Source: Solibacillus sp. FSL R7-0682
GTDB lineage: Bacteria; Bacillota; Bacilli; Bacillales_A; Planococcaceae
Assembly (NCBI RefSeq): GCF_038005985.1
Contig: NZ_JBBOUI010000001.1
Coordinates: forward strand, 3,306,001 to 3,370,000
DNA length: 64,000 bases
Direction: 5' to 3'
Shown here: one piece after another, positions 1 to 64,000 of the stretch
Position numbering within the stretch: the stretch's first letter is position 1
Layout of the letters: every line of letters starts with the position of its first letter
The notes under the pieces: generated by a model
What the model was told of the DNA's origin: nothing
The model's database searches: none
Seen by the model: only the letters and a program-made list of their open reading frames with translations
Program-made: the position numbers and the translations under genes

Positions 1-1405
1 CATCCTTTTTTAGCACATCAATCGCTTCATTACATAACTTTTCTAATTTCTCATAGGCTTCAATTTCCTTAGCAAAGATATTACCTAATTCCGCCAATGT
101 TATATATTCTTTTTTTAGAGGTTTTACTTTTTGTACCTCATCTTTACTTACATATTCATTTATAAATTGTGTGAAAGTAATTTGATCAAAAGATTGGATT
201 TTTAAACCGCCTTCTGTACAATTAAAAACGGGTGCAGAATGTTTAATCCTGCGATGTAAAATTTCAAATGATTCCTTCATAGCAAGAAAAGGATAATCTG
301 TAATTACTTTATCTCCGTAATAACCTTCTACCTCAGTCGCCTGTTTTTCTTTATAAAACACATTATCAACTGCTTTTTGGAATTTATTATGAGCAGCATG
401 TGATAAGTTATTTGTATACGCTAAATCTTGTCCGATTAACGCTATAGGACCACTTGTTATGTATTTCGCAATGGTAAGAGCAGAGTTAGCTACAGAAGCT
501 CCTCCCTCAATTACCGGTAATTGTAAATGATATTCCGTTCGTAATCGATGTTCAATATGTTTATCTATTAACGGTAAAAAAGCATATCTTTCACCCGTAT
601 ATTCATGTTGAATTTTGTAGTTACCAGTAAAACTATATAGCAGTGTCGAATCGATTAAATTCAAATCTTTAAAATGAGTATAATTTGCATCAGAACCATC
701 AATTGACACTACATAGTCCGGCTCAATTAGTTCATGTAATAATGAATTTATAGTGGAACCAGATGCAATTAAAATGATTTGATTTCTTATTTTTTTCAAC
801 AATGGGAGTTGCTTCGTTAATGAGGGACCACCTGAAGCAATGACTACAGGACAATTATATACTTTATATAATTCAGATAATGAAGCATCTTGTGTAGCGC
901 AAACTAAATTTTTTATGTAATTCTCTTGCCAAAACTCATTGGCAAAACGAGTTGTATTTTCGGATACAACTTTCATATATTGAATTTCTTTAATAGATTT
1001 CAACAATAATAGATACTCTTCGCTAGCTAACTTATCATAATTCGGACTACAAATAATACGTATATCTCGTCTATCATGACGTAATGTGTGCCAAATCTTC
1101 GCTCTAATCAACTCTATATTTTCAAAGTCTAAAACATCATCATTATCGGGGCACAAAATACTTTTAAATGGATCTATAACAATGAGTTCTTTTTTATTTT
1201 TCATTTTCAATTTTAATACATCTGCTATGTAGCCAAGCCCATATCCAAATAATACATGTACATAATTTTCTTTATGTTCTTTTTGAACAATCCTTTCTGC
1301 TTCTTTCATAGGATCATATTTACTATGTAGCAAATAGTCGTTCAGTTCCACGGTATCCAAACCCGTTTTCGTCGCTATATAGTTAACCGTTACATCTTTC
1401 ATCAT
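1..1405 (-). CDS. Maf-type motility-associated (flagellin) glycosyltransferase, 3' truncated by window edge
   Basis: An open frame of about 467 codons starts at ATG 1405 (a second ATG at 1402) behind AGAGG and runs off the left edge without a stop. The conceptual protein starts MMKDVTVNYIATKTG and contains VIASGGPSLTK and EPDYVVSIDGSDANY. These are the nucleotide-sugar binding hallmarks of the MptE-like/DUF115 domain of motility accessory factor (Maf) proteins. The family transfers sugars, often nonulosonic acids, to flagellin, and lying just downstream of hag fits that role. Substrate and sugar are inferred. Its C-terminus is outside the window. Confidence 0.8.
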   Translation of the reverse strand, partial: MMKDVTVNYIATKTGLDTVELNDYLLHSKYDPMKEAERIVQKEHKENYVHVLFGYGLGYIADVLKLKMKNKKELIVIDPFKSILCPDNDDVLDFENIELIRAKIWHTLRHDRRDIRIICSPNYDKLASEEYLLLLKSIKEIQYMKVVSENTTRFANEFWQENYIKNLVCATQDASLSELYKVYNCPVVIASGGPSLTKQLPLLKKIRNQIILIASGSTINSLLHELIEPDYVVSIDGSDANYTHFKDLNLIDSTLLYSFTGNYKIQHEYTGERYAFLPLIDKHIEHRLRTEYHLQLPVIEGGASVANSALTIAKYITSGPIALIGQDLAYTNNLSHAAHNKFQKAVDNVFYKEKQATEVEGYYGDKVITDYPFLAMKESFEILHRRIKHSAPVFNCTEGGLKIQSFDQITFTQFINEYVSKDEVQKVKPLKKEYITLAELGNIFAKEIEAYEKLEKLCNEAIDVLKKD

Positions 1406-1440
1406 GTTACCTCTTTACTTCATATTAAATATTTTTTTAT

Positions 1441-1473
1441 AAAGAAAAGCTCTCATAAAAGAGAGCTTTTCGA
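1441..1473 (-). terminator. Intrinsic terminator of hag
   Basis: AAAAGCTCTC (1445-1454) pairs with GAGAGCTTTT (1461-1470), followed on the minus strand by a short T run. It sits 7 bases after the hag stop and before the Maf-like gene. Confidence 0.85.
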
Positions 1474-1479
1474 CTAGAA

Positions 1480-2292
1480 TTATTGTAATAACTGAAGTAC
1501 ACCTTGTGGTTGTTGATTTGCTTGAGCTAGCATTGATTGTGCAGCTTGCATTAAGATATTATTTTTCGTGAAGTTCATCATCTCTTTAGCCATATCCGTA
1601 TCACGAATACGAGATTCTGCAGCAGTTAAGTTTTCAGACGTTGTACCTAAGTTGTTAATTGTGTGCTCTAAACGGTTTTGAACTGCACCTAGGTTTGAAC
1701 GTTCAGTAGATACAGTTGTTAATGCTGCTTCTACAGCTGTAATAGCTGCTTGTGAGTTAGCACTAGTATCAAGAGTGAGAGCATCTACTCCTAAAGCATT
1801 TGCATCCATAGATGCAATTCCAACAGTAATTACTTGACCTGAGTTCGCACCAATTTGTAAAATTTTACCTGTAAATGACCCATCTAAAAGTTTTTGTGTA
1901 TTGAACTCTGTATCAGTTGAAATACGATCAATTTCACTTACTAATTCATCAAATTCTGCTTGTAATGCATCACGGTCAACAGTCACGTTTGTGTCATTCG
2001 CAGCTTGTACTGATAATTCACGCATACGTTGTAAGATTGAGTGTGTTTCGTTAAGCGCACCCTCAGCTGTTTGAATTAAAGAAATACCGTCTTGCGCGTT
2101 TTTAGATGCCATGTCAAGACCACGGATTTGACCGCGCATTTTTTCAGAAATTGCTAAACCAGCAGCGTCATCGCCAGCACGGTTGATTTTGTAACCTGAA
2201 GATAATTTCTCAAGGCTTTTAGAAGCTTGAGTGTTGTTGAAAGAAAGGTTACGGTGTGTGTTTAAAGCAGCAATGTTGTGTTGAATTCTCAT
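1480..2292 (-). CDS. hag: Flagellin
   Basis: Filament protein of 270 residues. It keeps the conserved N-terminal D0/D1 helices ([34 protein letters not shown]) and C-terminal D1/D0 helices ([16 protein letters not shown], ending [10 protein letters not shown]). The short centre around IGANSGQ means it lacks a large D2/D3 domain. The start at 2292 follows AAGGAGG with 8-base spacing. It is exported by the flagellar type III apparatus. Translation is probably controlled by CsrA through sites in the leader, and transcription by SigD. The Maf-like gene downstream suggests O-glycosylation. Confidence 0.97.
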
Positions 2293-2300
2293 TTGGAATT

Positions 2301-2340
2301 CCTCCTTGAATTGTTTTTATATGACCCACATCCTTGTGGG
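2301..2340 (-). promoter_or_regulatory. CsrA-binding leader of hag (hairpin BS1 plus Shine-Dalgarno-overlapping BS2)
   Basis: On the transcript strand, CCCACA-AGGA-TGTGGG (2340-2325) forms a 6-bp stem that displays GGA in the loop. The core ACAAGGATGT equals the known CsrA consensus. A second site, CAAGGAGG (2308-2301), coincides with the ribosome binding site. This mirrors the two-site arrangement that represses hag in B. subtilis. csrA and fliW lie about 0.7-1.3 kb away. Confidence 0.85.
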
Positions 2341-2380
2341 AAAGTTTGGCTTAGGCTAGTACCTCGGCCTTACACTATAT

Positions 2381-2406
2381 ATATCGTATGTAACTTTCAA
2401 TGTTTA
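2381..2406 (-). promoter_or_regulatory. SigD-type promoter of hag
   Basis: On the minus strand TAAA (2406-2403) is followed 16 bases later by CGATAT (2386-2381). This is close to the SigD consensus TAAA-N15-GCCGATAT and is correctly placed upstream of the flagellin leader. Confidence 0.75.
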
Positions 2407-2432
2407 ATAGTCTTTTTAAAATTTTTCTATTT

Positions 2433-2850
2433 TTAATTTAATAGTTGTAAAACTCCTTGAGGTTGTTGATTTGCTTGAGCAAGCATCCCCTGTCCCGCTT
2501 GTAACAGAATATTTTGCTTTGTATAATTCATCATTTCTTTTGCCATATCTGTGTCTCTAATTCTTGATTCTGTAGCTGTTAAGTTTTCTGAAGTATTCAT
2601 TATAGATTCATAGGCATGCTCTAAACGATTTTGGATTGCCCCTAGCTTTGAACATTCATAAGATATACTGTTAATTGCGTTATCTACTAGCGTTATTGAA
2701 TTGTCCGGTAAGATTTAACATCTAAATCATTTAATCCAAGCTCCTCATACGTTACTGTTGGCATGACTACCGAGAGACTTTGCCCACTATTGGCACCGAT
2801 GAAATGTCATAACACCTGTATTCGTAATTGTTCGATCAATGAGGTAGTAT
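2433..2850 (-). pseudogene. Decayed second flagellin gene (C-terminal half only)
   Basis: The minus strand encodes a clear flagellin C-terminus ([33 protein letters not shown], ending [10 protein letters not shown], stop 2433-2435) but has no N-terminal D0/D1 segment. An IGANSGQSLSVVMP motif lies farther upstream in another frame, so at least one frameshift with an in-frame stop occurs near 2700-2720. A second shift lies next to the IGANSGQ motif near 2800. No start or ribosome binding site was found. It is interpreted as a degenerate tandem copy of hag. Confidence 0.85.
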
Positions 2851-2922
2851 GGGTTGGTAAAATTTCGTATGTATTTTCCTTTTCTGATTCCTAATTTATA
2901 ATGTTTTTTCTCCATAATAAAC

Positions 2923-2967
2923 AAAAATGCTACATAACCTTCAATTTCAAGGTTGTGTAGCATTTTT
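2923..2967. terminator. Terminator downstream of csrA (symmetric)
   Basis: AAAAATGCTACATAACCTT (2923-2941) and its near-perfect complement (2949-2967) form a ~19-bp stem with A/T tracts on both sides. It lies directly after the csrA stop and could act in both directions. Confidence 0.85.
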
Positions 2968-2970
2968 GTA

Positions 2971-3195
2971 TTATTTTTTCTTAAATTGACCTAAAATTGA
3001 TAATATATTTTCTGATTGCAAAGCTTCTTCATTTTGTTGCTGAATTGCTTCAAAAACTTCTGAACGATGAACCTTAACCGTTTGAGGTGCTACGATACCA
3101 AGCTTCACTTGTTCTCCTTCAATGGACAATATCTTAACTTCAATTTGGTCACCAATTATGATTGATTCGCCTTTTTTTCGACTAAGAACCAACAT
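2971..3195 (-). CDS. csrA: Carbon storage regulator CsrA, translational repressor
   Basis: This 74-residue protein has the full CsrA fold signature ([31 protein letters not shown]). It binds GGA-containing RNA hairpins and represses flagellin synthesis until FliW sequesters it. Its ATG overlaps the fliW stop by one base (TAATG), so the two genes are translationally coupled. The likely target hairpin lies upstream of hag at 2325-2340. The C-terminal tail is slightly longer than in enterobacterial CsrA, as usual in Firmicutes. Confidence 0.96.
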   Translation of the reverse strand: MLVLSRKKGESIIIGDQIEVKILSIEGEQVKLGIVAPQTVKVHRSEVFEAIQQQNEEALQSENILSILGQFKKK

Positions 3196-3644
3196 TATTT
3201 GCTACTCCCTTTAGAAAAGGCCATACTTACTGGATAACGAAGTGAATATTGTGTACTGTCCTGTAAAACAATTTGTCTTCCTAGCTTTTTATTATTGTTA
3301 ATTACTATTGGGGCTAATAAATTCAACGTAGATTGTTGAAAGCTTTCTTTTAATGTGACAATCGAATATACTAACACATCTTCTTCGGTTTCAATTTGTA
3401 GTAATTGTTTATCTTCTTCATTTAAATCAAACGCATAATCTTCCTTAAATGCAAAAGGGTAAGCAATAACAAAGCCAATATGTTCATTATTTATTGACTG
3501 TAACAGCACAAAAGGTACATCTTCTTCTATAGGTAAAAGTACAAATCCTCTTTCCTCAGGAAAACCTGGCAAGCCGCAATCAAAATTTATAATTTCTTTC
3601 TCAATAATCTCAACTTCACCTAAAAATTTTGTATTAATAAGCAT
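3195..3644 (-). CDS. fliW: Flagellar assembly factor FliW
   Basis: This 149-residue protein has the FliW pattern (FGLPGFPE-like [16 protein letters not shown], then [11 protein letters not shown]). FliW binds flagellin or, allosterically, CsrA. Free flagellin titrates FliW and so releases CsrA to repress hag. It lies in the order yviE-fliW-csrA-hag, as in B. subtilis. It is cytoplasmic. Confidence 0.95.
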
Positions 3645-3658
3645 TCAAGTCTCTCCTT

Positions 3659-4225
3659 TTAACCAATAACGTCTATTTCTATATTAGGTCTTACTACCAT
3701 TGTGCCAGTAACCTTCCCCGGTGTATAGTCATGAATTGGCTTGTTCACTTGAACGTCAATTTTTGGTTTTTGTGGTGTTATATTTATATTTGTTGTTCCA
3801 GGTGTGTAGTCAATTTTCACAGAACCGATGGAGGGAACAAATTTAATATTATATGGTCCTGGTCTATGAGGGCCATGGTTTTGTTTCGCAATACTTTGTA
3901 TTGGTGCACTACCTTGCCCTTTTCCGGCACTCTCCATTAATTGACGTCCTTCTTTAGCACGTCTAGCAGCACCTTGTAATGCCAGTTGTTTCCCTTTTTC
4001 CGCATAGTTATTAGATGATTCAATTGGGCCAATCAATCCTAAATCACGTCTTGCCTGTGACGAATCAATTTTTAATCTACCACTGGTTGTTTTAATATCT
4101 AGGATTGCCGCAGGTTGCTCTATACTTTGTGTTGCTTTCGGTTGTTTAATAAATTGTTTTGAATCGTGACTTTGTAAATCAATTTTTGCATCCGTTGTAC
4201 GAATTTGAATTTGTGGAAGTCTCAT
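3659..4225 (-). CDS. yviE: YviE-like flagellar-locus protein (DUF6470 type)
   Basis: This 188-residue protein starts MRLPQIQIRTTDAKIDLQ and has repeated short beta-strand motifs (IQIRTT, LDIKTTSGRLKID, ITPQKPKIDVQV, NIEIDVIG). It matches the size and position of yviE between flgL and fliW. The function is not established. A ribosome binding site (GGGAGAGAG) precedes it. The name rests on synteny and N-terminal resemblance. Confidence 0.75.
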   Translation of the reverse strand: MRLPQIQIRTTDAKIDLQSHDSKQFIKQPKATQSIEQPAAILDIKTTSGRLKIDSSQARRDLGLIGPIESSNNYAEKGKQLALQGAARRAKEGRQLMESAGKGQGSAPIQSIAKQNHGPHRPGPYNIKFVPSIGSVKIDYTPGTTNINITPQKPKIDVQVNKPIHDYTPGKVTGTMVVRPNIEIDVIG

Positions 4226-4244
4226 CTATCTCTCTCCCTTTCAA

Positions 4245-4274
4245 TAAAAGCGTTTGGAATAGTCCAAACGCTGA
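4245..4274 (-). terminator. Terminator-like hairpin between flgL (first copy) and yviE
   Basis: AGCGTTTGGA (4249-4258) pairs perfectly with TCCAAACGCT (4263-4272), and the minus strand continues TTTTATT. It may reduce read-through into yviE-fliW-csrA. Confidence 0.65.
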
Positions 4275-4350
4275 TTAAATATATAGAAGTTTTTAAAACT
4301 ATCGGATTTACTTACAAACCCGCTTGCTCCTGTCGCTTCGCTTTCGTCGC

Positions 4351-4394
4351 AAACCTTAGTAGATTTCATTAACGGATGAAATCTACTAAGGTTT
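4351..4394. repeat. Perfect 19-bp inverted repeat spanning the flgL stop
   Basis: AAACCTTAGTAGATTTCAT (4351-4369) is exactly complementary to 4376-4394, with loop TAACGG. The right arm is the last codons of flgL (encoding QTLVDFIR). The left arm is an inverted copy just past the stop. It could act as a terminator or mRNA-stabilising hairpin. Confidence 0.9.
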
Positions 4395-5277
4395 GTTGAA
4401 TTATTTTTGCACCGACAGAAAGAGCTGCTTGATGAATTGATTCTGTTGTTGCCATATCGGTAATTGCCTTTGCGTAGTCGGTATCTTCATTTTCAGACAT
4501 TTGTTTTGTGACATTCACTTCTTGGATAGTTAATCGGTTTTCCATCAATTCTACACGATTTTGACGAGCACCTACATCAGCTCGTAATGTTAATGTCTCA
4601 TTGTATATCGAATCTAATGCAGGAATACCATTTGTATTTAATCCAAGTGCATTGCTTATATCTGAAGCATTCCCTCCACCATTTAATAGAGTCTCAACAT
4701 GTCCCATAAATTCATCGACTCTATTAAAATACTCATTTCCCTGTGTATTAATTTTCATAGAGATACCATCAAAAACATTTACCTCGATTGTTTTTGCTGC
4801 ACCTGTTGTAATGTTTGGATTTTGAGGTCCTACTTGATCTGTATACAACGGACTATTTGTGTGTGTTCCAGAGAAAATATAATTATCGCCAACCTTCGTA
4901 TTAGCCATATCACGAAGTTGCTCTTTTATTTGAGTAATTTCAGCATTAATTTTTTGACGATCTTCCGTAGTATTCGTATCATTTGCAGCTTGTACAATAA
5001 GTTCTTTGACACGAATTAATGATGAACCAACCTGTTCTAAAGCTTCATCCGTAGAATCTAACCAAGTATGCGCCTCACGGATATTTCGTTGGTATTGCTC
5101 ATTCTTATCTAACTCCACACGGTAGCCCATTCCTTTTACAGCAATTACTGGATCATCAGACGGACGGTTAACTAGTTTCCCTGAATTCATTTGTTCTTGT
5201 AGCTTAGACATTTTACCGTAGCTATTATTTAAATTTCGTAGCATATTGCTTGATAACATTGATTGTGTAACGCGCAT
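4369..5277 (-). CDS. flgL: Flagellar hook-associated protein 3 FlgL, copy 1
   Basis: FlgL, the hook-filament junction protein, about 302 residues. The conserved N-terminus is MRVTQSMLSSNMLRNL and the C-terminal helix ends AKIIQQTLVDFIR. The start is placed at 5277: AAGGGG ends one base before an upstream in-frame ATG at 5283 (too close), gives normal spacing to 5277, and matches the start of the neighbouring paralogue. It is a tandem duplicate of 5483-6421, conserved at both ends and divergent in the exposed centre (residues ~150-235). Confidence 0.92.
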   Translation of the reverse strand: MRVTQSMLSSNMLRNLNNSYGKMSKLQEQMNSGKLVNRPSDDPVIAVKGMGYRVELDKNEQYQRNIREAHTWLDSTDEALEQVGSSLIRVKELIVQAANDTNTTEDRQKINAEITQIKEQLRDMANTKVGDNYIFSGTHTNSPLYTDQVGPQNPNITTGAAKTIEVNVFDGISMKINTQGNEYFNRVDEFMGHVETLLNGGGNASDISNALGLNTNGIPALDSIYNETLTLRADVGARQNRVELMENRLTIQEVNVTKQMSENEDTDYAKAITDMATTESIHQAALSVGAKIIQQTLVDFIR

Positions 5278-5482
5278 TGCCATTCCCCTTCCCAAAAAAG
5301 AAATTTAGAAATGGATAAACACGAGAAATTCTTGATGTATAAACTATTGATGAGTGTGCTTTTCCACTTCATTGATAGAGTATTATTATGTAACTCATAA
5401 AGTAATTTCTGTCCTACCACTTCTCTACGGTACAATGTTAATTGTTACGAGAACGTAGTGACAAAACTTTAGTTAATCTAAT

Positions 5483-6421
5483 TTAACGGATGAAATCTAC
5501 TAGTGTTTGTTGGATAATTTTCGCTCCTACCGATAAGGCTGCTTGATGAATTGATTCTGTTGTTGCCATATCTGTTATCGCTTTTGAATAATCCGTATCT
5601 TCATTTTCAGATAGTTGCTTTGTAACATTTACTTCTTGAATTTTTAGGCGATTTTCCATTAATTCAAGGCGGTTTTGTCGAGCACCAACTTCTGCACGCA
5701 TCGTTAATGTTTTAGCGTGAATTGCATCTAGAGCTGGAATGGTTGTCATATTATTATCGACAATTGTTGCACCTAAGGCAGTGCCAATTTCTGCACCTGT
5801 TGCACCATTATTTAAAATGGTTTCTAGTTGCCCCATAAAATCGTCTATTTCCTTAAAGTATTCATTCCCCTGTACATTTACCTGTATTGAAATCCCATCA
5901 AAAACGTTAATCGTAATAGTATTTTCCACACCGTTTTGCGTTAATGCAGCATTTTGACCTGTGACAGGATCAACATTGTTATTGTCATATAGTGGACTAT
6001 TCGTATGTGTGCCAGAGAAAATATAATTATCCCCTATTTTCGTATTCGCTACGTCTTTCAACTGCTCACGAATTTGTGAAATTTCAACACTAATTTTTTG
6101 ACGGTCCTCAGTAGTATTCGTATCATTTGCTGCTTGTACAATTAACTCTTTCACACGAATTAACGCAGAACCTACTTGATCCAGTGCTTCATCTGTTGTA
6201 TCTGTCCAAGTATTGGCCTCGTTAATATTTCGTTGGAATTGCGCGTTTTTATCTAAGTCTACTCGGTAGCCCATTCCTTTTACCGCAATTACTGGGTCAT
6301 CAGAAGGACGGTTTACCAACTTCCCTGAATTCATTTGCTCTTGAAGTTTGCTCATCTTGTTGTAGCTTGTATTCAGGTTACGAAGCATATTACTCGATAG
6401 CATCGATTGTGTAACGCGCAT
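5483..6421 (-). CDS. flgL: Flagellar hook-associated protein 3 FlgL, copy 2 (flgK-proximal)
   Basis: 312-residue FlgL with the same termini as the adjacent copy (MRVTQSMLSSNML, AKIIQQTLVDFIR). It sits directly after flgK (43-base gap), the ancestral position, so this copy is probably the original. The centre (residues ~155-240) carries small insertions relative to copy 1. Both copies appear intact. Whether both are incorporated into the junction cannot be told from sequence. Confidence 0.93.
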   Translation of the reverse strand: MRVTQSMLSSNMLRNLNTSYNKMSKLQEQMNSGKLVNRPSDDPVIAVKGMGYRVDLDKNAQFQRNINEANTWTDTTDEALDQVGSALIRVKELIVQAANDTNTTEDRQKISVEISQIREQLKDVANTKIGDNYIFSGTHTNSPLYDNNNVDPVTGQNAALTQNGVENTITINVFDGISIQVNVQGNEYFKEIDDFMGQLETILNNGATGAEIGTALGATIVDNNMTTIPALDAIHAKTLTMRAEVGARQNRLELMENRLKIQEVNVTKQLSENEDTDYSKAITDMATTESIHQAALSVGAKIIQQTLVDFIR

Positions 6422-6463
6422 ATTCAGTTTCCCACTTTCTAGTTGTCTATTCTAAGTTGCGTA

Positions 6464-8017
6464 TTATAAGCCTACTCGGCCCATACCATTGATGATTTTA
6501 TCTAATGTTTCGTCTACCACCGTAATCATTCGAGCATTGGCGTTGTATGCTTGCTGGAATGTAATCATATTCGTCATCTCTTCATCTAAAGAAACCGAGT
6601 TATGTGACGCACGATTGTTTTCGATTTGCAGGCGCAATGTTGTTGAGTTGTATTCTTGTGTAACCGCTTGTTGACCTTTAACACCTAATTCACCGATTAG
6701 TGATTTGTAATACGATTGGAACGTACCACCCTGTAAATTAATTTGCACTTCTGACTGAAGAGCAGATAATGCAAGCATATTTTTATTGTTACCTTCTTCA
6801 TTCGGTGCATCCGAAGCAGCAATATCTTCTGGTATTAAATTTTCTACTTTCATGCTTCTAGCTGTTGTACCTGTAGGGTCAAAAAAATTAATACCAGTGG
6901 CATTTGCTAAGCTATAGCCATTTGTGTGAACTGCATTAAATCTTTGTACGAATTCATTAGCTAACTCATCTAATTTTTCAAGCATTTCAGGATAAATTCC
7001 TTTTACTGCACCATTCTCTTCATACCCAAAGGAGTCAAACAGTGCTGCTAATTTCCCTTTACTTGGCTCTAAACCTGCATAATCCACATTGACTGTTGTA
7101 CTAGCAGTTGGTGGGTAACCTAAACCTGAAATGGCAAGTCCAATAAATGCGTTATAACCAGCCGTATTAGCGTCATCCACATCACCATCAATCACCTTAT
7201 TTTCCGTATCAATTGAATTCAGCATCGCATATTCTTTTCCGCGTACTAAATCATACGTTTGACCATCTGTTGCTTTAAACGTTACCGTCATACTACCTTC
7301 AGCAATCGCAAGTGCATTACCACCAGACTTTTCAAACGAAATTGATACTGGGATGATATCATTCAACTTATCAACTAGTACGTCACGGGCATCGTAAAGA
7401 TCATTTGGCATATATCCATTTGGTTCAATCGCTTGGATTTGCTTATTAATATCTCCTATTTGTTTTAATAAATTATTTGCTTCAGCTGTTCTAACATTAA
7501 TTTCATTTCCAAGATTCCCTTGGATTAGCTTTAATTGTGTATCCATATAGTTGAAAGATTCAGCTAAAGATTGACCTTTAGAAATTAATACTTGGCGAGC
7601 GGCTGTATCTTTTGGATTGTCTACAACATCTTCCATCGACTTCCAAAACTCTGTAAACGCCTGGTTAATCCCAAACTCAGAAGGTTCCGACATTACATCT
7701 TCCATTTGAGAGATTGCCTTCGTTGTCGCCTCCCAGTAGCCTAATTTGTTCGTTTCTTGACGGTATTGGCGATCGACAAATTCGTCACGAATCCGTTGTA
7801 CCGAATGCGCTTGTACCCCTGTACCGATATGACCAGCAGTAGTTGGTGAATTTAGCCCAGTACCTGGAAAACCTTCTGTTGCTTCCATGTTTACTCGTTG
7901 GCGAGAATAACCTATTGTATTGGCATTTGAAATGTTATGACCTGTTGTATAAAGAGCGGATTGTTGCGTGAAAAGTCCTCGCTTACTTGTTTCTAACCCC
8001 ATAAAAGTTGAACGCAT
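6464..8017 (-). CDS. flgK: Flagellar hook-associated protein 1 FlgK
   Basis: 517-residue FlgK, the first hook-filament junction protein. The N-terminal rod/hook signature is present (GLETSKRGLFTQQSAL, HNISNANTIGYSRQR). The C-terminal helix (SLDEEMTNMITFQQAY, then ARMITVVDETLD) is typical. It lies between flgN, its export chaperone, and flgL. Length is normal for Bacillales. Confidence 0.96.
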   Translation of the reverse strand: MRSTFMGLETSKRGLFTQQSALYTTGHNISNANTIGYSRQRVNMEATEGFPGTGLNSPTTAGHIGTGVQAHSVQRIRDEFVDRQYRQETNKLGYWEATTKAISQMEDVMSEPSEFGINQAFTEFWKSMEDVVDNPKDTAARQVLISKGQSLAESFNYMDTQLKLIQGNLGNEINVRTAEANNLLKQIGDINKQIQAIEPNGYMPNDLYDARDVLVDKLNDIIPVSISFEKSGGNALAIAEGSMTVTFKATDGQTYDLVRGKEYAMLNSIDTENKVIDGDVDDANTAGYNAFIGLAISGLGYPPTASTTVNVDYAGLEPSKGKLAALFDSFGYEENGAVKGIYPEMLEKLDELANEFVQRFNAVHTNGYSLANATGINFFDPTGTTARSMKVENLIPEDIAASDAPNEEGNNKNMLALSALQSEVQINLQGGTFQSYYKSLIGELGVKGQQAVTQEYNSTTLRLQIENNRASHNSVSLDEEMTNMITFQQAYNANARMITVVDETLDKIINGMGRVGL

Positions 8018-8083
8018 TATAGTACCTCCTGAAATATTTATTTAGTATTTCAACAATAATATGTATAAATTGTTGCAGTCTCC

Positions 8084-8161
8084 CTCGATAGAACGATGCT
8101 ATCGAAGGATTTTACAAAGTATTCTATTAGTGGGGAAGTTTATCTCACCCCACTAATAGAA
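8084..8161 (-). promoter_or_regulatory. Two consecutive hairpins between flgN and flgK
   Basis: TCTATTAGTGGGG (8123-8135) pairs perfectly with 8148-8160. A second stem, TCGATAG/CTATCGA (8085-8091/8099-8105), lies nearer flgK. Neither has a convincing T tract, so they may be mRNA processing or stability elements rather than terminators. Confidence 0.6.
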
Positions 8162-8171
8162 ATATTTACGT

Positions 8172-8675
8172 TTAGGCTTTAAATTCATTAAATGAACGCT
8201 TCATAACTTCTGCATTGCCACGTACTTCTGCTCCAGAGTAGTTAAACTGCTCTTGGCGCTGTGGGCGTATGGAATCGAGTGTAAGATTAATAATTTGTAA
8301 TGAGTTAAAGACCATTTTTTGATTTAAATCATTTTGCATTTTCAGTTTTTCAAGTAGCACAACCAATCGTTTTCGTACGCCAACTAAAGCTTCCGTTGAC
8401 TCGGTAGATTTAGCTGCTTCAATCACATCGGCAACAGATGTGGAGTCAGTGAGAGCAATTCCTTTTGCTCGAAGGTAATCCGTTACCATCGTCTGACGCT
8501 GTTGCTCAAGTATATTAATAGCTGCTATGTGTGATTGCTCGTTTTTAATGATTTCATTAAGCTTTTCCATATCGTTTTGCTTTATGAACTCTGTTTTAGC
8601 ATTCGCAAATTCAAGTAAGCTTTTATGCATTTTTTCGAGCTTTTCAAGCGTAGCTACGATGTTCGCTATAGACAT
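8172..8675 (-). CDS. flgN: FlgN-family export chaperone for FlgK/FlgL
   Basis: This 167-residue, almost all-helical protein (SIANIVATLEKLEKMHKSL, KRLVVLLEKLKMQNDLNQ) is placed between flgM and flgK as in B. subtilis (yvyG). FlgN proteins hold hook-associated proteins in an export-competent state in the cytoplasm. The assignment rests on length, helical pattern and position. Confidence 0.85.
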   Translation of the reverse strand: MSIANIVATLEKLEKMHKSLLEFANAKTEFIKQNDMEKLNEIIKNEQSHIAAINILEQQRQTMVTDYLRAKGIALTDSTSVADVIEAAKSTESTEALVGVRKRLVVLLEKLKMQNDLNQKMVFNSLQIINLTLDSIRPQRQEQFNYSGAEVRGNAEVMKRSFNEFKA

Positions 8676-8714
8676 AGTTAAGAGCTCTCCCTTACTTGAG
8701 TTATCTTTTTAAAA

Positions 8715-8975
8715 TTAACGGCGATAATACTTCAGCATATCTTCCGCCACTTGACGTGCATCGACCTTGTAATTTCCTGATTCGATTTCCTCTTTAATCT
8801 TTTGCAAACGCTCAGCACGTTCACTTGCATAAGTAGACGTTGCTTGCATTTCCTTTGCTTTTGAAGAAATTTCAATTTGATCAGAAAATGATTTATTCGC
8901 ATCTATTTGCTTTACAGGACGAGCTTGATTTTTATAAGAATTAATCGCTTGTAACCCTATTGGATTAATTTTCAT
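8715..8975 (-). CDS. flgM: Anti-sigma-D factor FlgM
   Basis: 86 residues, starting MKINPIGLQAINSYKN and ending VDARQVAEDMLKYYRR, the typical FlgM N-terminus and C-terminal sigma-binding helix. FlgM holds SigD inactive until the hook-basal body is complete. A SigD-like promoter at 9015-9041 directly precedes it, giving feedback control. Confidence 0.93.
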   Translation of the reverse strand: MKINPIGLQAINSYKNQARPVKQIDANKSFSDQIEISSKAKEMQATSTYASERAERLQKIKEEIESGNYKVDARQVAEDMLKYYRR

Positions 8976-9014
8976 ATTTATTTCCCCCCTCGTTTAAACC
9001 TTTATCTACATTTT

Positions 9015-9041
9015 ATTTCGACTGCAATAATCAATTGTTTA
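9015..9041 (-). promoter_or_regulatory. SigD-type promoter of flgM-flgN-flgK-flgL
   Basis: The minus strand reads TAAA (9041-9038), a 15-base spacer, and GTCGAAAT (9022-9015), matching GCCGATAT at 6 of 8 positions with the consensus spacing. It lies 40 bases upstream of flgM. Confidence 0.7.
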
Positions 9042-9135
9042 CGCCTTCTTTTTAAAAACGTCATTTATGTGAACTACTTTCCATGTTTAAATGACTATCC
9101 ATTTCCTTATTATTTTATATTTTTTTTGAGAAAAA

Positions 9136-9171
9136 TAAAAACGAAGTTACTTTTATAGTAGACTTCGTTTT
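9136..9171 (-). terminator. Terminator between yvyF and flgM
   Basis: AAAACGAAGT (9138-9147) pairs with ACTTCGTTTT (9162-9171), and the minus strand continues with T-rich sequence. It follows the yvyF stop and separates the comF-yvyF transcript from the SigD-driven flgM transcript. Confidence 0.75.
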
Positions 9172-9176
9172 CTGCG

Positions 9177-9587
9177 TTATTTTTTTTCCGAATGGTAAGT
9201 ACCGCGATCCCGTCTTATAATATCGTCACGAAACTCTTTTGCCCCCTCGAACGTACGTAAATCTGATTTAATAATACTTTGGCACTTCTCACACAGCTTT
9301 CCTTTATTCGTTAAATGACCACAGTTATCACATGGATAACCTAAACCTGGGAACACTGCTGGATGTAACCGACCTTTACGCACCCATTTATAAAGTAAAT
9401 TACGGTCAACACCAGTTGCTTCTTCTATACGTTCTACATTCGCTGCCCGATTTTCACGTTTACGTAAAAATCGGTATACAACTTGATACATATCTTCTTC
9501 CTTTTGTGCGCAATTGTAACAAACGTCTCTAACTCCTGTGTAGTTGAAAAACGCATCGCACATAGGGCAATTTCTTAATTCAGCCAT
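9177..9587 (-). CDS. yvyF: YvyF/TIGR03826-type flagellar operon zinc-ribbon protein
   Basis: 136 residues. The N-terminal zinc-ribbon cysteines are NCPMCDAFF and VCYNCAQKE, a helix-turn-helix-like centre contains ATGVDRNLLYKWVRKGRL, and a second ribbon follows (CDNCGHLTNKGKLCEKC). The layout and position between comFC and flgM fit the YvyF family. A regulatory role is suspected but not established. Confidence 0.85.
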   Translation of the reverse strand: MAELRNCPMCDAFFNYTGVRDVCYNCAQKEEDMYQVVYRFLRKRENRAANVERIEEATGVDRNLLYKWVRKGRLHPAVFPGLGYPCDNCGHLTNKGKLCEKCQSIIKSDLRTFEGAKEFRDDIIRRDRGTYHSEKK

Positions 9588-9699
9588 TTATACCCCTCCA
9601 TATCTACTACGAAATACTCTATATTCATTATACATAACACGACTAATTTTTCATTGATAACTTTATAAACCTTTGAAATTTAGGTTAATTTTCCTAATG

Positions 9700-10305
9700 T
9701 CAACTATGAATTAACGTAAATCCTGAAACCTCAATTGCACCTGCATTTTCAAGCACTTTTTTCGCATGTCGCATTGTCGTTCCAGTTGTATAAATATCGT
9801 CAATTAGTAGTATATTTCTACCTTTTATTTTCGAACAATCTATGACATCGAATAGCTGCGAGGTTTGAAGTCTTTCATCTCTAGTTTTTAACGATTGAAT
9901 GTCAGAGGATCGTTTTGTTAGGTGATGTTCAAAAGGAATTTTTGCCGCATTCAATAATTCGTCCACATGAGCAAATGTCCGGATGTTCAAATTTTCAGGA
10001 TGCATAGGGATGGGGATAATGAGACGCTTTTCATTTTTTAAATGTAGGTGGAGGATTTCATTAAACACATGAGCTAACAACACATCATGCATAAACTTGT
10101 AGCGATGTAAAAAATCTTTCATTGCTTCATTATAATAAAACAACGAGAAAATACCGGTTTCTTGCTGAGTTTCGATTCGTTCAAATTTCGATTCACAACG
10201 ATTACAAATTGCTCGTGGCAATGTTTTTTGTAGTAGCTCCTTCCAGCCAAACCTAACTTCAAGAACGCGCTCACATAATAAGCAATGGGTAATTGGTTTA
10301 TTCAT
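9700..10305 (-). CDS. comFC: Late competence protein ComFC, phosphoribosyltransferase-like
   Basis: 201 residues. An N-terminal four-cysteine zinc finger (CLLCERV and ICNRCESKF) is followed by a PRT domain with the PRPP loop ILLIDDIYTTGTTM. ComFC acts with ComFA in uptake of transforming single-stranded DNA. Its ATG overlaps the comFA stop by 8 bases, so it is operonic. No comFB lies between, unlike in B. subtilis. Confidence 0.93.
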   Translation of the reverse strand: MNKPITHCLLCERVLEVRFGWKELLQKTLPRAICNRCESKFERIETQQETGIFSLFYYNEAMKDFLHRYKFMHDVLLAHVFNEILHLHLKNEKRLIIPIPMHPENLNIRTFAHVDELLNAAKIPFEHHLTKRSSDIQSLKTRDERLQTSQLFDVIDCSKIKGRNILLIDDIYTTGTTMRHAKKVLENAGAIEVSGFTLIHS

Positions 10306-11707
10306 GACGATTCATCTCCATTATTTTCGCTTTTGCTAAGTCCATTTCGACAGTTTTTCCATGATGGAAAAAGACAATGTCTCCATCTGGATATTGACTG
10401 TTTCGTCCCACTCGCCCACTGATTTGAATAAGCGCACTGGAGGTGAAGATTGGGTTTTCTGCTCCAACCACTGCTACTTGTACGTTTTTAATCGTAATTC
10501 CCCGCTCTAAAATTGTGGTCGTAAGTAAGCCTTTTCGCTGTTCGTTTCGCAACTCCAACACTTTTTCTTTCCTCGTTGGATCTTCTGCATGCACACTCGT
10601 AATGGTAGGCTCTATTTCTATAAAAAGTGGCTTCGCTGTTTCCATGAAATCAATCGTTGGGAAAAAGATTAAGAATGGTTCATTTTTATCAAGTTTTTGC
10701 TTTACCCATCGCGTAAGTTTTTGAGGGATGTGCCCCTTTCGAAACATTTTTTCATAATTCCATAAGGATTGATAAGTCGGCACGGGAAGCGAGTGGCCAT
10801 GAAATCTCCTTGAGATAAAAGAATAACCCCAATTTTCCTTATTCTTTCGATTAAATAGTGCTTGTGAGGGGGTTGCAGTTACAAAGGCGATTGGTGCTTC
10901 CTTCGTTTTTGCTTTTATAACAGCACGTTGAAGCGCCTCATCATATGTGTACGGAAATGCATCTGCTTCGTCCACAATCATGACATCGAATGCCTGTTCA
11001 AAGCGGTATAGCTGGTGAGTGGTAGCAATAACTAACTGTGCAAATCCTTGCTGTTTTGGTGCACCTCCATATAATGCGTGAATACAAGTACTAGGAAAAA
11101 CTTGCTGAAACCTAGGGAATAATTCGAGCACGACATCGGTTCTCGGTGTCGCAACACAAATCCGTTTTCCTGCTTGTAGCGATTCAAAAACTGCTGAAAA
11201 TAAAATTTCTGTTTTACCCGCTCCACAAACTGCGCTAATTAAATGATTGTTATTTTGCGCAATGCTACTCGCCAGCTCCTTTGCTGCACGGGCTTGGTGA
11301 GGAGTTAATTGTCCTATCCATGAAAATTGGTGCTTCGTTTTTAATGGTTGTAGCTGCCGAGGGTCTGTATTCCAAATAATAAGCTCATCGCAGCTACACA
11401 TACGCCCCATCGTAATACAGTGCCGACAATACGTACAAATTTGGTGGCATTTTGCACAATGAAAGGAAACAAATTTTTGGTGCGATGTATTGTGACATCG
11501 CCTACAGCTTAATTTCTGGGTAATCGTGACTGCCTTCATTACGTCAAAATATCCTTTTTGAATATAGGATTCAATTTTAGCTTGTGGAAACGGAGTATTT
11601 GTTCTCGGCCAGATACGTCCTGTGAAAAAATCTTGAATTGCTTTTTCTACTATAAAACCTTTATAGTGAGCAGCTTTCGTCTTCTTTCGGAATGATTGTT
11701 TAATCAA
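10298..11707 (-). CDS. comFA: DNA translocation ATPase ComFA
   Basis: 469-residue superfamily 2 helicase-like ATPase. It has a zinc finger of CxxC motifs near residues 60-100 (CRRCHN, CAKCHQIC, CRHC), Walker A AVCGAGKTE, the DEAD box MIVDEADAFP, the SAT-like FVTATPS and a C-terminal QISGRVGR. It drives inward single-stranded DNA transport at the competence pore. The start is TTG at 11707 behind GAGGTG with 7-base spacing. Confidence 0.94.
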   Translation of the reverse strand: MIKQSFRKKTKAAHYKGFIVEKAIQDFFTGRIWPRTNTPFPQAKIESYIQKGYFDVMKAVTITQKLSCRRCHNTSHQKFVSFHCAKCHQICTYCRHCITMGRMCSCDELIIWNTDPRQLQPLKTKHQFSWIGQLTPHQARAAKELASSIAQNNNHLISAVCGAGKTEILFSAVFESLQAGKRICVATPRTDVVLELFPRFQQVFPSTCIHALYGGAPKQQGFAQLVIATTHQLYRFEQAFDVMIVDEADAFPYTYDEALQRAVIKAKTKEAPIAFVTATPSQALFNRKNKENWGYSFISRRFHGHSLPVPTYQSLWNYEKMFRKGHIPQKLTRWVKQKLDKNEPFLIFFPTIDFMETAKPLFIEIEPTITSVHAEDPTRKEKVLELRNEQRKGLLTTTILERGITIKNVQVAVVGAENPIFTSSALIQISGRVGRNSQYPDGDIVFFHHGKTVEMDLAKAKIMEMNRHE

Positions 11708-11821
11708 CTATTTTCACCTCAGTGTTTTTTTATTTTGATGGGTTGAGTTATATTGGATTTTATTTTTATATTGTGTTGCACAGCATTGTAATGCTCTTTT
11801 TATTGCGTGGTTTAGTGCAGA

Positions 11822-11846
11822 GGATTGGATTGGATTGGATTGGATG
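11822..11846. repeat. Five-unit GGATT pentanucleotide microsatellite
   Basis: GGATT is repeated four times and ends in GGATG, in the GT-rich leader about 115-140 bases upstream of comFA. Pentamer tracts can slip. No promoter could be fixed relative to it. Confidence 0.9.
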
Positions 11847-11858
11847 AGGTTACTGGGG

Positions 11859-12054
11859 TTAATGTCCAGATTTCTCGAGTAATAAGCCAAATTAAGGTGG
11901 TTATTGGACATTTAAGAAGTTATTTAGGAAAAAATGATTGCTTAATAGCCTATTGCAAATAGTTATTAGACAAGTTAGGTTTTTATGGACAAAACTTCAT
12001 CAATAACGGACATTTCATACTACTTAATTGACATATATTCAGCGTTTTAGGACA
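11859..12054. repeat. Degenerate ~21-bp-period array A (TTATTGGACA-like core)
   Basis: GGACA or a one- to three-base variant starts at 11864, 11886, 11906, 11927, 11947, 11968, 11987, 12008, 12029 and 12050, giving steps of 19-22 bases. Most cores are preceded by TTATT/TTAAT. The ~10 bases between cores are not conserved. No sustained reading frame crosses it. It lies between comFA and degV, with a GT-rich flank at 11730-11860 and a CA-rich flank at 12065-12120 (plus strand). No known element is recognised. Confidence 0.75.
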
Positions 12055-12120
12055 AGTTCTTTTCTTAGATCCACCATTAATCTGTAATTAGCAAACACGA
12101 CTCCACAATCCATCAAAAAA

Positions 12121-12151
12121 CAAAAAGCCACTACCTTAAAATAGTAGTGAC
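12121..12151 (-). terminator. Terminator of degV
   Basis: GCCACTAC (12127-12134) pairs with GTAGTGAC (12144-12151) allowing one G-T pair, with an A tract on the 5' plus-strand side (T tract on the transcript). A nearly identical hairpin lies at 45672-45696. Confidence 0.8.
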
Positions 12152-12165
12152 TGATTGTTTGCTTC

Positions 12166-13008
12166 TTATTTCTTCATCCAGCCCACTGCGATAGCGCCTT
12201 CGCCTAAGTGGGTGCCGATTACGGGGCCAAAGTAGCTGAGTGTGAAATCTACGGTTGGGTAGGTTGCTGCTAATGTGTTCATCCATTCGCGTGCTTCTTC
12301 TTCGCAGTTCGCATGGATAATTGTCGCTTGAAGTGAGCCGTGCTTTTCGATTGCAGCAATTAACTGTTCTTCTACTTTGCGCATTGCCTTTTTGCGCGTA
12401 CGAATTTTTTCAAATGGGACGATTACTTTATCTTGGAAGTGCAAAATCGGTTTGACTTGAAGTAACCCACCAATTAAAGCGGCTGCTGCCGAAAGTCGAC
12501 CACCGCGCTGTAGGTGTGATAAATCGTCCACAATAAAGTAAGCATTCATCGTGTCTTGTAGTGCTTCTAAATGGGCCATAATTTCTTGTCCAGAAGCACC
12601 TTTTTGAGCGAGCTTTGCTGCCTCTTTAGCATACATCGCTTGTACATAGCATGCTACTTCTGTGTCAAATGCAAATAAGTTTACATTTTCAACCATATCT
12701 CCTGCTTGTACAGCTCCTTGGAATGTACCACTAATTCCACTCGATAAATGGATTGTAACAATATCCTCATATTCTTTTGCTAAATTTTCATAAAGCTCTA
12801 CGAATTTTCCGATTGGCGGCTGTGTTGTTTTTGGGAACTCTTTTGCTCCACGAACACGATCGTAAAATTCAGAAGCTGTAATATCGATTTCTTCATCATA
12901 AATTGTTCCTTCGATGTTGACACATAAAGGAATCATATTAATATTATATTTTTCTCGTTCTTCCTGAGTTAAATAGGCTGTACTATCTGTAACAATTGCA
13001 GTTTTCAT
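12166..13008 (-). CDS. degV: DegV-family fatty-acid-binding protein
   Basis: 280 residues. DegV signatures are VTDSTAYLT near the start, TTQPPIGKF, IHLSSGISGTFQGA and LQRGGRLSAAAAL. DegV/FakB proteins bind a fatty acid and can present it to a FakA kinase. This one sits by degSU-comF as in B. subtilis (yviA), so a fatty-acid kinase role is inferred from the family, not proven here. Confidence 0.92.
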   Translation of the reverse strand: MKTAIVTDSTAYLTQEEREKYNINMIPLCVNIEGTIYDEEIDITASEFYDRVRGAKEFPKTTQPPIGKFVELYENLAKEYEDIVTIHLSSGISGTFQGAVQAGDMVENVNLFAFDTEVACYVQAMYAKEAAKLAQKGASGQEIMAHLEALQDTMNAYFIVDDLSHLQRGGRLSAAAALIGGLLQVKPILHFQDKVIVPFEKIRTRKKAMRKVEEQLIAAIEKHGSLQATIIHANCEEEAREWMNTLAATYPTVDFTLSYFGPVIGTHLGEGAIAVGWMKK

Positions 13009-13120
13009 TGCTCTCCCACTCTCCTATGTTCACTATCTTACAGTATCTCTATGTAATTGTGAATGGAAAAATGACATTTGTCATATGAAACCTACTTACA
13101 ATTTACATGCTTATTATATG

Positions 13121-13156
13121 AAAAAAACATCTTAGCGAAATTTCACTGAAGATGTT
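13121..13156 (-). terminator. Terminator of the lipoprotein gene at 13184
   Basis: AACATCTT (13126-13133) pairs with AAGATGTT (13149-13156), with a run of seven A on the plus strand giving a transcript T tract. Confidence 0.75.
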
Positions 13157-13183
13157 CCTTTTAATGCAGTATTTTGTTTAAAA

Positions 13184-13708
13184 TTATTCGCTACCAATAT
13201 AATAAATGCTCGATACTTTCCACTGACCTTCTTTCACAAATACGGTTACTTGACGGCCAACTCCGGAAAGTTCTGCACCTGATTCAACTTCTTTTGTGGC
13301 AGTTTTTAAGTTCGAGAAAACTTGTGCTTCATCTTTTTCATATTTTACGATTGTTACATCCTCTGCAACTCGATTAACATCGTATTGTTTGAATACTTCA
13401 GAAACCGCTTGAATATCCTCTTCATATTTAAAGCCTTTAGCATTTTTTGAAATAATCTCTTTATAACGTTCTAAATCTTTTTCATTAAAGGCTGAAATAT
13501 ATTCATCAAAAGCAGATAAAATCTCATTTTTTTCTTCTTCCGGAACGTTCGTTGCTTCTTGAATTGAATCTCCTAAAACTTCAAAACCAACTGTTCCATC
13601 ATCAATTGTCTTTTCTAACTCTTTAGGTGATGCATTGTTATTACTTTCATTATCCCCACAGGCTGCAAGCACAAACAATGCCATTACAGCAACAAGCCAT
13701 TTTTTCAT
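13184..13708 (-). CDS. Putative lipoprotein with NTF2/SnoaL-like fold pattern
   Basis: 174 residues. The lipoprotein signal MKKWLVAVMALFVLAAC has lipobox LAAC at Cys17, so the protein should be lipidated and held on the outer face of the membrane. The mature part has a helical start (EEEKNEILSAFDEYISAFN) followed by strands ending WKVSSIYYIGSE, reminiscent of NTF2-like domains. No specific function is recognised. GGGAGG precedes the start. Confidence 0.8.
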   Translation of the reverse strand: MKKWLVAVMALFVLAACGDNESNNNASPKELEKTIDDGTVGFEVLGDSIQEATNVPEEEKNEILSAFDEYISAFNEKDLERYKEIISKNAKGFKYEEDIQAVSEVFKQYDVNRVAEDVTIVKYEKDEAQVFSNLKTATKEVESGAELSGVGRQVTVFVKEGQWKVSSIYYIGSE

Positions 13709-13831
13709 ATTTTTACAAACCTCCCGGAAAACATTTTAGCATACTACCTATGCTTTCTCAAAAGCACTACTTTGTGACACGATACGAATATAAGACGTGT
13801 CTATGTATAAGATGTTCCCCAAAACTAAAAA

Positions 13832-13865
13832 CAAGAGTGTTGCCTATCTTGCAACACTCTTGCTT
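13832..13865 (-). terminator. Terminator of degSU
   Basis: CAAGAGTGTTGC (13832-13843) pairs perfectly with GCAACACTCTTG (13851-13862). The minus strand ends the stem with TTTTTAG. It follows the degU stop. Confidence 0.88.
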
Positions 13866-13881
13866 TTCTAATTTATCCAAT

Positions 13882-14556
13882 TTAGCGTACTTCTACCCAG
13901 CCATTTTTAATAGCCGTTACTACCGCCTGTGTACGGTCGTTTACATTCATCTTTTGTAAAATACTTGATACATGGTTTTTAACTGTTTTTTCTGAAATGT
14001 ATAATGTTTCACCAATTGTACGGTTAGATTGACCATCCGTTAATAATTGCAATACTTCACATTCACGCTTCGTTAATAAATGGAAAGGACGGCGAATTTC
14101 AGTTTGATGGAAGTTTCCTTTGCTTTCATGCTCCGATAAACGACGGAATTCCGCTACTAAATTTTTCGTTACTTTTGGATGTAGGTATGATCCACCGTTT
14201 GATACAACTTTAATTGCTTCTACGATTTCATCTGCATCCATTTCCTTTAACATATAACCTAATGCACCTGATTTTAATGCATGTGTAACATAAGATTCAT
14301 CGTCATGGATTGATAACACCATTACTTTTGCATCTGGATATTCTGCGATTAAGTCAGCAGTTGCTTCGACACCATTTTTGCCCGGCATGTTAATGTCCAT
14401 TAGTACGACATCTGGTGAATTTTTTTCATATAGGCTCAAGATGTCTGTACCGTCATCACCTTCTGCTACTACTTCAAACGTATCTTCAAAATCCAAAATA
14501 CGTTTAACTCCTTCGCGGAATAGTTGATGGTCATCTACAATAATAATTTTCGTCAT
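13882..14556 (-). CDS. degU: Response regulator DegU
   Basis: 224 residues, NarL/LuxR type. The receiver domain has acidic DD (residues 8-9), phospho-acceptor Asp54 in LMDINMPG and Lys in [14 protein letters not shown]. The C-terminal LuxR helix-turn-helix is [18 protein letters not shown] with [14 protein letters not shown]. It pairs with the adjacent kinase DegS. In Bacillus, DegU levels switch motility, competence and exoenzyme genes, which fits the neighbourhood. Confidence 0.97.
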
Positions 14557-14578
14557 TTAAATACCCCCTAATGATCAG

Positions 14579-15742
14579 TTATAACAATTCTTCATCTTCT
14601 AATGGTAAAGGTACTTTCATCATTATAGTGGTTCCTTTACCGATTGTACTAGTAATCTTTAAATTACCTTTTAATAATTCAATTCTTTCATTCATACCAA
14701 TCAGTCCAAATGAACCTTCACGGATATGCTCTGTATCGAACCCGGCTCCGTCATCTTTTACGACAACATTTATTTCGTCACGAAGCCACTCAAATTTTAC
14801 AATAATATTTTTAGGTTTTCCATGTTTTAGTGCATTATTAACACTTTCTTGCACTAAGCGGAAAATCGCAACTTCATAATCTGAGGATATACGTCGCTCA
14901 TTGTTATAGCTGACGAATTGAATATCAACTCCGGCATTGTATTCCATAATCGTCGATAAATATTTTTTCAATGTAGGACCTATCCCTAAATCATCAAGTG
15001 CCATTGGTCGTAAATCATAGATGATACGTCGAACCTCTGAAAGAGCATTGCGAACGCTCACCTTCAAATCACTAATTTCTTTAAGTGCTGCATCTGCGCC
15101 TTTTTCTCTAAATATACGATCAATTAAATTAGAGCGCATTAACACATTCGCCATCATTTGAGCAGGACCATCGTGGATTTCTCTAGAAAGTCGTTTGCGC
15201 TCTTCTTCTTGAGACGCAATAATTTTTATCCCAAACTCTTGTTTGATTTTAGCCTGTTCTAATGCAACGCCTACTTCTTTTAAATCAGTTGTCAAGAAGG
15301 TGATGACTACGTTTACTTGATTTACAATATGATCCGCTCTTTCAATCGTATCATAAAGTTCTCGTAAACGTCTTTCCAAATCATCCCTTTTATCTCGTAA
15401 TTGTTTTTCACGTTCACGACTAAGCGATACTTTTAACTGTAATTTATTCGTATTTTCATATGCTGTGCGAATTTGCTCTTCGGATTGCTCCGAGAATTTT
15501 TTACTGACAATTACTAATCGCTGTCTTGATATTTGTAATAGCTTTTCTAAGTTATCACTCTCATCTATGGCAATCGTAATTTCCTGTCGTACAATCTCTA
15601 ATTCCTGTTGCATTTCTTCAAAGCTTCTGCGACTTTGTTCGCTTATAATAAAAATATCATCTTTTGAATTCGTAATTGTTTCTAACATTCGATTAAAAAT
15701 TACGTCTAGCGAGGCTATATCAATCCGATTATTTTCAAACAT
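14579..15742 (-). CDS. degS: Sensor histidine kinase DegS (cytoplasmic)
   Basis: Start placed at ATG 15742, giving 387 residues, close to B. subtilis DegS. The frame stays open 72 bases farther upstream, but this ATG has AAGGGTGG before it and gives the family N-terminus. The first ~180 residues are long coiled-coil helices (sensor domain, no transmembrane segment). HisKA_3 follows with SREIHDGPAQMMANV (phospho-His), then HATPase with DDGAGFD and SFGLIGMNERIELL. It lies 22 bases before degU. Confidence 0.95.
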   Translation of the reverse strand: MFENNRIDIASLDVIFNRMLETITNSKDDIFIISEQSRRSFEEMQQELEIVRQEITIAIDESDNLEKLLQISRQRLVIVSKKFSEQSEEQIRTAYENTNKLQLKVSLSREREKQLRDKRDDLERRLRELYDTIERADHIVNQVNVVITFLTTDLKEVGVALEQAKIKQEFGIKIIASQEEERKRLSREIHDGPAQMMANVLMRSNLIDRIFREKGADAALKEISDLKVSVRNALSEVRRIIYDLRPMALDDLGIGPTLKKYLSTIMEYNAGVDIQFVSYNNERRISSDYEVAIFRLVQESVNNALKHGKPKNIIVKFEWLRDEINVVVKDDGAGFDTEHIREGSFGLIGMNERIELLKGNLKITSTIGKGTTIMMKVPLPLEDEELL

Positions 15743-15901
15743 CCTTCCACCCTTACTTAATAGAATGTTATCTAGTCCTATCTTTTTGTTCTTTTTACTA
15801 ATAATATAGTACATACCTATTATAGCATTATTTAAACATTTTTTAAGTTATATTATAACTACTAAATAAGTCATTTTTTGTAAATATAAGGAGGAAAAGT
15901 A

Positions 15902-16537
15902 ATGAGAAATAACTATTTTACTGTCAAGGGCTACGGTGAGTCTGAAATTATTATCTCTAAATCACGCTTTATCACGTATATAGAGCGTGTTGAGACTGAA
16001 GAAGATGCCCTATTGTTTATTGATAAAATAAAAAAACTCCACGCCAATGCAACGCATAATTGCTCATGTTATATGATTGGGGAACACGATCAAATTCAAA
16101 AAGCAAATGATGATGGGGAACCTAGTGGTACCGCAGGCGTCCCAATGTTAGAAGTTTTAAAAAAGCAAGGATTAAAGGATACTGTCGTTGTTGTGACAAG
16201 GTATTTCGGTGGAATTAAGCTTGGTGGCGGGGGGTTAATCCGCGCTTATGGAAAAGCAACAACCGAAGGCATTGCTGCAGCACAAGTTGTCGAGCGGAAA
16301 CTTCATTACATAATGAAAGTTGCTGTTGATTATGTTTGGCTAGGTAAATTAGAAAATGAAATCCGTAGCTCGCACTATACATTACGTGACATCCAGTATG
16401 CAGAGGGTGTCGAAATTTATGTATTTGTTTTAAAAGAAAACGAAGAAGAATTTATTAAATGGATGACTGAATTATCAAACGGACAATCGGTCACAACACG
16501 AGAAGATGCCCAATTTATCGAGTTTATCCGCGAATAA
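15902..16537 (+). CDS. yvyE: YvyE, IMPACT/YigZ (UPF0029) family protein
   Basis: 211 residues with both family signatures: GEPSGTAGVPMLEVL and RYFGGIKLGGGGLIRAYG. A C-terminal DUF1949-like half follows. The eukaryotic relative IMPACT acts in translational control, while the bacterial role is unresolved. It is divergent from degS and upstream of the LCP gene, as in B. subtilis. Confidence 0.93.
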   Translation: MRNNYFTVKGYGESEIIISKSRFITYIERVETEEDALLFIDKIKKLHANATHNCSCYMIGEHDQIQKANDDGEPSGTAGVPMLEVLKKQGLKDTVVVVTRYFGGIKLGGGGLIRAYGKATTEGIAAAQVVERKLHYIMKVAVDYVWLGKLENEIRSSHYTLRDIQYAEGVEIYVFVLKENEEEFIKWMTELSNGQSVTTREDAQFIEFIRE

Positions 16538-16547
16538 ATTTTTTCAT

Positions 16548-16576
16548 TTTACGACATAAGTAGAAAGTAGTATAAT
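16548..16576 (+). promoter_or_regulatory. Candidate SigA promoter upstream of the LCP gene
   Basis: TTTACG (16548-16553), a 17-base spacer, then TATAAT (16571-16576). The leader to the LCP start would be about 150 bases and contains a loose hairpin near 16608-16638. Confidence 0.5.
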
Positions 16577-16732
16577 AAATAAGATTGCAAACTAATTGTT
16601 TAATAAGACGCATTTTACACGTTTTGAACGTAAGATGCTGTTCCTTTCAATGTCGATATCAAACTTTTTCTTTTATTCGACTAAAATCTATTTTTTAATC
16701 TATTTATTATCCTAACTTAGAGGAGAATTTTT

Positions 16733-17791
16733 ATGGCAAATAGGCAATTTAAAAAGAAGGGGTCATCGAAATTCAAGCTATTTTTAAAAGTAGCAATGCT
16801 TCTTACACTTTCTTTAGCAATTTCTGCATCAGCATATGGTGTATATTTAACAAAGAAAGCGGAGCACACTGCAAATATAGCTTTTGAAGAGATTGAAGAT
16901 CGAAAAACTCCTGAAAAGCGTCAAGTTAAAGTAGAACCTGCAACAGATAATGTTTCGATACTATTTTTAGGTGTGGATGATAGTGAAAAGCGCGGGCAAG
17001 GTGCTGAACATTCACGTACAGATGCATTATTACTTGCTACATTAAATAACAAGACAAAAACTGTAAAGCTTTTAAGTATACCTCGTGATTCCTATGTTTA
17101 TATCCCATACATTAGTGATAACGACAAAATCAATCACGCTCACGCTTTCGGTGGTACATTAGCTACAATTGAAACTGTGGAAGAATTATTTAACATACCA
17201 ATTGACTACTATTTCCGCTTAAACTTTGAAGCATTCATCGATGTAGTAGATGCACTTGGTGGTATAGAAGCAGATGTACCTTATAAATTAGTGGAGTTAG
17301 ACGAATTCGACAAACGTACTATTAATTTAGAGCCAGGTCTCCAACAATTAAACGGTAGTGAGGCATTAGCTTTAGCACGCACACGTAAGCTCGATAGTGA
17401 TATTGAACGTGGTAAACGTCAACAGGAGATTATAAAAGCGATTGCTAGTAAAGCAGCTTCATTCTCATCCATTACAAAATACGATGACTTACTTGAAGCA
17501 GTTGGAAATAATATGAAGACTGACATGTCATTTAGCGAAATGAAATCGTTCTTTAGTTATTTAACAGACGGAATGCCTCGAATCGACACACTTACGTTAA
17601 CAGGTTACGACGATATGTCTACTGGAACGTATTATTACAAGTTAGATAAAGAAGCTTTAGATGAAACACAGCATATTTTACAAAGCCATTTAGGGTTAAT
17701 TCCTGATTCAACAGATGTTTCAAGCACAGATTCTTCATCAAACTCTGAACAGACACAAACAGAAAACAATTCATTGAATATTGCGGAATAG
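16733..17791 (+). CDS. tagV: LCP-family (LytR-CpsA-Psr) wall polymer ligase, TagV-like
   Basis: 352 residues. A short basic cytoplasmic head is followed by a membrane segment at ~17-36 and an extracellular LCP domain. LCP motifs are SRTDALLLATL, LLSIPRDSYVYIP, KINHAHAFGG and RTRKLDSDIERGKRQQEII, with arginines that bind the polyprenyl pyrophosphate. The Ser/Thr/Gln-rich tail is disordered. LCP enzymes attach anionic wall polymers to peptidoglycan. Position between yvyE and tagO equals B. subtilis yvhJ (tagV). Confidence 0.9.
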   Translation: MANRQFKKKGSSKFKLFLKVAMLLTLSLAISASAYGVYLTKKAEHTANIAFEEIEDRKTPEKRQVKVEPATDNVSILFLGVDDSEKRGQGAEHSRTDALLLATLNNKTKTVKLLSIPRDSYVYIPYISDNDKINHAHAFGGTLATIETVEELFNIPIDYYFRLNFEAFIDVVDALGGIEADVPYKLVELDEFDKRTINLEPGLQQLNGSEALALARTRKLDSDIERGKRQQEIIKAIASKAASFSSITKYDDLLEAVGNNMKTDMSFSEMKSFFSYLTDGMPRIDTLTLTGYDDMSTGTYYYKLDKEALDETQHILQSHLGLIPDSTDVSSTDSSSNSEQTQTENNSLNIAE

Positions 17792-17805
17792 CAAATACAT
17801 TTAAA

Positions 17806-17840
17806 GCCTCTACAACTAATCGTGTAGAGGCTATTTTAAT
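17806..17840 (+). terminator. Terminator of the LCP gene
   Basis: GCCTCTAC (17806-17813) pairs with GTAGAGGC (17824-17831), followed by TATTTTAAT. The IS remnant begins 8 bases later. Confidence 0.85.
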
Positions 17841-17927
17841 AAAAAAGGGTTCTAAGTCAAATGTCGGGGTAATGTCATAATGATTCATCAATCGGCACTA
17901 CCTTTTTGTTATTTCTAAACAAGTCCT

Positions 17928-18060
17928 TTGATTTCCATTACGGACGGACGCTTTCCGCGGGCACGACTCCAACTAACTACCAACGGGGTGCGTCCCGTTG
18001 GTAGTGGATTTTCCGCACATGCTGTTCCCGCAGGAGTCTGCCGCCCTCCATTCTAATCAA
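17928..18060. repeat. GC-rich palindromic block inside the IS remnant
   Basis: TTGATT...AATCAA arms enclose CGGACGCTTTCCGCGGGC and CCCGCAGGAGTCTGCCGCCC. A separate perfect hairpin, CTACCAACGGG/CCCGTTGGTAG, lies in the middle. The full IS copy has the same outer block with an unrelated central hairpin. Similar blocks are, from memory, widespread in Bacillaceae. Confidence 0.7.
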
Positions 18061-18065
18061 CTCTC

Positions 18066-18212
18066 TGTTAACAAAGGTGTATACCTACTTCATTATATAC
18101 TCTACTAATAGTACTTTTGCTTTGAAGTGGTCATACTTCCTAAAACCAAATAAATTACGCTTGATGACTTTTGAAGTGTTATTAATGCCCTCTAAAAAAC
18201 CATTTGAATAGG
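18066..18212 (-). pseudogene. Transposase C-terminal fragment (ISL3 type)
   Basis: The minus strand encodes SYSNGFLEGINNTSKVIK, then FGFRKYDHFKAKVLL and a stop. It aligns with the C-terminus of the transposase at 31561-32772. No start or catalytic part remains. Confidence 0.85.
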
Positions 18213-18275
18213 ATGATCTTGTGCTTTTTTTTGCACAAATTGAATAGATACCCCAACAAATATTATAGAACCAAG

Positions 18276-18312
18276 AAAAAAACCGCTCACACTAATTAGT
18301 GAACGGTTTTTT
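18276..18312 (-). terminator. Terminator of tagO
   Basis: AACCGCTCAC (18281-18290) pairs with GTGAACGGTT (18299-18308) with one mismatch. An A-rich plus strand gives the transcript T tract. It starts within a few bases of the IS right end. Confidence 0.75.
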
Positions 18313-18314
18313 GA

Positions 18315-19373
18315 TTATTTATTATTATTTTTCACTAAATTGAGCAGCGGTCTATAGTTTTTACCTGCTAAACCTATAATTTCTACAAGCAACTCAATTG
18401 CCACTAGTAATACCGCAACAATTAAAATTGCTCCCCAAACTGTTGACATTGAGAATAAAATCGAAACTACCCCAAACACTGACGCCATCGCATAAATAAT
18501 TAGCACCGTTTGACGATGTGAGAATCCTAAATCTAATAAACGGTGGTGTAAATGTGACTTGTCCGGATCTGACCATTTTTTCTTCATACGTAAACGTCGT
18601 ACAATTGCAAAGAATGTATCAGATATTGGTACACCTAGCATAATAACAGGAATTACGAACGATATAATTGCGACATTTTTAAACCCTAATAATGCAAGTA
18701 CTGCAATCATAAATCCTAAAAATAATGCACCTGTATCACCCATGAAAATTTTCGCTGGATGGAAGTTAAAGAATAAGAAGCCGATTGTCGCAGCAGCTAA
18801 AATAGCTGCCATCGCAATGACAATCCCGTTCCCCATAATCATCGCCATCGCTGCTAACGTAATTAACGCAATCGTTGAAACACCTGCAGCAAGACCATCT
18901 AAACCATCAATTAAATTAATGGCATTTGTAATTCCTACAATCCAAATAATTGTTAATGGAATTCCTAACCAACCGAATACAAGCTCCCCTGCACCGAATG
19001 GTAGGTTAATCATATCAATTTGAATGCCTCCAACAAATACTACGATGCAGGCTGCAATAATTTGCCCTAGTAGCTTTGCCTTAGCTGATATTTCGCGCAT
19101 ATCATCAATAATACCAGTAAATACAATAATGGAAGCAGCGAGTAAGATCGCATATAAATAATCTCTTTCGAAGTTTGTTACAACCTTTAATAAAATAATG
19201 CCAATCATGAACGCACCATAAATAGCTAAACCACCTAGTCGTGGCATTATGCGCGCATGAACCTTTCGATAGTTTGGGGCATCTACAGCGCCAATACGAA
19301 ACGCTAATCGTTTCACAAGCGGAGTAAGTAAAATGGCAGCAACAAATGCCACGATTAAAGACACGTAAATCAT
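18315..19373 (-). CDS. tagO: Undecaprenyl-phosphate GlcNAc-1-phosphate transferase TagO
   Basis: About 352 residues with some ten to eleven membrane segments. MraY/WecA motifs: TGIIDDMREIS, NAINLIDGLDGLAAG, IFMGDTGALFLGF and the His-rich SHLHHRLLDLGFSHRQ. It makes the lipid-linked GlcNAc that primes wall teichoic or secondary wall polymers. The start at 19373 follows AAGGAGG. An upstream in-frame ATG (19403) lacks a site. The products likely anchor the many SLH proteins here, an inference. Confidence 0.94.
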   Translation of the reverse strand: MIYVSLIVAFVAAILLTPLVKRLAFRIGAVDAPNYRKVHARIMPRLGGLAIYGAFMIGIILLKVVTNFERDYLYAILLAASIIVFTGIIDDMREISAKAKLLGQIIAACIVVFVGGIQIDMINLPFGAGELVFGWLGIPLTIIWIVGITNAINLIDGLDGLAAGVSTIALITLAAMAMIMGNGIVIAMAAILAAATIGFLFFNFHPAKIFMGDTGALFLGFMIAVLALLGFKNVAIISFVIPVIMLGVPISDTFFAIVRRLRMKKKWSDPDKSHLHHRLLDLGFSHRQTVLIIYAMASVFGVVSILFSMSTVWGAILIVAVLLVAIELLVEIIGLAGKNYRPLLNLVKNNNK

Positions 19374-19731
19374 GTCTCTCCTCCTTAATATAGTAGTATC
19401 CATTCCTTATTTCACTACTTCTCGTGCAAATAAGTCTACATTTTTATTCAAAATAAGTATAGCACGTACACTTCATAAAATATAGACATAAATCATTCCA
19501 AAAAGGTTGCAAATACTTTCCACACATTTTTCAACTCATCTTAATAATAGGATTTTTTTAATTTTCCGACTAACATCAAAAAAACATCACCTTTTTGTTA
19601 CTAATAAATCCATATTATTTCTTTAATTCCTATGATTTCCCTATTGTCTAGTAGTCATACCCAGGAAAATTTGATAAAATAATTGTGTGTCTACTATATG
19701 AAAGTAGCCCAATTTAAAGGAGAGTAAAAGC

Positions 19732-22092
19732 ATGTTCTCAATATTTAAACGTAACACAGAACAGACAAGTGCTAAAGAGTTAAAGAAGTACTACAAAACC
19801 GTAGAACAAATTAATAAGCTTGAAGCAACTTATAGCCCTATGTCTGATGAAGAACTTCAAAATATGACATTTAAATTTAAGGAACGTTTAGAAAATGGCG
19901 AAGAGCTAATAGCAATTATCCCTGATGCGTTTGCAGTCGTTCGTGAAGCTTCTAAACGTGTATTAAACATGCGCCACTTTGATGTACAGTTAATCGGTGG
20001 TCTTGTACTTACAGAAGGAAACATTGCTGAAATGCCAACAGGTGAAGGGAAAACATTAGTTGCTTCCCTACCTTCCTATGTACGTGCATTAGAAGGCAAA
20101 GGAGTTCATGTCATCACAGTGAACGATTACTTAGCAAAGCGTGACTTTGAATTAATCGGACAAATTCACCGTTTCCTCGGCTTAACAGTTGGATTAAATG
20201 TACCAATGATGGAGCCTGATGCAAAAAAAGAAGCATACAATGCAGATATTACATATGGTGTTGGAACAGAGTTTGGCTTCGACTACTTACGTGATAATAT
20301 GGCACATACAATTGGCGATAAAGTTCAACGTCCATATCACTTTGCCATTATTGATGAAGTTGACTCAGTATTAATTGACGAAGCAAAAACACCGTTAATT
20401 ATCGCAGGTAAAATGGGCGCAAATGAAGAGTTGCACCATATCGCTTCTACACTAGCAAAACGCTTCAAAATTGATGAAGACTACGATTTTGACGATGAAA
20501 CGAAAGCAACTTCTTTAACCGATCAAGGTATCGAAAAGGTTGAAGCAGCATTTGGAATCGATAATTTATATGATTTAGAGCACCAAACTCTTTATCATTA
20601 CGTAATTCAGGCTGTTCGTGCCCATGTAATGTTCGAGCGCGACGTCGATTATATTGTGCGCGAAGATAAAATTGAATTAGTCGATATGTTTACGGGCCGT
20701 ATTATGGAAGGACGTTCCCTTTCAGATGGTCTACACCAAGCTATTGAAGCTAAAGAAGGCGTAACGATTACTGAAGAAAATAAAGCACAAGCACAAGTAA
20801 CGATCCAAAACTACTTCCGCATGTACCCGAAATTATCAGGGATGACTGGTACTGCGAAAACACAAGAAAAAGAAATTTTAGAAGTATACGGCATGCGCGT
20901 AATCCAAATTCCAACGAATCGTCCGCGTCGACGTATGGACCAAACGGATATTGTATTTGAAAAGATTGAACAAAAATACGAATTTGTTGCGCAAGAAGCA
21001 TTGCGCCGACACGAAAAAGGGCAACCCGTTCTTATTGGGACAACTTCTATTTTACAATCTGAAAAAGTAGCAAGCTATTTAAAAAAATATGGACTTCAAT
21101 TCCAACTATTAAATGCTAAAACCGTAGAACAAGAGGTTGAATTAATCTCTGAAGCAGGGCAAAAAAATCGGATTACAGTAGCGACAAACATGGCCGGCCG
21201 TGGTACGGATATTGTACTAGGAGAAGGCGTAGAAGCATTAGGTGGCCTTTATGTCATCGGTACTGAGAAGCACGAAAGTCGTCGTGTTGACAATCAATTA
21301 CGAGGTCGTTCTGGACGTCAAGGTGACCCTGGTGAAAGCCAATTCATTTTATCGATTGAAGATGATATGTTTAAGCGCTTTGCCAAAGATGATGTAGAAA
21401 AATTCCGTAAGAAAATGACGGCAAACGAAATCGGTCGTATTGAAAATAAAGATGTCATCGAATTAATTGATCGTACACAGCGTATTGTTGAAGGTGCGCA
21501 CTTCTCGATGCGTGAGTATAACTTAAAATTAGATGATGTTATTAATGATCAACGTCGCGTTATCTACGATTTGCGAGATAGAGTTCTTAAAAACGAAGAA
21601 TTACTTCAGCAATTAGTGAAAATGATGACAGAAACAGTTGATTTCGCTGTACGAGAAAATGCTCCGGAAGATAAAGATATTCTAGAGTGGGATTTTGATA
21701 AAATGGAGCGTACAGTTAACTCATTATTCCTAACACCGGTAACAGTAAATCGCGATGAAACGAAAGTGAAAAAGCTATTAGAATCTATGAATCCATCTAT
21801 TAAAGAGCTAACTGAAGTTATTGAAGGATTCGAACAGAACGAACAAATTATGGCGATCATCCCTAAAGTAATGCTAAGCTTCATTGATCGCATGTGGGTA
21901 AGACATTTAGAGCAAATGGCTCACTTAAAAGAAGGAATCGGCCTTCGTCATTACCAACAAGAGGATCCAATGCGAATTTATCAACGTGAGGGCTTAGAGC
22001 TATTCGGGAAAAACTATCAAGAGCTTCGCCGTCAAATTGTAGAAGAGCTTGTTACATTTATGAAAAATATTACGTTAAACGTGGAGGAATAA
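19732..22092 (+). CDS. secA2: Accessory Sec translocase ATPase SecA2
   Basis: 786-residue SecA with Walker A MPTGEGKTLVAS, DEVDSVLIDEAKTPLI, the GMTGT motif SGMTGTAKTQEKE and NMAGRGTDIVLG. It is shorter than housekeeping SecA and ends NITLNVEE without the C-terminal zinc/SecB-binding motif. The next gene, 4 bases downstream, is an S-layer assembly (SLAP) protein. That pairing marks the SecA2 branch that exports S-layer proteins in B. anthracis relatives. AAGGAGAG precedes the ATG. Confidence 0.95.
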   Translation: MFSIFKRNTEQTSAKELKKYYKTVEQINKLEATYSPMSDEELQNMTFKFKERLENGEELIAIIPDAFAVVREASKRVLNMRHFDVQLIGGLVLTEGNIAEMPTGEGKTLVASLPSYVRALEGKGVHVITVNDYLAKRDFELIGQIHRFLGLTVGLNVPMMEPDAKKEAYNADITYGVGTEFGFDYLRDNMAHTIGDKVQRPYHFAIIDEVDSVLIDEAKTPLIIAGKMGANEELHHIASTLAKRFKIDEDYDFDDETKATSLTDQGIEKVEAAFGIDNLYDLEHQTLYHYVIQAVRAHVMFERDVDYIVREDKIELVDMFTGRIMEGRSLSDGLHQAIEAKEGVTITEENKAQAQVTIQNYFRMYPKLSGMTGTAKTQEKEILEVYGMRVIQIPTNRPRRRMDQTDIVFEKIEQKYEFVAQEALRRHEKGQPVLIGTTSILQSEKVASYLKKYGLQFQLLNAKTVEQEVELISEAGQKNRITVATNMAGRGTDIVLGEGVEALGGLYVIGTEKHESRRVDNQLRGRSGRQGDPGESQFILSIEDDMFKRFAKDDVEKFRKKMTANEIGRIENKDVIELIDRTQRIVEGAHFSMREYNLKLDDVINDQRRVIYDLRDRVLKNEELLQQLVKMMTETVDFAVRENAPEDKDILEWDFDKMERTVNSLFLTPVTVNRDETKVKKLLESMNPSIKELTEVIEGFEQNEQIMAIIPKVMLSFIDRMWVRHLEQMAHLKEGIGLRHYQQEDPMRIYQREGLELFGKNYQELRRQIVEELVTFMKNITLNVEE

Positions 22093-22095
22093 AAC

Positions 22096-22995
22096 ATGGG
22101 TTTATTCGATTTATTTAAAAAGGGCGATAAGGTCGGAAAAGATAGTGCCGTTGATTCAACATCGGTTGTAAAATCATCAGCGAAAACGTCTAACAAAGAT
22201 GCAAATCGTGATGTCGTAACAAAGCTTTCATTCCATCCAGATTGGAATGTACCGCAAGAACAAAAGTATGTGTTTAATTTCTTAGCAAATGATCTAGCAC
22301 CATTAAAACCAAATCAATTGTCGTTATCTGCTATCAATATTGAGCCAGCAAATGGTTCTTGGAATGTAAAAGCTTTTTTCCGTTCTTCATTAGCAGAAGC
22401 AATTGAGCTTGGTGAAATTGAGCTTTTAATTTTAGATAAAGATGATAATCGCTTAGCCTCACATTACTTTGATTTTAAAGAGCTTGGTGTCATTCCAGCA
22501 GAAAGTGCACGTCCTTGGATTTTCACTTTCCCTAAATCGTCTATTACTGCAGATGAAGTACCAGCAGAAGGTTGGAAAATTTCATTCAACCTACTGTCAT
22601 TACGTGGGCACCAATTAGATCTTGATGATACATGGAAAAAGCAATTACCTGAAACAGAACAGGAAAAATTAGCGGAAATCGTAAAAACATTACCAAAGCT
22701 AGGTAAAACAGAAGTAAACTTTACGGGCTTACAAGCTAAGTTAAATGAAGATAACAGCTTACACGCTTCCATCTTCATCCGTAATGGTCATGACAAGGCA
22801 ATTAACTTAGAGCAATTACCTTTAGAAATTATGGACGCTCGCGGTGTAGTTGTAGCAAAGGGGTCATTTAAATTAAACCCTGTATTAACTGTACAGCCAA
22901 ATACAACGAAACCTTGGACATTCATCTTCCCAGAGCAGCTTGTAACTCCTGAAGGAATCGACTTATCACGCTGGACTGCACGCGTACCTCAATAA
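22096..22995 (+). CDS. Accessory Sec system S-layer assembly protein (SLAP)
   Basis: 299 residues with no signal peptide, starting MGLFDLFKKGDK. It has two related domains (about residues 45-165 and 195-299). Each ends in a RPWIFTFPKS / KPWTFIFPEQ motif followed by W, the SLAP duplication pattern. It is translationally linked to secA2. SLAP proteins help SecA2 secrete S-layer proteins from the cytoplasmic side, and likely clients are the S-layer genes at 47946 and 61448. Confidence 0.9.
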   Translation: MGLFDLFKKGDKVGKDSAVDSTSVVKSSAKTSNKDANRDVVTKLSFHPDWNVPQEQKYVFNFLANDLAPLKPNQLSLSAINIEPANGSWNVKAFFRSSLAEAIELGEIELLILDKDDNRLASHYFDFKELGVIPAESARPWIFTFPKSSITADEVPAEGWKISFNLLSLRGHQLDLDDTWKKQLPETEQEKLAEIVKTLPKLGKTEVNFTGLQAKLNEDNSLHASIFIRNGHDKAINLEQLPLEIMDARGVVVAKGSFKLNPVLTVQPNTTKPWTFIFPEQLVTPEGIDLSRWTARVPQ

Positions 22996-23003
22996 CATTC
23001 TAA

Positions 23004-23044
23004 AAGGCTCATCTTGATTTTTATCTCAAGATGAGCCCTTTTTT
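23004..23044 (+). terminator. Terminator of secA2-SLAP
   Basis: GGCTCATCTTGA (23006-23017) pairs perfectly with TCAAGATGAGCC (23025-23036), then CTTTTTT. Confidence 0.9.
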
Positions 23045-23056
23045 GAACAAAATAAA

Positions 23057-23089
23057 AATCTCGCAACCTATTAATTAGGCTGCAAGATT
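23057..23089 (-). terminator. Terminator of the NlpC/P60 gene at 23116
   Basis: AATCTCGCAACCTA (23057-23070) pairs with TAGGCTGCAAGATT (23076-23089) with two mismatched or wobble positions. The plus strand is A-rich before it. Confidence 0.75.
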
Positions 23090-23115
23090 AAATTGTAGTG
23101 TGTCTAAGCTATGTA

Positions 23116-23661
23116 TTATTCTGCTTCTGGAGTATTATCTACATCGCTATGGTCTTCTACTGCAGCTACAGTTGAAGCTGAGAAGCTTGCGATTCGTTTA
23201 GCACCAACGTACTTATTTCCCCAGTAGTATTTATCGTTAATGTCTGTTTTAATTACACCTTTACTTGTAGAAGCGTGAATGAACTTTCCTGAACCAATGT
23301 AAATACCTACATGAGATACACGATTACCAGCTGTATTAAAGAATACTAAATCGCCTGGCTGTAAGTCCGCTTTCTTAATTGCTGTACCTTGTTGATACAT
23401 GCCTGAAGATGTACGATCTAATGATGTAATGCCTAATTCCTTAAATACATGTCGAACATAACCTGAGCAGTCAAATCCTTTAGAAGAAGTTCCGCCATAC
23501 GCGTAACGTACACCTATATATTTAGAAGAAATTGTTTTTAATTCGTCAACTGAGTATGCAGTTGCTGCAGAAGCGTCGTTTTCATTTCCTGGAGCGAAGA
23601 ATATGACGAATGCTGCTGCAATAGTTAATAACGTATTGCGTATAAATTTAAAATAGTTCAT
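23116..23661 (-). CDS. Secreted NlpC/P60 peptidoglycan endopeptidase
   Basis: 181 residues from ATG 23661, chosen because GGAGG lies before it and a signal peptide follows (MNYFKFIRNTLLTIAAA). The frame extends upstream without a start signal. NlpC/P60 motifs: YGGTSSKGFDCSGYV (nucleophile Cys), RVSHVGIYIGSGKFIHA (His). It hydrolyses D-Glu-diaminopimelate/Lys stem peptide bonds outside the cell. There is no wall-anchoring domain, and the acidic tail ends DVDNTPEAE. Confidence 0.9.
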   Translation of the reverse strand: MNYFKFIRNTLLTIAAAFVIFFAPGNENDASAATAYSVDELKTISSKYIGVRYAYGGTSSKGFDCSGYVRHVFKELGITSLDRTSSGMYQQGTAIKKADLQPGDLVFFNTAGNRVSHVGIYIGSGKFIHASTSKGVIKTDINDKYYWGNKYVGAKRIASFSASTVAAVEDHSDVDNTPEAE

Positions 23662-23911
23662 CGTGTTCCTCCAACGTTCGGTAATTTTCTGAAAACTTGA
23701 TTGTTTTAAGGTTAACACGATATTCCACTTTATAACATTACAGTTATGTAACAAAAGAGTTACATAAATACTATCATGTAATTAATATACATATTACTAA
23801 ATACCTTGTAAAATAACGGTAATTCCCTACTTTTGTTAACGCTTAACCGAAATTGAATGTAACATTAATGTTATATAATACATTTTTTGTAACAATTGTA
23901 ATAATCAATTG

Positions 23912-23952
23912 AAAAAGCATACCCTCAATGTATTCCGAAGGCATGCTATTTT
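23912..23952 (-). terminator. Terminator of the LysM-NlpC/P60 gene
   Basis: AGCATACC (23916-23923) pairs with GGCATGCT (23940-23947) with one wobble. A AAAAA run gives the transcript T tract. Confidence 0.7.
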
Positions 23953-23966
23953 CATAATAATAATTC

Positions 23967-24953
23967 TTACTGCAATGCATTCAATCGCTTAAATGCGACA
24001 AAACGCTCTGACCAATATTTGGTATTTAAGTTGGCGATCGCAATTCCATTTGTTCCTGCATGAATAAATTCGTCATTCCCTATATAAATTCCCATATGAG
24101 AAATCGTTGGAATGATTGTATTTTTAAAGAACACTACATCCCCAGGTAAAGGATTTTTTACTTTTATCGTATCTTCCTCAAAATACATTAAACTACTCTT
24201 TCTTGGTAAATTGACGCCAACTGAATTATAAACATAGCTTACAAAACCACTGCAATCAAAACCTTCAATTGTCGATCCACTATATTTATATGGAATGCCT
24301 AAAGCTTGCTCGGCAACTAAAAGAAGCTGCTCATATTTGCTTGCAGTTGCTGCACTAATACTCGATGTAATTTCTTTTTCACTTGCTAATTTTCGCGCAA
24401 TTGCTTCATCTGCTGTTTCTTTAAATTGAATTATCGGTTCAACATTTTCAACAGCCTTTGTTCCATCTACATTTCCAATATTACTAGGTTTATTCGTCTG
24501 AGATACTAACTTTGCATTTTGTTCAATCATAAGCTGTTGCCCTACACTAATCGCATCTGATTTTAAGCCATTCCATTGTTTCAATTCGTTGACGGACGTA
24601 TTATATTGCTTTGCGATTTTCGTTAAATTATCTCCCTTTGCCACGACATATATAACAGTTTTTTTTTCGACATTAATATTCTCTTTAACGTTATCCTTCG
24701 TTGTTGTTGTTTTATTAGTTGGAGTTACTTTATTAATAGAAGCAATGATTAATTTTTGTTGAATGTAGATTTGATCATTTGATAAGTTATTCCATTGTTT
24801 CAACTGTTGAATTGTCGTGTTGTGAGCTTTCGCAATTTTAGTCAAAGTGTCTCCCTTTTCTACTGTATACGACGCTGCTTCTACAGTAGACGCTACAAAT
24901 ACGATAGAAGAAACAGCTACTCCTGCAAGCATTACTTTCCATCCATTCTTCAT
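23967..24953 (-). CDS. LysM-LysM-NlpC/P60 peptidoglycan hydrolase
   Basis: 328 residues. A signal peptide ends near residue 27 (TVEAASYTVEKGD). Two LysM modules (~28-72 and ~105-148, each with a YxVxKGDxLTKIAK motif) bind glycan. The C-terminal NlpC/P60 domain (~205-326) has EGFDCSGFVSYV (Cys) and ISHMGIYIGNDEFIHA (His). The layout is that of LytE/LytF/CwlS-type autolysins for daughter-cell separation or elongation. Confidence 0.93.
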   Translation of the reverse strand: MKNGWKVMLAGVAVSSIVFVASTVEAASYTVEKGDTLTKIAKAHNTTIQQLKQWNNLSNDQIYIQQKLIIASINKVTPTNKTTTTKDNVKENINVEKKTVIYVVAKGDNLTKIAKQYNTSVNELKQWNGLKSDAISVGQQLMIEQNAKLVSQTNKPSNIGNVDGTKAVENVEPIIQFKETADEAIARKLASEKEITSSISAATASKYEQLLLVAEQALGIPYKYSGSTIEGFDCSGFVSYVYNSVGVNLPRKSSLMYFEEDTIKVKNPLPGDVVFFKNTIIPTISHMGIYIGNDEFIHAGTNGIAIANLNTKYWSERFVAFKRLNALQ

Positions 24954-25204
24954 TTTGAAAACTCCTTCCTTATCTGTGAAACTTATACTCCCTTCTATTT
25001 TACTTAATAACCTATTAATTTAACAACATGCTAATAGGTGGATTCTTGTATAAATATTTACATTTTGTCTCATAACATGATTCTAATCGATTTTTTTTAT
25101 TTCTTCTCGAAAACACATCATTCCTATTAATAACTAATTTTTTTAAAATTACTGGTTGATGTTTAATATTTTTATGATAAAATGAGTTCTTGTGTGATGG
25201 TTAA

Positions 25205-25219
25205 AATTTTTAGAAATTT
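25205..25219. promoter_or_regulatory. Candidate CodY box upstream of brnQ
   Basis: AATTTTTAGAAATTT matches the CodY consensus AATTTTCWGAAAATT at 13 of 15 positions, 35 bases before brnQ. A branched-chain amino acid importer is a classic CodY target. The region is AT-rich, so chance similarity is possible. Confidence 0.5.
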
Positions 25220-25253
25220 TAGTATTTTTAAAATTTAAAGGAGTACAATAAAA

Positions 25254-26573
25254 ATGAAGAGCAATACAATTTTTATCCGTGAGAATATCGCAATAGGTTT
25301 TATGTTATTTGCGTTATTTTTAGGGGCAGGTAATATCATTTTTCCACCACAGCTAGGTCAATTAGCAGGGGAAAATATTTTAGTCTCAATGATAGGATTT
25401 TTAATTACAGGGGTAGGCTTACCTCTTTTAGGTATAATCGCCGTAGCAAAAAATGGCGGGGATTTAGAAGTTCTAGCTGGACGTATTAATCCATACTTCG
25501 GCATTATTTTTACGTCAATTGTATACTTATCGATTGGTCCTTTCTTTGCAATTCCTCGTACAGGTGCCGTATCTTATTCAATCGGTGTAGCTCCCTTCTT
25601 ATCTGAGGCAATGCAGGAAAGCTGGATTCCATTATTCTTTACAACACTCATTTTCTTTGGTCTTACATTCTATTTGGCGTATAATCCAACGAAAATTGTT
25701 GACCGTGTTGGCAAAATTTTAACACCTGCTTTATTAATCGTTATTTGCTTATTAACAATTAAAGCGGTTATTACACCAATGGGCGAAATTGGTCAAGCAC
25801 AAGGAACATATATTAATAACGCATTTGGTGAGTCATTCATCCAAGGCTACTTAACAATGGACGTACTTGCATCATTAGTATTCGGAATAGTAATCGTTCA
25901 ATCCTTAATAGCACGTGGGGTTACAGATAAAGCAAAACAAATTAAAATTACAATTTTCGCAGGTATTGTAGCAGCTTTAGGTTTAGCGTTCGTTTATGTT
26001 TCACTAGGATATATTGGTGTAACAAGTACAACAGCAATCGGCTTCCATGAAGACGGCGGTACAATTATTTCATTAGCCGCTCAGCAACTTTACGGACAGG
26101 CTGGTAACATTATTTTATCGGCTACAATCATTTTAGCTTGTTTAACAACTTCGGTTGGTTTATTATCTGCAAACGCGACATTCTTCCACAAAATTTTCCC
26201 GAAAATTTCGTACCAAGTGTACTTAGTTGTTTTCGCGGTATTTAGTTTTGCGGTTTCTAACTTCGGTTTAGCAGATTTAATTAATATTTCATTACCAGTA
26301 CTTGTAGCAATTTATCCAATTGCGATCGTACTAATGGTCTTTGCATTATTCGGTAACTTATTTAACCATGCACCTAGCGTGTACGGTGTTGCATTAATTT
26401 TTACAGGTGTTGTTGCTTTATATGATGGAATTAAGCAAGCTGGCTTCAAAATTGAAGCCTATGACAAATTCCTTTCTATTTTCCCGTTCTATGAACAAGG
26501 AATTGCCTGGGTTGTCCCTGCTTTAGTAGGCGGTGTTATCGGCTATATCATCTATTTAGCAAAACGTAAATAG
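25254..26573 (+). CDS. brnQ: Branched-chain amino acid:cation symporter BrnQ
   Basis: 439 residues with about twelve hydrophobic segments. Family signatures include LFLGAGNIIFPPQLG near residue 22 and RTGAVSYSIGVAP near 101. It imports leucine, isoleucine or valine with Na+ or H+ across the membrane. AAAGGAG lies upstream of the ATG. It is monocistronic, with its own terminator, and has no link to the surrounding surface genes. Confidence 0.95.
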   Translation: MKSNTIFIRENIAIGFMLFALFLGAGNIIFPPQLGQLAGENILVSMIGFLITGVGLPLLGIIAVAKNGGDLEVLAGRINPYFGIIFTSIVYLSIGPFFAIPRTGAVSYSIGVAPFLSEAMQESWIPLFFTTLIFFGLTFYLAYNPTKIVDRVGKILTPALLIVICLLTIKAVITPMGEIGQAQGTYINNAFGESFIQGYLTMDVLASLVFGIVIVQSLIARGVTDKAKQIKITIFAGIVAALGLAFVYVSLGYIGVTSTTAIGFHEDGGTIISLAAQQLYGQAGNIILSATIILACLTTSVGLLSANATFFHKIFPKISYQVYLVVFAVFSFAVSNFGLADLINISLPVLVAIYPIAIVLMVFALFGNLFNHAPSVYGVALIFTGVVALYDGIKQAGFKIEAYDKFLSIFPFYEQGIAWVVPALVGGVIGYIIYLAKRK

Positions 26574-26596
26574 CATTTAGAATAGGTTACTTTTTG

Positions 26597-26636
26597 GGTT
26601 GTTAATTTCACTTCGGTTAAATTAACAACCTTTTTA
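26597..26636 (+). terminator. Terminator of brnQ
   Basis: GGTTGTTAATTT (26597-26608) pairs perfectly with AAATTAACAACC (26619-26630), followed by TTTTTA. Confidence 0.9.
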
Positions 26637-26759
26637 TTAATTTATTTATTCACAAAAAAATTTTAAATTTTACCCATAAATGTACAATTATGAATAGTTT
26701 TTATAGACTAAAGTGATAAACTATTATAATAGTAAGCAAATAAAATATGAGGTGAGCTC

Positions 26760-28133
26760 ATGCTAAAGAAACAACTGTCTATATTGCTCTTTTTTGTTTT
26801 ATGTTTAACGGCTCCTTTCACAATACTTGCAGCGCCACTAGATGAAGCAAAGCAAATTGTGAAGGAACATTATGTTGGAAAAGTAAATGGCAATTTAGAT
26901 CATGCAACTAGTGTTCAAGCATTAATGGATATGTTAGATCCTTATTCAACGTACTTTACAGAAGAAGAATTTGAAGCTTTTATTAACTCCGTTGAATTAA
27001 CTTCCGTTGGTATCGGAATTGTGATCGAAAAAATCGATCAAGGTGTTAAAATTTCTGAGCTAATTGATGGTGGTAGTGCAAAAAGTGCTGGGTTAAAGGT
27101 TGGCGATATAATTACTGCGGTGGACGGAACTTCCATAGCAGCATTGACAATCGACCAAGCTTCTTCTCGCATTAAAGGGAAGGAAAATACGGCTGTTACG
27201 GTGACAATTTTACGCGAAGATGGCTCTATTTTGACAAAATCCTTAACGCGTAAAGCATTTTCACTACCGAACAGTACAACGCAATTACTTTATGGAAATG
27301 TAGGTTATATTTCATTAGCCTCATTTTCAAATGATACAGCTAGCTTAATGTCAAAAGCGATTCAACAATTGAAAAAACAAGGGGCCACATCCTATATATT
27401 AGATTTACAAAATAATGGTGGTGGCTATGTGACAGCTGCAGAGCAATTAATCGGGATGTTTCCAAATGCGGTAAACGCTTATAAATTAAAAGAAAATGCC
27501 GGCATTTCAACGATTCGTTCATTAAAACAAGCTACAACCTTCCCTACTAATACGAAAGTTCTTATTAATAAATCCAGTGCAAGCTCTTCTGAAATGACAG
27601 CTGCTGCATTACTTGATCAAAATGCAGCGAAGTTATACGGACAAACGACTTATGGAAAAGGCTCTATGCAAGCATTTTTCGAGCTTGAGGATGGAAGCTT
27701 TTTAAAATTAACAGTTGGTCATTTTTATGGCCCAAACAATACTCAAATTAATGAAATTGGTGTGAAGCCAAATATTCCGACAGTAACCAACCCTTTATTT
27801 AAGGCCCATTATGATGCGATTGCATCAAATTTAACGAAATATAAAGAACTTACGAGCTTAAAAAATGTGGCATTAAATAAAACATTTACAATTAACTTCT
27901 CCAAACAACTTGCTTCGTCAATTGATCCTAGTTCTGTTCAATTAGTAGAATTAGGTGGTCATACTGTTGCAGCAACAATAAAACAGACTGGTCAAAAACT
28001 ATCGGTTACACCGAACAGTTCATTAATTGCAGGAAAAGAATATATGCTAATTGTTCAACCAAACGTAAAGAACAGTAGTGGAAAAACTTTAAAGCAAGGT
28101 GCATATTTGCACATTACGACAGCTACAAAATAA
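26760..28133 (+). CDS. Secreted S41 (CtpA-like) protease with PDZ and C-terminal Ig-like domain
   Basis: 457 residues. The signal peptide ends near AAPLDEAKQ. The PDZ domain (~75-155) has VGIGIVIEK and SAGLKVGDIITAVDG. The S41 core has the Ser in KSSASSSEM and Lys in TYGKGSMQ. The last ~90 residues (LNKTFTINFSKQL) form an SbsA/Big-type Ig-like domain not found in CtpA itself. It probably acts outside the membrane on surface proteins. GAGGTGAG precedes the ATG. Confidence 0.88.
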   Translation: MLKKQLSILLFFVLCLTAPFTILAAPLDEAKQIVKEHYVGKVNGNLDHATSVQALMDMLDPYSTYFTEEEFEAFINSVELTSVGIGIVIEKIDQGVKISELIDGGSAKSAGLKVGDIITAVDGTSIAALTIDQASSRIKGKENTAVTVTILREDGSILTKSLTRKAFSLPNSTTQLLYGNVGYISLASFSNDTASLMSKAIQQLKKQGATSYILDLQNNGGGYVTAAEQLIGMFPNAVNAYKLKENAGISTIRSLKQATTFPTNTKVLINKSSASSSEMTAAALLDQNAAKLYGQTTYGKGSMQAFFELEDGSFLKLTVGHFYGPNNTQINEIGVKPNIPTVTNPLFKAHYDAIASNLTKYKELTSLKNVALNKTFTINFSKQLASSIDPSSVQLVELGGHTVAATIKQTGQKLSVTPNSSLIAGKEYMLIVQPNVKNSSGKTLKQGAYLHITTATK

Positions 28134-28174
28134 AAATGTTTGTATGACAGTTTCTATTTGTATAATTCCAGTTC

Positions 28175-28223
28175 AAAAAAAGAGACTAGGAAAGCCGTTG
28201 TGGCAAATTCCGAGTCTCTTTTT
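28175..28223. terminator. Bidirectional terminator between the S41 protease and TetR genes
   Basis: AAAAAAGAGACTAGGAA and TTCCGAGTCTCTTTTTT are near-complementary arms with A and T tracts at the outer ends. They serve the converging genes. Confidence 0.85.
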
Positions 28224-28233
28224 TATCTACTAA

Positions 28234-28827
28234 TTATTGAAGTACAAGCATTCGCTCTTCAGAAAAATAAATGTTACAAATCTCTTCTGCTAGTTTATGC
28301 GCACTTGATTTTTCCGATAATAAATTCGTTAAAGTTAACCGTTCAATTGATCCAACCAAGCTTTCTGCAAGCACATTTGTATCAACATGCTTTCCTACAG
28401 CAGAATTTTGTAGATCAGTCTTAACCATATCTTCTAATTTGGACACAAGCATTTGCTTTACAACAACTGATTGCTCCGCTTCATAAAACCCAATCTTCGT
28501 TAAATTTGGATTCTCTACAAAGTAATCTAAAATTTGCTCTAATTGCCCTTGAATGACTTCACTTGCTTTACTTCCATTTGTTGAATTACCCTTACAATTC
28601 ATAATCTCAATTAAATCATTTTGAAACTTTTCATTTAAATCATTAAATAGTGTTTCTTTACTATGAAAGTATAAATAAAATGTTGGCTGTGTTAAATTTG
28701 CAGCTTTCACAATATCACTAATTTTTGTTTGATGATAGCCATATGTAGAAAATAACTCAATTGCTTTCTCTAATAATAATTTCTTACTTTTCTCTCCACT
28801 AGAATTAACTCGACGTCCTCTTGCCAT
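28234..28827 (-). CDS. TetR/AcrR-family transcriptional regulator
   Basis: 197 residues from ATG 28827 (MARGRRVNSSGEKSKK), preceded by GGGTGGAGAGG. Upstream in-frame starts lack such a site. The N-terminal helix-turn-helix is AIELFSTYGYHQTKISDIV with TQPTFYLYFHSKETLF, and the C-terminal ligand domain is not assignable. It is divergent from the SLH-glucosaminidase gene at 29128 across a 300-base AT-rich gap, so it may regulate that gene or itself. Confidence 0.88.
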   Translation of the reverse strand: MARGRRVNSSGEKSKKLLLEKAIELFSTYGYHQTKISDIVKAANLTQPTFYLYFHSKETLFNDLNEKFQNDLIEIMNCKGNSTNGSKASEVIQGQLEQILDYFVENPNLTKIGFYEAEQSVVVKQMLVSKLEDMVKTDLQNSAVGKHVDTNVLAESLVGSIERLTLTNLLSEKSSAHKLAEEICNIYFSEERMLVLQ

Positions 28828-29127
28828 ACCTCTCCACCCTATCTCTATTTTAGATGTTTGGTACTCAGTAATTACCAAATATTTAACATTTATTATATAT
28901 TAAATTTTTTTCGAAATAAAGTTTTCTGTCATAAAAATAACATTTTACCTTATATTTAGTAGTTCAAATATAATAATTAAAAGTATTATGGATATTTTAT
29001 AGTATAAAAGAACTAATAAAAAAATGAAAAAAAGTATTTTTTTATTATTTTGTATGAACATTCAATCTATTATTTATTACAAAATATTGTTAAAATAATA
29101 GGGAATGAATGAAGGGAGTGTTAATTT

Positions 29128-31134
29128 GTGACAAAAAAAATTATTAGTTTAGCAGTCATTTGCCTTTTAATGATGTCCATGACAATACCATCTACATCGT
29201 ATGCCAATGATATTAAAAATCACCCAATGGTCCATGAACTTACCTATTGGTCCAGCTTAAATGTAATTCGTCCAGATGCAAAAGGAAATTACAATCCGAA
29301 CCGTGCAGTAACTCGTGGAGAATTTGCTTCTTATATTGCACGAATACTTAATTTGCCTGTTTCTGACACGCATACATTTAAAGACTTAAAACCAGGAGTG
29401 GAGCTTACAAATGAAATTCAAGCTGCTGCTGGTGCAAATATTTTAAGTGGATATCCTGATGGAACATTCCGTCCCAACGAAAAAATAACGCGTGAGCAAA
29501 TGTCAGCTTTATTACTGCGAGCGTTAACTTATAAAAATGTACCATTAAACGGTGCTCCACTTACTTTCAAGGATAACGAGAAAATCCGAAATGAATTTAA
29601 GCCTGCTGTTGCTGCAAATGTTTATTACAATATTATTCGCGGATCTCAAACAGCTAAGGGAATCTACTTTGAGCCTAAAGGATCTGCTACAATTGCCCAT
29701 GCGGCAGCGTTTTTATACCGTATGAATACAACAATCGACCAATATAGCACGGACAACTCAGTGGAAACTCCTGAAACACCACCAGTTGCTAACCCATCGA
29801 ATTATTATATTGGCAATATATCTAATGGAAAAGTAACAAAAAATCCTACAATCTACTTTACGTATGAGCAGGCAGAGGCAGCTCTAAATGCTTCAAAGGG
29901 AAATCTTATTTATAAAGGGGATAAGATTATTAAAATGCCAAGTGGGATGGTGTCTGCCGCTGATACTACTGCCAATACCGTATCAATTTATGCTGATTCT
30001 AACTTTAAAACAGCTTTAACCTATGCTGTAGAAGGTAGCGAATTTAAGTATTACTCAAGTAATGATAAGTATGCAATCGTCCGACTAGCAGACACAAAGG
30101 GTTACGCGAAAATAGATGAAGTAACACTTACCCCTTCTAGCTTATTAAAAGGGCAAAACTACTATTATATTGCTGGCGGCTTTTTAACGCATAAAATTTA
30201 TAACCATATTACGCAAGCGTATGTTGGAGAATATGTAATTGGCCCTGCACCATCGTTTATGAAATCTGGTGTCAATTATTACAGCCAAGATGGTGTGAAC
30301 TTTTATAGCGATTTTTTATTAACTTCACAAGTCGGTACGTATTATCCATACTTCCAATTTGCTTCGGTTCGTCAGCCATCGAACTATTCAGCAGAAGAAT
30401 TGGATACGATCATTATGACATTATTACAAGAGCGTCAAGCAACTGGTTTAGCACGCTATGCAAATGCAACTACGGAATCTCGTCTAATCGGGATGGGTGC
30501 TTTATTAAAGCAGGTTGAGGCATCTCATAACGTTAACGCGCTTTTCATTTTAGCAGCATCAATGCATGAGGGTGACTATGGAATTAGTACAAACTCTTTG
30601 CAAAAAAACAACATTTTCGGTATTAAAGTATTCGATTCTGATACAACATTAGGTACAACTTATGCATCACGTGACGACAGCGTCATGGCCTTCTTAAATC
30701 ACTATGTAAACTTAAACTATGTTCCACAATCTGGCGGTTTCGCTAAAGGTGCAGCGCCAGGTAATAAAACGTCTGGTATGAATGTTCACTATGCATCAGA
30801 TCCATTCTGGGGCAGTAAAATTGCTGGACATATGTTCCGTATAAATAATCGATTCGGCAACAAAGATTACAAGCAAGCCAAATTAGCATTTGTTATTAAC
30901 AACGGAGACTTAGTTAACACACGTGCTGACGCGACAACGAGCTCTGAAAAAGTATATACGTACAAGGCAAAAAATGTTGGGGAAACAAAAACATTCGGCT
31001 ATCCTGTTGTGATCGTTGAAGAAACAACTGGCTCAGACGGCTACGTTTGGTACAAGCTATTATCTGATGCCAACCCACCAAGTAAATACGTATGGGTACG
31101 CTCAGACCTAGTAAAACCTTTTACAGCTAACTAA
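29128..31134 (+). CDS. SLH-domain cell-wall glucosaminidase
   Basis: 668 residues from GTG 29128, behind GAAGGGAG. Signal peptide to about residue 27. Three SLH repeats (~28-205; GNYNPNRAVTRGEFASYIAR, SGYPDGTFRPNEKITREQ) anchor it to pyruvylated wall polymer. A C-terminal glucosaminidase (~435-610) has the putative catalytic Glu in ASMHEGDYGIS and NIFGIKVFDSD. An SH3-like end (VWYKLL, YVWVRSDLV) follows. It cleaves glycan strands for wall turnover. Confidence 0.92.
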   Translation: MTKKIISLAVICLLMMSMTIPSTSYANDIKNHPMVHELTYWSSLNVIRPDAKGNYNPNRAVTRGEFASYIARILNLPVSDTHTFKDLKPGVELTNEIQAAAGANILSGYPDGTFRPNEKITREQMSALLLRALTYKNVPLNGAPLTFKDNEKIRNEFKPAVAANVYYNIIRGSQTAKGIYFEPKGSATIAHAAAFLYRMNTTIDQYSTDNSVETPETPPVANPSNYYIGNISNGKVTKNPTIYFTYEQAEAALNASKGNLIYKGDKIIKMPSGMVSAADTTANTVSIYADSNFKTALTYAVEGSEFKYYSSNDKYAIVRLADTKGYAKIDEVTLTPSSLLKGQNYYYIAGGFLTHKIYNHITQAYVGEYVIGPAPSFMKSGVNYYSQDGVNFYSDFLLTSQVGTYYPYFQFASVRQPSNYSAEELDTIIMTLLQERQATGLARYANATTESRLIGMGALLKQVEASHNVNALFILAASMHEGDYGISTNSLQKNNIFGIKVFDSDTTLGTTYASRDDSVMAFLNHYVNLNYVPQSGGFAKGAAPGNKTSGMNVHYASDPFWGSKIAGHMFRINNRFGNKDYKQAKLAFVINNGDLVNTRADATTSSEKVYTYKAKNVGETKTFGYPVVIVEETTGSDGYVWYKLLSDANPPSKYVWVRSDLVKPFTAN

Positions 31135-31149
31135 TTCAATAACTAAAAT

Positions 31150-31195
31150 AGCCACTAGCAAACAGTTCCTTTAGGTACTATGCTAGTGGCTTTTA
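31150..31195 (+). terminator. Terminator of the SLH-glucosaminidase gene
   Basis: AGCCACTAGCA (31150-31160) pairs perfectly with TGCTAGTGGCT (31181-31191), then TTTAG. Confidence 0.85.
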
Positions 31196-31448
31196 GTTTC
31201 TAAAGAACCACATTGAACTATCGCCTTTTTAAAAATACTTCTATTAAATAATACTTAATTCCATTTCTTTGCTAACAGAGGTTTAATTGGAATATAGGGG
31301 CAACTTCTGCGGGAAACGGGTCCCCCATAATAGAGAAATCAACGGATATTAACACCCAATAAAAAAGGTTCTAAGTCAAATGTTGGGGTAGTGTCATATT
31401 GATTCTTCAATTGGCACTGCCTCTTTTTGTTGTTTCTAATATAGTCCG

Positions 31449-31553
31449 TTGATTTCCATTACGGGCGGACGCTTTCCGCGGGCACGGCCTGAGCCTGTAG
31501 TCTCAGGCGTCGTGCTGTTCCCGCTGGAGTCTGCCGCCCTCCATTCCAATCAA
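31449..31553. repeat. GC-rich palindromic block nested in the IS
   Basis: TTGATT (31449) and AATCAA (ending 31553) enclose GGGCGGACGCTTTCCGCGGG and CCCGCTGGAGTCTGCCGCCC. A central hairpin CCTGAG/CTCAGG differs in sequence from the one in the deleted copy. It lies between the transposase stop and the left IS end and is much richer in G+C than the rest of the element. Confidence 0.75.
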
Positions 31554-31560
31554 CTCTCTA

Positions 31561-32772
31561 TTAACCAAGGTGAATCCCTACATTTTTATATACATGATTT
31601 AGTAATATCTTTGCTTTATAGTGTTCAAATTTACGGAATCCATAGGCATTCCTTTTTAATACTTTGGAGGTATTTTTAATCCCTTCTAAAAATCCATTAG
31701 AATAACCAAATGCATAGCTATTTAGAATTTCTTTTTGCCAGTTCTTAAACGTTTTTATTGCTTTTAAAAAGGCTGGATTTTTTGTTTCTTCAACCTTTCG
31801 GTAGAAGTCATATAATTTCACTTTCACTTCTGATACACTTTCTTTTTTCGATTCTCGTTGCCACTTCTTATAAAGTTCTTTTAATTCATGTGCTTCCTTC
31901 AATTCAGTGGACATATTGATATAACGATTTAAGTACCAACGTTCTTTTTCGGTTAATTTGTGTTCATCCTTATGCAAGACATAGCGCATTCGCTTCGCCT
32001 TTTTACGGTCATAAGAATTCCATTCATTTTGGACTTTCCGACGTACTTCATCCACAGCCCAATGAATATAGCGACAGTAATGAAAACGGTCAGCCACAAT
32101 AACAGGACGATTTAAAGCCTTCTTTACTGCTGCTTTAAAGCTAGGATTCATATCCATCACAACGATTTCGACATCTGCCCCATTTTCTTGAAGATAGTGT
32201 TTAATTGTTTCTTTTCTACGATTTGGCAAAATATCAATAGGTTCATGTGTATCTGCGTTTGCGATTATCAGTTGATAAGTTCCAGCATCTGTATCTGCTT
32301 TAAATTCATCGATCGCAATCGCTTTTGGTAAACGTACCTTTTCTGGTAATTGATGAACAAGCTGTTTAAAGCGTCGAATCACTGTTGATGAAGATGTACC
32401 AAGTACATCTGCTGCTTCTTTAAAAGTTTTCGCTTTAACCGAACGAATACGAACAACCTGATTTCATTCCTTTGAAAAGCGTTGGTAACGCTCGACAAAA
32501 GGGGAATCTTCACAAAATCTTTTGCCACAAGAACAGCGGTAACGGCGTCTTTTATAAAAGAGAACGGTTAAACGTTCAAACCACTTTAAATGTTTGATTT
32601 TTTGAATACGATAATCGTGAACTTTATCTGTTAATTGACCACAATCTGGGCAAGTATGTTCTTTTTGAGGCATCGAAACATGGAGAACAATTAGATTCTT
32701 CTGTTCCGTCATTTCATTGATGATTACTTCTTTTAATCCTGGGATGTTCATGGTAAAATTCATAGAGCACAA
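31561..32772 (-). pseudogene. ISL3-type transposase interrupted by one in-frame TGA
   Basis: The N-terminal part (32464-32772; TTG start 32772 or ATG 32763) has a four-cysteine zinc finger (TCPDCGQL and RCSCGKRFC). The C-terminal part (31561-32463) has the DDE core: IAIDEFKADTD, IVVMDMNPSFKAAV and, near the end, GYSNGFLEGIKNTSK (Glu). The two parts are in the same frame, joined through FSKE-TGA-NQVVRIR. A single TGG-to-TGA change would explain it. Total ~403 codons, normal for the family. Confidence 0.9.
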
Positions 32773-32883
32773 ATCACCTTTCTATATCTTGTTTCTAGTC
32801 AATTCAAGTATATAAAAAAGTGTGATTTTGTGCTTTTTTTATGTGAATTTGTATGAACACCCCAACAAATATTGTAGAACCTA

Positions 32884-32929
32884 AAAAAGAAGAAAACACA
32901 AATCTACATTTGCGTTTTCTTCTTTTTCA
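32884..32929 (-). terminator. Terminator of the NlpC/P60-SLH gene
   Basis: AAGAAGAAAACACAAAT (32887-32903) pairs with 32908-32924, one mismatch in 17. The plus-strand A tract overlaps the IS target repeat. Confidence 0.85.
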
Positions 32930-33007
32930 TATAATTAATCTCATATTCAATTTACATTTTGCTATTCATCTTACTATGTATTGATAGAAAGAAAGAAGCG
33001 ATGTTTA

Positions 33008-33937
33008 TTATTGCTGAGCTCGTTTGATAAATGTTGCTAAGTCTTTTAGTTTTACATTTTGATTAACACCAAATGTACCGTCACCAAGACCTACTGTAAT
33101 ACCATGCGATGCTAAAATTTTAATGTCCTTATGCGCCCAGTGTGATGATGGTGCATCAGAAAATGTTAATGATGATTGTTTTTGTTCTAATTTATATGCC
33201 GCTACTAAAACTTTTGCCATTTGTGCACGTGTTAATGGAGAACCTGGATTAAACTTGCCGTTTTCATCACCTGTGAAGATTCCTAAATCGTGTAATGCCT
33301 TTGCTGCGCCTGCATATTTAGATGAAGTTTTTACATCTGGGAATACTGTTTTTTTATCAGATGTATTAAGACCTAATGCATTCGCTAATTGAAGTGCTAC
33401 TTCACCTCGAGATGCGTAGACTGTGAAGTCGATAGCTGAGTCTTTTACTTCTGCATTATCTACAGCTGCAACAACTTTATCTCCGCTTCCAAAGCTACCT
33501 ACACGTTTTGCACCGATATAGCGATTGCTCCAGTAAGAAGTGTTTAAGCTTGCTACCGTAACACCTGTGCTTACACCAGCATGGATAAATTTAGAACCTC
33601 CTAATGAGATCCCTACATGTGATACGCCACTACCTGATGTATTAAAGAATACTAAGTCTCCCGCTTTTAAGTTGGCTTTAGAAACTGCTGTACCTTGCTT
33701 GTATTGTGCTGCTGAAGTACGATTTAAATCATAACCTAATTGTTTGAATACTAGCTGTGTATAGCCCGAGCAATCCAATCCTTTAGTTGTTGTTCCTCCG
33801 TATACATATGGTATACCGATATATTTAGAAGCTACTGCTGTTAATTCTGAAACTGATGCCGCTTGTGCTGTATTTGTATCCGTCCCTGCAAAGATCATTA
33901 ATGCCGCAAAGATCGGTAATAAGACTCTCTTTTTCAC
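33008..33937 (-). CDS. NlpC/P60 endopeptidase with SLH anchor
   Basis: 309 residues. GTG 33937 is preferred because an upstream in-frame TTG falls inside the AAGGGAG ribosome binding site and the signal peptide begins here (KKRVLLPIFAALMIFAG). The NlpC/P60 domain (~35-150) has TKGLDCSGYTQLV and VSHVGISLGGSKFIHA. Two to three SLH repeats follow (~170-309; GKFNPGSPLTRAQMAKVLV). The order is the reverse of the neighbouring SLH enzymes: enzyme first, anchor last. Confidence 0.92.
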   Translation of the reverse strand: MKKRVLLPIFAALMIFAGTDTNTAQAASVSELTAVASKYIGIPYVYGGTTTKGLDCSGYTQLVFKQLGYDLNRTSAAQYKQGTAVSKANLKAGDLVFFNTSGSGVSHVGISLGGSKFIHAGVSTGVTVASLNTSYWSNRYIGAKRVGSFGSGDKVVAAVDNAEVKDSAIDFTVYASRGEVALQLANALGLNTSDKKTVFPDVKTSSKYAGAAKALHDLGIFTGDENGKFNPGSPLTRAQMAKVLVAAYKLEQKQSSLTFSDAPSSHWAHKDIKILASHGITVGLGDGTFGVNQNVKLKDLATFIKRAQQ

Positions 33938-34056
33938 GTTAGATGATACTCCCTTCAAAAATCAGGTTTTTTTAACCTACAAATAGGGTAACATATATTG
34001 TTGTACTATAATTTTTCACTTCTGTAACAGTTACATGAAAATCACACTAAAAACAA

Positions 34057-34098
34057 AAAGCACTGAATTCCTGCTAAAATGCAGAGATTCAGTGCTTT
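34057..34098 (-). terminator. Terminator of the SLH-CAP gene
   Basis: AAAGCACTGAAT (34057-34068) pairs perfectly with ATTCAGTGCTTT (34087-34098), with an AAAAA run giving the transcript T tract. Confidence 0.85.
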
Positions 34099-34170
34099 AA
34101 TTAATATATTCTTACAAAAGGCAAATGAAGTGTAATATTACTGTAATATAACAAACTATTATTTACCAAA

Positions 34171-35235
34171 TTATTTACTCGAAAAATGCTGCGCTAGGTA
34201 ATATTTTCCGTTTTTTGTTTGTTCAATCCCAATTCCCATATACGTATAACTACTTTTTAAAATATTGGCGCGGTGTTTCGTTGACGCCATCCATGCATCA
34301 ACAGCCGCTTCTGGTGTTGTATAGTTACGGGCAATATTTTCACCGAAGCTCGTATACTCATAGTCAAATAACGAAGCTAAATCCCATGGGTTCCCATAAA
34401 CCGGAGAATAATGCTCGAAATAATTCCGCTTTACCATATCCTTCGCTTTAATAATCGCTACTTGCGTCAGCTGAGGATCTAATTGAACTGGCTGTAATTG
34501 GTTCTTTGCGCGAATATCATTTACTAAAAGAGCAATTTTTTGCTCCCAGCTTTTATAATTATTCGTCGTATTGATATAATCCTTTTGTAAAAAGTCATAT
34601 ATGAGCTCTAACTTTTCCACTTGTCCTTTAAAAGCCATACCACGCTTCGTTAATAACGCAATTTGCGCGCGTGTGACATATTGATTTGGCTCAAAAGTTG
34701 TTGCTGTAAATCCTTGTACAATGGATACATCTGCTAATGATTCGATATAATGCTTCGCCCAATAGGTTTTTGGTAAATCTTTGAATTGCGTTTTATTTTT
34801 ATTATCAACTGCTACCTCATAGGCAAGTGCAATCATTTTTGAGATTTCAGAACGCTTTAATGGCGCATTTGGATAAAAATTATTGCCATTTTCGAGCACA
34901 CCTATTTCGGTCAATTTACTGATTGCCTTATAATAAGGATGATTCTCTGTTACATCCTGAAATTTCGGTTTAAATTCAGTAGTAAGGTCTACCCCCATTG
35001 TTCTTGCAATAATGACAGCCGCTTCTCCGCGCGTTGTCATTTGATTCGGCTTAAAGGTACCGTCTTGATATCCTTGCATATAGCCTTTATTCACTAAATC
35101 ATGGATCGTTGATGCTGCCCAATGTGTGCTTTTAACATCACGAAACATTTGGTTTGTATTTGCGGCCACTGTCATTGATGGAATTGATTGCATCAATAGT
35201 ACAATCATTGATCCTGCAATTAAAATTCGTTTCAT
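34171..35235 (-). CDS. SLH-anchored CAP (SCP/YkwD-like) domain protein
   Basis: 354 residues from ATG 35235 (MKRILIAGSMIVLLM), 9 bases after AAGGGG. An upstream in-frame start at 35262 has no site. Three SLH repeats lie at ~25-205 (GYQDGTFKPNQMTTRGE). The C-terminal CAP domain (~225-354) has NYFEHYSPVYG, SFGENIARNY, MASTKHRANIL and MGIGIEQ. CAP proteins are secreted, with varied roles including wall and lipid binding. The exact activity is unknown. Confidence 0.9.
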   Translation of the reverse strand: MKRILIAGSMIVLLMQSIPSMTVAANTNQMFRDVKSTHWAASTIHDLVNKGYMQGYQDGTFKPNQMTTRGEAAVIIARTMGVDLTTEFKPKFQDVTENHPYYKAISKLTEIGVLENGNNFYPNAPLKRSEISKMIALAYEVAVDNKNKTQFKDLPKTYWAKHYIESLADVSIVQGFTATTFEPNQYVTRAQIALLTKRGMAFKGQVEKLELIYDFLQKDYINTTNNYKSWEQKIALLVNDIRAKNQLQPVQLDPQLTQVAIIKAKDMVKRNYFEHYSPVYGNPWDLASLFDYEYTSFGENIARNYTTPEAAVDAWMASTKHRANILKSSYTYMGIGIEQTKNGKYYLAQHFSSK

Positions 35236-35382
35236 CCATAACATCCCCTTAAAAAACGTCAACTATTTTCTTGATGTTTAATAATAATTTATTCGTAAAT
35301 AGATATGATTAAAAATCAGAAAAAGATGCCCTCTGTAACAGATTACAAAAGGCAACTTCCGCTAAAATTCTCTTTTTCAAAT

Positions 35383-35420
35383 GAAAAGGAGCGCCCATTT
35401 CACTTCTGAAAATGCTCCTC
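35383..35420 (-). terminator. Terminator of the 1348-residue protein gene
   Basis: AGGAGC (35387-35392) with GCTCCT (35414-35419), plus an inner TTTCA/TGAAA pairing. The transcript continues TTTTCAT. Confidence 0.6.
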
Positions 35421-35460
35421 TAATAGTATCAAAGTTTTACAAAAACACAAGTAATTCTTC

Positions 35461-38400
35461 CTATATCTCTAACCCTAATTCAGATACCGCATTTTGTAGT
35501 AGATTATAGTTAGCAACTAATTGCTTTTGCTCTTCTGTTAATTTTTCATACGCCTTTACCGCTGATTTTACTCTTGATTCATAGCTTCTTGCTGTCGCAT
35601 CAAGCTCTTCTATTTGCTTCATGACTTTTTGAGCGGCCTTTATATCTTTCTCCGCTTGTTTTAATACATCATAATTTGAAATTTGCTTTTTTAATGCTGA
35701 AGGTAATTCTTTATATTGTTTAAGTGCATTTTCCACGTCAGCAACATACGTACTTGATTTTCTTGATAACGAAGCAATTAAATTAATCATCACTTGCGCT
35801 TCAGCTACATTCATTTGTGCTTCTTGTAATTTATAATAGTTCGTTACTTTTAACTTTTCATCCTGAGTTAATCGATCGTAAGCTAACTTCGCTGCCTCTA
35901 AATTCCCCTGGTAATAACGGTCACTTGGCTTTAATTTATCGATTAATTGGTAAACATGAATAACATTTGATAAATTCGAGTACTTGTCCATATTTGTAAT
36001 ATAGCTTCGTTGCTTTTCATCTAACTTTTGTAATGTAGAATTCACCTTTGTAAATTGGCGCGTTAAATCATTTCTCGGATTACTTAAGCCTTCAATTTCA
36101 GTAATGGCCTTTTCAACCGGCTTAATATATTTTTCCTGCGCCTTAAGCTCATTAATTAACGAAACGGCTTTTTTATTTGTAGAGCTTAATGCTTTATACG
36201 CATCACTCGCCTCTTTTACCTTTGCAATAAATTGCTGGGGATCGACTGAGCTGAGTGCACGAATCATTTCATCAACCTTTGCGCCACCTTCCACATTTAA
36301 CTCATGATCCTGGAGAACAGATAAATTGGAAATTTTCGCTTTTTGTTCTGCTGTTAAAGCTTCATATAATGTACGTGCAGCCTTCGTATCTGCAATGAAT
36401 GTTTTACTTGAATTTTTAATCGAGTTGATGGCATTGATTACTTCATAAATTGTTTTTAGTTCTCCGGTAAACGCCTCCGCATTTAACAATAATCCACGTT
36501 CAACTAATGAAAGTTTTTCGTAAGCCTTTAATGCACTATTATATTTCGATACGTATGTTTTAGCATTAGAAGGATCCAGCTTTAATATATCTTCATCTAG
36601 CTTTAACACTGGTTTCACAGAACGTTCGCGTGTTGTTAAGTCTTTTGCATTTGTTACTAGCTTTTGCTGCGAACGATCTAATGCATCAAACGCTTTACGT
36701 GCTTCTGTTAGCTTTTCGATATAGTTCGTTGCAGTTGGGACAGCTTCATTAATAAGTGCAATCACTTTCTCTGCACTCGTCATATTGTCTTCGGCCGCTG
36801 TTAATTTTGCAATATTATGCACTAACGCTTGATCTGCTGTTGATAATGCATTAAATTCCCCGCGAATAGCCGCTACATCCATCTCGAACGTTTTGCTGCC
36901 AATTTTTAATTTTTCAATACGTTCAATTAGGTCGGCTGCCTTAAGCACTTGGCTTAGCTTCGTATAATTATAGACATTTGCTTTTTGCTTTTCTGTCAGC
37001 TTTTGATACGTTTTCTCTGCTGCAACTACTTTTTTTGAAAAGGACTTATCTGAATTAGCCGGTAATTGCTCAATTAAATTATAAACCTTTAATGAACTAT
37101 TGAAGTCTTTTTCAAGTGCGGTTAAATCACTTGCGTTGCTAACATTCCCTTTAACCGCTGACTCTAGCTTTTTGTATTCTGCCGATACTAGGGCAAGCTC
37201 ATCCATAAACTCTTTACCAGACTTTGACCCTAATGCCGTTATTTTATTTACCATTTCATCTGCTTTTTTAATAATTTCCTGGAATGCAATAAGTTTTGGG
37301 CCATATTCCGAAACAAGGCGCTGTTTTGCACTTGTTAGCTTGTCTAGTACAGTTTGCTCTGCGCCCTCTCCTGGTGCCGTCGTACCTGCTGTGAGAGTAT
37401 TGAAAGTACTTTGTGCCTTTTCCAGATTTGCTCGGAATTCTTTTGCGTTCGTACGTAATGCATCGATTTCTTGCATTAACTGTGCAATAGGCTGCAATTG
37501 TTGCAATGTCGAATAGTTGCTAACTGCTGCCTTTAATGAAGCCGTTGCTAATTTATCATAAGCAATTTGTGCAGATACTACTTTTCGTGCAAAATCTTTT
37601 GCTGTAGGATCTAATGCTTCAATTTGGTTTACTACCGTTAGCGCAACTTTATAATCCCTCTCTAAATTCGTCAGCGTAGCATAATTTGCTACTAACCCTT
37701 GACCTTCTCTTGATAATTTGTTGTATTCTTCACGAGCCTTGCTTAAGTTCACTAAATCAACCGTTGTTTTTAATCCTTCAATAAGGCTCTCTACTTCTTT
37801 AATACGTAACTGTTCGTCTTCAATTTCTTGTAAATTTGTCCCTAAGAAAGTTTGTAAATTAGGTAGATTTAGCTTATCTTCATTTGATAAACCAGCTGCA
37901 TCAGACTTAAAGCCATTTAAGACAGTTTTAGCAGTTGTCAATGTTGCTTCATCTCGTGCACTTAATGCGGTTAACGTAACGATCGAATTCGCTATATCTG
38001 AAATTTCCTTTAATGCCAGTAAACGCGCACTGTTCGTCACAAGCGATTTCGGGTCAATACTTCCTTCAGAAGTCGGGGATACGATTGCATTATATTTTGC
38101 AAAGGCACTATTAACCTTTGACACAAAGCTTTTCGTTGTGGATACTTTTTGCGTTGTCGTAGCAGAACCCCACGTAGCAAAATTATTTGTTGAAATGGCA
38201 TCAATATCCTTGATTACCGTTGCAGAAGATTTTACTGCTGTATCCCAGCTCTTTAACGTTGCAAGCTTGTCTTCTAATAAATAGCCTTGCTTTGTTGAAG
38301 TAAGACCTGTATAAGCTTTTACTGCCTCTGGAATCGCTGTTGCTAAATTACCATTTGTAACGCTTGCTACTTTATCCTCCACCGTTTTTACATCAGTAAT

Positions 38401-39507
38401 AATATTTTCTACTTCCGTTAGCTTGGCTGTATTAATAACCAGTGGCTGAAGTGCTTCACTCCCCAGCGCATTATAGGCTGTTCTCGCATCTGTTACCTTC
38501 GTACGGTAGTCGGCTGTATTAAAGGGCTTCGTATCTAAATCTTTAATTTGATTTACTACAGCTTTAGCTTTTGTAAGCTTTTCAACATCACCAATATTAG
38601 TTATAAACCGCTTTTGGAACTCTGATAAAGCAGCACTTTTCTTTTCCAAATCAGTCACTTTACTCAAATACGTCGTTACTGTTGAAGGCATATTTGTGCT
38701 GAAATTTTTAATTTCTGTTTCTAACGTCGTTGCGGCAGAAAGCTCTTTATTTGCTTCATCCACAATCGTTGAAATCGTCTTTTTTTCTGTATCACTTACT
38801 GAAACCAGCTGATTTTTCACAATTGTTTTAGCTGTTTTCATTTTTGTAACAGCGTCATTGACTGCAGTTTTATAACCTGCAACATCAACAGTCTCTTTAT
38901 TCGTAGGTAACAAAGGATTGATTAATGCTTTGACAGCAGTGATTTCATCAAATGATTCCATTGCCGTATTATAGCTAGTCATATTTATTGATTTAATATA
39001 GTCTGTTACATACTTTTGAGTACCAGCTGTTGCATCGAAATATTTTAAAGCTGATAACATCTTTAATGCTTCCTCACCTGCACCTGTTTGCACAGCTCTT
39101 AAATCAGCAATTAATGTGTTAAAATCCGACTCAAAATTTGTAACAGCCGTTTTAGCTGCTTCAATATCTGAATTTGCGGCTTTGATTGAAGCAATTACAC
39201 TTTCTGCCTTGCCTGTAGGATTAGAAGCAATAAAAGCCTCTAAGTAAGCAAATTTCTTTGTAATAACCGTTTGTAGATCTGCATTAATAGCTGCTGGATC
39301 TGCATTGATTTGGGCATTATATAATTGTTTTGCCTCTTGAATCGCTGTTGCACTAGTACTCTCATTTAAATTAGTAATTTGATTTAATAATGCATCTACT
39401 CCAATTGCTGCAACTGCACCACTTGCTTCTGCTTCTCCAGCTTGTGCGACAACTGCCGGTGTAATTAATAGGCCGGCCATTAAGCCAATTTTCATATTTT
39501 TCTTCAT
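35461..39507 (-). CDS. Giant secreted helical-repeat surface protein
   Basis: 1348 residues. The signal peptide (MKKNMKIGLMAGLLITPAVV, cleaved near AQAGEAEA) precedes about 18-19 helical repeats of ~65-75 residues with a recurring AYEKLTEEQKxLVxNYxxL pattern (e.g. near residues 800-870 and 1265-1340). No SLH, LPXTG, LysM or transmembrane anchor was found, so attachment is unclear. It may be a filamentous or scaffold protein of the envelope. No enzyme motif was found. Confidence 0.75.
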   Translation of the reverse strand: MKKNMKIGLMAGLLITPAVVAQAGEAEASGAVAAIGVDALLNQITNLNESTSATAIQEAKQLYNAQINADPAAINADLQTVITKKFAYLEAFIASNPTGKAESVIASIKAANSDIEAAKTAVTNFESDFNTLIADLRAVQTGAGEEALKMLSALKYFDATAGTQKYVTDYIKSINMTSYNTAMESFDEITAVKALINPLLPTNKETVDVAGYKTAVNDAVTKMKTAKTIVKNQLVSVSDTEKKTISTIVDEANKELSAATTLETEIKNFSTNMPSTVTTYLSKVTDLEKKSAALSEFQKRFITNIGDVEKLTKAKAVVNQIKDLDTKPFNTADYRTKVTDARTAYNALGSEALQPLVINTAKLTEVENIITDVKTVEDKVASVTNGNLATAIPEAVKAYTGLTSTKQGYLLEDKLATLKSWDTAVKSSATVIKDIDAISTNNFATWGSATTTQKVSTTKSFVSKVNSAFAKYNAIVSPTSEGSIDPKSLVTNSARLLALKEISDIANSIVTLTALSARDEATLTTAKTVLNGFKSDAAGLSNEDKLNLPNLQTFLGTNLQEIEDEQLRIKEVESLIEGLKTTVDLVNLSKAREEYNKLSREGQGLVANYATLTNLERDYKVALTVVNQIEALDPTAKDFARKVVSAQIAYDKLATASLKAAVSNYSTLQQLQPIAQLMQEIDALRTNAKEFRANLEKAQSTFNTLTAGTTAPGEGAEQTVLDKLTSAKQRLVSEYGPKLIAFQEIIKKADEMVNKITALGSKSGKEFMDELALVSAEYKKLESAVKGNVSNASDLTALEKDFNSSLKVYNLIEQLPANSDKSFSKKVVAAEKTYQKLTEKQKANVYNYTKLSQVLKAADLIERIEKLKIGSKTFEMDVAAIRGEFNALSTADQALVHNIAKLTAAEDNMTSAEKVIALINEAVPTATNYIEKLTEARKAFDALDRSQQKLVTNAKDLTTRERSVKPVLKLDEDILKLDPSNAKTYVSKYNSALKAYEKLSLVERGLLLNAEAFTGELKTIYEVINAINSIKNSSKTFIADTKAARTLYEALTAEQKAKISNLSVLQDHELNVEGGAKVDEMIRALSSVDPQQFIAKVKEASDAYKALSSTNKKAVSLINELKAQEKYIKPVEKAITEIEGLSNPRNDLTRQFTKVNSTLQKLDEKQRSYITNMDKYSNLSNVIHVYQLIDKLKPSDRYYQGNLEAAKLAYDRLTQDEKLKVTNYYKLQEAQMNVAEAQVMINLIASLSRKSSTYVADVENALKQYKELPSALKKQISNYDVLKQAEKDIKAAQKVMKQIEELDATARSYESRVKSAVKAYEKLTEEQKQLVANYNLLQNAVSELGLEI

Positions 39508-39591
39508 CGTGTCACCCTCTCGTTCTATGTAAACGTTCTTTATATTCAGACTTCTAACAGTTATATCGACAAATATTCCTATTTTTCAATT

Positions 39592-39626
39592 AAAAAATCA
39601 CCCTACTAAATGAAAGTAGAGTGATT
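39592..39626 (-). terminator. Terminator of the SLH amidase gene
   Basis: AATCACCCTACT (39596-39607) pairs with AGTAGAGTGATT (39615-39626) with one mismatch, with an A6 tract outside. Confidence 0.8.
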
Positions 39627-39631
39627 GTTCA

Positions 39632-41446
39632 TTAGTTTCTCGCGTAATATTCTACAATGCCGTTGTAAATGGACTGTGCGAAAATCTCAATATATTGGTC
39701 GTCTAATAGCTTCGAGCGGTCTTCTGCGTTACTTACAAATCCTAGCTCTACTAACACGGCTGGAATTGTTAAGCTTCTAATAACTTTAAAGTCTTCACGC
39801 TTAACACCACGATTGCTCATGTTGGCATTTTTGACGATTTGATTATTAATATTTGTCGCTAAAACAACATCTTCTTTTTCATTATCATTTGATGTAATGC
39901 TATAATATGTTTCCGTGCCTTTTGGTGATGTATTCGTCGAAGAGTTGGCATGAAGACTAATGAACATTTCACCATAATTACTCTTTGCAAACGTTATCCG
40001 GTCATCAAGTGATGGATATGTATCGCCCGTACGTGACATTAATACCTTTGCTCCGTCTGCTTCAAGCTTTTGTTTTACCAAGTTACTTACTTTGAAAACA
40101 ATTGATTTTTCAACTGCTTGTCCACTGACTGCCCCAGGATCTTTCCCACCATGACCTGGGTCAATGATAATAATGCGATCCTGTACAGCATTCCCAACCG
40201 TATTTTTTAAACGTAAATAACGTTTGTCCACATATCCAACCGTACCTTCGTAATATACTTCAACCCAGTAGCCATTGTGTGATAATACATCTACAACTGT
40301 TCCGCGGTTAATTTTGGCAAGGGACGTCGAGCTAGAAGAACTTTGCTCTCGAATATTTAAGTTATTAACTGTTGCAATACCGATAGACGATGTTTGGACA
40401 GGTGGCATATCCACTTTCGGCTCTTCAGTCGGTTTTTCTGTATCCGTCGGAGCTGTTGTTGGCTCTTCAACCTCGGGTTCAGTTGGCTTTGTTGTTGGCT
40501 CCTCGGCTGGCTTTTGTTCAGTTGGCTTTTGTTCTGACGGAGGATTTTCTTGCTTAATTTGCTCTTCAGTTTTCGTATATTCCTTTGCAACGAAGGCAAA
40601 TTGACCATTGTAAGCAACTTTTAACCAATAGCCTTGATCTTCAAATACAGAAAGTTCTTTTCCAGTATTTACTTTACCTAAAATATTTGTTTTATTATCA
40701 CTTGCAGCACTTGAACGTATATTTAATCCGTCCACTGCAACAATAACTTTCCCAATCGCATTCGCTACATCCGGAGCTGGTCCACCATGTACCGGAAGAT
40801 CTAATCGAAACTTTTCAGATGATGCACGTGCAACGAATGATGAAAACTGGGCTCTTGTTACCGGAGCATTTGCGCTATACTTTGTTGCATCTCCAGTACC
40901 ATTGGTAATTCCGTTATAGTAGATTGCCGAAATATACTTATAGTACGGATCGTTTTTGGCAACATCCGTAAACGGCAAATCTAAATTTGCTGTTATTTCA
41001 ATATTTAGATTGAACGCTTTTGATAATACTTTACTCATTTCATTTCGAGATAAAGCAACTTTCGGCCCAAACTTGCCTGGAGAGTATTCGCTAAAATAGC
41101 CAAGCTCCACTGCCCGCTCAACATAGCCTGATAATGCCGCATTCGTTTTTAAATCAATATCCGTGAAGGATGATTTCGTCACCACTAATGGGGTTTTCCC
41201 TGTTGCTACCACCACCATTTTTGCAGCTTGTCCACGGGTTACTTGTTCAGAAGGTTTAAATACACGCTTGCCGTTTTCAAAAGAACCTTCTAAGACACCA
41301 AGCTCTACTAAATACATAATTTCTTTATACGCTGGATGCGATGAAGAAAGATCCTTAAAGGAAATGTTTGCTGCCTGTGCACTGTGAATTGTGAAAAATG
41401 ATAAGACAATGACCGTTAACATGAAGCTGATTTTCTTTATAAACAC
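39632..41446 (-). CDS. SLH/SH3b N-acetylmuramoyl-L-alanine amidase (Amidase_3)
   Basis: 604 residues. Signal peptide to ~25, three SLH repeats (~27-205), SH3b (~235-293), a Pro/Glu/Thr-rich linker (~295-350), second SH3b (~352-408), zinc amidase (~420-602). Zn ligands and catalytic Glu are visible in IIDPGHGGKDPG, EKSIVFKV, SLHANSS and VELGFVSN. It cuts the MurNAc-L-Ala bond. It is anchored through SLH, with SH3b modules likely positioning it on peptide stems. Confidence 0.94.
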   Translation of the reverse strand: MFIKKISFMLTVIVLSFFTIHSAQAANISFKDLSSSHPAYKEIMYLVELGVLEGSFENGKRVFKPSEQVTRGQAAKMVVVATGKTPLVVTKSSFTDIDLKTNAALSGYVERAVELGYFSEYSPGKFGPKVALSRNEMSKVLSKAFNLNIEITANLDLPFTDVAKNDPYYKYISAIYYNGITNGTGDATKYSANAPVTRAQFSSFVARASSEKFRLDLPVHGGPAPDVANAIGKVIVAVDGLNIRSSAASDNKTNILGKVNTGKELSVFEDQGYWLKVAYNGQFAFVAKEYTKTEEQIKQENPPSEQKPTEQKPAEEPTTKPTEPEVEEPTTAPTDTEKPTEEPKVDMPPVQTSSIGIATVNNLNIREQSSSSSTSLAKINRGTVVDVLSHNGYWVEVYYEGTVGYVDKRYLRLKNTVGNAVQDRIIIIDPGHGGKDPGAVSGQAVEKSIVFKVSNLVKQKLEADGAKVLMSRTGDTYPSLDDRITFAKSNYGEMFISLHANSSTNTSPKGTETYYSITSNDNEKEDVVLATNINNQIVKNANMSNRGVKREDFKVIRSLTIPAVLVELGFVSNAEDRSKLLDDQYIEIFAQSIYNGIVEYYARN

Positions 41447-41643
41447 GCTGTGATCCTCCCTCAGCTAATAATTAACTACCATTTTATCAAAAATCACACA
41501 AATAATACACTGAATTTGGATTGTTTCTATTTTTATTCTATAAATGGAATTATTTATAATGTTACATTTTATAGTTTTGGAGGTTTCTTGTATAAAGAGG
41601 GGGTATTTAATGGGCTAAATGCTGGATGGTGCATTGTGTAGGG

Positions 41644-41936
41644 CAGTATTGGACCAAATGATATGATTAGTGGACATACGCTCCTCAATATTAGACAAAA
41701 ATCAGGCGATAGCATCGTTATTTTGACAAGCAATTCCTCTCTTGCAAACCTGATAATTTTTAATAGACAAAAGCTTATAGTTAAGGTACTTTTTCTTTGG
41801 TTAATAGAAATTTTTCGAGTCATTTAGGACATTTTCAATCCGAAAAAGGACAATCTTTAACATTTAATGGACAAAGACGGATTTTAAAGACGAAATATTC
41901 TAATTAACGACCTATTTCTTCTTGATAAAAGACATA
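41644..41936. repeat. Degenerate ~21-bp-period array B (TTATTGGACA-like core)
   Basis: GGACA or a variant starts at 41651, 41672, 41693, 41724, 41743, 41765, 41785, 41806, 41827, 41848, 41869, 41888, 41908 and 41930. Steps are 19-22 except one of 31. Clean GGACA cores occur at 41672, 41827, 41848 and 41869, each 21 bases apart in the last three. Inter-core sequence is not conserved. The array lies between a GT-rich flank (41570-41650) and a CA-rich flank (41942-42075). No gene is supported. Confidence 0.78.
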
Positions 41937-42074
41937 AACTTTATCTTTTTCCAAGCATCAACACTATGCAAACACAAAAATATAACTTAACAATCACAAT
42001 GCTTTTCTTTTATACAGACAAAGTAAGATTCAATACACACTGCCCGTACCTCAATCACCACACCCTGAAAACAC

Positions 42075-42111
42075 AAAAAACCATGCAGCGCCCCAAATAA
42101 ACGCTGCATGG
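42075..42111 (-). terminator. Terminator of the 221-residue SLH protein gene
   Basis: CCATGCAGCG (42081-42090) pairs perfectly with CGCTGCATGG (42102-42111), with an A6 tract giving transcript T6. Confidence 0.88.
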
Positions 42112-42142
42112 TAAATCGATCTCTTTTAATTCAGTTACTCTT

Positions 42143-42808
42143 TTACTCCACACTAATAATCGTGAAATCATCGGTCGCTGTTATTGCACGATGTAAAAAT
42201 GTTGTTAGCTGACCGCGTGTTAATGTTGCATACGGACTAAATGTTGTTGCTGTTGTACCCATAGTAATCCCATAGTCAATTAACGTTTGAATATAACGCT
42301 TTGTATTTGCATCTTTAATTGCATTGACATCAGCAAACTTCGTCTTCGTTACATTTGCTACTTCTAGTTCAAACGCTAACGTCAGCATTTTGGCAATTTC
42401 TGAACGCTTTAATATGGCATTAGGTCGGAATGTTCCGTCCGTATAGCCGCCAATTATATTTCGCTCATACAATGCTACGACTGCCCCATAATACGGACTA
42501 TTCGTTGTTAAATCTTTGAAATTCGGATTTTTACCAGATGTTTGATCAAAGCCTAACGCATTCGCAATAAATAACGCTGCTTCACCGCGGGTTGCCGGTT
42601 TTGTTGATTGAAAAAGTGTTTTTGTTACACCTGTAACAACCCCTTGCTCTGTTAATTCGATTATTGCATCATAATGACCATCCTTCACCGTTACATCTGA
42701 GTAAGGGTTTGTCGCAGCTGTTGCCGGCGCATCGATGACAAACGCTACTGTCACTGGTAACACGAGCATCGCAGCAAAATAGTGTGATCGTTTTTTAGTT
42801 AATTTCAT
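42143..42808 (-). CDS. Small SLH-only surface protein
   Basis: 221 residues from ATG 42808 (MKLTKKRSHYFAAMLV), behind GGGGGAGAGGA. The frame runs a little upstream without a better start. After the signal peptide it is essentially three SLH repeats (~40-215; TDGTFRPNAILKRSEIAK, TFSPYATLTRGQLTTFLH) with no effector domain. It may be a wall-polymer-binding adaptor or filler. It lies 70 bases after the glycosidase gene with no terminator between, so it is probably co-transcribed. Confidence 0.88.
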   Translation of the reverse strand: MKLTKKRSHYFAAMLVLPVTVAFVIDAPATAATNPYSDVTVKDGHYDAIIELTEQGVVTGVTKTLFQSTKPATRGEAALFIANALGFDQTSGKNPNFKDLTTNSPYYGAVVALYERNIIGGYTDGTFRPNAILKRSEIAKMLTLAFELEVANVTKTKFADVNAIKDANTKRYIQTLIDYGITMGTTATTFSPYATLTRGQLTTFLHRAITATDDFTIISVE

Positions 42809-42878
42809 GCAATCTTCCTCTCCCCCGTGGCCGCCAGTCATCTATTCTCTAACAAGCTTACCACGGTTCGTTTTGAAT

Positions 42879-45380
42879 CTACTGTTTTTGCAATATTTTA
42901 GTTAAGAATGTAGCAAACTCTGCACGTGTAATACTATTGTTTGGCTTAAATGTATTATCCGGGTACCCACCTGTTAACTGATTTTGATACACAGTTTGAA
43001 TGGCTTCATATGCCCAGTGAGATGATGGAACATCTTTAAATGGTAACGCCGTTGTTCCTGATAAATTATAAGCACGTTTTAATATAGTTGCCATTTCTGC
43101 ACGTGTTAACTTCCCATCTGGACTGAATTTGCTCGCCTCACGTCCAGTAATAATGCCTTTTTCTGATACTGCCGCAATCGCATCATAAGCGAAGTGATTT
43201 GCTTTTACGTCTGTAAATGCTGGATTCTTTGTTTTTGAAAGACCTAGTGCACGAGCAATAATTGTTGCTGCTTCCGCGCGAGTAATCGTACTTTCAGGCT
43301 TAAATGTCCCGTTTGGATAACCTTTTACTAATTCATTCGTATTTAAATATTCAATTGTCGAGCTTGCCCAGTGCGATGCCTTTAAATCTGTGTAAAGTGG
43401 CTCTTTATATCCATCCTTATACACCGCCTGTAGCTTATCAAAATATAATACGCCTTTGTTTTGATTAGTAGCATTTGGCTCTGTTATATAAATACGGTCA
43501 AATTTAATCGGTAATGCAAGACTTTGCGGCACAGCTGCTGTTACATATTTCCAACCAGACCAATCAAGCTTTCCTTGTTCTGTGAAATCTACCGTATGTT
43601 TTTCACCTTTACCATCAATAATCACACCACGTAGCCAGTGCTTCGCTGCATCTCCATAGACCCATACACCAATTTGCTTCGGTAAGCCTTCAATTGCTTT
43701 TGGCTTTTGCGCAACTGCATACGCTGCCTTTGTTCCTGATTCAGCCGTTGTAAAATCATAGTTTAATTTTAACGACGAAGCCCCTTCACGGAATGGCTCT
43801 GCTTTTGATGCGTTAACAATTGTCGCAGCAGCTTTCGCTGTATTCACTGCCCAGTTTGTCGTCACATCAAATGAATCAATCATTTCAACTACTTCTGGTG
43901 CCTTTGTTACTTGAATTGGGAATTCTGATCGGACGCCATTATAGGTTGCTACAATCTTCCCTGAACCAATTTTCATGGCAGTAAAGTTTGCCCCATTCAT
44001 TTGACCAATACCGCCTTCAACCGTCCATTTAACATTTTCCTGGGGTATAGCAACTGGATTTAAATATTCATCGTAGGCTAACGATGCACTCACATTTGCG
44101 GATGTTTCTACGGTCATTGAATTTGGTAAACCTTGAATTGAAAATGCCTTTAACGTTCCTGCCGGCGCTGTATTCACTACTTGTAACGTCGCAGAAACTC
44201 GGCGCTCGCTACCACCCGATGGCCTATTCACTAAGGCAGGTGCCTCCATACCCGGAGTTCTCGCTACCATTGTAGTAGAGCCGCCACCATCTAAATTAAT
44301 TGCATATTTAGCACCTTTTGAAATTAAGTACGAAGCTAGATCCTTTAACGTCGCACCGTTACTATATCCACTTTGACGACCATCAACAGTTACCATAAAC
44401 ACCTTTTTTCCTGTCGCATCTACTGCGATAGCTGTGCGGTCACTACGTGTTGTTGCAAAAGATTCATTGTTCGGCATTGAAATATTCACTTGTCCGTCTT
44501 TTACAAGTAAAGGTCCTGCTGCTAAAATAAATTTTGCATCTTGCCATTTTGCATCAATGGCTAAGTCCACTTGAATAGGTACACCAACTTGAATCGAAGC
44601 TTTTAGCTGTTCTGCAAGTGCTTTATCTTGCACAGAAAGAACGAAGCCATCTGCAGGAATCGCAGAATTCCCTGATTGACCGTACTCTGTCATACTTGCT
44701 ACCGTACCTGAAATGGAATCACCAAAGCTTAATGATTTTGTACTTTTAGACGCACCTGTTACGACAATTTCAAGTCCCCAGTTATTTGTGTTTGTTGATG
44801 CTTGACTCGCTGTATATAAAACCGTTGTTGCAGTTGTACGCTCGGTATTAATTCGATTTATTTCAAATTTTTGACCTGCTACAGTGAACGATAAATCTGT
44901 TTTGTAATAATCTGCAATTGCTTGTCCAGATTTTGAAATACCAAATGCGACTGGCTGTTGCGTTGGACTATTTGAATTTTCACCTAAAATCCCATAATTG
45001 ACGATGACGTTATTGTTAACTAAAAGATTCGCTGGATAACCATTGCCTAGGAAATAAGAGGCGTTTGTGGCACCTACTACGCGGTGACCTTCATAATTAT
45101 GTATTTTCGAAATTGCTGATGTTGTTTTTAAAGAATTAATTGGATCTGGAATACCAATTTCTAATGACGTGTAGCTATTATTCAAATCAACATTTAAAAA
45201 GTTGACAACTTCCTTTGTATTACTTGATTCATATTGCTCTTTTATGTATTGAACGCCTGGTGAAATAGTAGTTTGCTTACTATCGACTTTTTGGTCAAAT
45301 GCTGCAGATCCTTCTGCTATATATACTGTGGCCGGTAAAGCCATTAATACTAAACTTGCTGAAGCTATTTTTTTGTACAT
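42879..45380 (-). CDS. Phosphodiester glycosidase (NAGPA-like) with SLH anchor
   Basis: 833 residues from ATG 45380 (MYKKIASASLVLMAL), behind GGGAGAG. The phosphodiester glycosidase domain (~95-400) has HRVVGATNASYF, SDRTAIAVDATGKKVF and the hallmark AINLDGGGSTTMV. A beta-rich region (~420-640, VTKAPEVVEM then a carbohydrate-binding-like module) precedes three C-terminal SLH repeats (~655-833). Family members cleave sugar-phosphodiester bonds, and a wall-polymer substrate is inferred. Confidence 0.9.
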   Translation of the reverse strand: MYKKIASASLVLMALPATVYIAEGSAAFDQKVDSKQTTISPGVQYIKEQYESSNTKEVVNFLNVDLNNSYTSLEIGIPDPINSLKTTSAISKIHNYEGHRVVGATNASYFLGNGYPANLLVNNNVIVNYGILGENSNSPTQQPVAFGISKSGQAIADYYKTDLSFTVAGQKFEINRINTERTTATTVLYTASQASTNTNNWGLEIVVTGASKSTKSLSFGDSISGTVASMTEYGQSGNSAIPADGFVLSVQDKALAEQLKASIQVGVPIQVDLAIDAKWQDAKFILAAGPLLVKDGQVNISMPNNESFATTRSDRTAIAVDATGKKVFMVTVDGRQSGYSNGATLKDLASYLISKGAKYAINLDGGGSTTMVARTPGMEAPALVNRPSGGSERRVSATLQVVNTAPAGTLKAFSIQGLPNSMTVETSANVSASLAYDEYLNPVAIPQENVKWTVEGGIGQMNGANFTAMKIGSGKIVATYNGVRSEFPIQVTKAPEVVEMIDSFDVTTNWAVNTAKAAATIVNASKAEPFREGASSLKLNYDFTTAESGTKAAYAVAQKPKAIEGLPKQIGVWVYGDAAKHWLRGVIIDGKGEKHTVDFTEQGKLDWSGWKYVTAAVPQSLALPIKFDRIYITEPNATNQNKGVLYFDKLQAVYKDGYKEPLYTDLKASHWASSTIEYLNTNELVKGYPNGTFKPESTITRAEAATIIARALGLSKTKNPAFTDVKANHFAYDAIAAVSEKGIITGREASKFSPDGKLTRAEMATILKRAYNLSGTTALPFKDVPSSHWAYEAIQTVYQNQLTGGYPDNTFKPNNSITRAEFATFLTKILQKQ

Positions 45381-45544
45381 GTTAGTCTCTCCCATCTTAT
45401 GAAAATTAAAGATACTCAATGAATATATCATAATTATGACAGAAAGAGGTTGTTTTCTTATAATTGAAACAAACGTAACTTAAAATTAATAGTTTCTAAA
45501 TATTTAGGGATACCTTGTAATTTCTTTATTTGAGGCTATTTTTC

Positions 45545-45664
45545 GATATCAACCCCACACATCATACCCAATGCAACCTACACTACTGAAGACACATACA
45601 TAACACCCCACCTGCTACATCAAATCCACCAACATGCATTCACTACACTAATTCCAACGCAAAT
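45545..45664. other. G-depleted, CA-rich intergenic segment
   Basis: About 115 bases with very few G residues (CAACCCCACACATCATACCC and similar), directly beyond the terminator of 45742. Comparable segments lie at 12065-12120 and 41942-42075, each next to a minus-strand terminator. The rest of 45432-45544 is AT-rich with nothing recognised. Confidence 0.6.
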
Positions 45665-45665
45665 C

Positions 45666-45696
45666 AAAAAAGCCACTACTTTTAAAAAGTAGTGAC
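45666..45696 (-). terminator. Terminator of the stalk-domain gene at 45742
   Basis: GCCACTACT (45672-45680) pairs with AGTAGTGAC (45688-45696), with an A6 tract outside. It is nearly the same sequence as the degV terminator. Confidence 0.85.
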
Positions 45697-45741
45697 TGTT
45701 CATAGTAATTAAATTTTATTTCCTTACGTGCATGAATTAAA

Positions 45742-47682
45742 TTATCGTGTTTCCACATACACTGCTACTGGTAGATTACTACCGCCAGCGTGGATAATTT
45801 CTAAGTTAATCATGTCAGAACGTTTTGACGTTCTTAACACTGGAAGTTGTACATATTCTTGACCTGGCTTTAATGTAGGAATTAAGTAAGTACGGCCATT
45901 CATCTTCACTGCCCCACTATATAAGCCACCGCGACCAGTAATTTTTACGACTACATACTTTAATTTTCCAGTGTCATTCACAATTGGAATATCGACCTTG
46001 TATGTCATCCCAAAGTGACCTGGGTTACCAACTGTGCCATTCATTGGGTCTAATGAACTTTCAGGTGTTAAGAAATGATCTGTTTTACCATTCGAAATAT
46101 TGTATCCGACCTGCTCTGTATCTACTGTATATGCTGGCAATGTTGCTTTAATAGATGAGCTTGGCCATACACCACGTGGATGTGCTGCATATTTATTAAT
46201 CGGTACAGCCGGCGAATGAATGGAAGCTAAATTTCCTTCCACATCCAAGCTAATTACTGTACGTAATGTATAGCTCGCTTGACCATTAACCGGACGTACA
46301 TCAAAGTCATGTGTAAAACCTAATAAATAGTTTGCACCAATATCGTAGGCTTGAATGACTTTAGTTTCTCCAGGCGCAATTGTCATTGTGCTTTCTTTTG
46401 CATTTTTTAATGTTCCTGTTAACACCGCATCTGAAAGTGGTAACCCTACATCAAATGTACTCCAGCTGTTACTTGAAGTTTGCGACAATCCTTTTGAGTT
46501 TGTAATTTCTAAAGGCGTTGTTGACGACGTATTTTGAATAGTAATACCGATCGATGCTCTATCGCCTAATTTGTTTATGTGCCAACCGTAAACTCGGTGT
46601 TCTTTAGTCGTTGATAAACCTTGTACTTTATATTCCGCTAAAGTTTCATTCGCCTCTTTAATAATCGTCGGAATTAATTCTTCCGGGTTATCACTTACAA
46701 ATAGCTCACGCTTACCATCTAATGCGGCATTTTCTACAGATTTTGGTACTGGTAAAAAACCATAAGATTTTTGTAAGAAATCACTCGTCATTATGTAATC
46801 ATAGAGTGAAATATAAATTGTTCTTGTATCTTGTACATAACGAAGGGTACCTCCGTTTTTAAATGAATCAACAATAAATTTTACTGGTACATACATTTCG
46901 CCAGATTGCATAAACGGCTTTTCTGCCCCTGTATACAACTCACTGTTTACGTATATTTTGTTACTGTTGTTTGTAAAAACAAAATGTAATCCTGAGATTG
47001 TTAACTCTAATCGATCCTTTGCAGACCACTGCTCATATGTATCCTGTAAATAATCTCTAAAGTAAGATGAAGGAATATACATACGGCCATCTTTTGTAAT
47101 TACTTCGTGATCCATCTTAATTTTTTGGTTGTTCATATATAGAGTGTATTCAATCTTTGGTACTTCTGGAATTGACGGTTCAGTCGTTTCATCTCCAGGT
47201 CCAGGACTTTGCCCATCATCCACATCTTCATTTAAAACAACTTCCACCACTTTATTTACTTGATCCCAATACACTTGTCCATCAGAGTTTTCACTAACGA
47301 AACGCATTGGAATGTATGTGCGGTCTTTATAAACGATTGGTGGTACAGTAACTTGAACTTTATTGCCATTGACTAGTGCTGTTTTTGAGTTAATTGTTAA
47401 ATCAATTGTTTGGTTATTACGTACGCTTGATGCAACTTTTGATGTTTGATTCCAAGAAACTTTTGCTCCGATTGCTTCGTAAAAATCACGCATCGGCAAT
47501 AAAAGACTTCCTGAATTATTTAAAATTGGATCTTTAAATGTTATATATTTTCCATTTATAATCACTTTTACATTATTTTGTTCGATAATGTTTTTATTGT
47601 TCGTTGCTGCGTAGCTTTGGTCGTGATTGAACACGGTTGTCACAAGTACTGCTAGAAGTAATATTGTAAACCATTTTTTCAT
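45742..47682 (-). CDS. Secreted stalk-domain (copper amine oxidase N-terminal-like) protein
   Basis: 646 residues from ATG 47682 (MKKWFTILLLAVLVTT), behind GAGGGG. After the signal peptide come stalk domains with LLPMRDFYEAIG, TYIPMRFVSENS (~50-155) and a second pair with MYVPVKFIVDSF (~200-300). A large beta-rich region (~360-646) ends NLPVAVYVETR and matches no enzyme I recognise. No amine oxidase catalytic domain is present. No SLH domain is present, so its anchoring is unknown. Confidence 0.8.
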   Translation of the reverse strand: MKKWFTILLLAVLVTTVFNHDQSYAATNNKNIIEQNNVKVIINGKYITFKDPILNNSGSLLLPMRDFYEAIGAKVSWNQTSKVASSVRNNQTIDLTINSKTALVNGNKVQVTVPPIVYKDRTYIPMRFVSENSDGQVYWDQVNKVVEVVLNEDVDDGQSPGPGDETTEPSIPEVPKIEYTLYMNNQKIKMDHEVITKDGRMYIPSSYFRDYLQDTYEQWSAKDRLELTISGLHFVFTNNSNKIYVNSELYTGAEKPFMQSGEMYVPVKFIVDSFKNGGTLRYVQDTRTIYISLYDYIMTSDFLQKSYGFLPVPKSVENAALDGKRELFVSDNPEELIPTIIKEANETLAEYKVQGLSTTKEHRVYGWHINKLGDRASIGITIQNTSSTTPLEITNSKGLSQTSSNSWSTFDVGLPLSDAVLTGTLKNAKESTMTIAPGETKVIQAYDIGANYLLGFTHDFDVRPVNGQASYTLRTVISLDVEGNLASIHSPAVPINKYAAHPRGVWPSSSIKATLPAYTVDTEQVGYNISNGKTDHFLTPESSLDPMNGTVGNPGHFGMTYKVDIPIVNDTGKLKYVVVKITGRGGLYSGAVKMNGRTYLIPTLKPGQEYVQLPVLRTSKRSDMINLEIIHAGGSNLPVAVYVETR

Positions 47683-47871
47683 CGTAACGCCCCTCACTCT
47701 TTTAAAGTCCCTTCCTATGATAACATAGTCTTTTGAATTGAGGGTAGGAAAACCTTAAAATGTATTTGTAATTTTTTTGAAATAATTTTGTAATTATTGG
47801 TGTGTTTTATGTAAGTTCCTTATACTACAAAGTTAGATTATTGTGTTATTTTACCGATTTCCAAAGAAATA

Positions 47872-47909
47872 AAAACAAAACTCCTACCCTCTTTAGAGGA
47901 TAGGAGTTT
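47872..47909 (-). terminator. Terminator of the 956-residue S-layer gene
   Basis: AAACTCCTACCCTC (47878-47891) pairs with GAGGATAGGAGTTT (47896-47909) with one mismatch, then T5 on the transcript. Confidence 0.88.
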
Positions 47910-47945
47910 CAAAAAATTTATATTAACAAATTATAGAAACAAATA

Positions 47946-50816
47946 TTAGTTAGCAGCGTTTACTACTAATTTTTGAGCAATTACGCCTAATTTGTTACCA
48001 TATGCATCAGTTAAAGTTAATTTTGTGTTATCAGTGTTTGTATTAACAGTTAGACCAGTTGCATCAACAGCTACAGGTTGAGCGAATGTTAATACTAATA
48101 CTTTGTCATCTACTAAATCAGTAGTTCCAGCAACACCAGTAGCAACAGTGTATGATACTGAAGTTGTATTTTGAGTGATTACAAAGTTAGCTGCATCTAC
48201 AGTTGAATCTTTGATAGACTCAGTGAATGTTAATTTAACACCAGTAGCTAAACCAGCAGCATTTTTCACATACTCAGCTTTATCTAATGCTGGAGCTACA
48301 TTATCTTTTAATGTAATTGCAGACTCATAAGCTTTAGAAGTTGTAGCTGAACCAGAGATAAATTTGTTAGCTTCAGCAGTTACTGTAGCATCATATTTAA
48401 CAGTATCAGCATTGATTGTGAATTTAGCAGCTTTATTTTCTTCATTAACTTGGTAAGAAGTTGGTAATTCAATGATTACTACTTTTTTATCAGAGTTTGA
48501 GAAGTAAACATCAGAACCAGCTGGTAAATCAGCACCGTTTAATTTATAAGCTGTAGCTAAACCAGCAGCATCGTTAACTTTACCAGTGTAAGTTACAGTT
48601 AAAACATTCTTACCATTAACCACTGAAGATGCAACTGTTGGTGCAGTTGTTGTATAAGTAACTACATCAGTTGGTACTGTGTAAGAAATAGTTGTAGCTT
48701 CGCTTGATTTGTTACCTGAAACTACTGCGCCTTTTGCTAAAGTAATTGTGTAAGTTTTACCTGCTTTTAAAGTATCAGCAGCAAAAGTAAGCGTTAAGTC
48801 TTTACCAGAAACAGCTGCAGTTTGAGCAACTAAAACATTGCCTTCTTTAACAGTAATAGTGTTGGCAGTTGTGCTATCTAATGCTTTATCAAATGGTACA
48901 ACGATAGTAGTAGCAGTAGATGAGATTAATTTTTCTGATTTAATTGCTGGAGCAGTTAAATCTTTTGATAAAGTTACAGCGCCTGCAAATTCAGTACCTA
49001 ATACGCCAGCAGCGTCAGTGTAACCAAATACTTTTACAGATAAAGCAACAGAAGTTTCGTCTTTACCATATAATAAGTTCGTTGTGTTAGATGAAGTTTC
49101 AACAACATTAACTTTTACAAATTTAGAAGAACCAGTTGTAGCATTACCATCTTCATCAACTAATGCAGTAGTTACATTGAAGTTTGTAGCATCAATTGTT
49201 AAGTTACCTTTTTTGATTTCAAGGTTAGCGGCTGCTAATGTAGATACTGGTTTACTGAATTCAACGATGAATGAGTTAGCATCTTCAGCTTTAACAGAAG
49301 AAACTTTAGTTGCTGAGTTATCAGCAGTAACAGTTACTTCAGTAGATACTAATACATCCACGTTACCAGCGAAGTCAGTAACATTTGTTAAGTCTACAGT
49401 GTGCTTACCGTTCGCTAATACTGAAGCAGCAGCGATTGTGTAAACATATTTACCAGCTTTTGAAGAGTTTACTGGTTGAGTTGTAGCAGTAGTTTGGTCG
49501 ATAGAAGCACCTGTGTAGCTTGTACCGAAGTTAACTGGCTCATCAAAAGTTAATACTACATTAGCACCTTCTGCTACAGCAGATAATAATTTTGGAGCAG
49601 TTGTATCTTTAGCAACTTTTACTTCTTCTACTTTAATTTTTTCAAATTTGTTGAAGAATGTATCTAATAATGCACCTTCAGCGATTTCAACATTTACACC
49701 TGTTGCAGGAACGTTTGTAGCTAATAATAAGATTGCAGATTTGCCATCTTCAGCTAATTGAACATCATTTACTGTTACTGCAGTAGTAGCAGCAGTTTCA
49801 GTTACAACAAAATCAGCAGCTGTTAAGCTTTCTTTGTAAACAGCTTTGTTGAAAGCAACTTTAACTTCTACAGGGTTAATTGCAGAAATAGATTCTACTT
49901 TTGGAGCTTTTGCAGCTTCTTCAACTTTAGCGATTTTTTCTTCAGTAGCTTTTACAGTTGCGTTAGCAGCTGTAATTGCAGCTGTTACTTTAGCAGCTTC
50001 TTCTTCAGTAATTACTTCTTTAGCAGCTTCTAATGCAACTTCTACTTCAGTAATTGCAGCTTTAGCAGCAGCTACTGCAGCTTTTGAATCAGCAATAGTT
50101 TCGATTTTAACTTCAGCGTCTAAAGCTTTAACAGCAGTTTCTAAAGCAGTTGTTGCTTCAGTTAATGTTTCTACTAATTCAGCAGAGTTATCTGCATCAG
50201 CAGCGTCGATTGCACGAGTTAACATTACAGCGAACTCTTGACGAGAGATTGAGTCGTTTGCAGCTAATTTGTCGCCTTTACCGTTGATAACGCCAGCAGC
50301 TACAGCTGTTGAAAGGTAAGCTTCAGACCATTTACCTGCTACTGTTTTAGCATCAGTAAATTTAGAAAGATCAGCTTCGCCTTCTAAACCGTAAGCTTCT
50401 ACGATCATTTTTGCAGCTTGCGCACGAGTTAAGTTAGCATTAGGAGCGAATTCAGTTGCGCTCATACCGTTTACGATACCAGCGTTAACTACAGCTACTA
50501 CAGCACCTTGGAACCATTGACCATCTTTAACGTCTGTGAAGTTTTCAGTACCTTCAGTTGATAAATCTAATGCAACTGTGAACATTTTTGCAGCTTGTGC
50601 ACGAGTTACGTTACCTTGTGGAGCGAAAGAACCATCTGGGTTACCAGTGATGATTTCTTTAGCAGCTAAAGCTTCTACTGATTCTTTAGCCCAAGATGCG
50701 ATTTTATCAGCATCTGTGAATTCAGCAGCTGAAGCTACTGGTACGATTGCTGAAGCTACTAATGCAGCTGTTGCAGCTGTTGCGAAAAATTTACGACCTG
50801 TATTTTGTTTTGACAT
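47946..50816 (-). CDS. S-layer protein with N-terminal SLH domains
   Basis: 956 residues. The signal peptide (MSKQNTGRKFFATAATAALV, cleaved near ASAAEF) resembles L. sphaericus S-layer leaders. Three SLH repeats (~30-205) are followed by an Ala/Glu-rich helical segment (~215-305) and several Ig-like SbsA/Big-type modules to the end. It is very Ala/Thr/Val-rich, has repetitive codon use, and AGGAGG sits 9 bases before the ATG. This fits a highly expressed lattice protein. Likely exported with SecA2/SLAP help and held by pyruvylated wall polymer. Confidence 0.9.
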   Translation of the reverse strand: MSKQNTGRKFFATAATAALVASAIVPVASAAEFTDADKIASWAKESVEALAAKEIITGNPDGSFAPQGNVTRAQAAKMFTVALDLSTEGTENFTDVKDGQWFQGAVVAVVNAGIVNGMSATEFAPNANLTRAQAAKMIVEAYGLEGEADLSKFTDAKTVAGKWSEAYLSTAVAAGVINGKGDKLAANDSISRQEFAVMLTRAIDAADADNSAELVETLTEATTALETAVKALDAEVKIETIADSKAAVAAAKAAITEVEVALEAAKEVITEEEAAKVTAAITAANATVKATEEKIAKVEEAAKAPKVESISAINPVEVKVAFNKAVYKESLTAADFVVTETAATTAVTVNDVQLAEDGKSAILLLATNVPATGVNVEIAEGALLDTFFNKFEKIKVEEVKVAKDTTAPKLLSAVAEGANVVLTFDEPVNFGTSYTGASIDQTTATTQPVNSSKAGKYVYTIAAASVLANGKHTVDLTNVTDFAGNVDVLVSTEVTVTADNSATKVSSVKAEDANSFIVEFSKPVSTLAAANLEIKKGNLTIDATNFNVTTALVDEDGNATTGSSKFVKVNVVETSSNTTNLLYGKDETSVALSVKVFGYTDAAGVLGTEFAGAVTLSKDLTAPAIKSEKLISSTATTIVVPFDKALDSTTANTITVKEGNVLVAQTAAVSGKDLTLTFAADTLKAGKTYTITLAKGAVVSGNKSSEATTISYTVPTDVVTYTTTAPTVASSVVNGKNVLTVTYTGKVNDAAGLATAYKLNGADLPAGSDVYFSNSDKKVVIIELPTSYQVNEENKAAKFTINADTVKYDATVTAEANKFISGSATTSKAYESAITLKDNVAPALDKAEYVKNAAGLATGVKLTFTESIKDSTVDAANFVITQNTTSVSYTVATGVAGTTDLVDDKVLVLTFAQPVAVDATGLTVNTNTDNTKLTLTDAYGNKLGVIAQKLVVNAAN

Positions 50817-50983
50817 TATAATTTCCTCCTAAGATTAACGTTTTGTAAACAGTTAATACGATTGCAAAACATTGTTAATTAAACCATTATTAATATATTT
50901 TTATATGTATCCAAAAAAACAATGGTTAACAGAAACTGTAATAAATTAATCTAGAAAAATTCTAAATAATTGATTACATCTGA

Positions 50984-51012
50984 ATTATAGCACAGCTCAT
51001 TAGAAAAATTAA
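50984..51012 (-). promoter_or_regulatory. Candidate promoter of the S-layer gene with extended -10
   Basis: The minus strand reads TTAATT (51012-51007), a 17-base spacer ending TGTGC, then TATAAT (50989-50984). The TGC before TATAAT makes an extended -10. The implied untranslated leader is about 160 bases. The remaining 51013-51264 is AT-rich with no gene. Confidence 0.5.
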
Positions 51013-51264
51013 CATTTTTTATTATATTTTTATGTTTACAACATCACATCATAAGATAATTTTGTCAAAAACAGTGGTAATTTAATACAATTAATTAACT
51101 TTAAGGGATTTATATCTATATATTGCAAGTTATCCATAGAATCCTTATTATACATATAAAATACTAAAAAAGGTTATATTATATAATCCCAAAATTATTG
51201 TATTAGCTTTTCTACTATTATACAGTGCTAAATTTTTACTATTTAAAACCGACCAATATGCAAT

Positions 51265-51307
51265 AAAAAAGCATGTGATTTTTAACGAGTCGATTAAAAT
51301 CACATGC
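51265..51307 (-). terminator. Terminator of the SH3b membrane protein gene
   Basis: GCATGTGATTTT (51271-51282) pairs perfectly with AAAATCACATGC (51296-51307), with A6 giving transcript T6. It is about 95 bases after the stop at 51403. Confidence 0.8.
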
Positions 51308-51402
51308 CCTCAATATTTCATTTTCTAACCATGGTAATGTCACAATTTAGACATAATTTATTCTTTTTGTGTAAAATTCATTTGCCATGTCGGTCATTTC
51401 GA

Positions 51403-53211
51403 TTAACTATATTTTCTTCGATACACATAATACGATCCAGCTATAAATGCGGCAAATATAATACCAATTGCAAAATTAAATACCCCTTTATTTGTTTGTT
51501 CATCTGATGTTACAAGATCCGATTTGATTGGCATTGCTAGTTTTTCTTCACTTTGTTCCTCATCATTATTTTGTTTTTCTTGCTCGGCAATAAATTTTTG
51601 AATGATATCCAATGAATTTTCATACGTTGCATATTGCGCTTTGTTTAAGTATTCTAATTGCTCCACTGTATCAATATAAATCCATTTCACACCCGTTTTA
51701 AAAGGAAGACGCTTGAATAGTACATAGCCCTTACCTAACTCATTCCCTCCAATAATGACACTTTCGTTCGCTTCCGCTACAATCACATTTTTTGGCATTT
51801 CATAATCTTGATATTTTAGTGCGACATAATTATTTTCTAATGATTCAATTGCCTGTAGCTGACGATATGTATATGTTTCTGTTGGTTCCGCGTCTATTAG
51901 AGGTGCAGAATAATTTTCATCATCCACTAAATACCCCTCATTATTCCCCAACCGGTTAAACGCTTCCTCATTCATTTTCAAGCCATAAAAATCATAAATT
52001 AACCCATCAACCTGTCCGCGCTTGAACGATGTCTCTTTTTCACTTATATTCATCCCAAAATCATTTGAGCTATAGCCTACAAAACCTTGTTGTAGCCCTT
52101 GCTCGACCATTTGGAAATAGCTCAACGCGTTGCGCGAAATTGCCTCACTATACGGCATTTCGAGGAGAACTGATTGGGCAAGCTTTTGCTGAAGTACCTC
52201 TAGCTCTATAGCATCCCACTCAATTTGTTTCCTTGGTAATACTGCAGCTGCTAAATCAAGGAGTTCCTTTTGGACACGAGCCACATCAAAAGTAAATCGT
52301 TCATTTAGAGAAGCAGATTTGTAATCATCATCGTAAATAACCTTTACAATTTTTGATTTTTCATAGGTTGAAAAAAGCTCTTTAAAATCATGTTCTAATA
52401 AGGATTCTGTTTTTCCGTTCTTCGATAATGCATAATTTTCTAAGTAAATAGATTCCTCATATTCGTTTTTATACTCAGCTCCATAAAAATCCTTTGAGGC
52501 AATTTGCTCCTGCGTAATCGTTTGTGCACTTACATTCCCGTTACCAGAGCTAAGTACAAAATACGATTTTAAATATGTATTGGCCGTAATCTCATAAGTA
52601 TCTTTGCCTCCACTCACCTCATAATAATCGGTTTTAGCCTGCTCATTTAATTGTGAAAGCTTAAACTTTTTATCTGAGTTGGTTTGAGTATGGTGATATA
52701 AAAAATAGTCGTTGGCATTTTTAAAAATGGTTAATCCATTTGTATTATTGTTTTGATAAATAACTTGGTCGCCACTATAAATAGTTTCCTCGTATTGCCC
52801 TTTTGATGGATTCGAATCTAACACGACATATAAATCCTCAACACCATCCTGTGTAAAATCGGCCACTAACGCATAAATAATATGGTCTAAACTTTGTAGT
52901 AGCTTATAATAACTCGAATAAATCGGTAGTAGTTCCTTTGTAAATGGTGAGATAAGTTCTCCCTTTACCCACCCGAGTCTTCCATTATAGTCAATTTTTA
53001 CCCAATCACCCTGCTCGCGCACTAACTTTACCCGTGTACCTTGTTTTAGTTTTGCGACAACCATACCATTGACGTTCGCACTTGCTGTCATCACTGCACC
53101 GTCCTGTGCATTCACCATATAAAGTGACTCTTCCTCTTGCGCCATCACCTTCGAATTTGGAAATAACGCACTAAAAAGGACGAGCCCTAACACTATTTTT
53201 AAAACTCTCAT
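51403..53211 (-). CDS. Membrane-anchored extracellular SH3b-domain protein
   Basis: 602 residues from ATG 53211 (MRVLKIVLGLVLFSALF), with AGGA just upstream. The signal peptide is followed by an SH3b domain (~30-90; GAVMTASANVNGMVVAKL, DWVKIDYNGRLGWV). A long region of unknown fold follows, and the C-terminal membrane segment FAIGIIFAAFIAGSYYVY ends in RRKYS. It is probably a wall-facing sensor or scaffold fixed in the membrane. No enzyme motif was recognised. Confidence 0.75.
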   Translation of the reverse strand: MRVLKIVLGLVLFSALFPNSKVMAQEEESLYMVNAQDGAVMTASANVNGMVVAKLKQGTRVKLVREQGDWVKIDYNGRLGWVKGELISPFTKELLPIYSSYYKLLQSLDHIIYALVADFTQDGVEDLYVVLDSNPSKGQYEETIYSGDQVIYQNNNTNGLTIFKNANDYFLYHHTQTNSDKKFKLSQLNEQAKTDYYEVSGGKDTYEITANTYLKSYFVLSSGNGNVSAQTITQEQIASKDFYGAEYKNEYEESIYLENYALSKNGKTESLLEHDFKELFSTYEKSKIVKVIYDDDYKSASLNERFTFDVARVQKELLDLAAAVLPRKQIEWDAIELEVLQQKLAQSVLLEMPYSEAISRNALSYFQMVEQGLQQGFVGYSSNDFGMNISEKETSFKRGQVDGLIYDFYGLKMNEEAFNRLGNNEGYLVDDENYSAPLIDAEPTETYTYRQLQAIESLENNYVALKYQDYEMPKNVIVAEANESVIIGGNELGKGYVLFKRLPFKTGVKWIYIDTVEQLEYLNKAQYATYENSLDIIQKFIAEQEKQNNDEEQSEEKLAMPIKSDLVTSDEQTNKGVFNFAIGIIFAAFIAGSYYVYRRKYS

Positions 53212-53379
53212 ATGCTTCCTCATCTCATATATACTTCTATCCATTATCTTATCAAATATTTAAAGCGCTTTGGGTAAACGATTGGAATAAGTGTGAAATT
53301 TTTGAATCCTTTGCGCATGAACGAGTAAATTAAATTATCCGTGAAGGATTCGATACTCCAACACGGATAAATCTTTACT

Positions 53380-54498
53380 CTATTTTAATAATAATGCCAC
53401 AGCAATATCACGTCCTGGTGTAGTAATATTTTTGCCATTTGCATAAAGACCACTTGATGCGCCACCATCCGAATTCATTGCATCGACAGCCCCTAATTGC
53501 TTCATCACAGAGGCAAGCTGCTGAACCGTTGCCCCTGAAGTTGTGACAAACACAAGCTGACGATTTGGTAATATTCCAATTGCACTTCTCGCTCCTGGAG
53601 AGCTTAAAATTTTATGACTCGAGAAGCCTTCTGCAATAGGATCCACTGTGACAGCACCATTCGTTAATAAACGTGGGCCAACTTGAATTGCCTCTTGCAC
53701 ATTTCTTTCGGCAAATAAGGTCATAAACTTCGCACCAGGTAAAATTCCTACATTTCCATCCTTTAGTACATAAAAAACAGAGAATTTCGGATCAAATACT
53801 TTTACGCGCTCACCGTTCATTACTAAACCGTTGTAAACCGTACGATAGCTGTTATTTGAATAGGCCTCGAAGTAATTCCCGTTAATCGCTACTTTTGCAT
53901 TGTGCGCTTTTGCAATTGATGCAAGTGAAGCCACTGAACCTAATTGATTTTTCGCAAGCTCTACATGGAGTGAGGTATTCGGTGCTAATAAGTTCATCGA
54001 CACGACATTGACTGATAAACTTTTCCCACCTGCATTCATATTCTTTTTCGAAACTGTTACTTTTGGCTTGTTGATTACCGACTCTGGATATACTGAAACC
54101 TTGTATGTATTTGCACCTACTTTATAAGAAACTTCTTTTGTAGCTTGATTCCAATTCATCGGGACATCGAATAAAAACGCCACTTCTCGAACGGGAACAT
54201 ACACTGCATTTTGAAGCATTTTTGGCTTCGTATCCATTTGCTTTATTGTCGTACCCTCATGCTTAATCATTTTACTGCCCATCGTTAATTTATATTTATT
54301 GTCGATGGTTACAGTTTTGGATTGATTATTCCAATCAACTGGTACAGAAAATGTTTCTGCAATCATTCGTAATGGAACAAGGGTACGATTCGTATTATCC
54401 TCTACCACACCATACGAGCTTGCATTTACTTCTTTTGGACTGAAATGAAATGCAATAATTAGTAGCAATAATCCCACTGATATAATTTTTTTCAACAT
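53380..54498 (-). CDS. Secreted stalk-domain plus phosphodiester glycosidase protein
   Basis: 372 residues. Signal peptide MLKKIISVGLLLLIIAF, a stalk domain pair (~35-130; TLVPLRMIAETF, VYVPVREVAFLF), then a phosphodiester glycosidase domain (~160-372) with VAINGNYFEAYS, GARSAIGILPNRQLVFVTT and AMNSDGGASSGLY. It is a smaller paralogue of the SLH-anchored enzyme at 42879. The stalk domain may replace SLH as the wall-binding part (inference). Confidence 0.88.
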   Translation of the reverse strand: MLKKIISVGLLLLIIAFHFSPKEVNASSYGVVEDNTNRTLVPLRMIAETFSVPVDWNNQSKTVTIDNKYKLTMGSKMIKHEGTTIKQMDTKPKMLQNAVYVPVREVAFLFDVPMNWNQATKEVSYKVGANTYKVSVYPESVINKPKVTVSKKNMNAGGKSLSVNVVSMNLLAPNTSLHVELAKNQLGSVASLASIAKAHNAKVAINGNYFEAYSNNSYRTVYNGLVMNGERVKVFDPKFSVFYVLKDGNVGILPGAKFMTLFAERNVQEAIQVGPRLLTNGAVTVDPIAEGFSSHKILSSPGARSAIGILPNRQLVFVTTSGATVQQLASVMKQLGAVDAMNSDGGASSGLYANGKNITTPGRDIAVALLLK

Positions 54499-54590
54499 AG
54501 TAACACTCCTTAATAATTAGTACTTTTTTAGTATAATAGAAAATTAAGGAATTTCTATAGCAATACACTAATTCATTAAGTAAGTATTAA

Positions 54591-54622
54591 AAAACCCTTT
54601 GTAAATTCATTACAAAGGGTAC
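54591..54622 (-). terminator. Terminator of the subtilase gene
   Basis: ACCCTTTGTAA pairs with TTACAAAGGGT around a 9-base loop, with an A tract outside on the plus strand. Confidence 0.8.
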
Positions 54623-54657
54623 CATTTCATTTTAAACGCTCCATTATTGCTTTGTTG

Positions 54658-56262
54658 TCACGATTGATTTAATCGAACTTGTAATTCTGATTTTAATGGA
54701 GATTTGGGAAGTCGCTGAATTGCTAATTTTGCTTGCGAGTAATTACTCTTTGTTTTGCTATTTTCATAACGTTCAAGCTTTTCAATCGCAGGCTTCGCTA
54801 ATACTAGTAGTCCTGCCTGTAATCGTTCATCCAATGTTACTTTCGTCGCTGTTTCGGGTAGTGATTGTAGCGCTTCACTAGCCTTTGTATAATTATATTT
54901 CGTTGGACTCCGTTCAAATGTCACTAGCACTTTTTCGGCAGACTTACTTAATATCGCTACTGCCTTTTCCATTTCCTTCTGTTTTTGATCTCGGAAAGCC
55001 TTATCTCGAACTTGATTTAACTTATCCATAATACTGGTGAATTGTATAGTAGTAGGCTTTTGGTTGAATGCCTGTACTGCCTGCTCAATTGCTTGCTTAT
55101 TTGATTCATTTAGAGAAAAAAGTTTAGTCGATTGGGTAATTGTTTGATACTTTGGCATACCAAAGCCATACAATTCATCAAAACCTACCGTTCCTAAGTC
55201 CTCAGCATATAGCTTTAACCCTTCATATAGTTCATCCGCAGTCAAATAAGCATATTGCTGCATTAGTAATGCTAATAATCCAACAATATGAGGCGCAGCT
55301 AGCGATGTTCCTTGATAAGTCGCGTACCCGCCATTCAAATATGTACTATAAATTTCTTCACCTGGTGCCGCAAAATCATTAGCAGCACCCGTACTACTAA
55401 ATGTAGAACGCTGGAAGGATTGATTGACCGAGGATACTGCAATGACTTCTTCATGACGTGCTGGGTAAATCATCGTATTACCAATCCCTTGATCCGTTCC
55501 TTCATTCCCACTTGCTGCGACAATTAATATCCCTTTTTGCTTCGCAAGCCTAATCGCTTCATGTAAGGCAACACTGGATTCTAAGTCACCAAAGCTTAAA
55601 TTGATTAAGTCCATCTTCTTATTGATTGCCCAATCAATTCCTTGAATAATTTTATCTACCCCGCCGAAGCCATCATCTTCAATTGCCTTCACCACATATA
55701 TCTCTGCATTTGGCGCTACTCCTGCCACGCCAAAATCGTTATGCTGTGCTGCGATAATACCCGCTATATGCGTACCATGACCGTGCCCATCATTATAATG
55801 ATCCCCAACAAAGGAAACACCATCCGTAATGTTCAAATCCGGATGCTTTGAAACACCCGAGTCAATAATAGCAATTTTAATTCCTTTTCCTGTGATTCCC
55901 TCTGCCCAAGCATTATTGGCATTAATGGCTTTTAAATTCCACAAATCCTTTTCAGATGAAGAATTACTTGCCACTTTAAACTGCTGTTGAATTGAAAATG
56001 TTTGGTTTTCTTCTATTAATATAATTTCAGGATGACTCTTTAATTGGTCCATTTTTTCATCAGCGATCTTAATAGATAGTATCTGTAATTGTTCGAGATC
56101 CAGCAAAACTTCAGTTGCACTTGATAGCACTGCCTGCTTTCCTTCCATTGAGCTATACTGAACAATTACGTTTTTTTCGAATTTTGCATATGTATTTGAC
56201 GTAAAACCTGTTAATGTAACGATTAAAAAAATAACTATTACACCTATAATTTTTCTATCCAC
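54658..56262 (-). CDS. Secreted subtilisin-like (S8) serine protease with helical C-terminus
   Basis: 534 residues. Signal peptide to ~27, an I9-like propeptide (~30-105), catalytic domain (~115-375) with Asp in IAIIDSGV, His in GHGHGTHIAG, oxyanion Asn in AASGNEG and Ser in GTSLAAPH. A helical tail of ~150 residues (SKQAIEQAVQAFN, repeated SPTKYNYTKASEALQSLP-like units) may bind the wall or surface. It could process S-layer proteins, an inference from location only. Confidence 0.92.
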   Translation of the reverse strand: MDRKIIGVIVIFLIVTLTGFTSNTYAKFEKNVIVQYSSMEGKQAVLSSATEVLLDLEQLQILSIKIADEKMDQLKSHPEIILIEENQTFSIQQQFKVASNSSSEKDLWNLKAINANNAWAEGITGKGIKIAIIDSGVSKHPDLNITDGVSFVGDHYNDGHGHGTHIAGIIAAQHNDFGVAGVAPNAEIYVVKAIEDDGFGGVDKIIQGIDWAINKKMDLINLSFGDLESSVALHEAIRLAKQKGILIVAASGNEGTDQGIGNTMIYPARHEEVIAVSSVNQSFQRSTFSSTGAANDFAAPGEEIYSTYLNGGYATYQGTSLAAPHIVGLLALLMQQYAYLTADELYEGLKLYAEDLGTVGFDELYGFGMPKYQTITQSTKLFSLNESNKQAIEQAVQAFNQKPTTIQFTSIMDKLNQVRDKAFRDQKQKEMEKAVAILSKSAEKVLVTFERSPTKYNYTKASEALQSLPETATKVTLDERLQAGLLVLAKPAIEKLERYENSKTKSNYSQAKLAIQRLPKSPLKSELQVRLNQS

Positions 56263-56492
56263 CTTATCACTCCCTCTTATACTCTAATAATATTTTATAC
56301 TTTTTTACCATTATTTTCATTGGTAATTGGGAGTAAAGAGAAATAGAACAGTCTTGTTAGCGTATTTCGTACATATTTATTGAAAATATTTATAAAACTA
56401 CTTTAATCGGTCAAACCTTTGAATGAATCGTGTTAAAACAACTAATGTAATTAACACTTTTCAAAAATTTAATGGAGTTGGAGGTTTCAAAT

Positions 56493-56687
56493 ATGAATAC
56501 GAAACGTAACAAAGTTAACGGTAAGAAAGAGCCAGCTGCAACTAAATTACAGGTGAATGGTAGAAGTCAAAAAAACCCTCAAGAAGAATTAGGTATGGAG
56601 CAAAATCCAGGCTCACCTCAGTATGAGACTAGACAAAAATCCTCAAATCCTAATCAACCTGTGAGTGAACGTACGGCATGGCACTAG
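56493..56687 (+). CDS. Small hydrophilic basic protein, unknown
   Basis: 64 residues from ATG 56493, 8 bases after GGAGG. MNTKRNKVNGKKEPA is followed by Asn/Gln/Pro-rich sequence ending SERTAWH. There is no signal peptide or membrane segment. The composition recalls small acid-soluble spore proteins, but no family signature was recognised. It is isolated between opposite-strand genes and has a strong terminator, so it is probably real. Confidence 0.6.
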   Translation: MNTKRNKVNGKKEPAATKLQVNGRSQKNPQEELGMEQNPGSPQYETRQKSSNPNQPVSERTAWH

Positions 56688-56719
56688 CTTCTATTTGAAA
56701 ACCAATTCAACACACATTG

Positions 56720-56760
56720 AAAGGAAGGAATAAAGTCTTTGGCTTTATTCCTTCCTTTTG
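56720..56760. terminator. Bidirectional terminator
   Basis: AAAGGAAGGAATAAAG (56720-56735) is perfectly complementary to 56743-56758. It serves the small plus-strand gene and the converging FAD oxidoreductase gene. Confidence 0.9.
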
Positions 56761-56795
56761 GAGTGATCGTCATTACTATTTGTTGGCAGGATTAT

Positions 56796-58658
56796 TTATA
56801 AACTAATATATTTTATAACATCTGCGCATATCGCGTACATTTCCTTGGCCGCCAAGTTATGGTTTGCTGAATCAATATTTTCGGAAGTAGATTTACTAAT
56901 GATACCTGCCTCGATTAACCTCATCCAATTGCCTTCATCTGCTGGTTGGTCTAGTAAAATTTCAGCTAAAAGATTACTCGCCTTATGTAAATCAAGCGGT
57001 TCATTTTCTTTGTAAAAAACGCCATTATACGTTGTTTGTAATTGCTCGCTTCGTTCAGCAGATTTTTCCGTTTGTGGTCGACTCATTGAAGCCCTAAGCA
57101 TGTTCATAAAATTATGCGTCGTTACTGGCTTATCAACCGCTAAATCATTGTCGTAGCCACCTATAACTAAGCCGTAGTTAATAAGTGTTTGTACAGATTG
57201 ATCAAACCATTCGTCTTCATACGGATAGGAAGCTTTTATCGGCTTTACAAATGCGCCTTGCTGTTTTAAGTGCGTACGCAGTTGTTCAATTAATGCTTCA
57301 TCTTTACTTAATTCGCGGAACGTTACACCCTCTTTAATCGCCAATGAGGCCGCAATTCCAGCTGCATCACCAGTTACCATACCTGTTGGGACAATTCTTG
57401 TACTTCCTGCCGCTAATGACGAATAGCCTGCCGAACGCCCGACTACTAACAGCCCATCAACTTCAAGTGGCACAAGCGAACGGAAAGGAATGGCATATTG
57501 ATTGGGTGTTGAAATGACATAACCATAATCCTGTGGTGTTTGTGCCTGTACATCTACTGGATAGGCACCGTAGCCGATATTATCCCAATGATCGCTATTT
57601 TTCCACACATCTGACATCGGAAGCTGGTACTCTGCTAAAATGTGACGTGTTTCACGTACATACAGTTCTGTTGGATAACTTGCAATTACTGCATTTTCAA
57701 AGCCACCAAATTCCTGTCTTAAATAACTCACAATATGCTTCGTCTCGCGCTTTCCCTTTTCAATCGCATCGGATTTCGCTGTTTCACTCAAGCCATCCAC
57801 ATCAAAAATTTGTAATGCATTAATATAATAGTCGTCTCCCACTTTTACAAGGTTCAGCCCGCGTAATCGGGTATTTTCCTCAACTGGCTTATACATATCA
57901 TGGAGCTTTGTGAATCCCCAAGCGACTGATTTCTTTACCTCAGCTTCGCCAAATTTCTCGGATTTCGCTGTTTCCTTTACCTTTTTCCAATCGACATTTC
58001 TTAAATGGAGCATTAAAGTAACAGCCATTTTTTTATCTTCAATGCCAATATCCTTGCCACCAATAAAGTGTGGCACATTCGCCATAACAGCAATATCAGC
58101 ATCTTGAGTAGCATCAATAAAGGCGCTTCCCTTTACCGTATATGTACCATTTACATTTTTAATTTTTACATCAGTTAATGTAGTGCCTGTTAGGATTGTC
58201 TCCTCAACCGATGTATTGACGGACAAGGTTAAGTTTTCTTCGGCAAAAACAAGTTGCTTAAATGCAGCCTTAGCATCTTCAATATTAAAGCTATTGTCGT
58301 TACCAACTAATGCATGCCACTCTTTATAAATACCACGACTCAGATGTCTTGTACTCTTACTTTTTGGAATATCTAAAAAGTTCAGCATCCCAAACGTAAA
58401 GAGCCCCCCTAAATCCTCACGCTTTTCAATAAGTAAAGTCTTCGAACCACTACGTGCTGCCATTACCGCTGCCGCAACTCCCTCTGGTTCCCCACCAATG
58501 ACAATGACATCATATTGCTCATCAAATTTTTGTACTGCGACTGGCTTTTCATAGGACTGCGCCATTATTTTTGGTTCTGTTATGTATTTGATTACTAAAG
58601 CAATAACTACTAGGCTTGCTAAAAACCCGATCGTTATTGCTATTTTTCTTTTATTCAT
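56796..58658 (-). CDS. Membrane-anchored FAD-dependent oxidoreductase with SLH-like tail
   Basis: 620 residues. An N-terminal hydrophobic segment (~7-25) is preceded by NKRK without a twin-arginine motif. A Rossmann FAD fold starts YDVIVIGGEPEGVAAAV with the acidic end LLIEKREDLGG. It belongs to the FAD_oxidored (PF12831-like) group, with RFVPTG-like RIVPTGMVTGDAAGIAAS near residue 420. The last ~150 residues resemble degenerate SLH repeats (LINYGLVIGGYDND). The substrate is unknown. How an external flavoprotein gets FAD is open. Confidence 0.85.
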   Translation of the reverse strand: MNKRKIAITIGFLASLVVIALVIKYITEPKIMAQSYEKPVAVQKFDEQYDVIVIGGEPEGVAAAVMAARSGSKTLLIEKREDLGGLFTFGMLNFLDIPKSKSTRHLSRGIYKEWHALVGNDNSFNIEDAKAAFKQLVFAEENLTLSVNTSVEETILTGTTLTDVKIKNVNGTYTVKGSAFIDATQDADIAVMANVPHFIGGKDIGIEDKKMAVTLMLHLRNVDWKKVKETAKSEKFGEAEVKKSVAWGFTKLHDMYKPVEENTRLRGLNLVKVGDDYYINALQIFDVDGLSETAKSDAIEKGKRETKHIVSYLRQEFGGFENAVIASYPTELYVRETRHILAEYQLPMSDVWKNSDHWDNIGYGAYPVDVQAQTPQDYGYVISTPNQYAIPFRSLVPLEVDGLLVVGRSAGYSSLAAGSTRIVPTGMVTGDAAGIAASLAIKEGVTFRELSKDEALIEQLRTHLKQQGAFVKPIKASYPYEDEWFDQSVQTLINYGLVIGGYDNDLAVDKPVTTHNFMNMLRASMSRPQTEKSAERSEQLQTTYNGVFYKENEPLDLHKASNLLAEILLDQPADEGNWMRLIEAGIISKSTSENIDSANHNLAAKEMYAICADVIKYISL

Positions 58659-58760
58659 GCTGTGACTCCCTTTATTTAAACTATTGTCTCTTTTATTATA
58701 AGTTTTGGAAGAACGTTTATAAAGTGTTACTGGATTTTTATGTAATTTATCCTATACCTA

Positions 58761-58822
58761 ACTTTCTTCTTTTTGCAGGATCTTCTTTCGCTTCTTTTCC
58801 ATTCGTTACTCCTTCTTCAATA
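58761..58822 (-). pseudogene. Remnant of the 5' end of a RadC/JAB-like gene (copy 2)
   Basis: The minus strand has AAGGAGTAACGA then ATG at 58802 encoding MEKKRKKI, and stops soon after. It matches the ribosome binding site and start of the remnant at 61244. It is preceded by the same type of terminator. Confidence 0.55.
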
Positions 58823-58906
58823 GAATCTTCATATTTATTTATATTAACAATTCGAAAAAATTCGAGTTGTTACGGCCATTTACATGACACAAGCAGATGG
58901 CAAAAA

Positions 58907-58940
58907 AAAGCCCTACACAGCCTTAGCCATGTAGAGCCCT
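58907..58940 (-). terminator. Terminator of the stalk/coiled-coil gene
   Basis: GCCCTACACAGCC and its complement GGCTCTACATGGC-like arm (58910-58939) with an A8 tract. A near copy lies at 61392-61421. Confidence 0.8.
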
Positions 58941-59020
58941 TCTACAATTCTAGAATTATAGTGAATTGTCGAAAATATTTGTGCATCCAAAGCACGATAT
59001 CTATTAATGACCGTTATTCA

Positions 59021-59839
59021 TTACTTTTCTTCATAAACTCTAATTCTTTTTAAATCCCCATCATTACCGGAGAATGTAACTAATGTCTCGTCTTCATCGA
59101 TATCAATCACTTCACCCGTAATTTCAGCATCTTCGTATTCTTCCCAAATATCATCAACGATACTATTTATGAATCTTTCTATCTTTGTAGATGATAGATT
59201 ATACCAATCTCTATAGTAACTTCTTTTATTTAAGTCGATTTCGATTTCTACCTCGATATCATCCTTATCACCTTTGAGTGTGATTTCGAATTCCATACCA
59301 TTCCAATCTCCGTAGTCTTTATTCAATTGCTTATCCAATTCTTTTAAAGAAACAGTAGATTTTGATTTTGCTAATAATTGTGCTTCTAGTTCTGCAATTT
59401 TAGCATCTTTTGTTTTAATTGCGTTTTCTAATTCTACAATTTTAGCATCTTTTGTTTTAACTGAAGTTTCTAAATTAGCAATACTAGCATCTTTTGTTTT
59501 AATAAATCTTTCTAAATTGGAAATTTCGTTCTTTAAATCATTTGGAGCTACAGTATCTGAAATATAAATAGATTTAGTTCTTCCATCCCAAGTAACAATT
59601 TTGTTTAGTACTCCTGATAAGGCGCGCACAGGTAAATAAGTAGTTCCATCGATAACGATTGGATCAACATTACCAGACACTTGAACATTATTATTTAGAA
59701 TCTTAATTTGTGGGTTAGTCTCAACTTTTTTCGACACGACAGCAGCTTCAGAGACAGTTGTTTGTGAAAAAATTAATAAACTAGCAAACATCGTTGAAGC
59801 AATAACTTTACCTGCCTTTTTAAACATCTTTTTTTCCAT
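59021..59839 (-). CDS. Secreted stalk-domain protein with coiled-coil repeats
   Basis: 272 residues, ATG 59839 with GGGGTG 8 bases upstream. The signal peptide precedes a stalk domain (~45-95; TTYLPVRALSGVLNK, TKSIYIS). A coiled coil (~105-155) follows with three tandem 14-residue units KTKDAxIxxLExxx, and then a C-terminal domain (~165-272; LNKDYGDWNGMEFEITLKGD) of unknown type. It is related in its first part to the proteins at 45742 and 53380. No catalytic motif was found. Confidence 0.8.
   Translation of the reverse strand: MEKKMFKKAGKVIASTMFASLLIFSQTTVSEAAVVSKKVETNPQIKILNNNVQVSGNVDPIVIDGTTYLPVRALSGVLNKIVTWDGRTKSIYISDTVAPNDLKNEISNLERFIKTKDASIANLETSVKTKDAKIVELENAIKTKDAKIAELEAQLLAKSKSTVSLKELDKQLNKDYGDWNGMEFEITLKGDKDDIEVEIEIDLNKRSYYRDWYNLSSTKIERFINSIVDDIWEEYEDAEITGEVIDIDEDETLVTFSGNDGDLKRIRVYEEK
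59397..59518. repeat. Three tandem 42-bp repeats coding for the coiled coil
   Basis: The core TAGCATCTTTTGTTTTAA recurs three times at 42-base spacing within the stalk-domain gene. Each unit codes for 14 residues (two heptads). In-frame slippage would lengthen or shorten the coil. Confidence 0.8.
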
Positions 59840-60309
59840 ATTTTATCACCCCTACTATATTTTATAACTTACATTATACACTTAATATGAAAATTATGGT
59901 AGTTTTTTAATCATTTTTCTCAAATTCATCAAATGATATTAAACAAAGAATTAAAGGCATAATAGAATAAGCTAATATATTAATAACTTGTTAATTGACA
60001 ATTACTAATGATGACCATAACAACTGTAGGTTTTTTATGGTTTTCTCTGATGCTGTTAGTGGGAAAAACCTGATTAAAAAACTAATACTTGATTGATTAA
60101 AATTTTGAGTCTAGCCTTTTTAACTGTACCTTTACACAGCTTCCTAAAAATATTGATGCGTTTCTGGATCAGAAATGTCAATATTTATTTATGTACCAAG
60201 ACCTAAACCAGTTGCACCAGTAACAGATCATGTTACAGCTAAAGTAGCTTTTTCCTCTCCATAACCCTTCACACAAAACGTAAATAAATCTGCACCCATC
60301 GCTTTCTCA
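59840..60309. other. Intergenic stretch with no recognisable gene
   Basis: AT-rich DNA upstream of the stalk-domain gene. A plus-strand fragment at about 60192-60265 reads VPRPKPVAPVTDHVTAKV before a stop, possibly debris of a surface or phage protein. A loose AGGTTTTTT/AAAAACCT pairing lies at ~60028-60072. Nothing else is supported. Confidence 0.5.
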
Positions 60310-60630
60310 TCACCATACTATCCATAAATCTTCTGCAAGACAGGACTTAAAAAAAGAAGATAAAATAGAAAGTATAATAATCATTGTTGATTCCTTTTTC
60401 CCAATCGAAAATTTATTCACCCATTTCAATACATCTTTGGAAGTTAACGAGCTCAATGGAACTAAACACTCGCTGCAAAATCGTTCTAAGATCGAACGAT
60501 ATTTTGAAATCGTTGTTTCCGCTTTATTTGCTAGTTTTAAACTTAGCAAGTATTCATTTAATATCATTCTCGTTTGTATGGGAATTGCTTCATGGGTACT
60601 TATCCAATATTTACTTGTATGATTGGTCAT
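60310..60630 (-). pseudogene. Tyrosine recombinase/integrase N-terminal fragment
   Basis: 106 residues resembling the core-binding SAM-like domain of phage integrases (MILNEYLLSLKLANKAETTI, SKYRSILERF, SLTSKDVLKWVNKF). The frame stops before any catalytic R-H-R-Y domain, which is not found downstream. It is probably the stub of a lost integrative element. Confidence 0.75.
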
Positions 60631-60787
60631 ATGTTACCTTCCTTTCTTTCATTCTCACACCTCCACTATGTGTTCACACTATTGTTAACTGTTTTCTTTA
60701 CCTTTATTCAATTAGTTTTATATTTTATATAAGTTCATAACGAACTAGATAAAATTAAAGACTAGATAACGACCTTGATAATAGATT

Positions 60788-61244
60788 CTAATACTCTAAA
60801 TTTGAAATGTGGAAGCTCCTTCGTCTAATGTCAAATTTAGAAGGCATTACTGACTTTTTATACGTATTCTTTACTTTATAGGTTCTACTATGCTGTTGAT
60901 AATATGCATGTAGTTCCTCATTACGCTTAATCGTATTCATATGAATATCTTTAACGTTATATTCAAAAGATTGAAATCTTCCTAATGTTAGATAAGTTAC
61001 TGGAATATCTTTTGCGACAAGAAAGTCAATACTTTGTATGCCAATAAAAACAGAAATCTTCTTATGTTGCAGATGTACTTTATCAAGCCACTGACGTTTC
61101 CCTAATGAAATCTCGGATGATGTTTGCTACATCCTCTGGTGATGGAACACGTCTTCCTAAGAACAATTGCAATCCCTTTCTCTCCAACACCACATCTACC
61201 AACTGAATTCTTTTTGCAGGTACTTTCTTTTGCTTCTCTTCCAT
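60788..61244 (-). pseudogene. Frameshifted remnant: RadC/JAB-like N-terminus joined to an unknown frame
   Basis: AAGGAGGAGTAACAA precedes ATG 61244 encoding MEEKQKKVPAKRIQLVDVVL, then RRVPSPEDVANIIRDFI, similar to the N-terminus of short RadC/JAB proteins. The frame stops near 61085. An overlapping second frame (ISLGKRQWLDKVHLQHKK ... MPSKFDIRRRS) runs to a stop at 60788 and is not recognised. The JPN+ metal motif is absent, so the gene is broken. Confidence 0.55.
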
Positions 61245-61388
61245 TTGTTACTCCTCCTTCAAAATAGAAAAGCCCTTCACTTCACATTAGTAATGAAAGG
61301 CATTGAATCATACTTTATAGTTATAATAACTATATGAAAGTTAAGTTCTTACGGCTCTGAACATGTGCGTAGGCTAAAGGGTAAAATG

Positions 61389-61422
61389 AAAAGCCCTACA
61401 TAGCCGAAGCCATGTAGAGCCA
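61389..61422 (-). terminator. Terminator of the second S-layer-like gene
   Basis: GCCCTACATAGCC and GGCTCTACATGGC-complement arms (61392-61421). It is nearly the same stem as at 58910-58939. Confidence 0.8.
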
Positions 61423-61447
61423 AATTGTTTACAAAATGTATTATTGA

Positions 61448-64000
61448 TTAGTTAGCAACTTCAATAACAGTAGCAGTTACAACTCCTGTTTCTTTATTAG
61501 TTACAACTACTGCAGTATTAACAGTTGTATCAACTGTTGCTGTGAAACGAGCATTAAATGTAGTATCTGCATTTAATGCATTTACGATTGCTGTTGCTGT
61601 TTGAGCAGCAGTTACTACACCAGTTACTGGAACTTCAATTGTTTTATCAAAGTTTCCTAATGTAGTAGAAGTTTGAGCAACTCGAACTTTTGCAACTTTG
61701 TTAAACGCTGTTGCTTCAAGAGCTGGCGTTGAAACGTTAGCCGTTGCGATAGCTGAAGTACCTGCTGCCGGAGTACCTACTAAAGTTGAAGTAGCTACTG
61801 GAGAAATACCAGAGTTTACTTCTGCAATCGAAAGATTTAACGCTGTGTCTTCAGCTGCTGCTGTTTTAGCAGAAATAACTACTTTAGCACCTGATGTAGA
61901 AGCCACATATTTAGCATTGAAGTTAGTATCGCTATTTAATGCAGTAACAAGACGAGAAGCTACAGATGGTAAAGATTCATTTAATACTGTAGTGATTGTA
62001 ATTGGAGCTACAGTAACACCTGTTGCTGCAAATTGTGCAGTAAATGTTCCATCCCCTAAGCCAGCTGCTGCTGTTAAAGTTAATTCTTCAACTTGCTCAG
62101 TACCAGCAGTTCCTAATGAAGGAGTTGCTGTAGTACCTGTTGCTGCCACTAATACTAATGGGTTAGTTGCTGCTACTAAAGTAGTTTTAGCATCATCTAG
62201 AGTAATAGTTTCAGACACTACAATAGATCCAGTAGTTTTAGTTAAACGATCAGCACTTGCTAATGCTGGAGTATAAACTACTTTACCAATATCAGATGTA
62301 ATAGTAGTACCTGCTGCTACAGTAAATGTATGAGTTGCAGAAGAAGGTGTACCAGCCGAAGTTAAAGTAGTTTCATTTGCATCAACTACACCATCTTTAT
62401 CAAGGTCGAACCAGAATTGAGAATCATCAGCAAATGTTACAGCTTCACTAAATGTTACAACGATAGTTGTTGGTGATGTAACTTCAGCTTTAGAGATTAA
62501 GCCTCCTGCTACTGGTGGAACAACTGGTGCAGCACCCGCTTCAAGAACGTTGAATGTTAATTTTCCATCAGCATCTTTAGTAACTGCTACACGAACATAT
62601 TCATTACTTAATAATGTTTCAAATGCAGCTTTAGAGATCTTCGAACCTTTTTCTTGGTATTCTTTAGCATCAGCATAGCTATATACATTTGTACCAATAG
62701 TTAAAGTATCGTTAGCTGTATTCTTACTTGCAACTACACCTGTTGTTTCACCTGTTGCAAATTGAGTGAATTTAACAGTTGCTGCTTTAGAAGGTAGGAC
62801 ATTTCTTGAACCTAAAATGTCAATTTCTACTGTTGTTGCCGAATCAGCAGTGAACTCTACTACTGCTCTACCATTTGCATCAGATGTAGTTTCGAATGTA
62901 TAAGTTCTACCTACATTTTTAGTACCACCTTGTACTTTTAACTCACCAAATGTTGTAGATAATTCGAATGTAACATCATATTTTTTACCAGTTCCATATG
63001 CGAATCCGTTTTGATCCACTGATTGATAAACTGCATATGCTGTTTTACCAGCTTGTAATGATGCTACTTCAGCACCAAACTCAGCATTTAATACTTTAAT
63101 AACTGCTTCTTTTACTTCTGCTTCTGTGAAGTAAGTAGTTTCTGCTTCAACTTGAATATCTTTTTTATCAAGTGCTGTATCTGCACCAGTTTTACCGTCA
63201 GTGTTTAAGAATACAGTTGGTGTTACATAAGATTTTTTACCTTTACCAATAACACGGAATGAAGCTTTACCTTCTTTTCCTGCTACTTTAATTGCATATA
63301 CTCCATCTTTTTTAATGTCGTATACTTTGCCGTCAATAATAACTTGGCTAGCACCATCGAATTTCGGGAATGTTACATAAGCTGTAGTTCCTGCATCAGC
63401 TAATTCACCTGTTTTAGTTTTAACTGTCACTTCGTACTCACGACCACCATAACCGAAATCATTTTCTTCGTCAATTTCAGTTCCAGCAGCTGGTAATACG
63501 CCTGCTTCAGCAGCATCTTCAGTTCCTAATGCTTTTACAGCAAGTTCAAGTTTATCATTTTGCTCGAATTTAACTGTAGCAGCTTTGTCTTGAAGAAGTA
63601 ATTTGCCGTATGCAGGGTTTAATTTTTTAACCTTGTCTTGAGCTTTATCAAGTTTGTCAGTGTCTAAATCACCGATAGTAGCTTCATAAACAATTGGAGT
63701 TACAGAATCATCTGATCCAGTTAAGATTAATGAACCTTTACCATTTTTGTCTAATTCAATAGCTACGTATTGAGCAGCACCAGTTGATAATTCGTATGGA
63801 GTAAGTCCTTTACTTCCAGTATATGGTGTATAGTTTCCTTTTTCGTCAACAGAACCAACTGCACTTGTTACAACAACACCATCAGCAACTTTGTTAGATT
63901 TAACTCCTAAGTTTTCTTCAAACGTTACAAATACTACTGAGTTTTTAGCACCAGTGATTTCGTATGTTTTCTTAGAACCGTTAGCTACTGATTTGTCTTC
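61448..64000 (-). CDS. Second large S-layer-like surface protein, 5' truncated by window edge
   Basis: The frame is open from the right edge to the stop at 61448, about 850 codons, and its start lies outside. The internal GTG at 63430 is not a real start, since coding continues upstream. The protein is Ala/Thr/Val-rich with beta-domain patterns typical of S-layer C-terminal modules (e.g. EVTSPTTIVVTFSEAVTF, an SbsA/Big-type Ig module) and repetitive codon use like the gene at 47946. SLH repeats would be expected in the missing N-terminus. Confidence 0.82.
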   Translation of the reverse strand, partial: EDKSVANGSKKTYEITGAKNSVVFVTFEENLGVKSNKVADGVVVTSAVGSVDEKGNYTPYTGSKGLTPYELSTGAAQYVAIELDKNGKGSLILTGSDDSVTPIVYEATIGDLDTDKLDKAQDKVKKLNPAYGKLLLQDKAATVKFEQNDKLELAVKALGTEDAAEAGVLPAAGTEIDEENDFGYGGREYEVTVKTKTGELADAGTTAYVTFPKFDGASQVIIDGKVYDIKKDGVYAIKVAGKEGKASFRVIGKGKKSYVTPTVFLNTDGKTGADTALDKKDIQVEAETTYFTEAEVKEAVIKVLNAEFGAEVASLQAGKTAYAVYQSVDQNGFAYGTGKKYDVTFELSTTFGELKVQGGTKNVGRTYTFETTSDANGRAVVEFTADSATTVEIDILGSRNVLPSKAATVKFTQFATGETTGVVASKNTANDTLTIGTNVYSYADAKEYQEKGSKISKAAFETLLSNEYVRVAVTKDADGKLTFNVLEAGAAPVVPPVAGGLISKAEVTSPTTIVVTFSEAVTFADDSQFWFDLDKDGVVDANETTLTSAGTPSSATHTFTVAAGTTITSDIGKVVYTPALASADRLTKTTGSIVVSETITLDDAKTTLVAATNPLVLVAATGTTATPSLGTAGTEQVEELTLTAAAGLGDGTFTAQFAATGVTVAPITITTVLNESLPSVASRLVTALNSDTNFNAKYVASTSGAKVVISAKTAAAEDTALNLSIAEVNSGISPVATSTLVGTPAAGTSAIATANVSTPALEATAFNKVAKVRVAQTSTTLGNFDKTIEVPVTGVVTAAQTATAIVNALNADTTFNARFTATVDTTVNTAVVVTNKETGVVTATVIEVAN

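Follow-up and report, generated by a model that had tools for sequence, protein, structure and literature searches.

What are the short GGACA-like words that recur at 21 bp steps between two SLH-domain genes of this Solibacillus chromosome, and is there a protein that reads them? The words, here called array B, lie in a window of 64,000 nt (the whole stretch of DNA that was analysed, C1:3306001-3370000; the genome measures 4.06 Mb, and its dnaA gene is located at C1:331) that also holds a second such array, array A. In our view array B probably belongs, as a dispersed copy in decay, to a family of repeats, and a protein with a NERD (nuclease-related) domain probably reads the words of that family.

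Arrays A and B and their own chromosome

The features of the window that bear on the two arrays are:

11906-12070, minus strand: array A, with words at 11906, 11968, 11987, 12008, 12029 (TGACA) and 12050
12119-12152, minus strand: terminator-like hairpin after gene 12166-13008, with array A beyond it
39632-41446, minus strand: left-hand flanking gene of array B, SLH and Amidase_3 domains (Pfam), with array B on its 5' side
41651-41713, minus strand: array B, first block, with words at 41651, 41672 and 41693, read directly from the sequence
41724-41769, minus strand: array B, off-phase words between the blocks, TGACA at 41724 and AGACA at 41765
41806-41889, minus strand: array B, second block, with a degenerate word at 41806 and exact GGACA at 41827, 41848 and 41869
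42073-42112, minus strand: terminator-like hairpin after the right-hand gene of array B
42143-42841, minus strand: right-hand flanking gene of array B, SLH domains only (Pfam SLH), with array B on its 3' side

A preliminary description had placed seven words in array B, and each is found exactly where it was placed: GGACC at 41651, GGACA at 41672, AGACA at 41693, AGAAA at 41806, and GGACA at 41827, 41848 and 41869. Five of the seven fit RGACA, those at 41651 and 41806 being one letter off. In the first block RGACA reads on the plus strand and TGTCC on the minus strand, and the TGTCC orientation is also the NERD-sense orientation of the array beside this genome's own NERD gene. Both flanking genes point left and array B lies beyond the hairpin of the right-hand one (42073-42112), which puts it between a terminator-like hairpin and the next gene. 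Array A, in the same dialect, is flanked by gene 10298-11707, which is helicase-like, and gene 12166-13008, which is of the DegV family.

The intergenic region 41447-42142 contains three exact RGACA pairs at 21 bp, a number reached by none of 2,000 dinucleotide-preserving shuffles, so that the array of GGACA-like words at 21 bp steps is real as claimed; array A has a single such pair, a number reached by 4 of 2,000 shuffles. Counted over both strands of the whole window, RGACA pairs number four at lag 21, whereas the other lags average 0.25. A motif-free lag-21 test was weaker (reached by 34/2,000 shuffles for array B, 107/2,000 for array A), and Tandem Repeats Finder called neither array. The two arrays do share word and period, are sequence-specific and are intergenic, as had been proposed. 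Other repeats in the window are a perfect GGATT run near array A (11822-11845, period 5, 4.8 copies) and 42-bp tandem repeats within long ORFs at 49993-50083 and 59366-59526.

On the chromosome as a whole the exact three-word pattern occurs 9 times, against 1 in the reversed control. A single word pair was hardly enriched (25 vs 20), and neither the pair with one mismatch (114 vs 135) nor a looser search for three words in which as many as three mismatches were allowed (87 vs 114) was enriched, so these single-pair and loose patterns, hardly or no better than their reversed controls, were dropped as a genome-wide test. Reading the best matches of the pair and loose three-word searches gave about 11 array clusters, A and B included. 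The preliminary description's reading of A and B as two independent arrays is incomplete: both belong to this set of about 11, and to a larger system linked to a NERD gene. Six of the clusters, at 0.66, 0.70, 3.27, 3.32, 3.35 and 3.38 Mb, are 0.62-0.73 Mb away from the origin on one arm or the other, a symmetric band that was noticed after the fact and possibly reflects chance or old inversions. The RGACA strand of the clusters shows no replication-fork bias.

The only NERD gene found in this genome, at C1:704747-705678, matches in two pieces in different frames beside an array adjacent to enolase, the enolase neighbour being confirmed by Pfam. It is frameshifted, by a real break or an assembly error; the worn state of arrays A and B fits a broken reader. 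Beside the same enolase gene (L010, 1477-1746), three-word blocks recur every 103 bp.

RGACA arrays across the family and the protein beside them

We surveyed 151 genomes of the family with the exact three-word pattern and its reversed control. Randomly spaced cores would have spoken against the preliminary description, but exact triples exceed the control across the family (949 vs 92) as they do in this genome. At least three exact triples occur in 39 genomes (6 in the control) and at least five in 28 (2 in the control), the richest being G100 (272 vs 0) and G099 (117 vs 0). One or more triples, by contrast, occur in 57/151 genomes against 50/151 in the control; only the counts differ, and the presence of one exact triple was rejected as a test of a genome. 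This weakens the genome count, not the pairing of arrays with NERD genes described below.

Those array-rich genomes that were read have their own dialects around GACA, some of them several (G131 has three at about 15 sites). For a set of 68 arrays in 11 genomes, drawn from 72 loci by a seed rule of three exact RGACA words at 21 bp, the conserved word is about 10-13 bp long and some 8 bases are nearly uninformative. Of the 408 steps, 352 measure 21 bp, two per array being forced by the rule. Because the rule demands three exact words, the set excludes worn arrays like A and B. By a simple ORF rule the flanking genes are convergent at 26 arrays, tandem at 38 and divergent at 4, and divergent flanks are also few among arrays of genome G138 (2/20). 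At 50 of the 68 the RGACA strand runs in the direction of the upstream gene; a polarity rule after terminators was dropped, since tandem cases were mixed once taken in the NERD sense. A coding origin as 7-codon repeats was likewise dropped for these arrays because those examined lie between genes; four contig-search matches (L055, L057, L090, L109) do, by eye, resemble coding repeats. Placement in a single macrodomain was ruled out, the array sites of G131 spanning 0.49 to 3.69 Mb of a 4.0-Mb contig; in that genome, provided that its contig begins at the origin, the RGACA strand runs with the replication fork at 13 of about 15 sites. CRISPR architecture is far removed from a 21-bp unit in which about 8 bases vary.

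Larger periods and other words are found as well. Three-word blocks recur every 103 bp in two Ureibacillus massiliensis arrays (L078, L093), and blocks of other genomes are about 61, 81 or 120-153 bp apart. In Ureibacillus and Neobacillus (L066, L064, L086, L078, L093) adjoining arrays with other words (GCACGAATC, TAGCCAAAA, TTATCAGCGAATC, GATCACA) share the same intergenic regions.

When 140 array-flanking proteins were clustered, the largest cluster was a NERD protein encoded beside seven arrays in seven genomes and five genera, four of these neighbours being one orthologous locus that adjoins enolase. The protein is about 320 aa long and has an N-terminal NERD domain followed by a zinc-ribbon-like motif with four conserved cysteines; its C-terminal stretch, covered by no library match, reads to us as a putative winged helix. 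The N-terminal domain matches the NERD family (PF08378), the Pfam cut-off of 22.1 bits being passed by all 7 proteins scanned (40.9-60.8 bits) and matches at E up to 0.5 (best 2.5e-20) being found in 64/64. E46, D81, K96 and three of the cysteines are invariant in the 64 proteins, with E94 and the fourth cysteine conserved in at least 90%; E46, D81, E94 and K96 are presumably catalytic, as in PD-(D/E)xK enzymes. The zinc ribbons of IS91 and IS1595 transposases are weakly matched by 12/64 and 11/64 proteins, and no IS200/IS605 transposase domain is among the Pfam families shown for NERD proteins. A PDB sequence search gave nothing firm (best E 0.037), and PADLOC and NCBIfam models gave only partial, weak matches to the six proteins scanned, with no full-length match to a defence model. 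Phage or plasmid origin was considered and rejected: one protein had no tblastn match in either collection, and viral contigs were empty for another.

A profile of the protein matches 135 of the 151 family genomes, 1 to 12 times each, so mere presence says little. Among the matches listed for a 299-genome sample of the phylum, the C-terminus is reached only within this class (own genome, G001, G343, G417), the other listed matches covering mainly the NERD part. According to the part of the source cited here, the NERD domain had to its authors' knowledge been unstudied in any bacterial protein before 2022, and residues of the domain proved necessary in staphylococcal SmdA, a protein without several of the most conserved ones (PMC9040797). 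Our literature search, with most subscription papers outside its scope, returned by title or start of abstract no description of the arrays or of a link between NERD proteins and repeats.

Private words, dispersed elements and orthologous arrays

Sixty-six NERD genes were examined for arrays: the 7 found as array neighbours, 39 hand-picked among the listed matches of the profile (many from one genus and from array-rich genomes), and 20 from the lower end of that list, taken from its final 24 rows with three others already included. An array at lag 21 lies beside 56/66 of these genes, or 49/59 without the seven picked for their arrays, the profile having been built from proteins encoded next to arrays, and the closeness of two of the 59 (L232, L234) to an array having been known in advance. 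Placement is downstream only in 39, on both sides in 12, upstream only in 5; 10/66 have no array by this test, and neither does a further gene from G001 (L276). The forward match exceeds the inverted one in all 12 two-sided cases, indicating direct orientation, and downstream arrays start at most 44 bases past the stop codon in 29 of 51 genes. Within 450 bp downstream, lag 21 is the best lag with identity of at least 0.5 for 41/59 NERD genes; the same test was passed by 3/38 genes of the window (at 0.50-0.51), 4/41 genes of seven contigs fetched for their arrays, and 0/4 other ORFs in NERD loci. NERD genes from two genomes of other families also have arrays (L274, L275), and a Paenibacillus-labelled contig fetched for its array proved to carry an adjoining NERD gene (L151). 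The pairing of NERD genes with arrays is well supported.

Every NERD paralogue is accompanied by a word of its own. Paralogues within one genome differ (G101, G062, G099), and the diversity is wide, including TTGGCTAAAT, TTCTAATA, TTCTACTTT, TTTGRCTATTATC, ATCGGATAAT, GGACAGTATTT and others. Word similarity tracks protein similarity, as measured over 54 of the 56 proteins (L244 and L256 have words but are absent from the alignment): Mantel r is 0.51 for the C-terminal region and 0.46 for the NERD domain, with 0/2,000 permutations reaching either, and regression gives the C-terminal region more weight (0.35 vs 0.12), values that are inflated by shared ancestry. At the enolase locus of several genomes (L010, L156, L166, L168, L222, L227, L228) NERD gene and array are both present with different words, as if specificity were drifting at one inherited locus.

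Within one genus (16 genomes) two words could be followed. TTGRCTAAAT pairs occur in 5/16 genomes (control 0), beside a NERD gene in four (G062, G092, G126, G101) and in G138 away from any adjoining NERD match. Triples of TTCTAATA, one mismatch allowed, occur in 11/16 genomes with 9 to 240 matches each (control 0). The count of TTCTAATA arrays (0-240 matches per genome) tracks the identity of each genome's best-matching NERD protein to one NERD subfamily (Spearman 0.90, 16 genomes), a correlation likewise inflated by shared ancestry and in which the identities for G132 and G092 come from broken NERD pieces. Two genomes with no NERD match at all (G032, G083) have zero TTCTAATA triples, as does this Solibacillus genome. 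Four readable NERD proteins at 51-60% identity lie beside words other than TTCTAATA, the reading of words being based on the 11 of 20 loci that gave an ORF by a simple rule. Arrays also persist where no intact close NERD gene is present, in G132 (59 matches), G108 (11) and G092 (133, its NERD gene in two pieces), and G032 keeps RGACA words in the same situation.

The dispersed copies resemble the NERD-adjacent ones in detail. None of twenty TTCTAATA arrays of G138, hand-chosen from the places listed, overlaps a long ORF. Their steps run 20/21-20-19-21-21-21-21-21, often followed by about 81 and a further block, with few exceptions: L337 lacks its first word, one word is missed in L324, and four arrays end on a step of 20. 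The same 20-20-19-21-21-21-21-21 spacing is found in 7/9 NERD-adjacent TTCTAATA arrays; the other two (L310 and L311, from G114 and G120) have plain 21 bp steps. At least 10 of these 20 can be aligned with NERD-adjacent arrays, the alignments beginning close to the first word; one (L340) aligns over 323 bp at 81% with the array beside the NERD gene of its own genome. Similarity between spacers is higher at matching positions (0.369) than at differing ones (0.285). The shared spacing pattern and alignable sequence favour descent from a common element over independent birth. Independent local growth, which had been offered for arrays A and B, fares less well, on the evidence of G138 rather than of A and B themselves.

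Between orthologous arrays the words are kept while the spacers drift in four of five pairs, which agrees with the sequence-specific maintenance that had been suggested. In L161 (G037) versus L170 (G053), with no gap inside the array, words agree at 72/77 positions and spacers at 33/71; three more pairs, with gaps inside the array, give 49/55 vs 36/70, 47/52 vs 34/63 and 52/55 vs 39/51, and the fifth is weak (93/146 vs 117/218), word positions having been defined in each case from one of the two sequences. Flanks of L160/L169 (34/72) are no better kept than spacers. In L161/L170 the spacers (33/71) are less alike than the flanks (156/205), as if units there turn over faster than their surroundings.

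Proposed system and its alternatives

From the association of protein and word we infer that the NERD protein reads the words beside its gene. Its putative winged helix would bind a word of about 10 bp, one site per two helix turns, so that the sites of an array would all line up along the same side of the double helix. By analogy with RAYT enzymes and their REP sequences, the NERD nuclease might nick or cut and repair copying would follow, spreading the elements or keeping them; for TTCTAATA the copied element would have nine words, spaced 20-20-19-21-21-21-21-21 bp, to which more blocks may be added. Beyond the word beside each paralogue's gene, copies of those words that were searched occur between genes elsewhere on the same chromosome. 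A broader proposal, which we offer tentatively and hold at somewhat less than an even chance, is that the NERD/zinc-ribbon/winged-helix proteins form a selfish or domesticated class of nuclease-repeat pairs in Bacillales, copying private elements to intergenic sites, with words specific to each paralogue and a cycle in which elements are gained and spread, the gene breaks and the arrays decay; arrays A and B, which look like decaying members, would represent the last stage.

In the part of the source cited here, the RAYT gene is flanked by its own extragenic repeat, copies of which are dispersed in the genome; RAYT and REP coevolve and repeat abundance tracks gene presence; and RAYTs are related to IS200/IS605 transposases, with two flanking REP palindromes in inverted orientation (PMC2817692). 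The likeness to our arrays is a private repeat family beside an enzyme gene with dispersed copies in the same genome. The differences are that the enzyme here has a NERD domain, a zinc-ribbon-like motif and a winged-helix-like tail instead of an IS200/IS605-related transposase, and that the words are repeated directly every 21 bp, with one orientation shared by the upstream and downstream arrays in the 12/12 two-sided cases among 66. The NERD-array system is thus not a member of the RAYT-REP class, differing in both enzyme and repeat type.

Two other known arrangements invite comparison. Homing endonuclease genes adjoin their own target-like sequence and occur in broken copies; broken NERD copies occur here too (own genome, G092), but each chromosome has many conserved words instead of a single site that insertion destroys. 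Direct repeats in phase with the helix are also known as LytTR-type repeats and PhoB/PhoP boxes, whereas the present arrays seldom lie between divergent genes and are linked to a protein of another kind.

Among alternatives, the NERD protein might be a host DNA-binding factor, serving chromosome architecture or a boundary after terminators, with the arrays as fixed functional sites, a nuclease domain that is structural or rarely active, and no spreading. Conservation of words over drifting spacers in 4/5 orthologous pairs, the adjoining of array and NERD gene to enolase in several genera, the scarcity of arrays between divergent genes (4/68 and 2/20), and a 21-bp phasing that keeps one DNA face all accord with such a role; fixed sites sit poorly with a copy number of 0 to 240 matches within one genus, with the spacing pattern and alignable sequence common to NERD-adjacent and dispersed arrays, and with nuclease-like residues conserved in 64 proteins, and we regard this explanation as unlikely, if still to be reckoned with. 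A defence system, with the nuclease directed against DNA that enters the cell and retained or regulated by the chromosomal arrays, would suit the many NERD paralogues and the weak matches to the NERD-containing defence proteins PglW and MAD6. It leaves the dispersal of the arrays unexplained and no PADLOC or NCBIfam model fits any of six proteins over its full length, which makes it improbable.

Action of the arrays as RNA in 3' untranslated regions is highly improbable: 29/51 downstream arrays of NERD genes do start within 44 bases of the stop codon, but a terminator-like hairpin stands ahead of many arrays, and both orientations relative to the neighbouring genes occur. The notion that they are neutral minisatellites, with the NERD gene an incidental neighbour, draws on the duplication of multi-unit blocks in some genomes (103-bp blocks in L010; G119). 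It is strongly disfavoured, to the point that we give it almost no credence, by conserved words among near-random spacers, by arrays beside 49/59 NERD genes and by words that track the protein.

If a NERD protein does read the words, a widespread and little-studied domain would be tied to a concrete DNA target, and the dozens of natural protein-word pairs could allow a recognition code to be learned. Such a system would add to RAYT-REP an unrelated way for a chromosomal enzyme to keep a repeat family, here one scattered between the genes of many Bacillus-like bacteria with each version of the word paired with its own NERD gene. At three NERD loci (L243, L271, L254) long direct duplications, of about 775, 473 and 188 bp respectively, flank the gene on both sides.
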